A program made the position numbers and the translations under genes. Positions 1 through 64,000 of a DNA stretch of 64,000 bases are shown piece after piece. Location of the stretch: assembly GCA_026210745.1 (NCBI GenBank), contig CP110630.1:3658001-3722000 (forward strand). Reading direction: 5' to 3'. The notes under the pieces are model-generated. The model made no database searches, was not told the origin of the DNA, and saw only the letters and a program-made list of their open reading frames with translations. Source of the DNA: Exobasidium rhododendri. Taxonomy: Eukaryota > Basidiomycota > Exobasidiomycetes > Exobasidiales > Exobasidiaceae. Positions within the stretch are counted from its first letter, which is position 1. The number at the start of each line of letters is the position of its first letter.

Positions 1-289
1 GAGCGGGATCAAGCATCGTCTCGTGAGCTGAGATGAATTTTATTCAAGCTCCCCCTCTCCGCATCCGATTGCTCTTTTCCAATGAAAGCAATTTCTAGGC
101 CCTTCACACCGTCTCCTTTCGACACCCACCGGAGTGTCGTAACGGGGGGCCCAAGATGGGACAATCTTGTATTAATTTTCAATTTCGCGATGCTCCCTCC
201 GCTTTTTTTTTTACGTGTGATTGAGGACGACGACCGCACTCCTCCTCAAATTGGGATATCAGTCTGCTGAGTAGAAGTGACGAGCTCTC

Positions 290-297
290 TATATAAG
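290..297 (+). promoter_or_regulatory. TATA box upstream of the first CFEM gene
   Basis: The sequence shows TATATAAG about 100 bases before the ATG at 401, followed by a pyrimidine-rich stretch leading into the start codon. Position and match to the TATA consensus are good, but the transcription start is inferred. Confidence 0.55.
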
Positions 298-400
298 CAT
301 AACAACGAGAGCTCCTATCCTCTTCGCCCTCTTCCCCATTCCTTCCTTCAATACGTTACATCAGTCAGCCCCTCCCCTCTATCCCAGCCTCCCTCTGAAG

Positions 401-1198
401 ATGCACCTCACCTCTGCCGCTCTGTCCTTTCTCCTCGTCGCGACGCATGCATCATTCTCCCTTGCTGCTACAAGTCCAGCTCCAGGTGTGGATGTGACTG
501 CCATCCCAGCGTGCTTCTTGAATTGCAGTTCCGTGGCTGCTAAAGAAGTGAGCTGCAAATCTGCCACGGACTTGACGTGTGTTTGTGTGAAGCAGGTGAG
601 TGTGGTGTTCCTCTGTCGGCCTTTATTAACCATGTCAGGGTCGTGGCATTGACGATCCATCCGCCTACCTCCTCTTTGTTACGGCAGGCGTTTGTCAACA
701 AGGTGACTCCGTCGCACAGCATACCCTTCAGAAATGAATAAATTGTTAATAATTCGCTACTCCTCCTCCACCTCCCCTAGGCTGGCATTTGCGTCTATGA
801 GAATTGCCCTGATTTGATCAAGAATGCCACTGCACTACAATCCGGCTTCGCTACATTGGAGGTGAGTGGATCGTTTTAGCTCGAGGAGCGTTTCTTCAAA
901 GCCCCTCACCGCCCTCATGCTCTCTTCATTTTTACAGACGACATGCAAAGCAAGCGTCTCGAGCTACAACCTCACCGTGCCCACCGCAGCTGAGCTAGAA
1001 GCTCAAATCGCCAACGCCACGTCTACGAACACTACGTCCAACACCACAAGCAGCACCAAGACGTCGGAGGGCACTAGCACGGCTAGCTCGAAAGGCACGT
1101 CGGACTCTGCAGGAAGCATCATGCCTCCATTGGCCCATGTCCTCTCTGCCAGTGTTGTATTAGTTTCCCTCTTGGGCGGAACAGCTCTTCTCTTTTGA
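401..1198 (+). CDS. CFEM-domain GPI-anchored surface protein (copy 1)
   Basis: Four exons are proposed: 401-595, 688-702 (only 15 nt), 781-861 and 938-1198, giving 183 aa. The protein has a signal peptide (about residues 1-22), then a CFEM domain with exactly eight cysteines. These include ACFLNC, a DLTCVC segment and a final TTC that is only reached when all introns are removed. The Asp before the C-x-C is the position that binds heme iron in characterised CFEM heme proteins. The C-terminal half is Ser/Thr-rich and ends in a hydrophobic segment after a small-residue site, typical of a GPI anchor signal. Known CFEM proteins act at the fungal wall or membrane in heme or iron uptake and host interaction; that role is inferred here. 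A paralogue with the same exon plan follows at 2250-3075. Confidence 0.85.
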
Positions 1199-2249
1199 CG
1201 ACGTGGATGATCTTTTCTCATTCCTATGTATGACACTGTCACAGATACGACTACTACATGTCCACCTGCCTGCGTTTGACACATGTCTGATCCACCCTTA
1301 CGTACAAAACTACATTGCGTTAGACTCGAGAGGTTGCTTGGATGGTAGGAAAGGACCCTTTTTGCAACTCTTCTACCTTTGCTATGTAGAAATCGTCCAG
1401 ACCAAGCTTCTTTTCTTCCCGTCTGATCGGACCCTCAGTCTCCCAGAGATCATGCTTGTGATTTGTCAGCATGAGCGGTGATTTGCCAGCAAATGACATA
1501 TTCGCAGATGCTGGGTGGCTTGCGGGTATTGCCAGATTGGAACGTCGATTGACCGAAGGCCGGTTCACGGACCACAAGATCATCACCATCCGTCGTGCTT
1601 CCAAAGCCTCTAGGGCTCAAAGGCGCATTATAGATCTGATGGGGGTGCGAGGACAGGGACAAGATGCAAGTTTTCAGCCAGTGTTACAAGAGCAACAGAC
1701 GGCCTCGAAGGTCCTTACAGGCAAAGCGACTGCCTGCGAGCACACGAGCAGCGCACCAGCAGTAATGGCAATGATACTTTGCTGCATTTAAGAACAGCCT
1801 GGCGAGGGAGAATTGCTCTTTAAGCGATAGTGGATGTGCAATCACGACCAGCGTGAGATTGATTGTGAGGGAGAAAGGGGACGGGGGGGGGGGGACGAGA
1901 GACATCATCCTATTCTGCAGCGAATTGGATACACCGCCGCGCCTCTTGAGCCACAGATTGAGAAAAGGGACACCACACCAGAGAAAGCTGACAAGATGCA
2001 ATCTCGGTCATTATCTCGGACCAAGAGTACCTCACGCTGCGTTCTTGCTGCTTTACTGTGCCTTTCTGCCGCTTTGTGTGCCCTAATAAATACGCCAAGC
2101 GGTGGAAGCAGGCGAAGAGGAGAATGCTTGGCACGCTGCAGTACTTGCTGAGTACGAATAGTGGTGCAAGCGCGAACGTAAGAGGTTTCTGCACACTGTG
2201 GAGACCCTCTATGAGATTCATCTTCGTCTGTCACTTCTCAACGACTGCC
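1199..2249. other. Intergenic region between the two CFEM genes
   Basis: About 1.05 kb with no convincing gene. Short open frames on both strands lack homology-like motifs or sensible splice partners. A run of twelve G lies at 883-894 bases into the 1 kb line, i.e. positions 1883-1894. The last part presumably holds the promoter of the second CFEM gene. Confidence 0.6.
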
Positions 2250-3075
2250 ATGATGCGATCCACTGTATCCCTCTCACTTCTATTGGCTCTCTCGGCCTGC
2301 GTAGCCGCCCAGACAATCTCGACCAAGGACATCGGCACAATTCCAGCTTGCTTTCTCCAGTGCTCTGCAAAGGCAGCAACGCAAGCTGATTGCCAGAGCA
2401 TGGCCGACTTGTCCTGCGTTTGCGTCAGCGATGTGAGTGTCTCGTGACCTTTACTGTCATCACGCCGTATCTCTTCCCCACAGGCCTTGAGCTCATCACA
2501 GTCTCTTCGCCCGTCTGAGCAGGTGTTTATCAGATCGGTGAGCTCGCTATGGTTGTGCTATGCGTATTCAACAGCCGAGCCGACAGGAAGTGGCATCCTC
2601 AAAATTCAAACGCACCACCTCCCTCTCTTACAGAATATAGAATGCTCCAAGGGGTGTCCTGAAGCAAGCGATGCAGCTGTATCGAAAGCCAGTTCCGACT
2701 TCTTCGTTGTGGGTGTAGTGAACGAAGTGAAGGCAAGCTAAAACCCCCTCTGACTTCTCCTCCTCCTCCTCCATCCTTCTCTAGTCACTTTGCACGCAGG
2801 CGGTCGGACCTAGCTTCAACCTGACTGGTGCGCTGGTAACAGTTGCTGCGAATAAGCCGATTTCTGAAGAATCCTCTGCTGCCTCCGTTGATGCACATAA
2901 CAGTACCCTGCTACCTTCTGCTGCTTCAAACGGGACCTATGCTACTCTCAAGGACACGACCGCTTCGGCCAGAACGGACGGCGTCTCGTGTCTCATGCCA
3001 CCAGCCATACAGCATATCATCACTGGTACGTTGGTCTTCTCTGTTCTCTTCGGAGGGGCCAGCCTTATCTTATAG
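2250..3075 (+). CDS. CFEM-domain GPI-anchored surface protein (copy 2)
   Basis: Proposed exons are 2250-2432, 2523-2537 (15 nt), 2634 to about 2726 and 2785-3075, giving about 193 aa. Two adjacent ATGs (2250 and 2253) are possible starts. The protein has a signal peptide ending near VAAQ, then CFEM cysteines in ACFLQC, DLSCVC, a C-x3-C pair and SLC. A Ser/Thr-rich, N-glycosylatable stretch and a hydrophobic GPI-type tail (VFSVLFGGASLIL) follow. The third intron donor is uncertain: GTGAAG at 2727 is used here, and nearby in-frame GT sites would shorten exon 3 by a few codons. Exon number, phases and the 15-nt second exon match the upstream gene, so this is a tandem duplicate whose sequence has diverged considerably. 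Confidence 0.75.
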
Positions 3076-3359
3076 GGTCCTTCATCTCACCTTACTAAGA
3101 TATGTACACGTTCGGGAGAACATTTCAATCGCGATCCTTTGTGTTCCTTGCGCGGGCGGGTAGGTGGATCATGACTGCGAATGATGTGGTAGTATACAAT
3201 GGCAAGACCGGCTCGACTTCAGACTTCCTTGCACAGTCGACGGCCCGCTTTCACTTGAGCATCACAAAGACTCAACTCGAGGGGGATCGAGAGCATGGCA
3301 GCCAACAAGATTCCCATAGTATCACCGACCTGAACAGAAGAGGTGATCAGCTTCGTGTT

Positions 3360-5073
3360 TCACAGTGATTGCATGATATTGGCATCACTCACTCCTACAC
3401 ATCCAATCCTGAACTCATGCTCCTGAGCTTTCCGAGCGGCACTTGACAGCTCATCACGCTCGAGATCAGCCTCGGCCCCCTCTTCGCTACTTTCATCTTC
3501 GTCCGTGCTGATCTGGTAAAAGACGCTCACACTGAAAGGTACACAAGATCAGAGACAGACGAAAGCTTCACTCCATGCCCCCGCCCTTATACTCACTACG
3601 CTGCTCCTCCGGCGAGACCTTCCACGCATATAAAGACGATGACGAGCGGGCTAGCAATACTTTCGCGAAACCAACTGTAGAGGCTTTCGCTGATCAGAAG
3701 GAGAAGTAGAGTGCCTTGCAATATAGCTGGAATCCAGAGGTACTGCTTTGGGATTGCTGGCAGACGGAAAATAGAAATCGAAGAGCGTGAAAAGAAAACG
3801 AACGTCTGATAGGTGAGCTGATATAGAGGGTAGTAATCTTTGAGTTGTTTGATGATCAGTGAAAGTAGAGGATGATTTGACGGTGTTGGAAGAGGGTATA
3901 AAAGGGTGGGAGCGACACCCTGATTGATGGTGTATCTATGAGATGACGAAGGATCAGATGCGTGGAGAAATCGAGAAGCACACACAAAAGCGAAGGTCTA
4001 CTCACTCAAAAAAGTAGACGAGAACGAGAGGCAGTATGTAGACAGAGAGCATAGGCTTGATGAGTTGTAATTTGTCTTGAATTGATAGTTTGATTTCCTT
4101 TGAGGGATCATCAATGTCCGGTCCTTCTAAGTTGGAAGCGTGAGAAGCGACAGCAAGGACATCCTCATCTTCGTCGAAGACGCGCCCCGGCTCTGACGTG
4201 CTTTGCTCTTCTTCGCTGTCTCGAGCATCGTACTCTTCCGCCCTCACTTGTTCGTATCCACCTTTCCCACTCCCAAGGGCGCCTTCCAATGCTTCTGAGG
4301 ATGGTAGAATGATGGCGTAGGCAATTCCCATCAGGAGCGGTAGAAAGCTCAAAATGCAAAGTCCTCCTTTCACACCCAAGGGACGTACAACCCACCAGGC
4401 CAGGGCACCCACCAATCCAGCCGCTCCTGTGCCACTAGAGAACCATCCCACTGCCCTCCCTGATCCTTCCTTTCCGTATCGAGTAGACAATTGTAGATAG
4501 GTCAATTCACCGAGACCTGATGAGAATGATGCGAGTGCGATGCCCAGTAGACGTGTCCAGAGAGCGGGCAAGAAGGCGATTATCTGTCAGATGGAGGACA
4601 AAGAGATGCTTGTTGGCAAAGCGACCGAGCGTTCCCTTCAATGCTTGTATTCATGAGAGGGGAGAACTCACCAGGATTCCCAGCAGACTGAGAGCAACAC
4701 AACTCCAGACTCGCTGAGCATACCGAACCTGTCCTTTCAGCACGTACGGCCATACAGCCTTTGCTACAAGTGCAGGCGCAATATTCGCAAATGCAACCAC
4801 ACCAGTCGGGACGCCTTTTGGTATCAGCTCCAACGCTGCAGTGAGAATGACAACGTAGAGGGCATTGTTCGTAGTACCTAGCGTCAAGAAGCCGAGAGCG
4901 AGTCGAAGTGTCGGACTCGGTGCTTTGAGACTTTGAAGTATTCTCAAGTGTACTGATTGCTTCTCTGGTCTACTTCTCGAACTTTCTGATGGACCTGAAT
5001 GGAGGTTTTGCATCGGAATGTCGTCCGATCCTTCGCTCATCCACCCCAGAGCAATGTTTTCGAGCTTGCTCAA
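3360..5073 (-). CDS. BTN1: Battenin / CLN3 family vacuolar membrane protein
   Basis: Exons on the reverse strand are 5073-4672, 4583-4006, 3935-3597 and 3531-3360, joining in frame to 496 aa. CLN3-family hallmarks are visible: SSGLGELTYLQLSTRY, then GWFSSGTGAAGL, a VYFFEYTINQGV segment across the second splice site, SRSSIS, and EGLAGGAAY near the C terminus. Multiple hydrophobic helices are present. A hydrophilic acidic loop (about residues 225-290) sits in the middle, as in the family. BTN1/YHC3 proteins reside in the vacuole or lysosome membrane and affect pH and basic amino-acid homeostasis; the human orthologue is mutated in juvenile Batten disease. It is divergent from the KEOPS gene at 5298. 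At about 496 aa it is slightly longer than human CLN3 (438), mainly because of the loop and N terminus. Confidence 0.93.
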
Positions 5074-5297
5074 GAGGTGCGCAAGTCACTCAAAATGAAT
5101 AGCATAGCCTGCCTGGCAGGATGATCGGCTACTAGTAATGTTAACGCGCCCCCCCTCGCACCGTGTCTGTTCTGATAAACTCAAGCTTTACTATGAACCG
5201 CGTGGCGCTCAAGAAGAAAATTGGCAATTTAAGCTTTATTGCACGGCAGCGTCGTCGCTTTGATCGTGTCTTCCTTGCTTCCCGCCTACGCTCCCCG

Positions 5298-6049
5298 ATG
5301 GAGACGTACGACTTTAGGCAATTTGCACCCTCTTACTGCATAGTACACGCAGCACTCTTTCGCTCATTGTCAAACGCTTCACAACTCTTGAACGACTTGA
5401 AGACAAAAGGTGCAGATGCATTTCCCATCCAACTTGCTCTCATCGACGCGGCATACATCACAAGCAGAGAGCACCTTCTAATCGCCGTTCATCAAGCTCT
5501 CTTGAGTAGTAGTCGAGGAATTTCAACGGCGTCACCTAGCAAGGATGAAAGGCGAGATTCTGCACCAGTGCGGGGCCTCAAAACAAAGAGTATTCACTCT
5601 GAAATACTGTGGAATCTGAGCATCTCTTCTAAGGTCGGTAGAGTTGCGAGATGAAAGGGTGTAGAGGATCCTTCTGATGTGTGTATATCGTGTATCTCCT
5701 TCCACTCTCGCACTCTCGCAAACAGATAATGGACTCGTTTCGCACTTTTGGAGTCTCAGAGACTACGCAAGATGTGATTGCTATTCACATTGCGGAAGAA
5801 ATTTCGGCAGAATCTCGTCAAATTCTGTCGCTGATCAGTGAGGTCGTCGAAGGGACGCTGAAGCAAGATGGGTTGGATGCTCTCAATTACTGGAAGGAAG
5901 GGGAAGGCAGAGCAATGCTAGAAGGAGAACACAGCCCAGTCATGTGGGACAAGGTCAAGAAAGCGTACAAGCTGGAGGAATCAACAGACCGAAAGAGAGT
6001 GGAAAGTCTCGTAACCAGCATGGTGGCCATGAAGAGCGTAGCTTCTTGA
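5298..6049 (+). CDS. CGI121: EKC/KEOPS complex subunit Cgi121 (TPRKB family)
   Basis: Two exons, 5298-5633 and 5726-6049, encode 219 aa. The ATG at 5298 was chosen because family members begin with a short MET-Y-x-F stretch (here METYDFRQFAP). Upstream in-frame codons look like 5' leader. Family features are the motif around AFPIQLALIDAAYI, the KTKSIHSEILWNLS segment, and, after the intron, SFRTFGVSETTQDV. Cgi121 binds the Bud32 kinase in KEOPS, which makes the t6A modification of tRNA and affects telomeres and transcription. It lies head to head with the CLN3 gene and converges on the CENP-Q-like gene, with about 95 bp between stop codons. Confidence 0.88.
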
Positions 6050-6144
6050 TCAGAAAGAGAAAGAATTGCAGCGATTGTGAATGTATTGTAGTGATGACGA
6101 CGACGTGGAGGAGATATATGTACAGATTAGGGTATACTGGTCTG

Positions 6145-7102
6145 TTAAGATGGGAACGTCATGGCTGCTGCTGCTTGCCTAATGGCAAGTGCTTCCGAGT
6201 GACTGAGAGGAGGAGAGCCGGCGTTGTCAAGAACAAGCTTGGCTCGCTTTAGTCTGGAATGAAGCTGATGATGAAAGGACGACCCATTAGATCTTTCCTC
6301 AGCCGATCTTCCGCCCGTCACACCGTTCACTCACTTCCGATGCTGCCTCTTCACCCTCCTCCTTTCTACTCTCTCTGTCAGCCTTCAGCAATAGGAGCTG
6401 CTTCTTCGACGTTTCCAGTTCTCTTTCCTGCTCATCGATAGCTTGCGTCATGGATACGGTCTCCATTGCTTCCGGAAGAAGTAGTGATTCGAGCACTGCA
6501 ATATCACTACTGAAGCCTCCGAGTTCCAATAGTGCAACCTCGTCTCGATCCTCAGCCTCTCCCTCACCTAATCTATCCCCTCGTTCCACTTGCCAACTCA
6601 TGACGCTGCCGGTGATGGACCCGTACGAAGCTGACGCCATACCTGCTCCTAAGCCTACGTTTCTGGAAGCGTGAGGCATCTTTACAGTTGGAGGAACGAG
6701 TGTTTCATTCAGCTTCACCTCCGCCCTACGAAGCGCACTTGTAAGCAGGGAAGATAAGTCCTTTTTGCCTTTGGCGGAAAGCTTTGCCATCATGGGTTGC
6801 GCTGCTTTCCACACAAGCCCGCCTTCATTGACCAGCGACTCCTTCTCCTCGATAGCCAGCCTTCTCCACTTCTTCTTCTCTGCTTGGCTCAAGCCCTTCT
6901 GTCTGTTCCGAGATCTTCTCTCAGGCTCTTCCTCTACATCCTCTTCTTCGTCTCCGTCATCGTCATTATCTTCGTCTTGTGGTGTTGCACGCGCGTGTCT
7001 TTCGAGCTCGTCCTCTGACTGCACTTCACTGCTCTCCTCTTGCTCTATGCTGCTGTCATACTGATCATCCCGTCCCCTCTTGGTTGTCTTACGAGGTGGC
7101 AT
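6145..7102 (-). CDS. Probable CENP-Q (Fta7/Okp1-like) kinetochore protein
   Basis: Exon 1 is 7102-6335 and exon 2 is 6264-6145. The intron has a GTGAGT donor, a CTAAT branch-like site and a CAG acceptor, giving 295 aa. The N terminus is basic then strongly acidic (about residues 15-60). A helical middle follows with a VPP motif (about residue 137). A C-terminal coiled coil starts at LLPEAMETV and leads into IDEQERELE and an LHSRLKRAK tail. The order VPP, LLPE, acidic coiled coil, then LH resembles fungal CENP-Q proteins of the COMA/inner-kinetochore complex. That identification rests on remembered motif layout only and the overall similarity is weak; another nuclear coiled-coil protein is possible. 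It shares a short divergent promoter with the dynein gene. Confidence 0.5.
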
Positions 7103-7394
7103 ACTTGGTCATTATCAAGCCAGCGTCATGTCTTGTGTGTGTGTGAAAGGAGAGCTCGGTTCACAAGCTCTGCATCGCTGTTTACGCCTCTCTGTTGTTC
7201 CAAACGCGTCTTCCAAGCCGTCAACTTCACGTTAAAGGGGAGAGGGGTCTTCGAGTGTCACTTTCGAGCTCTAAATTTACCTGTCGCTTGGCTTGTCGTT
7301 TCCTCTCTCTGGTGACCTGCTTCCTTCCTCGAATCGATATCGCCTGTCAGTACAGGAGGCGTCGGCAAGGAAGATTGTTCCATCGAGTACGGAC

Positions 7395-10300
7395 ATGCCT
7401 GTCTCGACGATCTCGGCGGCGCAGAAGGTGCCAGGAGACTGGGCACCAAGCGCCTACCGAACAGTTGCGCAAGAATTAACGTCGTCATTAGACTTGGGAC
7501 CATCTGAGTCTGAGCTCATCGATTCTCTGGTTCATCTTCACTTTAGCGTCTATGCTCAAGCAGAGAAGCTACGGAAGAGGCAGGGAAGGTCCTTAAAGCT
7601 GGGTCCAAGGAGCTTCTTGGACTTCATCAACCAGTATGTCGGACTGAGTAACGAGAAGAGGGAAGGTTTGGAAGAGGAGCAGAGGCACCTGAATGTCGGA
7701 TTAGACAAGCTGAGGGAAACGGTCAAGGCAGTGTCTGAGCTGCAGAAGAACCTGGCTATTAAGAGAACGCAATTGCAAGCCAAGAACAAAGAAGCCAACG
7801 AGAAATTGAGGCAGATGGTCACAGATCAAAAGACAGCTGAGGAGCAAAAAGCAGCGTCCATTCAAATTCAGAGCAATCTCGAAATTCAGGAGATGGAGAT
7901 CAGCCAGAGGAGAGAAGTTGTGATGGGAGACTTGGCTGCTGCAGAACCGGCTGTACAGGAAGCTCAAGCATCCGTCAGTAATATCAAGAAGCAGCATCTG
8001 ACTGAAGTTCGATCGATGGGAAATCCGCCAGCCCCGGTCAAGAATGCCATGGAGAGTGTCTGCATTGCCCTGGGTCATCGGGTAGACAGCTGGAAAACAG
8101 TTCAAGGTATTCTTCGACGAGATGACTTTATCGCTTCGATAGTAAATTTCGACACTGATCGGCAAATGACAAGGCAAGTGAGGGAGAAGATGAAGAGAGA
8201 CTACCTGAGTCAAGCCGGCTACAATTACGAGATGATCAATCGAGCATCAAAGGCATGCGGACCACTGGCCAAGTGGGTTATTGCACAGGTACAGTATTCT
8301 GAGATACTCGATCGAGTCGGACCGTTGAGAGAAGAAGTCGAATCATTAGAGACGCAAGCACACGAGACGAAGCATCAGGCATCAACGATCGTGGAGATGA
8401 TCGGCGAACTGGAGAATAGCATTGAGAGGTACAAAGCAGAATACGCCGCTTTGATCAGTGAGACGGAAGCCATCAAGAAGGAGATGGAGAGGGTTCAAAC
8501 AAGGGTGGATCGCAGCATACAGTTACTAGATAGTTTGGGATCAGAAAAGGAGAGGTGGGAAGCAGGCAGTCGAACATTCGAAGCGCAAATGAGCACCATT
8601 GTGGGTGATGCGCTTCTATCTGCCGCTTTTCTCACCTATGCCGGTTTCTTTGATCAACAGTACAGGGAGTCGATGTGGCAGGGTTGGACAGCGCATCTGG
8701 AGGCAGCAAACATCAAGTTCAAACCAGAGCTGTCTTTTGCGGACTACCTGTCCACTGCCGATGATAGACTCGGATGGCAGTCGAGGTCACTCCCAGCAGA
8801 CAACTTGTGCACAGAAAATGCAATCATGCTGAAAAGGTTCAAGCGCTTTCCTTTGATCATCGATCCTTCTGGTCAGGCGACGACGTTCCTGAGCAATGAA
8901 TACAAAAGTCGCAAATTGACCGTGACGAGCTTCTTGGACGACGCTTTCCTGAAGAACTTGGAGAGTGCTCTTCGATTCGGCAACCCACTCTTGATACAAG
9001 ACGCCGAGCATCTTGATCCGATCATCAATCCTGTACTTAATGGAGAGCTAAGAAAGACGGGAGGAAGGGTGCTAATACGACTAGGCAATCAAGAGATCGA
9101 CTTTTCACCATCTTTCACCATGTTCCTGTCCACTCGAGACCCTTCGGTGGAATTTACCCCCGACGTGTGCAGCAGGGTGACGTTTGTCAATTTTACCATG
9201 ACACGGGGAAGCCTACAGAGTCAGACGTTGGATCAAGTCTTGAAGAGTGAAAGGCCGGATACGGACAAGAAGCGGACGGATCTGATGAAACTGCAGGGCG
9301 AATTCCGACTAAGACTGCGACATCTAGAGAAGAGCCTGCTAAATGCGCTCAACGACAGCAAGGGCAACATCCTTGACGATGACAAGGTGATCGATACATT
9401 GGAGACCCTGAAAAAGGAGGCGGGAGAAGTGACGACAAAGGTGGAAGAGACGGACGCCATCATGACAGAGGTAGATCAAGTGACCAGTCAGTACATCCCT
9501 CTTTCCAAGGCATGCAGTTCTCTCTTCTTTGCCCTTAATCAACTGCATCTCATCCACCACTTCTACCAGTTTTCGTTGCGCTTCTTCCTCGACATCTTCG
9601 ACTTTGTCTTGCGGCGGAACCCTCATCTGAACGGCGTCAGCGATGCAGGGGCTCGATTGAACATCCTGATGAGGGATCTGTTCTTGTTGGTGTACAAGAG
9701 GACGAGCAGGGCGTTGATGCATCACGATCATATTGTGCTTGCCACCCTTCTTGCGCAGATATGGGCAAAGGAAGGCAACGATCCACACGCCTTGGATGGC
9801 GATGAGTTCGACTTCCTTCTCGAAGGGGGCGACACTATCGCAGTGCCTGCTCATGCGAGTACCTCGACAGTTTTATCAGCAGAACAACGGCTGAAGGTCG
9901 GCTCCTTTATGAGATTGCACTTCTTCAGATCCATCGATGCACATCTGGACGCAAATCAAGACCAGTGGAGAGACTTTCTTACATCCAGCGTCCCGGAAAC
10001 CATCGTGCCACCATTTTGGAAGCAAGACGACGAAGACGAGTCTGCTCTTATCGATGCCGTTCGAACATCTTTGGTGGTCAAGTGCCTCCGACCAGATCGA
10101 GTCGTGCAAGCCGTCGCCTTGCTTGTCAGCACCGTCTTCTCCCTGGACATCCTGAGCGAGACTGCGTATGACTTGCAGAGCATAACCACCGATGAAGTCG
10201 GTCCAGAGACACCCATCGCCCTTTGCTCTGTGCCAGGCTTTGATGCCTCATATCGAGTCGATAGTCTGGTGAAAGCGAGCAACGCGAAATGCACATCGGT

Positions 10301-12174
10301 AGCAATGGGATCGCAGGAAGGGTTCCAGCTGGCTGATCAAGCAATCACAACGGCGGCCAGAACAGGCTCGTGGGTATTGCTCAAAAACGTGCACTTGGCC
10401 CCTTCCTGGTTGTCACAGCTGGAGAAGAAGATGCTGCACCTGAATGCGCATCGCAACTTCCGACTATTTCTCACCTGCGAAACGAACCCAGTCATCCCCG
10501 TCAACTTCCTGCGAGCTAGTCGAATCTTGATGAACGAGCCGCCGCCTGGTCTAAAGGCAAACATGCTGGACTGTCTTCGGGGAATCAGTACAAAGCGTCT
10601 GGAGTCATGTCCAGTCGAGACGGTGCGCATCTTCTTCTTGCTGGCCTTCTTCCATGCGACGCTGATCGAAAGGCTGAGGTACACACCACTTGGTTGGAGT
10701 AAAGTGTTTGAGTTCAACGACTCGGATGCAGAGACGGCCCTGAACACGATCGAAGGATGGGTACAGCGAGTGTCCAAGGGTCGAAGCAACATTGACCCTG
10801 GTGCTGTTCCTTGGGATGCGCTCAAGGCCTTGCTCAAGATGAGTGTCTACGGAGGAAAGATTGACAACGTGGCAGATCAGCTGCTACTCGACAGCTTCGT
10901 CGACAGTATTTTCACCCCTGCTGCCTACGAAAGCACCTTCCAAATGGTCGAGGGGCAAGATGAGGAAAGTCGCTTCCTCGTTGCACCAGAGGGCACTCGA
11001 ATGGAAGTGTTCGTCGACTGGGTCAACAGACTGCCAGACCAGCAACCACCTCAATGGCTGGCTCTTCCTCCAACAGCCGAAAGGGTCATTGCCACAGCAC
11101 AAGGTACTGCCCTCCTTAATAAGCTGATCCGGATGAGGCAACTGTCGGATGAAGAAAGCGACGCAGAGCTAGTCTCCGCTCCTTCCGCCGCCATCATTGC
11201 TGCTGCTGCTGCTGCCGCCGCCGCCGCGACCTCTTCCAGTGGTGAGGCAGCCAAGAGCTGGCAGTCCGTGCCTCAATGGATGAAGACACTCCACTCGAAC
11301 GCGCAGGAGTGGCTCAAGGTGTTGCCTGTAGAGCTGAATAAGCTGAAAGGATCTTCGGATAGCATCACCAATCCGCTATTCCGATTCTGGGCTCGAGAGT
11401 ATCGAATCGGCGTCGGACTGCTCCACTCGATACGAGCAGACCTGCAAGAGGTTTCATCCGTTTGCACGGGCGAGAAGCGCCAGACGAATCACAATCGCAG
11501 TCTACTGAATGACTTGGCAAAAGGAATCGTGCCTCTGACATGGCGGAAGTACACGATTAGCAGGTCAATGACACTGAATCAGTGGATATTCGATCTGCAG
11601 CTACGGCTGAAACAATTGAATTTTATTGCAAGTGAGAATGCGGCCACTACTCGATTCGAGGTGTTTGCAGTCAATCTGGGGCTGCTCTTCGTCCCCAGCG
11701 CTTACCTGACCGCCACCAGACAGTCGATTGCCAATCGAAACAAGATCAGTCTCGAACACTTGTCGTTGCAGTTGTCTGTTGCCGACGGCGGACGATCGCT
11801 CAATGGCTTTGCGATAGAAGGTGAGTATGTGTGTGTGAACTGTTACGTGATTGTGTGAAGGTGAAACTCGCTCGTACAGCTCTACTGACGTCGTGACTCT
11901 TCTTCTTCTCGCAGGTCTTAAATTGCAAGGAGCGATCTGGACCGGCTCTCACCTCGAGCTGAATGACGGCAGCACGACCGAGCTGGAACCGAGCAGCTTG
12001 ATCTGGCTCGAAACAGTCTCGCCATCGACGCTACCAGTGGACAAAGGTGTGCCTCTCACGGTCTATCTGAATGCAGACCGGAGTGTTTCGCTATTTTCGA
12101 TTCATCTAGCTGCATCGCACGGCGTAAAGGCCTCGATGATTGCCAAACGGGCTGTGGCTCTTCGCGCTGCCTGA
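7395..12174 (+). CDS. dyn2: Cytoplasmic dynein heavy chain, C-terminal half (split motor, Dyn2 type)
   Basis: Two exons, 7395-11820 and 11915-12174, give 1561 aa. The first in-frame ATG is at 7395. The open frame extends slightly upstream without an ATG, and the next gene starts divergently at 7102, so no N-terminal motor half is attached. The protein begins in the C-terminal subdomain of AAA4 (FLDFINQYV near residue 75). It then has the stalk coiled coils (about 85-200 and 330-430) flanking the microtubule-binding tip (VRSMGNPPAPVK). AAA5 carries DPSGQATTFL and STRDPSVEF. AAA6 and the linker to the C terminus carry VPGFDASYRVD, KNVHLAPSWL, GWSKVFEF and YGGKIDN. The C-terminal domain is completed by exon 2 (LKLQGAIWTG). 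In U. maydis, Dyn1 (P-loop AAA modules) and Dyn2 (stalk and C terminus) are separate proteins that assemble into one motor. The Dyn1 partner is not in this window. Confidence 0.93.
11199..11228 (+). repeat. GCN repeat encoding ten alanines inside the dynein gene
   Basis: Mixed GCT/GCC/GCG codons encode ten consecutive alanines between the AAA6 region and the C-terminal domain of the dynein half-protein. A Ser-rich stretch follows. This looks like a lineage-specific low-complexity loop in frame, not a frameshift. Confidence 0.8.
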
Positions 12175-12211
12175 TCGCATGTTATGCCCATGTCGTATGA
12201 GGGAAGACTTT

Positions 12212-12256
12212 GTAGTAGTAGTAGTCATAGTAGTCATAATAGTCATAGTAGTAGTC
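12212..12256. repeat. Trinucleotide microsatellite (GTA/GTC/ATA mix)
   Basis: An imperfect GTA repeat interrupted by GTCATA units lies in the 3' region between the convergent dynein and coiled-coil genes. It is probably 3' UTR or intergenic sequence and potentially length-variable. Confidence 0.75.
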
Positions 12257-12450
12257 AAGATAGGATCATGGGCGGACAGGTCTTCCTCCTCTTTAGCGCC
12301 GCCTAACTATACACTCGTGTCGGTGGGAATGATTGATGATATTGGTATGGTGTTACATTGAGTGGATTGAGTGGTGTTCCTGCTCTTGGTGTAGGAGGAG
12401 AGATTCTACGATTTCAAGGAGTATGTTACGAGTGGTATTGTGCTGTCGTC

Positions 12451-14316
12451 TCAGTCGGATTCTTCGTCGCTAATGACGATGGATTCAAATTGCCTGCCTT
12501 TGCGGGTAAAGGAAGTTATATCGTGCTCTCGCCTTCGTTTCCTGCCGTCGTAAGGTACAGACACGGTCGAGGGAGATCGAAAAGCAGTCTCACCTGCCTC
12601 CGCTGCCAGTTGTTTGTCGTGTGCAGATGTGCTTTGTGTATCTCTCTCCCTGTGACTTGTGCCCACAGAGTCCAATCCATCTCGCTCTTCTTCCACTTTG
12701 ACGCCGAGGTTCGTCCTGGCCTCTTCCAGCGCTCTTCCTTCTGCTGCTACAGCGTCCGACTCTCCTGATCGCTGTTCCGCTGCTACTGTCATTGGGATCG
12801 CTCTGGTCCTGTCATTTCGAATATTGTGAAGAGTGCTTGTCTGCGGATCGGATGAAACTTCTTCTTCTCTCTCCAGGTCCTTTGTCACCATATCAGTCTG
12901 ACTACTGTTGTTCACCGGCTTCTCCTTGGATAAGTCTCGTGCTGAATTAGGAGGAAGGGCTGCCTTCGCTTCCCCTTCAGTGCTCTCCAACGGAACACCG
13001 TCTCGGCCACTTCTTGCTTCACCGATCTGTCCCAACACTGCTTGAGCTGCCTGTCCTGTCGCGGCAAGAAAAGAGCCCTGTGACGCTATTTCACTAGTCT
13101 TACCGATGAAGGAGCCGGCATGCACTGCGGCAGGTATCTGAGCTGATTCTGCATCTATCGAATGAGATGCTTGCTCCTTCGTCGTCTCACCTGATCCTGA
13201 TTTGAGAATCTTTTCAAGCACGCCGAATGCTCGATCGTAGCTGGCAAGCTTTTCACCCAACCACTTATCCCTCTTGTTTGCTTCAACAAAATATTGGTGG
13301 ATGGTATCTAAAGATTTCCCAAAAGGCACTATGCCGCCTGATGTCGCTCCTACTCCCAACGTGAGCGTATTCAATTGCGTTTTGGCAACATTCACCTCTT
13401 CTTGCAGACATTTGATTTCCATCTCTTTTTGATCTAATCTCCTTTCCGCCAACATCGCTCTTTCGTTTGCCGACTCCATCATATTCATCAAGGTGCTGAT
13501 AGAAGCTTGCAATGTGCTTGCCTCTCGATCCAATAAGTCTGTTGCCGGTAGAAGACCGACAAGTCTCCCTATTCCGGCACTGGCTTCACGTAGTACATCT
13601 GCTGGTGGGGTAGGGTCGATGTGTACCTTGAGCCGTTCGTAGTGATTCTCTCGAGGATCTGAACTGAACGGTCTCTTTGGTGCTTCGGCTGACAGTCTGC
13701 CCATGTTGCTATATCTTCGCGAATAATGGTCCACTTGACCTGGAACGAATCGAGGATAGGATCGAAAATCTTCCGGAAGAAGTCGACGAAAGAGCGTGGC
13801 ACTGTCGTCGAATTGCCAGAATTGCGTTTTCTTTGTTGAAGCAGCAGGAGAAGCCATAGGCAGATTACTCTGTTGTTGAACAGCATCTGCACTTGCAGAA
13901 GGCTTTCCATCGCCCGAGGAAGCGCGAGGAAGACCTGCAGGCTTATTTGGTGTCGCAGACGACGGAGCGGCTTGATCCTTTAGCAGCCTTCTTCCTTCCA
14001 TAATTCGTCGTGATGCTAGCACAGCCTCGTTGTACTTGAATTGAGTTTGCGGCGAGGAATCTTTTACAGGTGCTGGTAATGGATTTCTTTGCCCTCGCAA
14101 GTCTGCAGATCGATGCCCTTGACCTGACGATTCAATCAACATATTTGCATCCGGAGCATGCGCGGCTAGACTTCTGGACGGCGTCAGACTGTCGGTGACA
14201 GCTTGAGCGCCCACTTTACCATCGTAATGTCGCAGACTGGATGACGAGACGGCACTCTGACCGGGATGTCTTTGCTGATATCGTCCTTTCAGATTCTCGT
14301 GATATGCATTCTGCAT
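12451..14316 (-). CDS. Unknown coiled-coil protein with a C-terminal SUMO-interaction-like motif
   Basis: A single uninterrupted frame of 621 aa begins at a clear ATG (14316-14314). I do not recognise a family. The N-terminal third is Ser/Gln/Ala-rich and probably disordered. The middle (about residues 190-215) holds a more conserved-looking segment around RRLLPEDFRSYPRFVPG. Residues about 255-320 form a coiled coil with heptad leucines (ATDLLDREASTLQASISTL onward). The tail is acidic and ends in SIVISDEESD. That ending matches the general SUMO-interacting pattern of a hydrophobic core followed by acidic or serine residues. This suggests a nuclear protein, but no function can be assigned. It converges with the dynein gene and is divergent from the prolyl oligopeptidase gene. 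Confidence 0.7.
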   Translation of the reverse strand: MQNAYHENLKGRYQQRHPGQSAVSSSSLRHYDGKVGAQAVTDSLTPSRSLAAHAPDANMLIESSGQGHRSADLRGQRNPLPAPVKDSSPQTQFKYNEAVLASRRIMEGRRLLKDQAAPSSATPNKPAGLPRASSGDGKPSASADAVQQQSNLPMASPAASTKKTQFWQFDDSATLFRRLLPEDFRSYPRFVPGQVDHYSRRYSNMGRLSAEAPKRPFSSDPRENHYERLKVHIDPTPPADVLREASAGIGRLVGLLPATDLLDREASTLQASISTLMNMMESANERAMLAERRLDQKEMEIKCLQEEVNVAKTQLNTLTLGVGATSGGIVPFGKSLDTIHQYFVEANKRDKWLGEKLASYDRAFGVLEKILKSGSGETTKEQASHSIDAESAQIPAAVHAGSFIGKTSEIASQGSFLAATGQAAQAVLGQIGEARSGRDGVPLESTEGEAKAALPPNSARDLSKEKPVNNSSQTDMVTKDLEREEEVSSDPQTSTLHNIRNDRTRAIPMTVAAEQRSGESDAVAAEGRALEEARTNLGVKVEEERDGLDSVGTSHRERDTQSTSAHDKQLAAEAGETAFRSPSTVSVPYDGRKRRREHDITSFTRKGRQFESIVISDEESD

Positions 14317-14858
14317 GCTTAAGGCTGAAAGGATGGGGGAGCTTCCTCACGCTCTGTAAGGTGAATTCTTCTTATTACCTTATGCGTCGCGGTTGCTTTG
14401 GGGTGCGAGTTCATGCCTACTCAGCTCCCAGAACACCCCCAAAATTCCAGCGACAAAGGGTGCAGGAGGAAAGAGGAGGGAAAGAGTACCCGACTGATGG
14501 TCCCTCTTGAATGTACTTACTCAAAGGGAAAGTCTAGTCTAAGCGGGGAACGCGAACGAGACGCATCAATCTAAGCTTGTCTACTTTAGGATGCTTCAAG
14601 GTGTCAGATCTTCAGGTCAGTCCCGTTACCGACCTCACCGACTGAAGAAGCTCCTTTTTAGAGTGCTGGACTTATTCCAAGACATTTTTTGTTGCTATCT
14701 TTCAAGTCTGAGGCGATCACCTACCCAATTCAGTCGAGGCGTAACAAATATTCACTAACCTAAGCCAATTCGCGGGCTGAATCTATAGCTGCGATTAGAC
14801 CCTTGATAGACAAAAGGGGTGTACCTGAAGGCAGGATAAAGGATCTCGTGGACGCTGC
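14317..14858. other. Divergent promoter region
   Basis: About 540 bp between the coiled-coil gene (reverse) and the prolyl oligopeptidase gene (forward). I see no RNA gene or repeat. It presumably holds both promoters. Confidence 0.5.
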
Positions 14859-17800
14859 ATGACTGCTCAAGCTGTGCGTCCATCTTCATCTCTTCTTCGC
14901 CTCGTCAATTTCCCTCTTCGCTCCCGCCGCCCGTCGATGGTAGCAGCTACATACAAGAAGAGACACACTTCTAATTCTCTAGCCACTGAACGAACAATCC
15001 TGCCAATTAGAGCGATCGTGCGACAAAGTAGAAGAAATCTTGGTTTCGCCAGCCTTGCGATATCTGCCTCTGTCTTCGCTGTGAGTTGCAGTCAATTTTC
15101 GACGCAAGCTGCTGCTAGACCTTTATTGCCGTCTTTCTCATCTTCGCCCTACAACGTCCTGTGCTTGCTTCAACAGGCTGTTGGCTTTCGTTACTTGCTA
15201 AATCATCCCACGCAACTCAACTTCTGTCGCCAAATGTCTAGTCAATCGAATCAACCGCCTTCGAGCAAATTCGCTCCCGGTTGGGATCCGATCAGTCGTC
15301 CTTTCCCGACCACACATCGCTCTGACGATTCCCAAACATACAAATCGAAAAAGGAAGGGGAAGTCAAGGTCGAAAAGCCTTACTCTTGGCTAGAGATTCC
15401 GCCTTCGGAGTCGCAAGAGACAAAGGATTGGGTCACTGCTCAAGCTGACTTCACCAACGCTTATGCTAAAGGGTGCACAGACCGTGAAGAAATGAAGAAT
15501 CGCTTGCAAGTCAACCTGAATTTTGCTAGATTCAGTTCACCCAGTCGTACTGGCAGGGGAAAAGGGCAGACAGGAAACTATTACTACAGCTACAACAGCG
15601 GTCTAGACCCTCAAGCCACCTACTTTCAAGCTTCCAACGACGATCTACTTGAAGCCGAGAAGAGCAACTACGCTTCGCCACCCGGCCGAAAGTGGTTCGA
15701 CCAGAATGTGAGTTTGACCAGTGTGTTGCACCCGTGTATTTTGGAACACTTTGCTTATCACCACTTTAACAACACCTCTCCTGCCCTTGACAGCTCTTGA
15801 GCAGCGATGGTACCGTTGCCATTTCTTCTCTTTCTTTCTCCAAGTCCGGCAAATTTGTCGCCTACGGCATCTCAAAGTCAGGCTCCGATTGGTCTACAAT
15901 CTACTTTCGAGATACTTCGAAACCATTCGTCGATGCTGCTGCTGACGAAAAGAGCTCTGCTGCAGGTGGTCCTGATCGACTAAGCGACAAGCTTGAATAC
16001 TTAAAGTACAGTCATCCGGTATGGACGCACGATGATGAGGGGGTCTTTTACATGCGCTTTCCCGAACCGACTTCCAAGAGGACGAAGCAGCAAACGCAAG
16101 AAGCAGACACGTCTGAAGGCGATGCAAATGAAGCAGATCATGGTACTTCTACAGATGCTAGTCAACACGCTGCCTTGTTCTATCACAAAATGGGAACAAG
16201 TCAGAAGGACGATGTCTTGGTCGTTGCCAGGGATGAAAAGGTAGTCACCAGCATGTTCTCATCGTCAATCTCAACGTGAGTCTGATTCAGCGGCGTAGCA
16301 GGCGACATTAGTGAGGCTTATCGTATCTCCTCTCCCTCCCGCCTGCAGAGATGGAAAGTGGTTGATTGTCTCGCACAGCGTGGACACCGATACAAAGTCG
16401 AGGACGTACGTTGCGTCATTGTATCAACCAATCGGGCCTGCAATGAAGTGGATCTGCCTTGTTCCCAAATTCGAATATCAGCTTTCTTTCATCATCAATA
16501 AGGGCGACCAATTCTATTTTGTATCGAACAAAGATGCACCCAACTCCAAGATTGTCCGTGTTCAGATTGACGCAGCTCAAGCAAAGACGGTCCATCACAT
16601 TACCGAATTGACGGAAGAAGCTCAGTATGAAGATGTCATCAAGGAAGATAGCGAGGCGCCTGTTCGCGATGTCACAATCGTCAACAACGACAAGCTTCTC
16701 ATTGTCTATTCCAGGGACGTCAAGGATGAACTGTGGCAATTCGAATTACAAAGCGGAACGAAGCTGCAGAGGCTCCTGCCCGACTTTGTTGGCACGATCA
16801 ACGGCGTCAGTGGTCGATGGCTGGACGATGAAGCGTATGTCACGGCAGCCTCCTTCATCAATCCAGGCATCGTCACTCGTCTGACTTGGTCGCCGGACAG
16901 CAGCACAAAGGCGGAACCGAAAGCCACTCTTCACAGGACTGCCAATGTGAAGGGGATCGATCCGACGTTGTACAAGAGCAGGCAAATCTTTGTGACTAGC
17001 AAGGATGGCACAAAGGTACCCGTCTTTCTGACGCATCGGAAGGATACAAAGTTAGACGGCACAGCTCCAGCTTGGCTTTACTTCTATGGCGGTTTCGGCA
17101 TCTCACTGCATCCAAGCTTTTCTGCGTCTTTGATGACGTGGATCACTGCGTACGGTGGAGTGCTGGTCTGGGTGAATGCTCGCGGTGGAGCTGAATACGG
17201 TGACAGTTGGCACGACGCTGGTCGACTCTTGCACAAACAAAACACCTTTGACGACGTGCTGTCGGTTGCAGACTACCTTGTCGAGGAAAAGATTGCCAAG
17301 AAGGGTAAGATCATCGTCAACGGTGGCAGCAATGGAGGCATGGGAGCCATGGCTGTTGGTAATCAAGCGCCTGAAGGGTTGCTGGGAGGCGTCGTTGCCG
17401 AAGTAGGTGTTCATGATATGCTACGATTCATGCATTTTACTGCTGGAAAGTACTGGGTGGCCGATTACGGAAACCCAGAGGAAGATCCCGCCATGTTTGA
17501 TTACGTCTACAAGTATAGTCCACTACATTCGGGTGAGTTGGAAAAAGTCGATACTGAGAGATAGAGTCCTCATATGTTGTGCTCATTCGTCTGATCATTC
17601 ATTGGGCTCCTACACAGTCAATGCTAGCAAGGTGTATCCGACGGTGCTGCTGATGAGTGGCGACCACGACGATCGAGTATCTCCTCTGCATACTTTTAAG
17701 ATGGCGGCCGAATTGCAGCATCGTCTTCCAAAGTGAGTCTCATCTCGAGGGGGAAGGAGGGGGCCAAGTGAGACACAGTGTAGCTCTTCCTGAACACCTC

Positions 17801-17990
17801 CACTCTCCACCTTTGTCGTAGAAACCCGAATCCCATCTTGGCGCGGCTTGAGATGAAGGCAGGTCATGGAGCCGGAAAGAGTACGCAAAAGGTCATCGAA
17901 GAAGCCGTCGATAAGTTTTGCATCACAGCTAGGTCGCTGAGCCTCGAATTGAAGCCTCTCCCCCAAAAGAGCTTGAAGGCCAATCACTGA
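14859..17990 (+). CDS. Prolyl oligopeptidase (peptidase family S9A)
   Basis: Exons 14859-15707, 15794-16275, 16349-17532, 17618-17732 and 17822-17990 join in frame to 932 aa. The beta-propeller half begins near KPYSWLEIPPSESQ (about residue 170). The alpha/beta hydrolase half contains YFYGGFG, then the nucleophile Ser771 in GGSNGG, the catalytic Asp in the GDHDDRV motif and His in AGHGAG. The enzyme cleaves short proline-containing peptides. The first 125 residues are an extension rich in Arg and Ser without acidic residues at its start, resembling a mitochondrial or other targeting sequence. A second ATG at 15234 (MSSQSNQ) would give the usual cytosolic-type 807-aa form. A segment at 15081-15176 within the extension looks like an intron of 96 nt, a multiple of three, and could be spliced without a frame change. 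Confidence 0.93.
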
Positions 17991-18293
17991 TCTTGTACTA
18001 TCATTAGACATGCAGCACACTCCCTCCAAATTTCACAAGAGAGAAAGAGAGAGCGTTCTTGGGAAAGCTCGGCTTGGGGTGGTATGCGTTCATTTTCGGG
18101 CTTCTGGTGGTGTGACTGTCCTGATTTGCGTTTCGTGATCTTCTCGAGATTGAAGGCATACGAGAGCGCTTCAGCGTGCGCATGTCATATTCGGCGGCAG
18201 TCGACAATTTGCGGTTGAGAGAGAAGGGGAGAAGGGAGAAGCTGTAGTGCTCCCTATGAGGATGATAGATGCACCTCCTTCTACGCGGCCACT
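17991..18293. other. Convergent 3' region
   Basis: About 300 bp between the stop codons of the prolyl oligopeptidase gene and MED31. Only short unsupported open frames are seen. Confidence 0.5.
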
Positions 18294-18791
18294 CTATACA
18301 CCCTCTTCCATCTTGACGCTCGTGGCTGCTATTGGACTGCTTTCCTGCCCGATAGCTCCATCTGCTGGCTTAACCGAATCACCAGGCTGCTGTTCGCTCG
18401 ATGTTGGCACGGGCGCCGTCGATGCTCGGCTTCCTGCCCACTGCCTAATGATCTGCTTCGACATCTCCCCTTCCCACCCATCTCTCGCGATCATGTTTCG
18501 AAATTCTGGACTATCGACCAAAGCTTTACAAAGCAGAATAGCATTTGGATATCGGACGTACTTGAGATACTGCGGCTGACTCCAGGTCTGATGTAGATAA
18601 GCCAAGTAACGCAAGAATGAAGGAGATTGGAAAGAGCCTAGAGAGTGTAGGTATGTGAGGTATGGAGGCGAAGAGAGCGAAGAGAGGAATTCCAGCTCGA
18701 TTGTAAAACGTTGCTGGTTCACTTGACGATAGTAGTCTGCGGGTGTGGGAGCTGCTGCTGCTGCTGCTGGCGCGGCAGACTCGGTGTCCAT
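18294..18791 (-). CDS. MED31: Mediator complex subunit 31 (Soh1)
   Basis: A single exon of 165 aa. The start at 18791 is the ATG before DTESAAP; the open frame continues upstream but without an ATG. The conserved MED31 core is clear: RFTIELEFLSSLSSPPYL, then a helical repeat with FLRYLAYLHQTW, PQYLKYVRYPNAI and PEFRNMI. Flanking the core are an alanine-rich N terminus and a Ser/Pro/Ala-rich tail. The protein is part of the middle module of Mediator, linking activators to RNA polymerase II. It is longer than the human protein (131 aa) because of the low-complexity ends. Confidence 0.92.
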   Translation of the reverse strand: MDTESAAPAAAAAAPTPADYYRQVNQQRFTIELEFLSSLSSPPYLTYLHSLGSFQSPSFLRYLAYLHQTWSQPQYLKYVRYPNAILLCKALVDSPEFRNMIARDGWEGEMSKQIIRQWAGSRASTAPVPTSSEQQPGDSVKPADGAIGQESSPIAATSVKMEEGV

Positions 18792-19126
18792 AGCGAATGC
18801 ACAGCTGAATCGGGGACACAAAGGAGGAAGTATAGGACGAGCCTCGCACACTCTTGAAACAATCTTCCTTATTCAATTGCAGGGCAACCTACGCGTTTTT
18901 GGACCTACCTACCCATCTCCTCCTCCCTGCTCGACCTTTTTCAACATCATACAAGCGAGAAGCATTACATTCACCAAATATCATCATCATTGTCTTTCAG
19001 GTACAGGATTATTAACATCAGCATACGTAAGGCCTTTACCAGTGATGGGAAATCTTGACCGTACTCCTTCTACGGCGTCGGTGGCAGCACTACCGGGCAC
19101 GTCTGCGTTGGGATGAGCTCAGCTCA
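18792..19126. other. MED31 upstream region
   Basis: About 335 bp between the MED31 start and the end of the next reverse-strand gene. It contains a pyrimidine-rich stretch on the reverse strand. No gene is seen. Confidence 0.45.
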
Positions 19127-21035
19127 TCAGGCCGAGGAGAGCTCCGACCGATTGGCAGCAAAGACTACGTATTGAGCATTTTTGGTGGCAAGCAAGACAT
19201 TCTCGTCTACCTCTTCCGACTTGGAAGCAGAAGTGGCGTCGCTGGAAGGGCTGATCGACGTCGCAAGTACGACGGGCGCAATCAGCGTCTGTACAATTTC
19301 ATTGGCAGCAGGCGTGGCAGTGACCGGGGCAGGCGTGGTAGTGACTGGAGCAGGCGTGGCAGTGACTGGAGTAGGCGTTGTAGTGACCGGGGCAGGCGTA
19401 GCAGCAGGTGTGCCACTTTCGAGGCTATGGGGTATCAAGCTGCAGACGTACAATACCTTGTCAGTGAAGTACTTACATCATTTCTCGCCGAGTGCACTAT
19501 CCTTCACTCACGCAATGGGCAACAACCAAGTAGCTGACAGCTCTATGCCTTGACCTGTATCGAAAGTCTTGATCTCTGTCCAACTCCAGCCGATAAAGGT
19601 AGCAATGTAAGCTGTACTAGGTGTGATTGCTCTCAGGATCGCCACAGCAGCTTGCAGTGCTACCGGTATACTCAAAGTCGAGAGTTCATTTAGGATCGCC
19701 GTCAACGCTTTGTTGATCGAGTTGGCTATTCCTTCTGCTTCCACTACATCGGCATTCAATTCAGGAAGTACAGCTTCAGGAAGGTAGATTGTGAATCCCC
19801 ACCAGCTGGCCTTGACGCTGATGGCGGTGGTGGATGGGATCCAGATGCGCTTTGTTCCGTCAGACGTCGGAGTGGTGGGTGAAGCAGGTGCTGTGGTCTT
19901 TGACTCCTCTTTATGCAGGTAGGGCACCCAAGATGGCCAAGTCCACATCTCCAGGGTAGGTGCGCTGTACTCCTTCAGCAGTGTAACGTAGGACGACAAG
20001 CTGACGTAATCGTCAATCTTAGCATGCTGGCTAAAGTCATCGTATTTGTACAGTGTCCCCACCCCGATTGTCGAGTACAGCGACTGTTTGTTACCACTAA
20101 AGTAGTGATTGTCCGCGAGAAGAAGGGTTGGAAGTACGACTGACTTGTTGAGCTGCACCTTGCTGCTTTTGAAGTCATATGACACCATGATAGTATCCCA
20201 AAGACCGTCATCCTTATCACTGGCATCGCTTTGAGTGCTGCTGGTAGGAACTTCCTTCGTCGACGCAGCAGCAGGAATAGCAGTGAAGCGATTCGAAGCT
20301 GACGAGAGAGCATCCAGTGAAGACCAGACGGTTCCCACACCATGCCAGTCTGTGCTTCCTGAAGAGGTGTCCCCTTTGATGGCAAACTTTTTCTCGGCAT
20401 TCGATCGCAAGTCGTCACATCGCATTATCGAGGCCGACGAAATATTGTCGATCAAATCTGCGGATGAAGCAGTGGAATAGAAAGGAGGACCTGGCGAAAG
20501 CAAGCTAGCAATTTTCTGACTTATTTCGTCTGGACTGAGTTGCTTGAAAGTGGGAGCAGCAGACTTGCTTTTCGACAAGAAGCGAGAGGTAGGTGACAAG
20601 AACGCAGATAGAGCTTGTGGCCGCACCTCTTCACCGCTCTTGTCCTGAGAGGACGAGAGGAATTCGTTGCTCATCGGGGTAGAGCTTGTAGTGGTCGGTG
20701 TGAACGACGTAGGAAATCGCGATCTGCTTTCGTGCAATAATTACGGAAGGAAAGAGGAGGAGGAGCACATCCCACCGTGATGAGTCTATTTCCATCTGGA
20801 TCTCTGGAGCAGACTCCGTCTCAAGCTCGCCACTGTATCCGTGCCAGCCCCTGTCGGCAGAAGCAAAGAACGGATGCCTCTCGCAGCTTCCTGCTCTGAT
20901 TCTGCTAGGGGCACTGATGGTGCCATCCCCACCTCCCGTTCGCAGACTGCCCTCCTTGCTCACACTGGACCGCCTCCACCACGTTCGTGTATGCACCTCG
21001 GTCGATCTCCGCATGAGTTGGCTTTCGATGATCAT
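19127..21035 (-). CDS. Unknown fungal protein with Thr/Pro heptad tail
   Basis: Proposed exons are 21035-20776, 20723-19512 and 19439-19127, joining in frame to 594 aa. The first exon is the least certain; without it, the first ATG in the main exon is at 20674. I do not recognise the family. The middle contains well-structured-looking segments: VSYDFKSSKVQLNKSVVLPT, EMWTWPSWVPYL, then SWWGFTIYLPEAVLPELN. Long amphipathic helices and a hydrophobic stretch (AYIATFIGWSWTEIKTFDTG) follow. The spliced tail consists of four TP-x-PVT-x heptads and a Ser-rich acidic end. No signal peptide is evident at the proposed start. Function unknown. Confidence 0.6.
19308..19391 (-). repeat. Four 21-nt tandem units encoding TPxPVTx heptads
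   Basis: The coding strand carries four near-identical 21-nt units in frame, each encoding TP-A/T-PVT-T/A. The units sit in the last exon of the unknown gene, just before its C-terminal end. Thr/Pro repeats of this sort are common O-glycosylated spacers in fungal proteins. Confidence 0.85.
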
Positions 21036-21365
21036 CTCTTTCTAATGTGGCTATTCAAGAATACGACTTCCTCACTGCTTTTGAAAAGGTTAATTCGAAT
21101 TCCATCAGTCAAGGAACGAACTTTAAAGTTTTAGCGCCCATCGTGGTCTGCCTGTCAAGATAGGGGCCACGCTTTTCCTCCTCGAACAAAGAAGAACGCG
21201 TTGCGAGATGCTGTGCGAGGACACGCTTCTGCATAATGAGATTGGAATTGATGAAAGACAGGAAAAGGACATACAAAACGGATCAAACAAATAATTTGCT
21301 CGATAGTCGGGATCTACGCTTCTATCGTGCGACATGCACTGCACGTCCCAATGACTGATCCTATT
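21036..21365. other. Intergenic region
   Basis: About 330 bp between two reverse-strand genes. It includes the 3' flank of the transporter gene; nothing else is seen. Confidence 0.45.
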
Positions 21366-23414
21366 CTATAAACTCTTCTCGCCCTGTAGCGAGGGGCTGC
21401 CTGTGGACGAGTCTTCTGGTATCCTCTCTCCTCCTGCATTTGAACGTGTCGAGGTGTGTATTGCCTTCTCTTCTTGACTGCTGAACTTACTTCTGCCTAG
21501 TACGCCTAGGATACTGTGGCGCCCTTCGATTGGCGGTACAAATGCAACGATCAAGAGTGCTACGAAGATCCAAATGATGCTAACGACCACCCAACCTCGG
21601 AAGAAGGGCAACGAGAAGACGTAGTACGCACCGTACATGCCGAAAGGCCACACTATCCAAAAGCCGAGGAAGATCGCTAATCCCAGAACACCGGCAATCT
21701 TACTTACTTTTGCCATGTAGGCTTCTTGCTCGGGTGTGAACGTATCGATCTCTCTGGCCTTCTCCTCTTGTATACTGGAGCTGTCATCGTCGTCACTGAT
21801 GAGCTTAATTGAATTGAAACGCTCCCATGAGAATGGCTCCCCAGGGAACACGAATGAGATCAAAGGCGAAAGGATAGCTGGAATTGCAAAGGAGGCGATG
21901 TTGCCGTACATGCAGCTGATCAGATTCCCCGTCGTCGTAACGTCGATCACTCCATCGCCAAGGTACCATGACGTGGAGATCCAAGTTGCAAGACCGCACG
22001 CTAAGCCGACCAACGGTGAGATAATCGCAGCAGCCTTGGTTTGACGATTCCAGAGTACCGTGAGAGATATGGTGACCAGTCCTGGGCAAGTGATGACACC
22101 AAGGAAGTACAATGTCCAGGTCAAGGACAATCCGGCATAGTAGAATCCGACGCTGACGGCACTTCCCACAATAGCGAAGCCGATGCAAGAAAGTCGCGAG
22201 ACGGTTATGATGGAACGCTCTGAAGCCTTGGGGTTGATGTATGTGTGGTAGATGTCCGAACTGACGATGGAGGAGACGGCAACGATCTGTGCGGAAGAAG
22301 TCGACGTGACGGCCATGAAGATGACAATGACGACTGCAACAGCACCGGCATTGCCCACCGTAGCAAGAGCAGCATAAGGAAGAACAAGACCGTTGTTATT
22401 TTCAGCTTCACTGAGAGCCCTTCCATGAACAGGCCAGTAAGGTGAGTTTGTGAATCCAAGGCCGACACCTACGAAACCCATCACGGTGCCTAGAGACCAA
22501 GGTATTCCGAAGTAGAGTATTCCACCGAGCATGTAACCTGGTGCTGCGGCCGTGACGTCTGCACTGAACGCTTTCTGCCAGTAGGATGAGTCCAACAACA
22601 CGAGACCAAAATTGCCAAGCGTGTGAACCGTTCCAAAAGCGATAGCATTCCGGCTTGACATGGTCAAGAAGGAACCTTCATGATTTCCAGCGATCGGACT
22701 GATCTTTCCAGCAGCTTCCACTAATCTGTAGAGGTTATCGACTGATCCGATCGCTTCGCTGGTAAGTGCTTTCAAGATGAGGTAGATGCAGATGATAAGG
22801 AGGGCGACAGTGTGAGCCCAGTCGGTAATGAAGCTAGCCCGTAATCCGCCAGTGATTGTGTACAGGCAAACCCCCACGGGCAATAAAAAGATACAAGCGA
22901 CCGTGTTCATCCCCGTTAGAGCTGAGATAGCTGCACTAGCACCTAGAGCCATGTTGACGTAGGCAATGATGTTGGTTGCAAGACACAGGACCATATAAAC
23001 CAAATGAGCCAGCGTTCCATATCTTGCTTTCACCACTTCAAGCACCGTGTGGGCATGAGGCACTCTCCTCTTACTCTGAATGGCAATCAAGGAGAAGAAA
23101 CAGATCTGTACAATGCACCCGGCGGAGAAGAAGTAGGAGCCTGCCAATCCGTAGTTATAGGTGATCGCTGTACTCGAGAGGAGAGCCGTTGACCATGCCC
23201 AGCTGCTTATGACTGCCGTGGCGGTCAGGCCAGTGCCAACTTTTCTTCCAGCCGTGGCAAACGTTTCGAAATGGCTGTTGTCTTCACCGGTTGACTGTCG
23301 TAAGGCCCGTGTGATGAAGATCATTGCTACGGCAAAGACTAGCCCGAATCCGACGACGACGCCGTATCCCCACCCTTGACTCAGAGGTGCCGGTATACTC
23401 TGTGATGCACTCAT
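21366..23414 (-). CDS. DUR3: Urea/polyamine transporter, DUR3-like (sodium:solute symporter family)
   Basis: A single-exon gene of 682 aa with a clear ATG at 23414. About fifteen hydrophobic helices are visible. DUR3-type motifs are SSWAWSTALLSSTAITYNYG (about residues 69-88), SKRRVPHAHTVLEVVKARYG, the ITGGLRASFITDW segment, the LLDSSYWQKAF segment and MAVTSTSSAQIVAVSS. DUR3 proteins take up urea, and in yeast also polyamines, by proton symport at the plasma membrane under nitrogen limitation. The C-terminal tail is hydrophilic and Ser-rich with a QEEKA segment, a possible site of regulation. It is one of the few intronless genes in the window. No urea amidolyase gene lies nearby. Confidence 0.92.
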   Translation of the reverse strand: MSASQSIPAPLSQGWGYGVVVGFGLVFAVAMIFITRALRQSTGEDNSHFETFATAGRKVGTGLTATAVISSWAWSTALLSSTAITYNYGLAGSYFFSAGCIVQICFFSLIAIQSKRRVPHAHTVLEVVKARYGTLAHLVYMVLCLATNIIAYVNMALGASAAISALTGMNTVACIFLLPVGVCLYTITGGLRASFITDWAHTVALLIICIYLILKALTSEAIGSVDNLYRLVEAAGKISPIAGNHEGSFLTMSSRNAIAFGTVHTLGNFGLVLLDSSYWQKAFSADVTAAAPGYMLGGILYFGIPWSLGTVMGFVGVGLGFTNSPYWPVHGRALSEAENNNGLVLPYAALATVGNAGAVAVVIVIFMAVTSTSSAQIVAVSSIVSSDIYHTYINPKASERSIITVSRLSCIGFAIVGSAVSVGFYYAGLSLTWTLYFLGVITCPGLVTISLTVLWNRQTKAAAIISPLVGLACGLATWISTSWYLGDGVIDVTTTGNLISCMYGNIASFAIPAILSPLISFVFPGEPFSWERFNSIKLISDDDDSSSIQEEKAREIDTFTPEQEAYMAKVSKIAGVLGLAIFLGFWIVWPFGMYGAYYVFSLPFFRGWVVVSIIWIFVALLIVAFVPPIEGRHSILGVLGRSKFSSQEEKAIHTSTRSNAGGERIPEDSSTGSPSLQGEKSL

Positions 23415-24021
23415 GCTGGCGGAGTTGTTTTAGTTCCAAGCAAAGACGACTTTGTAGGCAATGAAGGCAAAGACTGAGGTTGGCCGTTGTGAATCTTTTG
23501 CGAGGTTAAAGTCATCTCGCCTTATGAGTCAACTCAGACTCTCCCTCATCCATACAGAGGCCGAGATCGGGGTGGAAAGATTTGTGCATCTGAAAGGTGG
23601 AGAACCTCTTAAGCTCGAACTAATTCGCATTCAATGGCGTGATAGAGTCAGATTGGACGCGTCGCATAGAGCTACCCTAATCGGAAAAGCCGCCAAGAGT
23701 GAAGCGCAGAACTTGATTTTTGCTCTTCAAGAGGCAAGGGTGATCCTGACCAGGGTGACAGGAGACTCGAGACCGTTCACTCCATCCGCCTTCTCCTCTC
23801 CTCCCACTCCTCCCTCGCAGGTATTTAGATAGATAGATTGTCTCTGATATGAAGTGATTGACTAGCGCGCTAAAAGCACGAGCTTATTGAAATGATATTG
23901 GATTATTTCCCCTCTTTTAGCGTAATCGCCATGTCTGCAGAAATTACGTGATGCAAGGAGGGATGGAGAGGCAAGATAGGACGGGCTGTTTCCATCTTGT
24001 GCCTTACGGCGATCTTAATCT
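23415..24021. other. Intergenic region upstream of the transporter
   Basis: About 600 bp between the transporter start and the terminal exon of the dehydrogenase gene. One forward open frame (23461-23832) has no recognisable features and lies antisense to the presumed promoter. No RNA gene is seen. Confidence 0.5.
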
Positions 24022-25788
24022 CTACTCTTGAGGGAGATACTACGGGAGGGAAGCAAAGGAAGACACGCAGGAGTGTGTGTGTCTGTGCGTCAGAAGGACG
24101 AGTGACAATCAATGTAGCACGGAATGGGACTAGCGACTCACCTTGTAAGGATTCATGATATTGTCCGGATCGAAGAGATGCTTGATATCCTTCATGATCG
24201 CAACAGAAGTGCTCGACTTGCTGTAACCGATCTTCTCGCCTTTCATCCTTCCCAAGCCATGCTCAGCAGAAATGGAACCGTGAACTTTCTCGATCCACTC
24301 GTACACCCAAGGCTCCAGTACAGCTTCAACTTCATCGTCGAAAGCAGCTGCCACTACATTCAGATGCAGATTTCCATCCCCAATGTGGCCGTAGCCTACT
24401 ATTTCCAATACCTTCTTGTCTTTCCCAAGCAACCCCTTTTCTTGAAAACGTTTTCTCACGTCTTCAACTAGTTCGTTCATCTTGTCAACTGGCATACTGA
24501 CGTCGTACTTGTATGTTTTACCCAACTTTCCCGCTGCTTCTGGGATAGACTCTCGAAGTGACCAAAGAGACTGGAGCTGCGTCTCGTCTTGCGCCAGTAC
24601 ACCATCTACGATGGCTTCCGATTCCATCAGTTCTTCCAGCAGCTCCGACAATTTCTCGTCGTCGTGCTCCTTCCTGCTACCACTTGTCTCGATCAAGATG
24701 TAAAAGGGGTGCTTTTCCTGGAAGGGATCCTTCACCCCGGCCGTGGCGTGGGCCTTTACCATTTGCATGCTCTGTGTGTCAAAGAATTCAAAGGCAGATA
24801 GAATCTCCCCACAATGAGACTTGACCCTCGAAAAGACGTCTTGAATGGCATCAAACGACTCTACGGCAAAGACCGCGACGTTGACGGCGGTTGGTCGTTT
24901 TGGCGTAATGATTGAAATTCCTGTGATGAGGCCGATGGTGCCTTCGCTACCAATAAAGAGCTGCTTCAGATCAAATCCAGTGTTGTCTTTCCGCAAAGTA
25001 CTGAGACCGTCTAAGATGTTTCCATTGGGCAGCACCACTTCCAAACCTAATACGTTGCCATGCAAGCTACCGTACCGCAGAAATCGCAGACCTCCTGCGT
25101 TTGTGGCAACATTGCCTCCCAGATGACAACTTCCCTTCGCTCCAAGATCCAAAGGCATCATGTACCCCTTCTCAGCTACGTAGTTATCCAGCGACTCTAA
25201 TATGCACCCTGCATCGCAAACGAGCGTCCCACTGACATCATCGAAAGAACGGATCTTGTTCATCGCACTCAAGTTGATGATGACTTCATCCAACACTGGC
25301 ACACCCCCTCCCACCAGGCCGGTGTTGCCTCCCTGCGGAACGATGGCTAGCTTGCGCTCTGCACAGTATTTGACAATATCCGAGACTTCCTTTGTCGTCT
25401 TCGGCTTCAGGACACACGAAGACTTGCCATGATACTTGTTCATCCAATCATTGTTGAACATGTCTAATTCCGCCGACTCGACTGGATTTGGTGTAGCCTT
25501 GGTCTTTATGGTGGTCAATATTGAAGTCTCTGGAGTGGACAGAAGCGAAGCGAACTTTTCAATGTCCTTTTCGGTCAGTTTGTGGTGTGATGCGATGGGA
25601 GTGGGTGCCTCTGATGCGAAACGTCGAACCTGCTGACGAAGTGATGTGGGGTTCACCCTGGAGGCTGATGCTTCAGGCTGCTGGCGGGCGGCATATGAGA
25701 AAGCCCGCCGCCTTGAACTAGCTAGTATACTCGTCCTTCCACACTGCTGCAGAGGCAAGCTTCGATACGATCTCGCAGCAAGCGACAT
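24022..25788 (-). CDS. DLD2: Mitochondrial D-2-hydroxyglutarate / D-lactate dehydrogenase (DLD2 type)
   Basis: Exon 1 is 25788-24142. A terminal exon of only 18 nt (24039-24022) follows a 102-nt intron and completes the C terminus as NPYK-YLPQE, giving 554 aa. Reading through the donor instead would end at VSR, which does not fit the family. The N terminus (first 60 residues) is rich in Arg and Ser and lacks acidic residues at its start, as in a mitochondrial presequence. The FAD-binding PCMH domain includes PQGGNTGLVGGG (about 151) and LGGNVATNAGGLRFLRYGS. The C-terminal FAD-oxidase fold has the GYGHIGDGNLHLNV motif and SAEHGLGRMK. These motifs fit D2HGDH/Dld2 rather than classic Dld1. It oxidises D-2-hydroxyacids and passes electrons via FAD. 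It is divergent from the haspin gene. Confidence 0.92.
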
Positions 25789-26105
25789 TCTGGTCTATGA
25801 TGGTACAGGTGTTTCGTGTGTGTGGAATGACGTGCCTGCTACCGCCCGCCATCACTTGACCGTCAGCCGGCCAAAAATGGATTCTGAGAGGGGAAATATG
25901 GAGAGACACGTGATCAGTCGCGACGTTGCGCACGTCCTCTTCCGTACGGTAGAATTTATCATTGATGAGTGCCTGTCTGAGGTGCGTTGTGTGCTTCTTC
26001 TAGTGGAAAGCTCAAGCAAGAATTGTGGGCTGAGGAAATATAAAAAAACAGACGTGCTTTGCATCAGCATACCAGTGGCATTCAGGTGGGAGACAGACGA
26101 CCTTG
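25789..26105. other. Divergent promoter region between dehydrogenase and haspin genes
   Basis: About 317 bp. An AT-rich TATAAAAAAAC stretch on the plus strand lies roughly 65 bases before the haspin start and may serve as its TATA element. No gene is seen. Confidence 0.45.
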
Positions 26106-28010
26106 ATGCAGAGCTTCGACCGCCCGACTGGTCGCATCAAGGCAGTCTATGGAAGAACGAAAGGGCTAGTGGCTCGGAGGAAGGCCTTAGCAGCAAAGAC
26201 CTTTCAAATTGACAATTCTTCTGAGAGCACTGATCTCGACAGTGATGACAACGTTTATGACCCTCTCGGTCAGCGTGGCAAGGAGAACGTAAGGACGACA
26301 GAGGCGAGAAGCGGCATCGCCAAAGCAAAAGCTTTCAGAAGACCACTCTGCAAGTCATCTTCATCGGCTAATTGTGGCAGCGAGAGTGAAGAGGAAGAAG
26401 AGCGTGTTCTTCCAGCCCGGCGGAGTACTAAGAAGCAAGGAGGGAAAGATGCTGGCGTGCGCAGTCGACAAAAGAGTACAGACGGGAAGAAGGAGATGGA
26501 CGATCTCATCAAATCCATCGATGTAAGATTCAACATTACTACACAGCCAAAATGTTCAGCAGAAACGCACAAACTCGTTGAGATAAAGCGATCGGATGAG
26601 GCTTCATTGCTGGACTTGTGTGGTCAAACACGTCCAGATGACTTCTCTGCCTTTCTCACTCGCTTGGAAGAAGACGTAGGCTGCAAGAGATGGCACAAAA
26701 TAGGAGAAGCTAGCTATTCTGAGGTATACGGGCTCTCCTCGGCTAGATCTGTTGTCAAGATCATACCGCTTCAATCATCGAGCATTGGGAGGAACGGTGA
26801 TATGCCTGAACAGTCTTTACTGAAGGACGTACATCGAGAAGTGCAGCTGACCCGGAGTTTGTCGAAGGTGGCCGACGGATTCGTCAAGATGTACAGGTGA
26901 GAAAATCATGAAGGAGAGTGCTCATCGAAGCGTGGCTACTTGACTCTGATCTTCCCCTCTGTGTCTTTCTTCACCAGCGCCAAGGTGGTCAAGGGCAAGT
27001 ATCCCTCGAGGCTTCTAAACGCACGAGCTGCCAGACCACAAAGAGAAGAGGATACGAATCCTTGCCCAGCCCTTTTTCCAGCGCATCAATCTTACGCTGC
27101 CCTGACGCTCGAAAATGGTGGCAAAGATCTGGAAAGTGTAGAGGACCTGTCATGGAACCAAGCAGTCAGCATCTTCTATCAAGTGGTCAAATCGTTAGCT
27201 TCAGCAGAAGCAGCTCATCAATTTGAGGTGAGTGGGGGAGACGAAAGCTATGCAGATGTGGGAATTTATAAAATTATGGAGGAGGGAGGCTGAGTCATTG
27301 ACCGTACAGCATCGAGATCTGCACTGGGGTAACGTCGTAATAGCACAAGTCGATGTGAAAAGCGACGATGATAGAGGCAGCACGGGACTGAGCTGTGAAG
27401 AGTCGAATGATCCGAACGAGAGTGGGGTAAAGGCAACGATCATCGATTACACTCTTTCAAGAGCCAAGATCGGAGACACGCTCATTGCCAATTCATTCGA
27501 CGACGATTCTCTCTTCGAGGGACAAGGTGAGTTGATGGGACGAAGTAGAGGGAAAAGTAATATTATGTAGCGGCACCACTCAGAGAATTGCTTGAATGCC
27601 GCCCTTTTTACATTCTGCCACATCTGAACAGGAGACATGCAGTTCGACGTATATCGACAGATGAAACAAGAGACCAAAGGTGACTGGTCTGGCTACTACC
27701 CTCACACCAACGTACTAGTGAGTCCCAGCTGGTCCTGCTAGCTCGGAAGAGTACCCGACCTGGCTTCGCTTGCGATCAAGACCTGGCCCTCTCTGAACAC
27801 TCTTTCCTACAGTGGCTAAATTACCTTGCATCCAAGCTCATCGACGAAAAGCACATACCCAACCCAAAAAGACGAAGTCAACTCGGGGCAAAGGCGAACA
27901 ACGAACTAGAGTCTCGTAACTTTCTCATGGAGACGAAGAGACTGCTAATGACGAGGAGATTCGATTCAGCCTCCGCCTTTTTAGCCACCTTGTCCGCCAT
28001 CACGCTATAG
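26106..28010 (+). CDS. Haspin histone H3-Thr3 protein kinase
   Basis: Exons 26106-26896, 26978-27227, 27310-27526, 27632-27717 and 27813-28010 join in frame to 513 aa. The ATG at 26106 is the first in the frame. The N-terminal half (to about 195) is Ser/Arg/Glu-rich with a KEN box-like GKENV (about 58). The kinase domain starts around GEASYSEVYGL (about 200), a glycine-loop variant, with VVKIIPL carrying the ATP lysine. The catalytic loop is HRDLHWGN (Asp350). In place of DFG there is DYT (Asp393), the haspin signature. The C-terminal lobe has YRQMKQETKGDWSGYYP and NVLWLNYLASKL. Haspin marks histone H3 Thr3 in mitosis to recruit the chromosomal passenger complex. It converges with SMC6. Confidence 0.92.
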
Positions 28011-28308
28011 TCAGTGGCATGAATCGCGGTCATACGTTGCTCGTCGGTCTTCTCGTCTCCTCGCATGTCGTGTAAGTCATACATCAATCACGTATCTCGT
28101 CATTATACCACCCTATTTCTTCTTCGTAGTAGTACAGCGTCGGTGAGGGAGAAGAAGTTGTCAGAGGACAGCCGGAGCGGTAGAGGATCGTCCCAACTCA
28201 ATTATGGGCTCATCCCTAGTCCAGCGTCGTTTGGTCTGTGGAAGTGATAAAGGGAAGGTGTCAGCAGAGCCGATCAGAACGACGGCCTCCGAACCACGAA
28301 GCACTGGT

Positions 28309-31300
28309 TCACTTACTCCGCTCAGGGTCTCGAAGACGAATCACTCGGACGTCGCTAAGGAGGGCGAGTATCGTGCTTGTCAGTGATCGTGAAGACTTTT
28401 CCGGCGATGTCTCGGCACTACTCACCTTCCCAAGTTGACATTCGACATTGCTTGCGGCGTAATGAGGACGTACTGTACACCGTTGGCACCTCTCGCAGCC
28501 TCAATCTGGGATTGCAACGGGAATCGAGGTCAACTCCATTGTTCTCAAGCCGAACGATCAGCTGCAGGGAGACTTCCGGCTCTCATCACTCACCATCATC
28601 GACATGGAAATCTTTCGGTTGACGGCATCCATAAAGACGTCGAACTCATCCAGGCAACGGATCGGACATCCAATCGATTCCCATAGCGCCAACAGCAAAG
28701 AGACGGTCGAGAACGACTTTTCGCCACCGGAAAGCGACTTGGGGTCCTTTTCAGGTCGAGGACCACTTGTCTCATCCGTTTGAACGGACAGCTTCAACGT
28801 TCCCTTGTTGTGGTCAAAGTGAATGTTTCCATTGTAGCCTCGATTGTTCAAGTAATGAGCAAAGGAATTCTTCGCTCGGACAGAGATAGTCCGACGGAAC
28901 AAACGCCACTTCCGCAGACGAATGTCAACCGCTTCCTTGAGATCAGCATAAACCTCTTTGAGAACTTCAATGTCCGCTTGCGCCTTCTGGAAATCAGCAG
29001 AGCACTGTTTCACTAGTAGGGTGACCGCTTCCGGATCTTGCCCGTGTAGTCTTGTGGCGGCCAAGATTTGCTGCTCGACCGACTCAATCTCTTTTTCATA
29101 CTCTTTGGAGGACTTTGTCGTTGGTACTCGTTCGCAATGCTCTTCTGCCCTTTTCGTGCGACTGGTGACTTCGTTCTCCAACGTCTTTGCACTGGCTTTC
29201 AAGTCTTCTTCCTTTGTGATTGCCTCTTCCAGCTGTGCTTGCCGATAAAGTCCACTCTTGTGTGCCTGCAGTCGGCTCTTTGCCGCCTCCTCCAACATGG
29301 GTATCAGCGTCTTGCTCTGCTCTTGCATCGTCTCCACCTTCGCTTTCATCTTCAGTCTCTCTTCGTTAAAGGGTTTCATCTTCTTCTCATTGAAGTCGAT
29401 CGTCTCGAGCACCGTCTGAATCTTCTCCTGAATCTTTTCCTGCTCCAATTCAGCGTCCTTCTTTGCTTCCACTAGTGCTGCAATGTTCGTCGGCTCGTCT
29501 TCTCTTAGCTCCTCATCGATTCGCTCAATCTCAGCGTGTTTTTGCCGTGCCTGACGTTGTATGGCAGGAATCCTCTGTCGACTCTCTCTTCGGCTTTCCA
29601 AAGCTGCATTCCGTCTTAGTTGATACGTCTCTATCTCTCGTGTGATGCCAATGACATGCTCCTGTGCGTCCCGCTGCTTTTCTCTAGCTTCTCTCGCTTG
29701 CCCTTCAATGTCCATGGACAAGCGAGGAGGTCCGTTATGCGATTGAAGACTTTGCGTGCTGCTTCCAACATTCCCGCCTCCCAATCGATACATGTCCATG
29801 GAAAAGCAGGCCTTGACATTGCGCAGCTTCTTCCGCATCAGGCGATCTCCTTCCACTCGGGCAGTGACAAGCGCACTCTGTTCGATGTGCACCGCGTTGA
29901 TCAGCTGACGAGTCAAGAAGCCGTTTTCGATTTGCAACACTCGCAGGATCGTCAAGACGTTCGATTCTGGTTCTCCCCCTGAATAGTCAAATGCTTCGTC
30001 TGATCCCGTCAGGATGGGTATTTCCACACAATTGGCTCTTCGTTTGAGCTCTTGAAGTAAGTTTCGATCGTGAGCACTAGTGACGCAGAATCCGTTGAGT
30101 GTGTTTCCCAGTACACTCTCCAAGACAGGCGCCCACTTTCCGTCGGTGAGCTTTACGTGGTTCCCAATCGGTCCCACTGGCTTCTGTCTCCATCTCGTCT
30201 CTCGATCGATCAGATTGAGCAAGACGGGGATGTTCTGTCCAAAAGCAGTTAGTCGATTCGTCTTTACGCCCTCCATCCTGCGCAGCAATGATTCATTGTG
30301 GCTTAGAATGCTACGGTAATGATCTCTCTTTCCTTCCAGCAGACTAATCTCTCGGTCAATCTGGCCCACTTCTCTGTCGTATTCACCGCTGCGATCCTTT
30401 TCGTCTGCCTCTTCCTTTTCCAGCTTCTTCTTCTCGAGTTCGTCTTGCCTCTGCTGGTTGAGCAATGCAGTTCGCTTGCCGTGATTGCCATCCTTTGACC
30501 TGCGCGTCTCCACTTCTATTCGATGAAGGAGGCCATCAATCTGCAGCTTCAGTCGTTTGTATTGATCGTTCAGCGTCGACTTCTCCTGTTGAGCATTTAC
30601 AATCTCGCGATGATACAGTCGTTCCTGCTCCTTCAGCTCCTTCATCTTCAGTAGGAGAGGCGTCTCTCTTTCCGCATTCTCGCCTGTCTTCTGCTCAAAC
30701 TCCGAGATCGTAGCCTCGTGCTTTTCCTCTTCTTCCTTGCACTTGGCGAGCTCGCTCTCCACCTTTTTCCTTCTGTTCGTCTGCCGTTCTGATCGCAAGA
30801 GCACCTCTTCCCACTCATCTTCCTTCTCTGCAACATACGCCCATACGATCTCACTTCGAAGCGTCTGAATCTGATCCTTTTGATTCCTCGCTCTTTGAAG
30901 AACTTCCAGCTGGCTGTTTGCCTCCCTTGCCTTTTCTGCCAAGGCGGGCAGGGCCTCTTCACCGCGGCCAACGGCCAATCGGATCCTTTGCATGTTGGCC
31001 TGTACGATGTCGTATTCACTAGCCAGTTGCGCCAACTGTGTACCTCTCAGGAAGAACTTCGATGCTGTCGTTAGAGGGGGTCCTGCCTGTATCATTCACA
31101 TGCCACTAAGCTCACCTGGTACTTTTCGTCGGAGTGTGAGCCGCTCAAGAAGCTTCGAGCTGCATCTTGAGTGAGAATGTTCATCGGATTGTCGACCTGA
31201 ATATTGGCATGATCGCAGATCGCATTCAGTTCTTCCCTCTTTACCGACACAATCCTATTCATGTGATCTTTTGTCTTCCAACTGCCAGTGCCATCTGCTC

Positions 31301-32058
31301 GAATCATTCGCTCGACTATGATTTTGTCACCGTACTCTTTGTATCTGAACGCTTCTGGACCTTGGTTTTTGAGTGTGACTTCCACTATGGCAGCTTGTTT
31401 TCCTTCTTTCACAAACGACTTGAGTGAATTACCTCGCGATGTTGCCGTTGCCTTTCCTCCCAAAGCAATGGTGATAGCCGTCAAGATTGCGCTCTTTCCG
31501 CCTGCGACAGCCCGTCCGTTCGCTTCGTCAGTATCACTGCCAGTCTGTAGATGCCCTCCCCAGCACTAAGCTCTACTCACTTCCATTATGACCAATCACA
31601 AAATTGAGCTTGCTCCCTAGTCTTACTTCGAGACGATCGTGGCACATGAAATTCGTCAGACTAATCTTCTCAATAACGCCCATCTCGGCCTCCATCTATG
31701 CGGCCGCATTAAAAACGAGTCAGCGGTCTCGATCGTATTACACCAAGTCCAGATGACTCACACCACCTCCGTTGCTCCTACTCATGTCATAGATGCTCTG
31801 ATCTTCTTCATCTACGAGCTCATCAACTTCGTCTCCCATCATTTCTTCATCTTCGATAGAGCCGTCATCGTGGTGTCCGTCGGACAAGGGAGGTGAAGCT
31901 CTCGGGCGCTTGGATGCCTGCTCGCATGCAGAGTCAGTTGGAGATTTCTTTGATCGCACTTCCTCGCAATTACTCTCTTGACGACTCACCGTAGGAGAAT
32001 GATCTGCTTTGGCTTCATCCTCGCTATCACTTGGCGGCCTCTTCACTGGGCGCGCCAT
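28309..32058 (-). CDS. SMC6: SMC6 (structural maintenance of chromosomes, SMC5/6 complex)
   Basis: Seven exons: 32058-31990, 31917-31762, 31695-31581, 31501-31116, 31056-28594, 28505-28426 and 28354-28309, in frame, 1104 aa. An acidic, disordered N terminus (residues 1-75) precedes the ATPase head. The Walker A motif GHNGSGKSAIL is formed across a splice site. Then come coiled coil, hinge (about residues 440-620), coiled coil, the ABC signature SLSGGEKSFS and Walker B CLDEFDVFMD. The C terminus is IEAARG, then LITPQ, then VRVIRLRDPERSK. The SMC5/6 complex acts in DNA repair and replication-fork stability. The FFLRGTQLAQL exon start was placed after AAG because it restores the family KYxFFxxGTQL reading and follows a CTAAC branch site. 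The first intron (31918-31989) is 72 nt without a stop codon, so a 24-residue longer form is possible. Confidence 0.93.
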
Positions 32059-32370
32059 GATCACAGCAATAAGCCGGGAAAGAAGACTGATGGGAAAGGG
32101 CAAGGGAGAGCCTTGTGTCGTACAGAGTTAGTTGGTGTGCATCTTTTTCCTCTGCCTAGCGGTGAAGCGCGTCGAAAGCACGCGTTGATGGAATGCGCTT
32201 CAGCCCTCATCAGTCGACCATAGGAGAGGGAGAACGAAGTTCTAGCGGCAGCTGCAGGCAGTGATCGACGCGCCAGTCCTTATGAAATATAAACTGCTGA
32301 AAGGTAAGGCGTACTTTCACTGCTCCTACCACTTCTTCCGACAATCGTGCGCCCCAGCTCGCTGCGATTC
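32059..32370. other. Divergent promoter region between SMC6 and UBP6
   Basis: About 312 bp. AT-rich ATGAAATATAAAC lies some 80 bases before the UBP6 start. No gene is seen. Confidence 0.45.
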
Positions 32371-34408
32371 ATGCCCAAGATGCCTTCAATCGACGTCAAA
32401 GTGAAGCACAATGGAAAAGTCGTGAGTCGACGAAAGAAGCGGGTCCCTGACTTTATGACGAGAGCACTTACGTTGGATCATTCCTCATTCAGCATGACCT
32501 TCCTCTAGATATTTCGCAACCTGCCACGATCTTCAAGCAGTCCATATACGAGAAGACGGGTGTGCCACTAGATCGGCAAAAGATCATGATCAAAGGTGGA
32601 ATGCTGAAAGATGAGACTGACTTGACGAAGATTGGTGCTCGAGCGGTACGTATCATAGACGCAGCGAGAAGATGTGTTATTCCAGAGAGAGAAGATATTC
32701 AGTCTCACCAATGTTCCTTGCTCTTGTTGTGATCATCAGGGTCAGACTTTCATGGTAATCGGTACCGCTGGAGAGCTTCCTAAGGCGCCATCAGGCTCGA
32801 TCACTTTCATGGAGGACATGTCTGAATCTCAACTAGCAGAGGCCACGCAACTGAAAGTCGGTCTGACCAATCTTGGGAATACTTGCTACCTCAACTCAAC
32901 ACTCCAGGTCTTGCGAGCGATTCCCGAATTGCAAGTTTCGCTGAACAAGTGAGCAGCGTTGGTGTAGGAAGACGGGGAGGACCAGTGTGACTGATGTGCT
33001 ACTTTCCCACTAGCTTTCAAGGTACTATGGGAGGTATGAGCGGAGAGGCCAACTTGACGTCTTCTCTTCGTGATCTTTACAAGTCTATGGGCAAGGCTGC
33101 TGATGCATTTCCACCCTTCGCTCTTCTGACTGTAAGTTTGGTTCGCATTGTCGCTGATAAGATGCATCCTCTGACTAGTTCGCTGCCCGATGGTATCGTT
33201 ACCGTTTGAACAGATACTACGTCAAGTAGCCCCTCAATTTGCAGAAATGTCGCAGCACGGAGGTGGCTACGCTCAGCAGGATGCAGAGGAGGCGTGGCTT
33301 CGACTGGTGACTGCACTACAGAATTCACTGAATGGGCTCGGTGCTCCTTCGTCCGGGAACGAAAGCGCTGCGAACACGAGCTTTATTGAGCAGTACATGA
33401 CGGGAAGGATGCAGATCAAGTAAGTGATGTTGGTCTGAGTCATAGTATTTTGTCCTTTCTGACTTGTTGTCGACCTTTGCTTCACGCAGACGAGAAAGCC
33501 CAGAAGCACCAAACGAGGAAGCCAGCTTTGGATCAGAAAATTTTGGAGTGCTTGAATGCAACATTTCCAATACCACCAACGAGATGATGTCCGGCATCCT
33601 AGATTCTCTAAATCAGCAAATTGAAAAGCACTCGATGACACTCGGTCGAACAGCGGTCTACGACGAGCAACGTAGGATCGACCGTCTGCCGGCCTACTTG
33701 ACGACCCATTTCGTCCGATTCTACTGGCGAAGAGACATCAACAAAAAGACGAAAATTATGAGAAAGGTCAAATTTCCTTTCGATCTAGATGTGACACCTT
33801 TTCTTACTGATCAACTCAAGGCGAAGGTCCTACCAGCAAAGGACAAGCTTATTTCGATCGGCAAAGAAAGAGAAGAGAGGATGAAAATCAGGCGAAAGGT
33901 CAAGGCGAGAAAGGTCGAAATAGCCAACGCTTCGAGCAGTGGAAGTGTGGAGAATGCTAAGCCTGCTGATGCGATGGCGGTGGAATCGTCGCCTGAAGAT
34001 AAAGCCGCTGCAGCAGCAGAATCTCAGCTGGGAGGAATGCTCACGGAAGAAGAAGAGTTCGCTTTGAGAGCAAAGGAAAAGGCAGAGGCCGATGCTGCCA
34101 TTGACGAGACTTTGCGAAGTGACGTAGGCTGTAATTCGAGCGGTCTATATGAATTAGTCGGTATCGTCACGCACAAGGGAGCAGCCGCAGATGCCGGTCA
34201 TTACATGGGATGGGTCCGCAAAGACGACGACCAGAAGACGGAGGCGGGAGAGAAGGCAAAGATTGTCAGTAAGCCAGTAGAGGAGTGGTACAAATTTGAC
34301 GACGAGAGGGTGTCGGTGGTTCCCCGTGAGAAGATCATGTCCCTCGACGGAGGCGGAGAAGACTCTGTCGCCTACATCTTGCTCTATCGCTCGAAAGTTA
34401 TCGATTGA
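32371..34408 (+). CDS. UBP6: Ubiquitin carboxyl-terminal hydrolase UBP6/USP14
   Basis: Exons 32371-32421, 32493-32645, 32740-32948, 33014-33131, 33214-33419 and 33490-34408 give 551 aa. A second ATG nine bases downstream (32380) fits family N termini equally well. Residues 1-80 form a ubiquitin-like domain that docks on the proteasome base. The USP domain has the catalytic Cys117 in GLTNLGNTCYLNS, YAQQDAEEAW, and His483 in AGHYMGWV, followed by the acidic WYKFDDERV segment and VAYILLYRS at the end. The enzyme trims ubiquitin from proteasome substrates. Compared with mammalian USP14, an extra Lys/Glu/Ala-rich segment (about residues 400-465) is inserted before the His box, as in other fungi. 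Confidence 0.95.
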
Positions 34409-34658
34409 GGGTAGGAAATCGAACTCTGTACATTGATCAACAAACGTGGAGGAAGAAATAGTATTAGATCGTCCGTAGGTGTTTGTGCCACTCTGAGCGG
34501 GGCAGGAAGATCGGAAAAGACGGTAGGTATGAGTGGAAATAGATACAGTGTACTGTTGGCAGGATCCCATACTAGGTCCGTCGAGGATCAGGCAGATGTA
34601 CGTAAGAACGAGGGGACGAATGAAATGGCAGAGGAGGAAGGAAGGATGTTGGCAACCT

Positions 34659-35854
34659 CTATTCCACATCCTCAAAGTCGTCTCGCATGGGCTCCGATCG
34701 ACGATAGGGCAGGACTTTTGCCATACCTCCATTGATTCCATTGTAAGAGCGACAGTTGTACGTCCTTGCTGGTTTGTGACCAGTCGGTACAGGTGTATCG
34801 CCTTGGTGGAATTCCTTGCCTTTGAAGTACGCTGGAAAGTGGCCCGAATCCGACAGACAATTGGTAAAGGAACCTTCAGAATAATCACCGGGGTGGTTAA
34901 ATCTGCTTCCCATCTCGTCCAAGGTATGAGGGCAGTACTTGGCCGCATTGTCACCGTAGCAGACCCGAATGGAGAACTCGTCGGCAGACATAAAGTTGCT
35001 GAGGAAGAAGAGGAGCAGGTGAGCACGACGAACCTCTTTCTTACCTTGCAGCAGGTTTCAAACGTTTACGGTCATCTCACCTCCACTCCTTCAGCTGTAC
35101 CCACTGTCCTTCTTGGCCTTGGACGTTGCGCGAAAAGACTAGTCCACCTGCAGTGAGAAGGAGAAGTGCAAGGACTAGTTGATCAGACTGGGCGTCTAGT
35201 CCTGTACGCCCCCATTTACCCTATAACGCACCCGGTGGATTGCCTGCGCCGGTAGCACCGTGTGGATCGAGCTCGCCCCCTTGGTCGCCGGCGGTGATCA
35301 GTACCTTTGTGACTGGAGATGGAGAGAGATGTCAGAAAGTTCCTTCTTCATAGGTATTATTCTCGGAGGGAAGCGTACTCTACTCACAGTCACCAAAGCC
35401 AGTGACTTGTAGGAAGTCCAATGACTGCAGGCGTCAGGCCAAACATCAGCCCAAGTCAGCACACGCCCTACTTTGGCGTCTCCCGCTCTCTCTTTCTTCT
35501 CACCTTGATGAAGTGAGCACCTTTAATGGTGCCCTGGGGCATGACTCGGGTACCATAACCCTGCTTTGTGCAATACGATACCATCTCCTGCTCTTGGTCG
35601 CCAATCGTACCTTCCTTGAACGGTGCCCAGAGGCAAAAGTCAGTGACGCTGTTCACGAAAACATTCTGACACTTGGACTCTGCACTGTAGGGCTTCCATT
35701 GGCCGCATTGATTGGAGCCTACTTGACCCTCCTCCCATGTGTCCGGAAGATCAGTCACCGAGTATGTCGGCTTGTCTTGAGCTTGAGTGTGGCTTGAGAA
35801 CGCTGCAGCGATTGCAGCAAGAGCTAGAGGGGAAAGAGGAGAGAAGTACACCAT
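34659..35854 (-). CDS. Secreted protein of the basidiomycete macrofage-activating-glycoprotein type
   Basis: Five exons: 35854-35504, 35424-35388 (37 nt), 35312-35232, 35147-35081 and 34998-34659, in frame, 291 aa. A signal peptide ends near residue 25 (SSHTQA). The mature start, TYSVTDLPDTWEEGQVGSNQ, is followed by NSVTDFCLWAP, GTIKGAHFI, QVTGFGDFTKV, GELDPHGATGAGNPPG and a Cys-containing FSIRVC-YGDNAAKYC-PH region. This order matches a family widely annotated in basidiomycetes as 'macrofage activating glycoprotein', recalled from memory. Members are extracellular or wall-associated with no clear enzymatic role; the name comes from Cryptococcus immunology, not from a mechanism. The C terminus ends in a short basic/acidic tail instead of the Ser-rich GPI region some homologues have. 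Confidence 0.75.
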
Positions 35855-37073
35855 ACCCCTGTGAGGATGGGAGGAGAAGCAGCCGATAGAGTCAAAAGAA
35901 TGTAGGGCACTTGAATGCCGGCTGTCTCTCTTTCAAGAGATGGGAGGAATTTCAAGAGATGGGAGGAAGGAGAGGGAAAGAGTGTAGAGGAATGTAAACG
36001 ATGGAGGGGTAGATAGCGAGCGAGGAAAATAGAAACGGGAGGAAATCAGAAGGGGGAAAAGATGATGAAATGAGGTGGGTGAGAAGAAAGGTGCGACATG
36101 ATGCGGCACATATTCTGGCCCCTGCAATTCTCTGCTCTTGCGCTCTATGTCCCCCCTTGCCCACCTTCATTCTCCGCTGTATTCTGTCTTTCCCGGGGGG
36201 AAATCAAGTCGCCATTTGGCGCTCTGGGAGCATGCTGTGATTCTGCGAGCCCAAAACGTGCTGCTGTAGCGTTTGAAGTACAGCGCTTCCCCCCCCTCTT
36301 CCCCCATCTTGTTCCAAGTAAGGAGAAGCAAGGGAAATTGACAGAGACTAATCAATATAGAGTAACGCGCACGGTGGTCGTGTCAGGGGCGACTGGGGCA
36401 TCCTGTTTCTAGATGTGCCTATCAGTGTCCTCACAGAAGAAGTCTGTCATGTCTGCGTTACCCTTTGCTGTACGGCAGTCATCGTGATCATCAGTGGTGT
36501 GTGTGCTTCTACGATTCTTGTTGTCTTCCAAGTCCGTCTGCAGCGGCTCGGTCCTCGCTAACTTTTCAAGCGGAAACAAGATTGTGGAGGAATAGGAAAT
36601 TCCACATAGTGCATTCACCACTGTCCTGCACTATCTCGTCATCGACCTGTGGTGCACATGATAGCTCCGTTGTCTTCATCAGCAGACGATCTGACGCTGC
36701 TTAGTCCTGCAATTCTCGAGCGATTAGACTGCGCAGGAATGCCTGCCCTGTTGCTTCAGGGCTTGAGCCGGCTAGATTCCAGTGCAAAGCTATCTCAAGG
36801 CGCACGACAATGATGACAATCCTACTCCAACGATCCTAAGGAAAGCGCAATTCAGTCGATGATGCAGCCTCGAAGAATGAGTCAGCGAGATGCAGTGAAC
36901 GTCGAACGTAGACACTGAAGAGAGAACAGTATCCTGCGTCGCACTTCTTCCCTGCCACCATCTCACACCTTATCTTTTGCACCGTAGCAGGCCTACTCTC
37001 TATACCTTACAAGCTTCCACATCCCTTCCGTTTCCCTCCCTTGCTCTCCTCATATTTATAGCTCTCCGCTGCC
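35855..37073. other. Long divergent intergenic region
   Basis: About 1.2 kb between two divergently transcribed secreted-protein genes. From about 35930 to 36095 the plus strand is a purine-rich (A/G) tract. Frames at 36098-36412 and 36465-36704 are open by chance with no protein-like features. The region just before 37074 is pyrimidine-rich with a TATTTATA element, typical of a fungal promoter. Confidence 0.55.
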
Positions 37074-38760
37074 ATGAAGCTCTCCGCTTCCTGCAAAGTC
37101 AACTCACTGATCTTCTGCACTGCCTTGAGCTCCGTGCAGGCTTATCCGGGGGTCATGATGCCTCGCAACACTGCTCAGCCGAGCTCGCTGACCATTTCCG
37201 CGCAAAGTACTGCCAACACAGTCACTGCGTCGGATTTTCTTGCTTCCTCACCAGTACAGACAGGCGTGATCGTCAGCTCTACGATGCCAGTGAATGGATC
37301 TAGCGCGACGTCGACTTCACTTGCTCCAGCTGCAACTGTACTACAGCTTGCTCGCCAACTTGAGGAGCTGGAGGTCCGCCATCCACTGCTCCCGTCTATC
37401 CTGGGCCTGGACAATGACGAACCAGACGTGGACAGACATCCTGCAAGACAGGAAGTAGGCGAAGACGAAGATGCGTGTGAATGGGAAGACGACGAGGATG
37501 TACAAGGTGACCGGTTTCAACATCTCTACCTGCGAGGTGGAGATCAGATCTACAGCAGTGCCTTCACCAGCATTCACGCCCAGCTCGAGGAGATCAGAAC
37601 GCTGTTGCAGGAGCTAGTTCTGTCCGCACCAAAAGCAAAGACGAGGAGGCAAGTTGCCGACGTCCATGACCAGGAGCAATGTGAGTGAAGGGCGTGATAA
37701 GTGGCAGACCTACTGACCCTGCCACGCTGAGCCTGGAATGTTACGATCAGCGTACGGCGATCGAGGCAAGGACCTGACGCAGGATCAGAAAGCATCACTA
37801 GAAGCGCTGGTCAAGGGAGTAAATGGCTATCAAGGCTCCATTGACGGCGCCACCAATACCGGCCAAAGTGCAAAGGAGATCTGGCAACAGTACCCGTACC
37901 TCGTCGAATTGCTTCCACTCCTTACATCAGCTACTCCGGACCAGGTAGCCGAAGCCTTGAATCTTATCAAGATGCTTGAAGAGCAGCAAAGGGATGCGAA
38001 GCCATCATCCACGGCCTTAGGATCCCAAGCAGGTCAGAGCGCCAGCGAAGCAAGCTGGGCGATACCAGGCGAATCTGCCGTTCATGGAGCAGGCTATCTG
38101 ACTTATGCGAATGGTGCAATGCTCAGAGAAGCAGCCGAAACATTCGCTGATGCACAAAACAAAGCAGCTTTGCAAGCCAAGCTGCAAGCACTCCAAAAGC
38201 AGGAGAACGACTTAGCGATCCAATTGCGGAAGAAGACCCTCTCAGGTCACGACACTCTCAGCGACAGGCGCTACGACAGTCAGCCAGCGCAGGGCTCGCA
38301 CAGTCGCATTAAAGAAGAGGTCGATCTTATCAATTCGATGGTCTTCAAAGAATTGTTAGAGAGTAATAGGACGATGACGACGACGGCGACGACGACAACT
38401 GCGGCGGCCATGACAATCACCAGCGACATGATGTACTTGAATCATCTGCCCTCTACCTCTCGGGCAGCGCATCTCGCGACTCAGACATTTCCTACGCCTG
38501 CCGTGCAGCGACGAGCACTACCTCACGACTTTCGACCTGTTTCTCATACAACGGAGAGGATTGAAGGAAAAGAGGAGGAGGAATCAAGGAAGTCTAGCAT
38601 CTTAAGATTACTAACTTTGGGAGGCTTTGACGTGAGCAAGTTGGCTGCCGCTCTCTCGAATATTTCTGCTTCGTCTTCCTCTTTGCCTCCCACTGCCAAG
38701 CCTGATGATGAAATGACCCTGTCAGCACTGCTTGAGGGGCTAGATTCTGTGCAAGACTAG
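37074..38760 (+). CDS. Unknown predicted secreted protein
   Basis: Two exons, 37074-37680 and 37751-38760, encode 538 aa. The start has a signal-peptide-like sequence (CKVNSLIFCTALSSVQA, cleavage near residue 23). A Ser/Thr-rich segment follows, then a Leu-rich helix (VLQLARQLEELEVRHPLLPS). A very acidic patch (about 125-145), helical QEN/KAL-rich stretches (EIWQQYPYLVELLPLL, then NKAALQAKLQALQKQ) and a Thr-run (about 435) come next. The C-terminal third has LLTLGGFDVSKLAAAL. I recognise no domain. Cysteines are very few in the mature protein, which argues against a disulfide-rich effector. It lies between two other secreted-protein genes. Confidence 0.7.
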
Positions 38761-39530
38761 TTGCCATATGGTTACAGTCACCACAATGTCTGTCGAAGCA
38801 GTGACTGCGTACCGACGGCTGGACCGTTTAAGAGGAAGTGTCACTCTCTTCACCACATGTATTAACCGTATCCATTAGCAAGCCTCCCCAATGGAAATTG
38901 TGGTATTCACATACCTCTTCTGCTAGCAAGCAAGTGCTCCGTGCATGATGTTATCAGACCAAGGGAAATGAAAGATGAATGGCGAATTGCCCGCTATTGC
39001 CATTTCATAATTCTAGGAACAGAAGGAGTGTGTTGACAGTTGGAAATGGGTTGATACACCACATAGAAGGAAACAAGTGGAAACTTCTCATGATACAATC
39101 GAAGGAAGCGACCTGACAGTGTGAAGACAAAGATGAAACAAGAACAGAAACATTGAGGAGAAAGGAAAAGGAACAGGGGCACGTCACAAGTACACCGAGA
39201 GGGGGCGAAGCATCTGAACCTCCCGGAAGGCGGCTGGATAGAGTCACCAGACTTCTTCGATGGTGAACGCGCACGCACAGAAAATGAAAGAGTGAAGACG
39301 ATGGTGAGGTGGGTTGTTATGGGAGCGGAGGCGTAAGGCCCATGGCTACGAGCGTTTTGTCGCTGATCCAAAAGGAAGACGATGAGGCGAGAAGTAATGC
39401 TGTGAGAGAAGAGTAGATCAAGTCCAAAGAAGGAAAGCCAGTGGCTGCCAATGTGTTCCATCGGTCGCAGGATATTCTGATCATTTTTTCAAAGCCCTGG
39501 AAAATCTCCTGATCCACTGCCTGCCTTCCC
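38761..39530. other. Convergent intergenic region
   Basis: About 770 bp between the stop codons of the unknown secreted protein and the double-psi beta-barrel gene. Reverse-strand open frames here (for example 38994-39461) have no family features. No RNA gene is seen. Confidence 0.5.
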
Positions 39531-40079
39531 TTAGTTGGGAATAAGACGGATATGCAGATCGTTGAGCACTCCAGCATCCAGAGAGCCAGCTAGAGATGAG
39601 AAGAGTCCCTGGGTGGCATCGAGGTGAGTCGAACTAGAGTCATTAGTTGATCGCAAGGATCGAGCATTGGGTGTGTAAGTATACTTGTCATCCTCCTTTC
39701 CCTTGCCTTCTTTTGCTCACCTGCATCCACCACAGTAGTCTCTGACTTTTGCTGCCACCATCTTTCCCTTGTAGTGAATGTGAACAGTGTCACCACACTT
39801 GAACATGCCGCCCTCTTTGACTGCAACGACCATGTCTGTGCTTTTGGGTGCTGATCCACCGCAGGCTGGGTTGTCTAATTGTCCCCCACCGTACCAGGTA
39901 AGCTCTCCGTTGGTGATGAGCTGTTCACTGCGTCTCTTGCTGTGCTTTCGAGGATCTCTGACTTCCATCTTTCGTGCAAAGTCGCGGACGACTGGTGCGT
40001 TGCTTTCTTGCTCGACAGAAGCAGAGACTGCGGCCACACCGAGAGCGATAAAGGAGAATGCGATTGTAGAGAGTCTCAT
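39531..40079 (-). CDS. Secreted RlpA-like double-psi beta-barrel (barwin-like) protein
   Basis: Two exons, 40079-39721 and 39633-39531, join in frame to 153 aa. The ATG at 40079 starts a clean signal peptide (FSFIALGVAAVSASV). After a basic propeptide-like stretch (KMEVRDPRKHSKRR, with a KR-type cleavage candidate) comes a double-psi beta-barrel. Its elements are LTWYGGGQLDNPACGGSAP, the CGDTVHIHYKGK strand, VRDYCGGC, and, from exon 2, HLDATQGLFSSLAGSLDAG. Proteins of this fold include barwin, expansin-like and papain-inhibitor proteins; fungal ones are often abundant during host contact. No expansin cellulose-binding domain is attached. The upstream leader contains an 80-bp tandem duplication. 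Confidence 0.85.
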
Positions 40080-40144
40080 TGTGATTGAAGTGTGTGTGTG
40101 TGTGTGGTGAGGATTCAGAACAAAGGTCGAAGGAGAGTAGGTGG

Positions 40145-40291
40145 GAAAGGACGGTGAGCCGAGGCTGAAGAAGAAGGTTGAGAGGGAAACGGACGAAAGT
40201 GATTCGTGTTGTGGGTGTGAAGGAGAAAGGACGGTGAGTCGAAGCTGAAGAAGCTGAAGGGGGGAGAGGGACGAAAGTGATAGGTGTGATG
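40145..40291 (-). repeat. Imperfect tandem duplication of about 80 bp in the 5' leader
   Basis: Two copies start at 40145 and 40225, each beginning GAAAGGACGGTGAG and ending near ACGAAAGTGAT. They are purine-rich on the plus strand (CT-rich on the transcribed-sense strand) and sit 65-210 bases before the double-psi beta-barrel start codon. They are likely 5' UTR or core-promoter sequence. Confidence 0.7.
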
Positions 40292-43061
40292 AAGGTAAGA
40301 CGAGAGAGAGAGGAGGGGAAATGAGATGCTCCTTCATTTACTCTGACAAGCAATATCATATACACACTCGCAAAACAAAGGGAAGAGGGGGCAGCAAGGT
40401 CCAAGCGCCCAAACAAAGCGTCGCGAATACAACAAGGCTAAGGCGCACTTGTATCGAAGGCGCGTAGTACTACTTGAAACACTACAGACTGGAAGGTTAA
40501 AAATATTTGTCAAATTGCTCGCCCGAACTTGCCTCTTTCGACTGTATGCGAAAACAAGAGTTATATCAATTTCAAGAATCGGGCAGACACAACTTCTTCT
40601 CGATTCTGTGCGCTTTTGCCTCTCACGTCCCCTCGATTTGTCTTTGCTTGCATGGAAGAAGAGTCTACGGAGAGAGGGGGAGGGGGTTCATGCGAGTCTA
40701 TCATAGAATCTTTCTTCTTTAGTCCGAGATGTTGCGCTGCAAGAAGGTGGCAAGAATTCTGCAAGCGTCATCCGACGGGATCGATCAATGCTTTCTTCCT
40801 TGAATGAAGAGTCGAACGATGCGTCGTTTGCCGATCCATTGAGGATGAGAGGATCAGACCTGCATAAAACGTCCCATAACCCATCGTTTCAACCGACGGC
40901 AAGTGACTGCCAAAGGGAAAAACGCGCTTCTCCCATCGACATCGCTAAGGGTTCCTCTCGAAAGAACAAATTGGCAGAACATTCGAGGGCAGATGAAAAA
41001 ATCTTGTTTTGTAGTGTCGACTTTAAAATGAACGCGTCAATTTTAAAACTCTTTTTTGCCTTGAAGCGCGACCTGCATGGCATGGCATGAATGTAATGTA
41101 ATGTACCTTTCCTTCTCTCACGACGTGCATTTCTTGACCCTTTCTTCTTTCTTCCTTTTGTAGGATCCCTCTCGCTTCAGGACAGTCTAGGCACGGTAGA
41201 TAGAAGTTGCCTAAAGGAGGGACAGAGCGGCATGAAGACGTCGTACGGATCACCTCCGCTAGTTACTCGTGATCTGTGATGGAAAATCGGCAAGTCTTCC
41301 GGAGCGGTGGGAAGAAAGTCAAGAGGCAAAGTGGCGCTAAACGCTATGGTAGCCGGTAGTGGCTGCTCTTGATCTTCTTCGCCACCAGCTACAGGCTCCA
41401 TAAATGCTGTTCTGGACCTTCCGCAGCAGTATGTTTGCTCTCTTTCTAGCAAACGTTGACCGTCAGAATGTTGTACTGTATATAGGGTTCTTCTGCAACC
41501 ATTCGCAAATGTAATTTGACAGCATTACAAGTAGCAGTGATGAACGCTAGAAAGAGTCTTACCTGATCTTGTCTACTTTAGTCACAGCGAGCACTTGTCT
41601 ACTTCACCGACGTTGCTCCAGTGCCACGATGTGCGTCCTCTGTATCAAGTCAAACAAGAACCAAGAGCCCTTCCACGGCCTTCAAAGTGATTTAAAAACT
41701 ACCTACAGTGGAAGCTATACTCTGCTCAAATCAGCATCCCAGCATGCTGGGCTTGACACCCTATCCCTTTCTCTGGCCGGCGAATCTACTGTAAGATTAT
41801 CGGACCCTGTCCGAGTGCCCGTTGCGTATTGCTTGTCGTCAATCGTTACTGTGACTATGGGACACTGTTCAAAACTTCCGCCAACTGGATTGAGTCTCCT
41901 TCGACTTGCACGCACCGACCATCAAATTTCCAAATGCAAAGCTTTCATTGCCCTTGAAGGAGACCGTTGTCTGTTGCATGTACTGCACTACTACTAGCTC
42001 CTGATCCTTCTGCTCCCTCCTCTGTCGTTGGGTCCCACACGCATCAATCATGGAGATTCTCAAGAGTGGCCAATTAATGCCGGCGTAGCGTGCTTAGTAA
42101 GTCAGGATCGTCCTACCTTGCATAAATTCGATTGCACACAAGTATCAAAGATGATCTGATGATTCTACAGCCGACGCTCAAAGAAGGCCGTGTACAGCCA
42201 ACGACCAAGTCTCGTGTCGGAGTGCCCTGACACCAAAAGGCACTAAGGACTTACGAGCGACCAACTCTTAGCAACCAAGGGACGACTTGATGCATACAGT
42301 AGCTCGGATGAGACTGAAGAAATGCTGTTCTTCTCACTTATGTTTTATTAACAATAAAAATCAGCCTAATGATCGACCTGGAATAGAATAGAACGACGTG
42401 TGGGGCGTCATCGCCATGAGGCACACTACCGAGATCCGTTTCGAATATGTGCGCCCCCCTCCTCTGATCCGCCGATGATTTGTTATTTTCCCCTTACAAG
42501 TTTTAGATATTGGTCGCTAACCTCCGTTGGATCACTGAGACCTTGGTGAAGATAAGGAAAGCGTGCATATTCTTAGCCTCCTTTCACGTTATGACAAAAA
42601 ATCAAGTTCTATTCCCAGCCTACGCTCTAGCGTTGGCCCACTCCCCCTTTTGACCCTTTGTCGTCTTCGGATTGCTGAGCAGATTTTGGGCGTCGGCGGA
42701 AAAGGACTCTTTGGATGTTTCTTAGTTTGGCGGCTCTGGTCTTGCGACCTTCGTTCTGATTCGGGATGATGGAGCAGCAGGTACACCGCTTTGTTCGCCT
42801 TGCTGTAGCCACGAAAAAACCCTTTGATTTAGTATGGATCGATCTCCTGTCTCAAATTGCAGCGCAGAGGCCTCTCTATTTGTTTCTGCTCATCTCTGCG
42901 ACATCGGATCGTTTCATCGTTTAAACTTCAGCGACCCTTCCTGACAACCTAAATAGGGGCCACTACCTTTCACCCTCCTACACTGCTCCCTTCCTTAGTA
43001 CAGTCATATACCTTCCTCGTTACTTGACATTAACTTGTCTCCTCCTTGCAATGACAAAGAG
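40292..43061. other. Gene-poor region of about 2.8 kb
   Basis: No gene with recognisable features. Frames up to about 140 codons occur, but several begin at non-ATG codons and none shows a domain or plausible exon structure. I looked for tRNA, 5S and U6 hallmarks and saw none. The final 120 bases are pyrimidine-rich and lead into the gene at 43062. Confidence 0.55.
41177..41401 (-). CDS. Possible small protein of 74 aa (weak)
   Basis: An ATG at 41401 opens 75 codons ending at 41177. A TATATA-containing element lies about 75 bases upstream (around 41480, reverse strand). The peptide is acidic at the N terminus and ends DVFMPLCPSFRQLLSTVPRLS. It has no signal peptide or known domain. It is the only candidate in the gene-poor stretch with both an ATG and a TATA-like element, and it may well be chance. 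Confidence 0.2.
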   Translation of the reverse strand: MEPVAGGEEDQEQPLPATIAFSATLPLDFLPTAPEDLPIFHHRSRVTSGGDPYDVFMPLCPSFRQLLSTVPRLS

Positions 43062-45176
43062 ATGAGGTTCTTTGCACTACTTCGAAAAAAGGATAGATCA
43101 GGAGCGACGCCCGACCAGGTAGAGCGTAAGATAAATCATCATAGCAATGTCAATGACCAAGAAAGGATCAAGAGGGCTGCGAGCGGTCGAGCTAGGTCAG
43201 CCACTGAATCTCAAGTTGCTCCCGACCTTCCGCCAAAAGCTCCAGCGCAAAGACTATTCTCTGACTACCCTTCCAGTGGGACTGGACGCAAGAAGCGACT
43301 CTCTTCGGAATTTATCGCTTCTCCAGCACACCTCATCCAAAAGAAAGACTCTCCCTTGGCAATGCCAAGACCAGACAATCTTGTCAGCTCCTCACTTGTA
43401 ACTTCTTCACAGTCCGGACAATGGAATCCCCGCAGAAAGCAAGAAGAGCACAATGCTCTACTTGACAACAACACCACTGTCGGACAGGAATGCGACTTGG
43501 CTTCACCCTCAGAGCAATTGCCAGGTAGTGTTCAACTCGACCCCCCACCTTTCTCCTCTCGAGCACATCGACTGTTCCGAAGTACAAGTGGGAAGTTCAA
43601 GGAGAAGAAGAGCTGGATTGGTGCCCATCGAAATCAAGACCTTGATGATGGTGGTCTCGAAGCTTCAATAGGTAGATCGCTCGGGGATAATAGCAATGTT
43701 TCAATTGCTAGCGTTAGCAGCTTGTCGGCTAGCCGATCTCACAGAAATCAATTGGACACACACCTAGCGAACAGGGAGCATCCTCCAACTTCGGCCACCA
43801 GTAGTGCTTTTAGGAGAGTACGGGTAGCATCAAATGCTTCCATAAAGGATGCCTTGGCCCTCCTTCCAGGCTCTCCCAGCTTCTCGAAAACTTCTCCTGG
43901 GAACGGCGTCACCGAGGGAGTTAGAGCTTCTGAATTGCCGCCAACGCCACCCCTTTCTGGAACGGGTATTGGTGCGATTCATTTCATGTCCTCCAACGAG
44001 AAAGATGAGGCAATACCACCATCACCTTCCCGTTGGAAAAGAGGGACGAGTAAGTCTACAAGACCTTCCACGGCTTCCGGTGTGATACCTACGCCATCCT
44101 TGCAGTCCTATCTGGAGCAATTATCACCCTCACCCCGTGGATTGGCAACCTACGATAGAGAAGGTCGAAGGGCTTTGATCTGTCAATATGTTCACCGAAA
44201 GCAATTCGAGGAGATTCGAGACAAAGGAAGATCGAAGATCTCTGTGGCAAACAATCTCAAATCACCCCTTTCTCCATCCTCGTCCGCCCCCTCTCTCTTC
44301 CCTTCACCTCTAAAGAGTATGGATAGCCTTATCGAAGACTTGGAAACTGAACTACACCTGTTCATGGAGGATGACATTCGACATGGGACAGAATCACAGC
44401 GATACAAAGAGCTTCTTCTAGCGGAAGTCTTTATTGAAGCCCGTCGAAGTCTAGGGGTAGACTCGGCTGATCACCGATTGCACGCCATCTTTGACTTGGA
44501 CGCTCATCTCTTCCCAGTGGATACGTTTGAGAAAGATGGAGAGATACGACCGGTGACGACAAATTCTACCGCTTCTGATTCGACCACCCACACGACAGCC
44601 ATGTCACCCAGCACAACGTCACCCTCTTTCTCGTGGGAGCTCGGCCACCGGCATTCTGCTAGATCGCTGACTCCTGCGCCAAGAAAGAGAAGGCCAAAGA
44701 CGGCGCCTATTGATGGAAGGAAGGTCATACAAGATGATATGGATGCTACTACTACTAGGACGCTTATCGATCAAGGTACGAATTCTTGGACAGAGGTAAA
44801 GGAGCAACGAGCACCCATGCCGGAGAGGTCCTACAGCGGACATGCATCGATGTTCCCCTCCCAAAGCTGCAGCAGTATGGAAGGAGACTTGAGAGATTAT
44901 CAAAATCAGATCTTGACGCCAGCCGTCTTTAGCTCTAAATGTAGCCAAAAGCCTCTATCGCTTCCACCTTCGCCGCCCCGATCAACTGAAGGTCACTCCC
45001 TCGCCCACACGGAAGAAAGTAACAATCGAGCAGAAATTATGTCTCCCACGCCCGTGTACATGAAGCACTCAAAAGCTCCCTCGAGCAATCGAAGCTCGGC
45101 CAAGAGTGATTGCGCTCCTACTGCACCGGTCTTCAGCGAAATCATGGCCGTTGCAAAAGTCTCGGAACTGATGTGA
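43062..45176 (+). CDS. Unknown low-complexity protein
   Basis: An intronless frame of 704 aa. The ATG at 43062 (MRFFALLRKKDRS) was chosen because upstream in-frame codons lack an ATG. Most of the protein is Ser/Pro/Arg-rich and probably disordered, with many SP and TP sites that could be phosphorylated (PPTPPLSGTG, PTPSLQSYLEQLSPSPRG). A more ordered, helical segment spans about residues 365-500: TYDREGRRALICQYVHRKQF, then SLIEDLETELHLFMEDDI and LLAEVFIEARRSLGVD. I cannot assign a family; a cytoplasmic signalling or scaffold role is possible but not shown. The leader before the ATG is CT-rich, typical of a fungal promoter. Confidence 0.65.
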   Translation: MRFFALLRKKDRSGATPDQVERKINHHSNVNDQERIKRAASGRARSATESQVAPDLPPKAPAQRLFSDYPSSGTGRKKRLSSEFIASPAHLIQKKDSPLAMPRPDNLVSSSLVTSSQSGQWNPRRKQEEHNALLDNNTTVGQECDLASPSEQLPGSVQLDPPPFSSRAHRLFRSTSGKFKEKKSWIGAHRNQDLDDGGLEASIGRSLGDNSNVSIASVSSLSASRSHRNQLDTHLANREHPPTSATSSAFRRVRVASNASIKDALALLPGSPSFSKTSPGNGVTEGVRASELPPTPPLSGTGIGAIHFMSSNEKDEAIPPSPSRWKRGTSKSTRPSTASGVIPTPSLQSYLEQLSPSPRGLATYDREGRRALICQYVHRKQFEEIRDKGRSKISVANNLKSPLSPSSSAPSLFPSPLKSMDSLIEDLETELHLFMEDDIRHGTESQRYKELLLAEVFIEARRSLGVDSADHRLHAIFDLDAHLFPVDTFEKDGEIRPVTTNSTASDSTTHTTAMSPSTTSPSFSWELGHRHSARSLTPAPRKRRPKTAPIDGRKVIQDDMDATTTRTLIDQGTNSWTEVKEQRAPMPERSYSGHASMFPSQSCSSMEGDLRDYQNQILTPAVFSSKCSQKPLSLPPSPPRSTEGHSLAHTEESNNRAEIMSPTPVYMKHSKAPSSNRSSAKSDCAPTAPVFSEIMAVAKVSELM

Positions 45177-45621
45177 TCTTTGCCGTCTTTCAATTGAAGA
45201 ACCCGATTGCGAGGCCTACTTGACCAATTCTTCCTGATCCCTTTACCCTTGCCATCATCTATCTTCCCTCCCGCACATATTTCTGTGGCCTTCTGGGCTG
45301 CAATCCCTCTTCCTTTCTCCCATTGTTTCCACCTGCTTTGCAAGTTGTATAAATCTCCATCTGTACAGTATATTCTTGTGCTATACTCTCCTGCACCCGC
45401 ACACACGTCATCAACAATGTAATAATTGACAGCCTGAGAACGAGGTGATGCGTACACTGAGTGGGTGGTCCAGTCGCCCAAGTGTTCGTGCTCTAAAGTC
45501 CGCCCCTCAAGAGTCAGTCGCACAGGCGGTCCAACACACGCGTTGTCCGCCCGCTTTCAAGACTTCTTATTCACTAACCTTGCCCATCGCATCGTCTGCG
45601 CCCCCCGGATCACCCGCCGAC
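45177..45621. other. Intergenic region upstream of EMC3
   Basis: About 445 bp between two forward genes, covering the 3' flank of one and the promoter of EMC3. Nothing else is seen. Confidence 0.45.
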
Positions 45622-46765
45622 ATGACCCAAGAGTGAGTACGAGTCTATGAGTTGAGTCTCTCATAGGCCCTCTTCGGATCGTCTGACTATGTATTTCTTC
45701 CTCGGATACGTCTTCAGTCAAGTGCTACTGCTCGACTCGTCGATTCGAGATTGGGTTCTGTTCCCGATCTTGGTCGTCATGATTCTCGTCGGACTTGTTC
45801 GACACAACATCACTCAATTGATCACTTCCACACCAAAGATGCAACCAGCAGATGTGGTTCGACAGCAGAGAATCCTAGCTCGGAGTACGACACTGCGAAA
45901 CAACCGATATCTCATTGCACCTTCGGCTTTTAAAAGTCGACTGAACTGGTTCACCGACGTCTTGGCAAAGGGAGACTACGTCAAGAAGGAAGAAGAAAAA
46001 AAGGTGAGGCTTGATGCTGTGTTGTATTTAGATAGCACTATCCTTACACCTCTGACGACTCTATCAGGAGGGTGAGATGGACATGCCAAAGAATCCGCTG
46101 TCGGACCCAAACCAGATGGATGCGATGATGGAACAAGCAAAGAAGAGCATGGTCCAGATGGTCCCTCAGACTGTGATCATGGGCTGGATCAACTACTTCT
46201 TCACAGGCTTTGTTCTGAGTGAGTTGTGTGTGATGTTAAAGTCGTAGTATAGTCTTCCCTTATTCTCATCGCTTGCTCGTCTCACCCTCGTCTATTCCTG
46301 GCCTTTAGTCCGCCTGCCCTTTCCCCTCACACTTCGATTCAAGCTGATGCTCCAAAGAGGTATCGACACGCCTGACATGGATGTCACTTGGGTCAGCAGT
46401 ATCAGCTGGTACTTCTTATGCTTATTCGGACTGAACGCGATCTTCCGACTGATCCTTGGTGACGATAATGGTGAGTGCGCATGATTTATATTGTCCCCCT
46501 CTTCCTCGTGGAGCTCTGAACCTCATTACCTTGACGTTGTTTTAATCCGGCAGCGGCCGATGGAACACGGGATATGGCGGCAATGACTAACATGGGAGCA
46601 GCCGGCGCTTCTCCTATGGGGCCATCTCAACCTGACTTCAAGAAACTGCATGGTCAAGAGAAGGAGTCACTCGAATTGGCAGGTAGCGATCTCAACTCGT
46701 CCTGGATTGGAGATGGCATCGAAGCAAGAGTGCTGACTATGTACCGCAGGCAAGCATCTCAATGA
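45622..46765 (+). CDS. EMC3: ER membrane protein complex subunit 3
   Basis: Five exons: 45622-45632 (an 11-nt first coding exon, ATG ACC CAA GA), 45718-46003, 46068-46218, 46309-46470 and 46554-46765, giving 273 aa. The splice from exon 1 restores the family start [16 protein letters not shown]. Other hallmarks are a helix [17 protein letters not shown], then [20 protein letters not shown], the [17 protein letters not shown] segment and [21 protein letters not shown]3 is the Oxa1/YidC-like core of the EMC insertase, which places transmembrane helices into the ER membrane. The stop is 28 bp from the stop of the convergent oligoribonuclease gene, so the transcripts probably overlap. Confidence 0.93.
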
Positions 46766-46793
46766 GAGTGTATTCTAGTATTACAACTTTACA

Positions 46794-47801
46794 TCAATCT
46801 GCTTGACCCCCTTGATTTGTAAAGAAGTTCTTGCGATAGTATCTGAGCTCGTCTATACTGCCTCTGATGTCGTCCAAAGCTCGGTGACTGCCCAGTCCTC
46901 GCGACCATCTTGCGTCCTCTCCATACCACCTGGTCACCAACTCTTTTATCGAACTGACGTCTACAATTCGATAATGAAGGTGATTGGTTAGTTCGGGCAT
47001 TTCCTTTTTCAAGAAGGTAGCGTCAGCATGCACAGTGTTTCCGGCAAGGCAGGCCACTCCTGCTTTTGGTACACGATCTCGTATGTAAGCCAATACGGCA
47101 GCTCGTACGTCGGCATGCTCTTTGGCGATCGAATCATCCTGACAGGCAGCCGTCAGGCCAGACTGGGGTCGTGCGAGGAAGAGAAAGGAGCCCTGCATCA
47201 GCAAGCGATTCTGACGCACCGTTTTCCCTACCGCTTCGACCATATCACCTTGCCATGCTGCTTCGTCTGCAAATATGGAATGTCAAGGAGGCGTAAGCAG
47301 ACGAATTAATCAGCTTACTCAAACGTCCTCGTATACTCCTTCACATATCCAAAACCGCTCACACACCACTCTCCCATCTCGTCCAGGATCCTCTTCTCTG
47401 TCTTTATCACGTAGCTCACTCCTTCGTCTAGCGGCACCAAGTTTCCGTCCGTGACAATGCAAGCCACCTCTATGAGCCTCTCAAATTTGATGTCCAGACC
47501 AGTCATTCTGCCCAAGAGACATTAGACTGTCAGATTACAGTAGACGGTTCTTCCCACGCGGCGTTCTTCCTCACTCGCAGTCTATCCAGACGAGGGGACC
47601 ATCTTTGGCGGCGAGCGTCCTGGTCGCAGAGGGTGGTGGAATCCTGCTACTGGCCGGCAATAGCGTCATTTTTGGCCTTCTGAAGAATGCTCCAGACACC
47701 CAAGAGAGCAATGACGATTGACGACGAGGTGCAGAGTGTGAACGACGGAGCACTGTGATATTGTTCAATAAGTATACAGGTCTGCGCAACCCGAAGATCA
47801 T
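46794..47801 (-). CDS. REX2: Oligoribonuclease (DEDDh exonuclease, REX2/REXO2)
   Basis: Exons 47801-47575, 47507-47363, 47266-47249 (18 nt) and 47162-46794 join in frame to 252 aa. The 18-nt exon encodes TKQHGK and is needed to build the conserved WC-TKQHGK-SGLT segment. Catalytic residues follow the DEDDh pattern: Asp and Glu in WIDCEMTGLD, Asp in NTVHADATFL, and His/Asp in HRALDDI. The N terminus (LRRPVYLLNN to SGAFFRRPK) is rich in Arg and lacks acidic residues, as in a mitochondrial presequence; Met46 is an alternative start. The enzyme degrades RNA dinucleotides and oligonucleotides, in yeast mainly in mitochondria. Confidence 0.93.
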
Positions 47802-48019
47802 TCAACGTTGCGGTCAAGGACAGAGACTACACCATGTCACCCAAAATTGGGTTGGCCTGAGCGCGCCCAAAATGTCATTATTATTCCCATCGGCCGAAGA
47901 TCACTATTGTACTACCAATGAAATTTACAAGCGCCCCTTCCTACCGCTTTGCTATTCGCACCTTCTTTTCTTGCTGCTGCTGTTTTCTTATACGCAAGGC
48001 GTACGAGGAGATCAACACC

Positions 48020-50375
48020 ATGGAGGAAGACGACGACACTTTCCTGTATGGAGGTGATGAGGATGCAACACAAGAGGGAGCAAGTAATGACCCTTCAGCA
48101 ACAGGTGTAGCGGAGACACCTCTGCTTGCTCGAGGCGAGGTAGCCGGTAAGGAGGAAGAGGAAGGAACGGAGGAGGTAGTTGGCGATGTTGATAACGACG
48201 ATGATGACGATGAAGACGAAGACAGTGACTCAGTAAGTCAGAGCTTGATTTTGGCTACGCTATAGTACATAACTCATCAAGTGTGGATCACTATCAGGAC
48301 CTGGAAATAATCGTAGACGGGAGTGCTGGCCCTCCGGTTGGGTACAATGCTCGGCCTGTGGCCCCCGCTGCTCGTCCTATCCCGGTAGCTAGACCACCAC
48401 CTTCCACGATCACTTCCGAATACACCCCAAATCTCAGACCGGGTCAGATTTCGGCAACTTCGTCTTTAGCAGCTGTCACCGGTGTTGATGCCAGCAATTC
48501 TGAACAACCAGCAGTCAACAAATCGAGTGCGATTGCTCTAACGAACGGTAATGAGTTTGTCTCTATAGATCAGCTGCCAGAGGGTCCGCCACCTCCAGTC
48601 CCGATCACTGCTCCCAGGTTAGAGCTAGATCCATCGGAGCAGTCGCTTATGTTGCCCCCCCAAAACGTGGATGGCGAGCCAGGCCCACTTATCTATCACG
48701 TCGACCCGAGCGAATTTGACGAAAAGCCATGGAGAAGACCGGGAGCTGATTTGACCGACTGGTTCAACTATGGATTCAATGAGGACAATTGGAGGCTTTG
48801 GGGTGAGAAGAAGCATGCTAGGACGATCGAGAGGAGGGACATGGAAGCAAATGGTGGCAGATACGACGTAGAAATTCCAGAAGAGGCAGTTCAGCATAAC
48901 GATGTGAGTACATGCGACTGGATAGAGGCCTTCGATAGCGGCTGATCTTGTCTTCTTCGTGTTACCGTAGCAGCAGTATGATGGCGACAATGGTTCATCC
49001 AACTTCACCCCACAGATGCCTCCGCAGCAGATGCAAGCAATGCAGGCCATGATGGGTGCCTCGGGAATGTCCATGTCACAAGAACAAATGATGGCATTTA
49101 TGGGTATGGGACAAGGTGGTGGTGGTGGTGGTGGTGGAATGATGCCTGGAATGGGAATGCCAGGAGTGGGTATGATGAGTATGCCTGGCATGGGAGGCAT
49201 GTTTGGACAGCAGAACCTCAGTCAAGGAATGTTCCCAAGTGGATTCGGTAACATGGCTAATTTACAAATGATGCAACAACCATCATTTCGAGGGACACCC
49301 CCGATCGGCGGTGGCATCATGCGTCTAGGTGAAAGCTCCAGCGGAAACGTCTTTCCCGTAGATGGAGCTGTAGCCAGAAATTCATATGAGGAAGGACCTC
49401 GAAATGAAATGAATGGTCAGTAGCTGTGGCCCCACTGGAAAGAGGTATCCTGTCTAGTGTGAATTGCAAAGCAGTAAGCTGACGCGATCGATGTATCCAT
49501 CCACTCTTGTCCGAATGATTCTCGTACGCTTCCCTCTTTTCTTCTCCATCTTTTTCACAGGTACAGGAGTCGATGAGGGCGGGAATCAAATTCGTGGCTC
49601 GTTGGGGCCTTCGTCAAATGTGAGTTTAGATGTACACCTTCCTTCCAAGAGTCCATCAAGACACTGACGTTAATCTCGTTACTTCTAGGCTGCTGGAGAG
49701 GAAGAAAGCAAAGCGAATCTTGGTCACTCTGTCGCGGGGGACAGATCTGATTCGGCGGGTATTGCTGGATTACCTCCTCGTCCCGATCCGTCCGCTGTCC
49801 CTACAGAAGCAGTGAAAGAAGCAATGGTCAATCAAGGCAAAGGAGCGGGAGTTCCAGGTGCTCCTACTGGGCCATCGAAGGGGGTGACAGTGCCAAAGGG
49901 GCCATCGGCTGATCGTGGAAGTGCGTCTACAGCGACGCTTCCTAGCAACGTACCTACTGGACCTAAAAATCCCGGTCGAAGATACAATGATCGCGATAAC
50001 GGAATGGGTCTGGCAGATTCGCTCGATTATGGTGGAGGACAAGTTGGCAATCGAGAAGGATCCATCGGCAGAAGTCCGGTACATCAGAGAAATGAAGGAA
50101 GGAGTAGTTCGTCCTTTCGAAGACAACGATCTTTTGAATCGAGATCAAGAGATGCTTCTGTGGATCGAGAAAGAGAGCGATCTCGTTCCCGATCTCGAGA
50201 TCGCGAGAGAACGAAAGATTGGGAAGAGAGTGACATTCGATCAAGTAAACGGGCAAGGGACAGGACAAGCGATCGACGCGGTCATGGTTCCTCGGAAGAC
50301 GAATCCGATAGGACGGGAAAGAAGTCGTCAGCGTCAAGGAAGGGAGGGGCAGCTGAAAGAAAAGTCAGCAGTAGC

Positions 50376-50421
<46 letters not shown>

Positions 50422-50837
50422 CCATCACATCCTCCTCGCAACGCCACGGCAGCAACCGGAGGTCGGGAGAATATCGGGACGAGCGGAGGCAAAGCGATAG
50501 TGTGGATCGAGACGATGAATGGGAGAAGGAATCAGTCAACTCATCGTCCAGTCGTCGAGGTCACTCTTCTCGACAGCGAGGGGAAGGTGCCGCTCCCTCT
50601 CGGCGGACGTCCAATCGTAGTGAAAGGAGAAGAGGAGCTGGTGGAGGTGACGTGGACAGCGGGGAAGAAACAGAGAAAGACCGAAGGCCAGATCGAAGCC
50701 AGTTGAGATCAGAAAGAAGGGCAGGCAGAGATGGGGAGATTATTTTGAAATCGACATCGACGTCGACGCGAAAGAGGGGTGCTCCTGATGAAGACCTTTC
50801 TCCTCCACGAAGCAACTCTTCTCGAAGACGGAGATAG
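48020..50837 (+). CDS. FIP1: Pre-mRNA polyadenylation factor FIP1
   Basis: Exons 48020-48232, 48298-48903, 48971-49415, 49561-49619 and 49689-50837 join in frame to 823 aa. The start MEEDDDTFLYGG matches the acidic FIP1 N terminus; a longer open frame upstream is probably leader. The FIP1 core is at about residues 230-255: KPWRRPGADLTDWFNYGFNE, then DNWRLWGEKK. Exon 3 encodes a Met/Gly/Gln-rich segment with an eight-glycine run. The last exon is rich in RS/RD/RE dipeptides with a 15-residue asparagine run, as in metazoan-type long FIP1. FIP1 links poly(A) polymerase to the cleavage and polyadenylation factor. The RS tail suggests RNA binding or condensate formation (inference). Confidence 0.9.
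50375..50422 (+). repeat. (AAC)n microsatellite in the FIP1 coding region
   Basis: About sixteen AAC units encode a run of asparagines in the FIP1 frame. Any change in whole units keeps the frame, so length variation between strains is likely. Confidence 0.9.
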
Positions 50838-51083
50838 ACGAGGGTGGACCACACTCCCTCAATCCTGCGCCCATTGCCTGTATCTGCGCATCGGCCCCCT
50901 CTCCACACACTACCCTTGTCTTATTTCCTACTTCGGTCCCTTTGCTACTCTCGAACGGTGCGCTAAAAGTGTACAATTCATTGAAAGCATGAATGTGAAT
51001 CCATTGAACGACATGGGAGATGTGAACAAGTCATGTGATGAGGCAGAGTGTATGAGATGACGGTGAGGGTGAGATGATGCAAT

Positions 51084-51831
51084 CTACTCTGCCTTCTTCT
51101 CGGCCTCCTCAACCTTCTTTCCACTCTTGCGAGCAATGATAGTTTTGCTGAAGGTACAGATGAGAGAAGAGACTGTAAGTTATTTGCCTTTCCCTCTCAC
51201 ATCGGTCCTTCGCTGCCCCACTTACCGGTCCTTGTCGGTCTTGATCTTTGTGATGACAATGTTGGAAGGGTGGACGGGCAACTGGACAGTGGTACCGTTG
51301 GTCTTGTCTCGGGTCACTCGCTCGACGTGTACAACAAACTTCTTTCGGTACACTTGGACAACCTTTCCTTCTCTGCCTTTGCTTGATCCACGAACAATCA
51401 GAACCTCGTCATCTCTTCGAATGGGAAGCGATCGAATCTAAAGTAGGAAGAGAATGTCACATATAATGAAAAGTCAGCATGCAGTCTCCTAGTATGTGGG
51501 AGCCACTAGAATGCCGAGGTATTATTTTGGATCGTGTCTTGCTGCCTGAGTGCCCCTACTTGATTATAGCATGCATGAGACTGACCCCATTGCGGTGCTT
51601 TCGATCCCATCTCATATTCCCCCTATCCTTCCTGCTGCTCCATCCTCTGTCATCATTCACTACCTGCCCCCCTCCTGTTCCTAAAGTCTTCCCCTTCAGT
51701 CATCTCAAAACACTTACACCGTGTTCCAATCGCAATTCCTTGCTGAGGGCCGAACTCATGATCTTTCTCTTGATAGCACTAGGTGCTGAGAAGTGAGCCT
51801 TGCGCGAATTCGCTCTGGATGATGAAACCAT
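51084..51831 (-). CDS. RPL26: Ribosomal protein L26 (uL24), 60S subunit
   Basis: Exons 51831-51718, 51437-51226 and 51147-51084 join in frame to 129 aa. The sequence is unmistakable: [41 protein letters not shown], the KOW segment [19 protein letters not shown], and [18 protein letters not shown]. The chosen ATG gives [11 protein letters not shown]; the eukaryotic family usually starts MKFN before this. A phrase FN does precede the ATG in frame after a possible AG acceptor, so an upstream mini-exon may be missing. The first intron (51438-51717) is 280 nt, by far the longest in the window. It converges with FIP1. Confidence 0.93.
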
Positions 51832-52478
51832 ATTGAAGACTTGATGCTGGTAGGTGAGGAGCGAAGAAAAGGGATGTTCTACTACAATAAACCACCCCAA
51901 TAGGCCAGAATCTCACTTGAGTCTAAGCCGCGAATTTAGAATAGACCTTCAAACTGTGACTTGCATGCGACACTCTCTTTCCCTGTAGAATTAGACAAGG
52001 CGTCGCTGCGGTCGTTCATAGACACGTGTCTTAGAAAATATACCTGTATAAACGCCACATGGCGGTCCTCTCACAAGCACTTCTGATTGAGCGCGACGCT
52101 CAGTCGGACCTTCGACACTTAGCGCGCAGGGCAAGATTGTGTAGAAAGGAGGAGGAAGTTGGATTAGCGAGAGCGGCGCATCAGATAAGAACAGGACAGA
52201 GACGTGCGCCTTTGGCAGGCTTCCATAGTTGATCGTGAGTCGTCGTGCTGACAGGTGGGCACGTCCCACATATAGACGTGCAATGCAATTGAACGATCCT
52301 TAACAGAATCCCATCTCTTTTGTACTGGCATCAACAGAGACGCCGGTAAGGGAGAGAAAGAGAGTGAGACTTAGCGAACGTCTCTTGATAATAGCCGCAA
52401 AAGTGATCAAGTGCCTCCTACTTAGGCCAAAGGAAGTAAGAGAAGACTCGCTCTCGATTGCACCGTGAAGCGCTCAAC
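51832..52478. other. Divergent promoter region of RPL26 and the decarboxylase
   Basis: About 650 bp. On the reverse strand a possible leader intron (donor GTGAGA near 51915, acceptor CAAG near 51842) precedes the RPL26 start. No tRNA or other RNA gene is evident. Confidence 0.45.
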
Positions 52479-54720
52479 ATGGATTTGGAGAGGTATGCAT
52501 CTCTACCCTCCTCTGCATGTCGGGATGATCACTGATGCCGCTCTACTTTCCTGGGCTTGCATAGCTTCCGAAAGGCAGGCCATGAGGCTATCGATTCTAT
52601 CTGTGACTACTATCAAACACTGTCACAGCGACCGGTAATGGCGCAGGTAGAGCCGGGCTTCCTAGGACAACTTATTCCAGGTAATTATGTGAAAATTCCG
52701 GGACCGACGACGAGTGCTAAACGCTGTCCTGCATGTGAACATCAGATCACGCACCGGAACATGGCGAGGAGTGGTCTAGTATCGCCAAAGACTACCAAGA
52801 GATCATACTGCCCGGCATCACTCACTGGTATGAGCAAAGACTAGTCATCAGGTATGATGAATGAGTCGCTTAAGAGAGTCCCTTTCCTCTCCTTCATTCC
52901 CCCTCCCACACAGGCAACATCCCAACTTCTATGCCTACTTCCCCGCCATTGCAACTTTCGAAGGGTTTCTCGCCGACTTACATTCTGCTGCAATCTCACA
53001 CCCTGGTAGGTGGTGTTGTCGTCACGCCTAGACCTAGTGACCTGTGTTGAAGAGCTGTCCATCCCCTTATCGCTTCGCAGGCTTCAATTGGTCCACAAGT
53101 CCTAGTAACACAGAGCTTGAGCTCATAACACTAGATTGGATGGCGAGAATGTTTGGTCTATCGTCGAGCTTTCTCAACACCTCTGAACGAGGAGGTGGGA
53201 TCATTCTAGGGACTGCATCTGAAGTGGCCATCACTGTAGCCGTTGCCGCGCGAGAGAGAGCCCTTGCGGCTATCGAAAGCGAGGAAGGGCTACAGCACGC
53301 CGATACTGTCTTCACTCCTGAGGCAGGTACCGCTGCAGCAAGTAACATTGATAACACAGAAAAAGACATGTCACTATTGAAGATGACGGCTGCAAGATGG
53401 AGGGGCACTACTACAGCGAAGTTGGTCATGTATGGCACTACACAGACCCATTCCATTGGAGCGAAGGCGGCCATCGTGCTGGGTCTATCCTTTCGTGCCA
53501 TCGAAGTGTTCGCAAAGGACGATTACGCCCTTCGAGGCGACCAACTAGAGTCAGCTCTGAATGAGGACATTGCAAAAGGCCTTATACCCTTTATGCTGAT
53601 TGCCACCGTCGGTACTACCAGCTCAGGAGCAGTAGACAATCTCCGAGAGATCCAAGGTGTTGGTGAGCATTCCTATATTCTGTGAAACGGAGATTGTCCA
53701 CTGACAAAGATACGTTTGTCCTCCTGCCTTTCTCTGGTCAGCCAAGCGATATCCTTACCTGTGGGTCCACGTCGATGCTGCCTGGGCAGGAGTTGCCTTT
53801 GCTCTGCCTGAGTACAGACACTTTGGCCACTTGGACGCCTTGAATGCCTTTGTTGACTCCTTCTCCACCAACATGCACAAGTGGGGACTAGTGCAATTCG
53901 ATTGTGCGCCGCTTTGGGTACGCAATCGAGCTGATGTGAGTGAACAACGACTCGACGTGCGCTCCCTAATGAATACTACTGATTCGCCCTCCTTACCCGC
54001 GCCTACACTCACTGTAAGCTGAGTAACGCTCTCACCCTTACTCCTGAATTCCTCCGGACAAAACAAGGAGACGCTGGTGAGAACACTCGAGCATTACCTC
54101 TTTGGTGTGGCCTTTGCCCCTCTTGTCTGATCACACGACTTCCTTCTTGTACCTTTTTCTCCTGACAGGCTCTGTGCTGGACCTGAGGAACATGCAGCTC
54201 TTCTTAGGCCGTCGCTTTCGCTCACTGAAGGTCTGGTTTGTGCTGCGATCTTTTGGTCAAGAGGGTTTCCGACAACACTTGCGGAGTTCGTGAGTAGAGT
54301 GTGTGGCTTGTTCTTGTCCATCTGATCCGCGAAAGCTTTCCTCTGCTGAGTTAGTGACTCCTCTTCTCTGCTCCTCGGCTTAGTCTTGCGCGATCACAAG
54401 AGTTCAATGACTTGATCAGGACAGGGCCTACGCCACTGGAGATTGTCACGCCTCCCAGCCTGTCTCTCACTGTATTCCGACTGCATCCTCACAATGACGC
54501 CATCCCCTCGAAACCTTTCACCTCCACCGAACTCGACCACCTGAATCAAAAGTTCTGGCTTCAGATGCAAAGTATGAATCATCGTTTCTTGCTGACACAG
54601 ACAGTCCTACCGGAAATAGGATTTTGTTTCCGACTCGCAGTGGGAAACCCAAGAACGAAGGTGGAAAATATCAAGGAAACGTACGAAGCCATTTGCGAGT
54701 GTGCTCAAGCTTTGTTATGA
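52479..54720 (+). CDS. Group II PLP decarboxylase, aromatic-L-amino-acid decarboxylase type
   Basis: Nine exons: 52479-52492 (14 nt), 52565-52680, 52746-52827, 52914-53005, 53081-53662, 53742-53935, 54019-54076, 54169-54289 and 54384-54720, in frame, 531 aa. Family features are FRKAGHEAIDSICDYY at the start, the LPGITHWQHPNFYAYFP segment built over two splices, then GFNWSTSPSNTELE and HSIGAKAA. The Asp of HVDAAW and the PLP lysine Lys342 in NMHKWGL follow, then NALTLTPEFLR and LGRRFRSLKVWFVLRSFG. Enzymes of this group decarboxylate tryptophan, DOPA/tyrosine, histidine or related substrates. The substrate cannot be read from sequence alone. It is the most intron-rich gene here. No biosynthetic cluster partners are adjacent. 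Confidence 0.9.
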
Positions 54721-54949
54721 AGGACAAACGCGAGATGAATCACACGTCAATCGGGAGAGTGTCAAGAGGAGGGGGAAGCGCATTGCAGAAGACCGATCAA
54801 CATTGAAATTTGCAATTAAGATCTTACACAAACAAGGAACCGAGGTGGCATCAGTACCACAATTAGCAAAGCAGGATGATGAGGTATAGATACACATGGA
54901 GGAAAAAGCAGAGGCGTAGCAGGCAGAGATCTCTAGTGCTTCTCTCCAT

Positions 54950-57081
54950 TCACGAGCTAGATGTAATGGTCCCCGTAATGAGATTCTCGGCAGTCGCGAA
55001 AGCTAAAGCAAAATTTGTTCTGTACACCAGTCCATCCTTGTTGACAACCTTTCCGGTTGCTAGGCGAGCTTTCCACGAATCCTGTGTATACTGTGTCGAG
55101 AACCCAATACGAGACAGAGTGCCGTACGAAGCGAAGATTTGAGCAGACTTGAAACCGTCGCTCCAGCCACAAGCAGTAGCAAAAGCAGTAGTGGCGGTCG
55201 CCCTCTTTTCGGTCTGAACCACTTTGTTGGCTCGAGTTGCAACGCTACCACCGTTGACAATCACGTCCAAGTCGCTTCCACTGGCGATCTCGTCCAGGTC
55301 AAGCAGGGAAGTCGAGGGCATTACCAATCCAACTTCGGCTGGGTCCACCACTTCGGCATCTTTGTTCACCAAGTTCACCTTGGCAGTAGAAATGGCCGCG
55401 GTGGTGTTGGTCGCAGCTGGCAGTGTGATGGCGGCAAGGCTCGTCTTTAAGGCGGTGATCAGCCTTGTGCTCTTTGTGCTGGTGACGTTGAAGAGCGCTG
55501 ACGTATTTTGTGCAAGACCCCAACTGTCAAACGATGTTGGCAAGTACTTGCCCACGGCTGCTTGGAAACACCAACCTCCGTTGCTTGCACAGTTTTCCAT
55601 CTCCCAACTCCAGAATATCCAACTTGCTTCCGTCGTTCTGTAGACTACTTCTTGATCGGCACAGAAATTGTATTGATCGAGCGACTTGTTAGTCGAGCTG
55701 GCCAACGAGCTTGGTGCCAGTGCGCACGACCACTCTCCGATGACAACGTTCCGCCTGGCAATCGCAGATTCAGCTGCCAGAGTGGTCTTGATGCTTCCAG
55801 TGATGGCCTTAATGTGACCCTTTGCCGAAAGACTGGTGTCCTGAGAAGTGTAGACGTAGTACGAGTGATGGTCTTGCACAACGAAGTCTGTTCGAGTAGC
55901 AACGAAAGCGGCGCCTTGATCGAGATTGAAGGCATCGTGAAAGTACAGAGGAATAGTCGAGGAGACGTTACGCATAGCATTCATTGTCTTGGTGTACCAT
56001 GGCCATAGACTGGTCCTATCGACGGGTTCGTTGAGAAGCTGGATGCCGACGACGTTCGTGACATTGGCCAGTTGACCAGTGATCCAGACTAAGAGATTGG
56101 TGGTCAGGTTCATATTGTACGTGCTGAAGAATTCGATGTTACCATCCGATAGGCCAGAATGAGCCTGACCGTTCTGGGAGCCATAGGCGCCGTGCAGATC
56201 GACCAAGACACCAATCTTGTACTTCTCGGCCCAGTTGATAGCACGAGCAACATACCGCCAAGAGTAGTAGTATACGTCGGCATAAGCCTCAAAGGGCGAA
56301 TTCTGGGTAAAATAAGGACCGGCTGACCAGTATCCAATGGGAAGTCGGACAGTATTGATACCCATACTTGCCATCTTGATAAAGTCAGCTTCCGTGATCC
56401 AAGTGTCCCAATGCTTTTCCATGTACGCGGTGGCATTGCTCACACCTGCCGCTGACTGACCAAATCCATCGAGAACATCGTACTCTGCTTGGTTACCCCC
56501 TGTCGAGCACGAGAAGAAATTGCTTGCCATCCATCCCTCTTGCACGAACCTTTGATACAGGGAGAATGAGAAGAGATTAACGTCTGAGCGCACGTACCCG
56601 TACTTTTGGTTCAGACTCACCAAGCACCCAAATTGACACCTTGTTGTTGTCTGTATCGATAGATATTGGCCATCACGGGGTCGAAAGCATCAAATGTAGG
56701 AGCTGGCAAAGCACTCCACCCTCCAACAGGAGTGTACTCTTGCTGAATAGGGCAACTACCTGGTCCGATCTTGGCAGTTGACTTGAAGGTGTTCGCACTA
56801 GATGCATTCGTGACAGATTCAGGAACGTATAGCGTTGAAGGAACACCCCACTCTGAGATACTCTTCAAGTCTGGTGCATCTGCGGACTGTGTAATGAATG
56901 GTTGTTGCCCTACAGCGCCACCTGAAGAGATCATTTGATTAGCTGTTGTGTTTGCGTTCGATACTGACGAGGTCGTCGAATTAGTCGGCAGCTGTGGAAT
57001 AGGCTTATAATTTGCAACGACCAGCGAAAGAGCACCGGCCAGAGATGTGAGACCCGAAGAGTCCCTTGCGAAGAGCTGCAT
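54950..57081 (-). CDS. Glycoside hydrolase family 5 protein, exo-beta-1,3-glucanase-like
   Basis: Exon 1 is 57081-56621 and exon 2 is 56549-54950, giving 686 aa. The ATG at 57081 begins a signal-like segment (LTSLAGALSLVVA); longer frames upstream have no ATG. A Ser/Thr/Asn-rich region (about 30-120) precedes the catalytic domain. The domain opens at GVNLGAWFVQEGWMASNFF across the splice. It includes INTVRLPIGYW, VDLHGAYGSQNG, the acid/base Glu in LLNEPVD, HDAFNLDQG, and the nucleophile Glu in VVIGEWS, followed by WIFWSWEME. A C-terminal extension of about 190 residues (Thr/Ala-rich, then a short domain around CGWSDGFKSAQIF) is unusual for simple exoglucanases. The role is probably wall beta-glucan remodelling. 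Confidence 0.88.
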
Positions 57082-58039
57082 TTTTATGAGATTACCTTGA
57101 GAGGTCTTCTGAAAGAAAGAAAGAGGAAAAAGATAGGTGATAAGAAGTGTTGTAAGTTTGGCCAAGTCCCGTCAAGGGATCGAGCAAAAGAGACGGGGAT
57201 GGTTGGATGGCACCAGGCCAAAGCAAGAAGAAGAGGAGAGGGGAAAAGAAAGCGGAGGAGAAAGAATGGGTGAAGTGTACGGTACCGTCAAGGTGCAAAG
57301 GTAGGAAGGAGGAATAGATCTCAAGTCGCCTTCTTAAGCGTTACGGACTTCTTCAACCTTCATTCTCGGTCTTTCTAGGTAAGTCTAGAATATCCTCTTC
57401 TTCAACATCCACGGTAATTGCTTGGCAAGAGAGAGGTCATCTTCTGCTTTTGTCTTCTCTCGCCTGATTCCCTGCATTGTGATAACACCGCTGTTCCGAT
57501 GCTGCTAACGAAAATAGGACAATATGTGCACTAGACAATCACCTTTTCTTTATGATGTAGAGTCGTGCGTCTGATATGATTTTCCCTGTGATCTAGCTCG
57601 TCCGATGGAGTTAACGGAAGATGTTCTGACGCGAATCTATCCACGCGCCTCTTGTCTGGTGTCTCTTCATTCCTTTTGATCAGCTGGGAAGGGTTTTTTT
57701 TGGTTGGACTTTAGTTTCAACAGTCATTTACGCGTATCGAGGAGGTGAGGCATTGTCCAACCCTACCTATGTCTAAGTACATAATCGCAGATCCACGTCG
57801 GGGGGTATCCGAGTGACGTCGCGATTGATTAGATAACTTCCCTCGATCAGCTTCAACGTCACTATAGGGCCTTCCAAATGCACGGACCTGCTCCTACATC
57901 CAGATGCTGTAATCAGACATGATGATGATGAAAGAGGAGAGATGAAGAAGAAGACAGGGTATATAGACTCGAGAGAAAAGTGCCGTCGTACAAATTCACC
58001 CGATCGCCTCTCCTCCCACACATACGATAATCATCCATC
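57082..58039. other. Long divergent intergenic region
   Basis: About 960 bp between the GH5 gene and a small hydrophilic-protein gene. It is AT-rich in the middle with a T8 run near 57694. Apart from a TATA element at 57960-57966, nothing was identified. Confidence 0.5.
57960..57966 (+). promoter_or_regulatory. TATA box of the small hydrophilic-protein gene
   Basis: TATATAG lies about 75 bases before the ATG at 58040. Together with the long upstream region this suggests a regulated, TATA-type promoter. Confidence 0.5.
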
Positions 58040-58641
58040 ATGACTAGATCTGAAGTTGCCCCAACCTCCCGAGCAGAGTACGAGCAAGACAAACACTCTC
58101 ACGGACTGCCCGGTGGTCGAGCTGGACCCAATAAAGACGGCGCTACTGCCCCTGATGGAGCTTCAGCTTTAGGAAACGAGATTGGCGCTGAAGGAGATGC
58201 TAGAAGAGAACGAGCAAAGGCGATCCAAGAAGGTGACACACTACCACCGCTAGACCAGAGCAATGACGGAACAGCTGGAAGTCTGGGTTTCGGTCAACAG
58301 AGTGGATATGAGAAGGGAATGGGTGACAATCCTAGCCACGCCGAACGAGAAGGCATGCAGGGCGACAAGAACGAAGAGTGGCAATCAGGAAAGCGTGAGT
58401 AACGATTGTACGCTGATGAGATTTCCTTTCAGTGGGAAACTCAACAACAACACCTCCTCCACCTCCTCCCTCCGCCTTCTCAGCTGACCTTGCTTCCATC
58501 GCAAAGAGTTCGGGAGGCAGTGCGGCCTACAATCCTACCTCTGACCCGGACTCAGTGGTATCAAGTGCTAACGAGACACCTAGTCAGATGCTCAACCAGG
58601 TCGGTCGATCAGAGGGAACTGAGTCAGGATACGGAGCTTGA
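58040..58641 (+). CDS. Small hydrophilic protein of unknown function
   Basis: Two exons, 58040-58394 and 58433-58641, are separated by a 38-nt intron. It has a GTGAGT donor, a CTGAT branch and a TTTCAG acceptor, and the product is 187 aa. If the intron is retained the frame stops after two more codons (120 aa). The protein is rich in Gly, Ala, Asp, Glu, Asn and Ser with almost no hydrophobic residues: GLPGGRAGPNKDGA, GNEIGAEGDARRERAK, then a six-proline run and a Ser/Asn/Thr tail. No signal peptide or domain is seen. Such composition resembles stress-induced hydrophilic proteins of fungi, but that is only a resemblance. The 38-nt intron is very short and is the least certain part. Confidence 0.65.
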
Positions 58642-58767
58642 TAAGTCGAAAGGTCTGTTGCTAGCCATCATGTGCGAGAATGATGAAATGGTATATTAAT
58701 TGATGACGGTATAAGCTGCTAATTTCCTCCTTATGCTTATGGAGGTGATGTGTGCCGATCGATTTCT

Positions 58768-61645
58768 TCACGCTCCTTCGAGACCTTCTTCCTCCTCTGC
58801 CTTTTTGAGCTCAAAACTGGCCCTCTTGACCGTGCTGGCATTCGTCGGTCCTTCTGGCTTCTGACTCGCTTCCAGTGTATCTGATTTTGTCTTATCCGAG
58901 GAGAGCGGCAGTATAGTGTCCTTCCCACTCACATCGAATGCATTGCTCCTCCATTCATTGCGCACAATCTCCTTTCTGCCTGTTCCATCGACTTGTTTCT
59001 TCATCCATCGCACTGCGTGACTGTCTTCAATGGACTTTCCTATTCCACCTAGATTACTACCACCGTCATCGTTTGCAAAATCAATCTCGATCGTACCGGC
59101 GTGTTCGTGATACTTCTTCAACAAGTCGCGCAAGTCTGCCATCTGTCTCCTCATATCCTCCATCGTCAACTTGTCCTTTTGCACATCTTTATTGAGTCGG
59201 ATAGCCATCAGCTTTAAGTCCAATTCTTGCAATCCAATCTTCACTCCAACGCCAATAAAGTGCCGCAAGATTCTTCTCGTCAAGTAACTATTAGCCACCC
59301 CATTTGCTATGCTGTGCATTACACGATGATTACTTTCATGCACTTTCAACTTGAGCGTTCCCAGCTTTGCATTGACTCTCTTCACAATGAAGCAATGGTG
59401 ACTAAGATCCTTGGGTATTTCTATGTATATGCTAAGGCCAAATTGGGCTATCGAAAGATCAGCAATCCCGTGGTCGTGAAACTTGAATCCGAATCGAGTA
59501 GTAATGGCAAACGCCAAATCGTGTATTCGAAGCGACATTCCTTTGAACTTCAACTTAAAAGCATGAGAATGCGTCGAGTCCTTCATTTTCTTAAAGTCGA
59601 AATGCACGTCGTTGCTCATTTTGAAGTCGAACATGTCCGGTAACAAGTATCGAAGCTCGACAGCAATATTTTCAATGATCAGATCGAAATCAGGATGAAG
59701 ATACTTGATTCTTGGGATAGGCACTACTCCAAATTTTGCAAAGAAGGCGGGCAAGACCTGCTCCACAACATCTTGCAGTAGTCGTAGATCAGGCAGATGG
59801 AAGCCGTCCTTTCCAAAAGTAAGATCAGTGAGTAGGTCTCTGGTAGAAGCAAGGATACCTCTCAACAATTCATCCTTGCTGAGTGCATCCACAAACGACA
59901 CACTTTCTTTGATCAGCTTGACGATATTTCTTTGATATTCCCCTTGCAGACCACGAAATCTGGCAATCAAGTCACGCATTCCTTCCTCTGCTTCCTTTTT
60001 CAGAATGAAACCTTCCTCTAGTAGGCAGCGACGCAGATGATGATCGGCGTCCTTCCAAAAGGATGCAATCGTCTCATCGTCCTTGACACCGACAGAAAGA
60101 GATTTCGCCGTTTGAAGAATAGACTGCAACGAATGACCTTGCGCAAAGTTCTCCACCAACTTTATCAAAGGTTCGAAGGCTGACGAGAGTGCGCTGTCCA
60201 GCGAAGTCGACGGCAATGCCACCTTCTCTTGCGTGAGATGTGCCATTCTCTCGATACGCCCGATGAACCATTCAAATGCTTCCTGGTAATCCTTACTTCC
60301 TTGACAATCTACAACGAGCTTCTTACTCCGAGCAAGTAGTCGCTCTCGCCTTTCCTTTGTCCAGGCTTCCCTCATCGAATCTTTCGCAGTCTCCTTTGTG
60401 GTTCGAAGGACATTTGAGATTGTATCGGCAGGCATCAAGCTCAACTTTTGATTGGCCACTGCTAACATTTGAGCTGCATCCAGGAGATCGCTTGTGGATA
60501 GCAACGCATCCGAGCCATTCACACTTGGGATGACCCCGTTGGGGGCTTCTACCCTCGTAGGTGCTTCGCCTTCAGTACCAGAAAGTGCGACAATGATCTT
60601 CGCGGGGATCCTGCCAGAAGCAATCTCACTCCTCATTTGCTCCAGATCGTCTTGTCCTTTTGCAATTCTTCCAGCTTGCAACCCTGCTTGTCTCTTCAAT
60701 TCCTCCAACGCCGGAACTGGTCTACCATCACCGACTTCCTTTCGAAGAGAGTCAAGGGAAATTTCACCACCAGCAAACGCGGCCGAGAGCTGGTCTGCAA
60801 GGCTGGACATGGCTGGCATACCCGATGCTACACCTTGCGCAGCCTCTTTGAGAGCCTCCAATCTGGTGCCGTCAGTGTTGCCCGTCTGCTTTGCTTTGCT
60901 GCCAATTTGATTTACATTACCGTTGGCGTTACTTGATGGAAAGCTATTCGCTGCTAGCTTCTGAGCTCGAGCAGAATTCAGTGCTTTAAGAGCCACATTC
61001 TGGAAGCTCCCAGTAGAGCTCTTCACCTGCCCCATCTGAATACGAGCTTCTTCAATCGAGGTGCCGGTCGCTTCGTCGATCACACCGGCAAACATGTAGC
61101 CAAGATCGGCAACTATATGGCGAAGTTCTGGCTGAACGATTGCAAGTCTGAAGAGGGTACGGACATGCTTAGAGGCTTTCAAAGGGATAATTTCGAGTTA
61201 TTAGGGCAAGGCGCTTCAGGACAACTCAATTTCACGATCGGCTCTCACCTGTGACAGTGTCTCGTTGAATCACATTGCCGACAGCACTCATCTTTGCCTT
61301 GGCAGTAGAATTTCCCTCCAGCTCTGCCTTTTCCGTCTTTTGCGCATCTTTCTGATTGGCCCCCTTGCCCCACTTGAACTTCAATCCATCCTTCCTTAGC
61401 TGGCCAGCTGCGCCTCTAACTTTCCACAGAAATTGCTGCAATTCTTCCTCTCCATTGCGACGCTCGACGATCTTTTGGAGGTATACAAGTATGGATTGGA
61501 AGTCGGAAACGATCTTCTCTCCCTGTTTAGAGAGTTTGTCTGTGGGTGGAAAAGATGAGAGGACCTGCTCGAGGAAAGTATTCGTCTGCTCATTTGTCGG
61601 AAAGGCGCCTTCCTGTAGTCCAGCCAGTGCATCTACCAGCGTCAT
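58768..61645 (-). CDS. HAM1-like protein (HAM1_N/HAM1_C, formerly DUF5923/DUF4449)
   Basis: Exon 1 is 61645-61249 and exon 2 is 61175-58768, in frame, 934 aa. The ATG at 61645 (MTLVDALAGLQEGAFPTNEQ) fits the N-terminal motif of the family. That motif continues SFPPTDKLSKQGEKIVSDFQ and EELQQFLWKVRGAAG. After the splice come KHVRTLFRLAIVQPELRHIV and ADLGYMFAGVIDEA. The C-terminal half holds LHPDFDLIIENIAVELRYLL, then FKLKFKGMSLRIHDLAF and LGTLKLKVHESNHRVMHSI, resembling lipid-binding (TULIP-like) folds. HAM1 proteins are fungal-specific and, in a Cryptococcus study I recall, were linked to cell fusion and capsule. Assignment is by remembered motifs. Confidence 0.65.
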
Positions 61646-62018
61646 GGTGCTCTTGGGGGCTTGAAAGCGGATATTAGTTATAAATAGACGCAAATAAAGG
61701 AGTGTGAATGTAGCAAAGACTGTGGTGGACGCTACTACTGAGAGGGAATGAGGGAACCACAGAGACGGACGTTCATGAGGTGTAGCAGTGAGAGGAGGAA
61801 GAGAGGGGTGTCCTCGGTATATACACAGAGTAAGTCGGGGGTCCGCATTTGGGGTAGGAACAGGTCCCTTCAACTTCGTGCCTTCTTTTACATCCTCGGA
61901 GCTCACTAGCGCCGATCTCTCAACGTGTTTGTGGTCTATGTGTGGAGTTGCCACTATATCGGAGAATAGAATCGAATATACTGGTCGCTTTATTCCTCGT
62001 CCTGCCCTTCACATAAGT
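61646..62018. other. Divergent promoter region of HAM1-like gene and ALG3
   Basis: About 370 bp. The reverse-strand HAM1 frame stays open through most of it without an ATG and would encode a hydrophobic segment, so coding extension through an unseen exon is possible. Confidence 0.4.
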
Positions 62019-63533
62019 ATGGCGACGACGGCTCGAGAAGTGACTGACCCTGCCTCAGGACTGCGTATAAGGGCAGCAAAAAACGCGGCATTCGATGGTG
62101 ATGGACCAGGAGAAGAACGAAGAAGCGTCAAGGTTACGAAAGAGGAGGTGATTGACACCGATGAATGGCCTCTGGACTGGATGAAACGGGTGCTGGCTAG
62201 AGCGCTGTGGAGTCAACAGTACTTCTGGGTCGTAGCTGGACTTTGCATTGCAGCCGATACGCTACTCACCACCATCATCTTGCTCGCAGTGAAATGTGAG
62301 TCTTGCCATTCGTAGTGGCCAAATGCTCCTGCTGACGCTCTTCCTTTTTCCCCTTCTCTTGACATGCTCAAAGACACGGAAATCGACTTCACTACCTACA
62401 TGCAACAGGTCCAGCACTACTTGGATGGGGAGAGAGTCTATCACAAGATATCTGGCGACACAGGCCCATGCGTCTATCCGGCGCTACATCTCTACCTTTC
62501 CTCCTTTCTTTCTCATGCGACGAAGGGTGGAGCGGACATCTGGACTGGACAGCTGATCTACTTTGCTCTTTACATCGCGTGTCAAATCGCAGCCATGGCC
62601 ACCTACAAAGCCGCTCACATTCCACCGGTCATGCTCCCTCTACTCATCTCCTCCAAGCGGCTTCACTCGATCTTTGTCCTGCGACTCTTCAACGACTGCT
62701 GGACCATGACCTTCTTCTACGTTGGCGTGTACTACATCTGCAAAGGAAAGTGGAGATTGGGCTCTACCTTCTACAGCCTGGCGTTGGCAGTGAAGATGAA
62801 CATGCTCCTCTACGCACCAGCACTGGCCGCCATCTATCTTCGAGCCTTGGGACTGCAAAGGAGTGTTGTTGAAGCTCTTCGAGTCATCTTCATTCAAGTG
62901 CTTCTAGCAGTGCCGTTCTTGCGAGAAGATGCAAGGTCGTACCTATCTTCTGCATTCAATCTGTCGCGCTCCTTCCTATACGAGTGGACCGTCAATCTCC
63001 GCTTCCTCGATGAAGAGACCTTCTTGGACAAGCGGGCTGCCAGGTATCTTCTCTTAGGCCACGTAGTCCTTTGCGCAATCTGGATGGTCTTTCGGTGGAC
63101 TGGCGTCTCCAAAAAGGGCCTCCAATGGCTGCAGGGCAACATACGAAGACCTACGCAAAGCACATCGAAGCTTCGCAGACCTAGTGGTCGCTTCATAGTC
63201 ACATCACTCTTTACTTCTAACCTGATCGGCATCACCTTTTCTCGCAGTCTTCACTATCAATTCTACTCTTGGTACGCTCATCAGATTCCTCTTCTACTCT
63301 ACCTTTCATCTTTGCCTCGTCTACTCAAGGTGATCATACCGTTTTGCATTGAGTCGGCCTGGAATACCTTTCCCTCTACTTCATCGTCCTCACTCCAACT
63401 ACTTGCGTGTCATGTCGTGCTCTTGGCGGGTCTGTGGAGAGCCAGAGAAGACGACACAACACGGGACGAGGGTCGAAGGGACGAAGAGGAAGTAGCAAAA
63501 GAAATAGCAGCAGAGTGGGACAGGCCCAACTAG
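62019..63533 (+). CDS. ALG3: Dol-P-Man:Man5GlcNAc2-PP-Dol alpha-1,3-mannosyltransferase
   Basis: Two exons, 62019-62295 and 62374-63533, give 478 aa. A hydrophilic N terminus (to about 65) precedes a first helix (YFWVVAGLCIAADTLLTTII). ALG3 motifs follow: K-YTEIDFTTYMQQV across the splice, GDTGPCVYPALHLYL, SKRLHSIFVLRLFNDCWTM, LALAVKMNMLLYAPA, and SLHYQFYSWYAHQIPLLLYL. The enzyme, in the ER membrane, adds the first alpha-1,3-mannose on the lumenal side during N-glycan precursor assembly, using dolichyl-phosphate mannose. The tail is Glu/Arg-rich. No ER retrieval motif is evident (ends EWDRPN). Confidence 0.94.
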
Positions 63534-63706
63534 ACAGCACATCAGCATCCCGTCAATAATATGTACATAAGCACTTATCCACCATCATCACATACGACGT
63601 AATATTACACAACAAGCACACTCTATTGATGTTTTCGTTGGTGAAAACTTTCTTTTTGGGCTTTTAATAGTGTACACATGATAGATGGTGTGTAGAGTCT
63701 CTGCGT

Positions 63707-64000
63707 CTAAGTGGCCACAGGGGCTACACCGAGTCCCTCCACGGCGATGCGGATGTCTCGTTGCCATGCTAGTGACCAGTCGTAGCCCCCCGCGCGAAGT
63801 CGAATGATTTCCTCTTTAGAGAGGTCTGTAGTAATCCAAGGATCATCGTAGGAGTCTGCATCTCTTACTGTGTGACTACCACCAAGAGAAGCTGGCGCAG
63901 GAAGCAAGTCGAAGAGATGGCGTGAGTCGTCCAACGATGCGAGCGGACCTTCAAAGTCCCAGAGCATCTCCATCTGATAGGTCGACTTGCCCTCGTCGGT
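63707..64000 (-). CDS. C-terminal part of an unidentified protein (cut by the window edge)
   Basis: The reverse-strand frame enters from the right edge and ends at a stop at 63707, showing the last 97 residues. They contain MEMLWDFEGPLASLDDSRHL, PWITTDLSKEEIIRLRAGG and a hydrophobic tail RIAVEGLGVAPVAT. I do not recognise the family. It converges with ALG3. Confidence 0.6.
   Translation of the reverse strand, partial: TDEGKSTYQMEMLWDFEGPLASLDDSRHLFDLLPAPASLGGSHTVRDADSYDDPWITTDLSKEEIIRLRAGGYDWSLAWQRDIRIAVEGLGVAPVAT

Follow-up and report, generated by a model that had tools for sequence, protein, structure and literature searches.

The gene at positions 7395-12174 on the forward strand of the analysed window, a 64,000-nucleotide stretch of the Exobasidium rhododendri genome (assembly GCA_026210745.1, contig CP110630.1, positions 3,658,001 to 3,722,000), raises the question of how a dynein motor is built when one gene encodes only the C-terminal half of the cytoplasmic heavy chain (1561 aa) and begins within the AAA4 module of the ring. 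E. rhododendri is a plant-gall fungus of the Ustilaginomycotina. The gene, which is contained in an ORF spanning 7293-11858, and its surroundings display the following features.

6299-7102, minus strand: divergent neighbouring ORF, 267 aa, without a Pfam match
7103-7394: intergenic stretch of 292 bases, common to both genes, 5' of the ATG
7395-11820, plus strand: exon 1 of the very probable dyn2 orthologue (ORF, P0001 match, conserved start)
7440-7643, plus strand: remainder of AAA4 (small subdomain), AAA_8 profile positions 190-258 (Pfam match below cut-off; model helices 18-28 and 35-63)
7608-7610, plus strand: AAA4 sensor II Arg72 (alignment)
7689-8678, plus strand: stalk and microtubule-binding domain (PF12777)
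8775-9431, plus strand: AAA5 (PF12781)
9174-9176, plus strand: AAA5 arginine finger Arg594 (motif)
10203-10526, plus strand: AAA6 P-loop domain region D6 (PF03028)
10626-11078, plus strand: dynein AAA lid (PF18198)
11256-12171, plus strand: C-terminal domain, split by the intron (PF18199 for the first part, the rest from P0001)
11821-11914, plus strand: GT..AG intron of 94 bases (read from the DNA, consistent with P0001)
11915-12174, plus strand: exon 2, including the TGA stop codon at 12172-12174 (DNA, P0001 match)

The gene product is identical to CBS101457_001601, and the public protein P0001 displays 100% identity over 99% of the query, its length of 1561 aa being equal to the sum obtained from the exon lengths. 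A Pfam search with 7395-11855, the final 12 codons of which are intronic, returned matches to AAA_9 (5.4e-79), the MT stalk (3.6e-43), AAA_lid_11 (9e-32), Dynein_C (6.3e-29) and Dynein_heavy (3.4e-28); the stalk with its microtubule-binding domain, AAA5, AAA6 and the C-terminal domain are all present, in order. The match to AAA_8 (AAA4) is restricted to the last part of the 259-position profile (E=0.0072; 16.1 bits, under the cut-off of 25.6), and inspection of the ORFs and DNA upstream of the gene revealed no tail, linker or AAA1-AAA4 in the same polypeptide. The ORF, the order of the Pfam domains and the identity to P0001 thus confirm the proposal, made in an earlier note from the DNA letters, that this is a free-standing C-terminal half, and the divergent gene which that note placed at 7102 does exist, 292 bases from the ATG.

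The ATG at 7395 is backed by relatives. Among the matches listed (each protein listing comprises the best 120), a GDW motif lies at most about 17 residues from the first residue in 34 of the 38 C-terminal halves with a complete N terminus, a set from which P0026, P0038, P0040, P0041 and those after P0042 were left out. P0002, P0003 and P0006 are longer models with an internal MPV at the conserved start position, and P0009, a longer model than these three, is the sole remaining C-half outside the pattern. The best named relatives among the matches listed are from Exobasidium, Acaromyces, Tilletia, Ceraceosorus and Violaceomyces, several of which carry the name cytoplasmic dynein heavy chain 2; a search of viral contigs found no relatives. 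The best PDB sequence matches are cytoplasmic dynein 1, above axonemal and dynein-2 chains, and dynein-1 tops the list in a fold search with a 711-residue model. Very probably, then, this is a dyn2 orthologue, and the cytoplasmic dynein to which it belongs has two chains.

A single N-terminal half was detected in the genome; it is located on a different contig, with its main exon at C2:639449-648265, and contains the tail, linker and AAA1 through to the AAA4 large subdomain. It ends ...SPALFNRCVLLFCFG followed by a stop codon, at the final strand of AAA4 large, equivalent to approximately yeast residue 2919 (extrapolated from residue 333, which corresponds to yeast 2914); the yeast AAA4 large subdomain is given as ending at 2916 in Table 1 of PMC4047620. 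As the N-half ends at the large subdomain and the window gene begins at the small subdomain, the break falls at the hinge between the two. The starts and ends of the halves are conserved in the relatives listed. The genome search suggested in the earlier note, for an N-half ending near AAA4, was therefore successful; that note was also correct in assigning the break to AAA4, although its position is the large/small hinge rather than the interior of the small subdomain.

Searches of the 17.6 Mb assembly with five profile families (MT, AAA_6, AAA_8, AAA_9 and DHC_N1) returned at least one match for each, assigned to the two complementary half genes, while an intact heavy chain, the finding that the earlier note had named as contradicting its reading, was not found (the counts are lower bounds). 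Matches to DLIC and dynactin p150 are also present in the genome. There is a negligible chance that the window gene reflects a misassembly or is a shortened copy of a complete heavy chain, as only one match per module was detected (again a lower bound) and the identical break occurs in many relatives. Joining by ordinary splicing is very unlikely because separate contigs carry the halves and the N-half is closed by a stop codon of its own. Trans-splicing of the two genes into a single heavy chain is scarcely more credible; besides that stop, the C-half has its own conserved start, and Brunsch 2015 (PMC4540427), citing Straube 2001, presents the U. maydis halves as two proteins that interact.

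The split itself is not new, the prototype being Dyn1/Dyn2 of U. maydis. In Brunsch 2015 (PMC4540427) the AAA4 split is called conserved in Ustilaginomycotina, and the two U. maydis halves are reported to form a complex in vivo and each to be essential. The parallel drawn in the earlier note holds, since in E. rhododendri the break is within AAA4, two half genes are present in place of any detected intact chain, and the best relatives are Ustilaginomycotina C-halves. The same start is shared by C-halves from, for example, Acaromyces, Tilletia, Ceraceosorus, Tilletiaria, Violaceomyces and Sporisorium, and the same end by N-halves from, for example, Tilletia, Tilletiaria, Microstroma, Jaminaea, Ceraceosorus, Sporisorium and Violaceomyces; these differ from the E. 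rhododendri proteins by ordinary sequence divergence, and five of the N-halves lack the P-loop Thr. Schizophyllum commune Dhc1/Dhc2 and other Agaricomycetes likewise have a two-gene heavy chain, which in S. commune is split before the motor, at approximately residue 1180 (Brunsch 2015, PMC4540427), but, unlike E. rhododendri, they retain the AAA4 Lys and normal conservation. The two-gene heavy chain of Wallemia is broken within the motor, its N-half (P0299) stopping within AAA1 beyond Walker B and retaining an intact Walker A. The domain order of unsplit cytoplasmic dynein 1 (human, yeast, Dictyostelium) matches the two E. rhododendri halves combined, although it is a single chain, and the human chains aligned carry Lys in their AAA4 P-loop.

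In the arrangement proposed here, chain 1, from contig C2, would contribute the tail, linker, AAA1-AAA3 and the AAA4 large subdomain, while chain 2, from the window gene, would contribute the AAA4 small subdomain, stalk, microtubule-binding domain, AAA5, AAA6 and the C terminus. The two chains would associate to close the six-module ring, and the AAA4 nucleotide pocket would thus be made from both, chain 1 providing Walker A, Walker B and sensor I, and chain 2 providing sensor II together with the arginine finger of AAA5. We take Arg594 of AAA5 to be the residue facing the AAA4 pocket as arginine finger. The general AAA+ scheme is described in PMC4047620.

On its own the window gene adds one more genome to a known pattern; the change in AAA4 raises its use. 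The AAA4 Walker A of E. rhododendri is GVSGSGRT, in which Arg (codon CGA at L005:2302-2304) occupies the position of the canonical Lys. Among the matches listed, Arg replaces this Lys in 24/24 N-halves split in AAA4, and Lys is found in 172/172 comparable proteins whose chain does not break in AAA4 and which have a residue at this position, as well as in 27/27 additional first-listing proteins whose AAA4 P-loop can be recognised. N-half models without an AAA4 P-loop (P0241, P0243, P0244 and P0246) and the Wallemia protein P0299 were left out of the split N-half set, Malassezia and U. maydis proteins are absent from the listings, such that the U. maydis AAA4 P-loop is outside these counts, and groups were assigned from source-given names, with order-level placements from general background. 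A literature search returned nothing that points to an earlier description of the AAA4 Arg in split dyneins, although Straube 2001 may mention it; the state of the broken module, unlike the split itself, was not found in print.

The rest of the pocket is largely retained. Walker B Asp and Glu are kept in 24/24 split N-halves and the sensor I Asn in 23/24, the sensor II Arg is kept in 37/38 C-halves, and the AAA5 finger is Arg in 36/38 and Lys in 2/38. The P-loop Lys of AAA1-AAA3 is intact in 24/24 split N-halves. In five of the 24, Microstroma and Jaminaea among them, the AAA4 P-loop Thr is also replaced, by Ala or Gly, a change that speaks for weak binding of nucleotide. Strict retention of the PS-I surface motif of AAA4 is seen in 13/24 split N-halves vs 42/44 proteins not split in AAA4, a loss that would fit decay of the module. 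Twelve proteins not split in AAA4 (11 from Rhodotorula, Sporobolomyces or Rhodosporidiobolus, and one from Tremellales) lack exactly VSGSGK. We read these as probable annotation artefacts and not as a case of P-loop loss, because gene prediction could mistake the missing codons for an 18-base GT..AG intron (judged from the protein models) and because Rhodotorula toruloides has one gapped model (P0284) and one ungapped (P0285); if true, the gap would represent a separate loss in unsplit AAA4 modules, and the split and the Arg would be less closely tied.

Of the 24 N-halves, 15 entered the comparison of identities module by module, along with 20 of the 38 C-halves and 44 of the remaining 189 proteins (P0121-P0333); all were hand-picked for spread before the numbers were known. 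Among dyneins not split in AAA4, the AAA4 large subdomain ranks first in conservation out of ten windows (identity 0.89-0.95) but is 0.63-0.64 identical between split and non-split proteins, whereas AAA2, AAA3 and AAA5 show almost no drop. Smaller drops in AAA1, the linker and the tail show that change is not confined to AAA4. The AAA4 small subdomain is 21 residues shorter in split dyneins, being shortened in 36/38 C-halves. Within the split clade the identity of AAA4 large is 0.71, similar to AAA1, AAA2 and AAA6 (0.73-0.75), indicating that this subdomain is not in free decay now. Five of its positions, including the Walker A Lys, have changed to one identical residue in 15/15 split N-halves, suggesting selection on a new state. 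All split proteins, however, belong to one lineage; the split and the Arg therefore coincide once, and their association is unreplicated.

As the likeliest way of working we suggest, tentatively, that AAA4 in split dyneins no longer cycles through hydrolysis and may serve as a joint between the chains, holding nucleotide or a closed shape, while AAA1 and AAA3, the P-loops of which are intact, would drive and gate the motor. A nucleotide clasp at AAA4 could then hold the Ustilaginomycotina ring together, this regulatory ATPase having possibly been converted through the Lys-to-Arg change and a burst of change in both subdomains, such that the motor would walk without AAA4 gating. The high confidence placed in the two-chain dynein does not extend to the clasp, and the order of events is one that we infer. 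A rather doubtful alternative is that AAA4 is dead, usually empty and under relaxed constraint, the ring being held by protein contacts alone with compensating changes elsewhere. Such decay would account for the loss of the Lys in 24/24 and of the Thr in 5/24 split N-halves, the strong divergence of both subdomains, the erosion of PS-I and the changes in linker, tail and AAA1, but would be expected to leave varied residues in place of a uniform Arg, and it sits poorly with the almost complete retention of Walker B, sensor I, sensor II and the finger, with the within-clade identity of AAA4 large and with unchanged AAA5 docking residues (see below). Retention of the remaining catalytic residues is also what a working ATPase with Arg for Lys would display, the divergence then reflecting refitting of the two-chain interface. 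This is unlikely, as none of the 172 and 27 proteins used for comparison departs from the P-loop Lys, and a P-loop Lys-to-Arg change usually cripples hydrolysis.

The proposed clasp can be set against yeast dynein, in which blocking AAA4 hydrolysis is reported to slow the motor only from 110 to 89 nm/s while blocking ATP binding stops it (PMC7683685); how the split motors work is thus testable. The Lys is Arg in 24 split N-halves and much conservation is lost, yet both U. maydis genes are reportedly essential, and split-dynein fungi therefore represent a natural experiment on the role of AAA4. They also bear on how a covalent AAA+ ring becomes a two-chain ring without an added interaction domain.

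Two further explanations were rejected. A bypass via the AAA5 linker-docking site finds no support in the residues matching the yeast site (matched by offset), which are kept in 30/30 rows, 17 of them split C-halves. That a break in a module is by itself sufficient to relax that module was rejected on Wallemia (one sequence), where AAA1 is broken but the Lys and most conservation are kept.

The dynein gene in the window was read directly in the DNA:

7395 to 12174, + strand: dynein C-half gene, from ATG at 7395 to TGA at 12172-12174
11821 to 11914, + strand: its sole intron, 94 bases

The 1561-residue product is a 100% match to CBS101457_001601 of Exobasidium rhododendri (Exobasidiomycetes, Ustilaginomycotina), and its nearest solved structures are cytoplasmic dynein 1 heavy chains. 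Pfam profiles order its domains as the end of AAA4, stalk with microtubule-binding domain, AAA5, AAA6, lid and C-terminal domain, the AAA4 remnant being matched only below the cut-off. For the first 711 residues AlphaFold (mean pLDDT 77.4, pTM 0.53; low confidence at residues 1-14 and 537-588) predicts helices at 18-28 and 35-63 and a long one from 71 running into the stalk; the top fold matches of this model are dynein-1.

The earlier note, which proposed a free-standing C-terminal motor half, called for a genome search for an N-half ending near AAA4, and such a gene was found on a separate contig, C2. Profile searches returned one match each for MT, AAA_9, AAA_6, AAA_8 and DHC_N1 (counts are lower bounds). 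The MT and AAA_9 matches are the window gene; the other three share one open frame on C2 (main exon 639449-648265), whose product is the public protein CBS101457_003246 (3139 residues; P0121 in the similarity listings). This N-half terminates ...SPALFNRCVLLFCFG, then stop, at about yeast residue 2919 (extrapolated from piece residue 333, equivalent to yeast 2914); the yeast AAA4 large subdomain has 2916 as its last residue (PMC4047620 Table 1). The AAA_8 profile is divided between the genes, with positions 2-184 in the C2 N-half versus 190-258 in the window gene. The genome also contains matches to dynein light intermediate chain and dynactin p150.

Three independent dynein splits are described in Basidiomycota, and the split point inside the fourth AAA module is reported as conserved in Ustilaginomycotina (Brunsch et al. 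2015, PMC4540427). For U. maydis the two genes are reported to be individually essential and their products to occur in one complex (PMC4540427, citing Straube 2001). Start and end points in the relatives listed agree with this conserved AAA4 split. Among the matches listed, 34/38 C-halves begin no more than about 17 residues from the GDW motif, and 23/24 N-halves end shortly after SPALFNR; the model of the one exception, P0242, ends differently and is probably mispredicted. The E. rhododendri halves lie on separate contigs (C1, that of the window gene, and C2), whereas those of Ceraceosorus bombacis (P0013 and P0141) may share one scaffold, as the longest contig given for each is 834,941 bases.

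Table. Divergence by module. Columns: mean identity of split proteins (15 N-halves, 20 C-halves) to 44 others (18 Agaricomycetes, 10 Pucciniomycotina, 7 Tremellomycetes, 9 Mucoromycota-type fungi); mean identity among the other groups; replaced invariant positions (at least 97% invariant in others, substituted in 90% or more of the split set); split-group stem / total tree length (single FastTree estimates without support values).
AAA4 large: 0.63-0.64; 0.89-0.95; 22/150; 0.31 / 3.29
AAA4 small: 0.44-0.47; 0.64-0.72; 5/30; 0.92 / 10.84
AAA1: 0.70-0.73; 0.77-0.83; 1/162; no single branch uniting the split group
Linker: 0.59-0.64; 0.65-0.71; 8/184; 0.18 / 11.08
Tail: 0.58-0.59; 0.62-0.65; 6/153; 0.29 / 8.93
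AAA2: 0.67-0.70; 0.69-0.73; 0/125; 0.15 / 13.0
AAA3: 0.83-0.84; 0.82-0.85; 0/164; 0.021 / 3.33
Stalk: 0.65-0.70; 0.64-0.72; 1/118; 0.072 / 7.97
AAA5: 0.74-0.79; 0.74-0.79; 0/143; 0.047 / 4.53
AAA6: 0.57-0.62; 0.58-0.66; 1/72; 0.27 / 14.97

The AAA4 changes are those of one stem rather than recurrent events, because the split proteins form one lineage. When AAA3 identity to the others is subtracted from that of AAA4 large, protein by protein, the difference ranges from -0.35 to -0.09 in the 15 split proteins and from +0.03 to +0.09 in the 44 others, with no overlap. At five of the 22 replaced AAA4 large positions, including the Walker A Lys, the new residue is identical in 15/15 split proteins. 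After this burst of change AAA4 behaves as an average module, since identity inside the split group is 0.71 for AAA4 large, against 0.73-0.75 for AAA1, AAA2 and AAA6 (AAA3, 0.87). The AAA4 small subdomain is shortened in C-halves, with a spacing of 27 in 36/38 among the matches listed; across 271 other proteins the spacing is 48 in 179 and 44 in 22, the pattern being unmatched in 68.

The nucleotide pocket was compared across 213 listed proteins (P0121-P0333), 24 of them taken as AAA4-split N-halves with the module present. Among the matches listed, the AAA4 Walker A Lys is Arg in all 24; 185 other proteins were aligned, with Lys in 172 and a gap in 13. The first listing, that of matches to the window gene, has Lys in 27/27 listed proteins with a recognisable AAA4 P-loop. 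The E. rhododendri Arg codon, read directly in DNA, is CGA. Twelve of the 13 gaps, all in public models, are precisely the six-residue VSGSGK of the P-loop (P0245, P0249, P0250, P0251, P0253, P0259, P0263, P0267, P0284, P0295, P0298 and P0325), probably an 18-base stretch wrongly called as intron. All 24 split N-halves keep the P-loop Lys in each of AAA1, AAA2 and AAA3. AAA4 Walker B is intact in 24/24 and the sensor I Asn in 23/24; among the C-halves listed, AAA4 sensor II is Arg in 37/38, and the AAA5 finger is Arg in 36 and Lys in 2. The AAA4 P-loop Thr is also replaced in 5/24 N-halves, by Ala in four and Gly in one (P0128, P0129, P0130, P0131 and P0137, from Microstroma, Jaminaea and three others); P0137 additionally lacks the sensor I Asn.

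Wallemia dynein, split independently of the Ustilaginomycotina, serves as a control. The single N-half compared, P0299 of Wallemia mellicola, ends within the AAA1 large subdomain, past Walker B, unlike the wording of the 2015 paper, which places this split between the first and second AAA modules (PMC4540427). Because this broken AAA1 retains an intact Walker A and 0.85-0.87 identity to other groups over the aligned piece, the one sequence hints that breakage alone may not spoil a module. The corresponding figures are 0.89-0.93 for three computed pairs of other groups and 0.80 for the AAA4-split group compared with Agaricomycetes; AAA1 is somewhat changed in the split group too.

As AAA+ modules hold nucleotide between large and small subdomains and receive an Arg finger from the next module (PMC4047620), the AAA4 site of split dynein would be assembled across both chains. 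In yeast AAA4, Lys-to-Ala abolished movement and Glu-to-Gln lowered speed only from 110 to 89 nm/s (PMC7683685); blocking AAA4 binding in Dictyostelium cost about 60% of gliding speed (quoted in PMC7683685). AAA4 in split dyneins may keep its nucleotide without cycling, which would be compatible with movement. The less favoured alternative is an empty site: loss of the P-loop Thr in five split proteins counts against a held nucleotide, as does a weakened AAA4 PS-I motif, kept in 13/24 versus 42/44. However, the uniform Walker A Arg, the intact Walker B and AAA5 linker-docking residues unchanged in 30/30 rows speak against an empty site, and we infer that a non-cycling, nucleotide-holding AAA4 is the better reading.

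A Pfam scan of ten window frames gave no match in four; open frames with a match include:

16311-17564: prolyl oligopeptidase family
21366-23414: sodium:solute symporter family
24130-25788: FAD-linked oxidase family
54950-56623: GH5 cellulase family
58768-61182: HAM1-like family
62364-63533: ALG3 family
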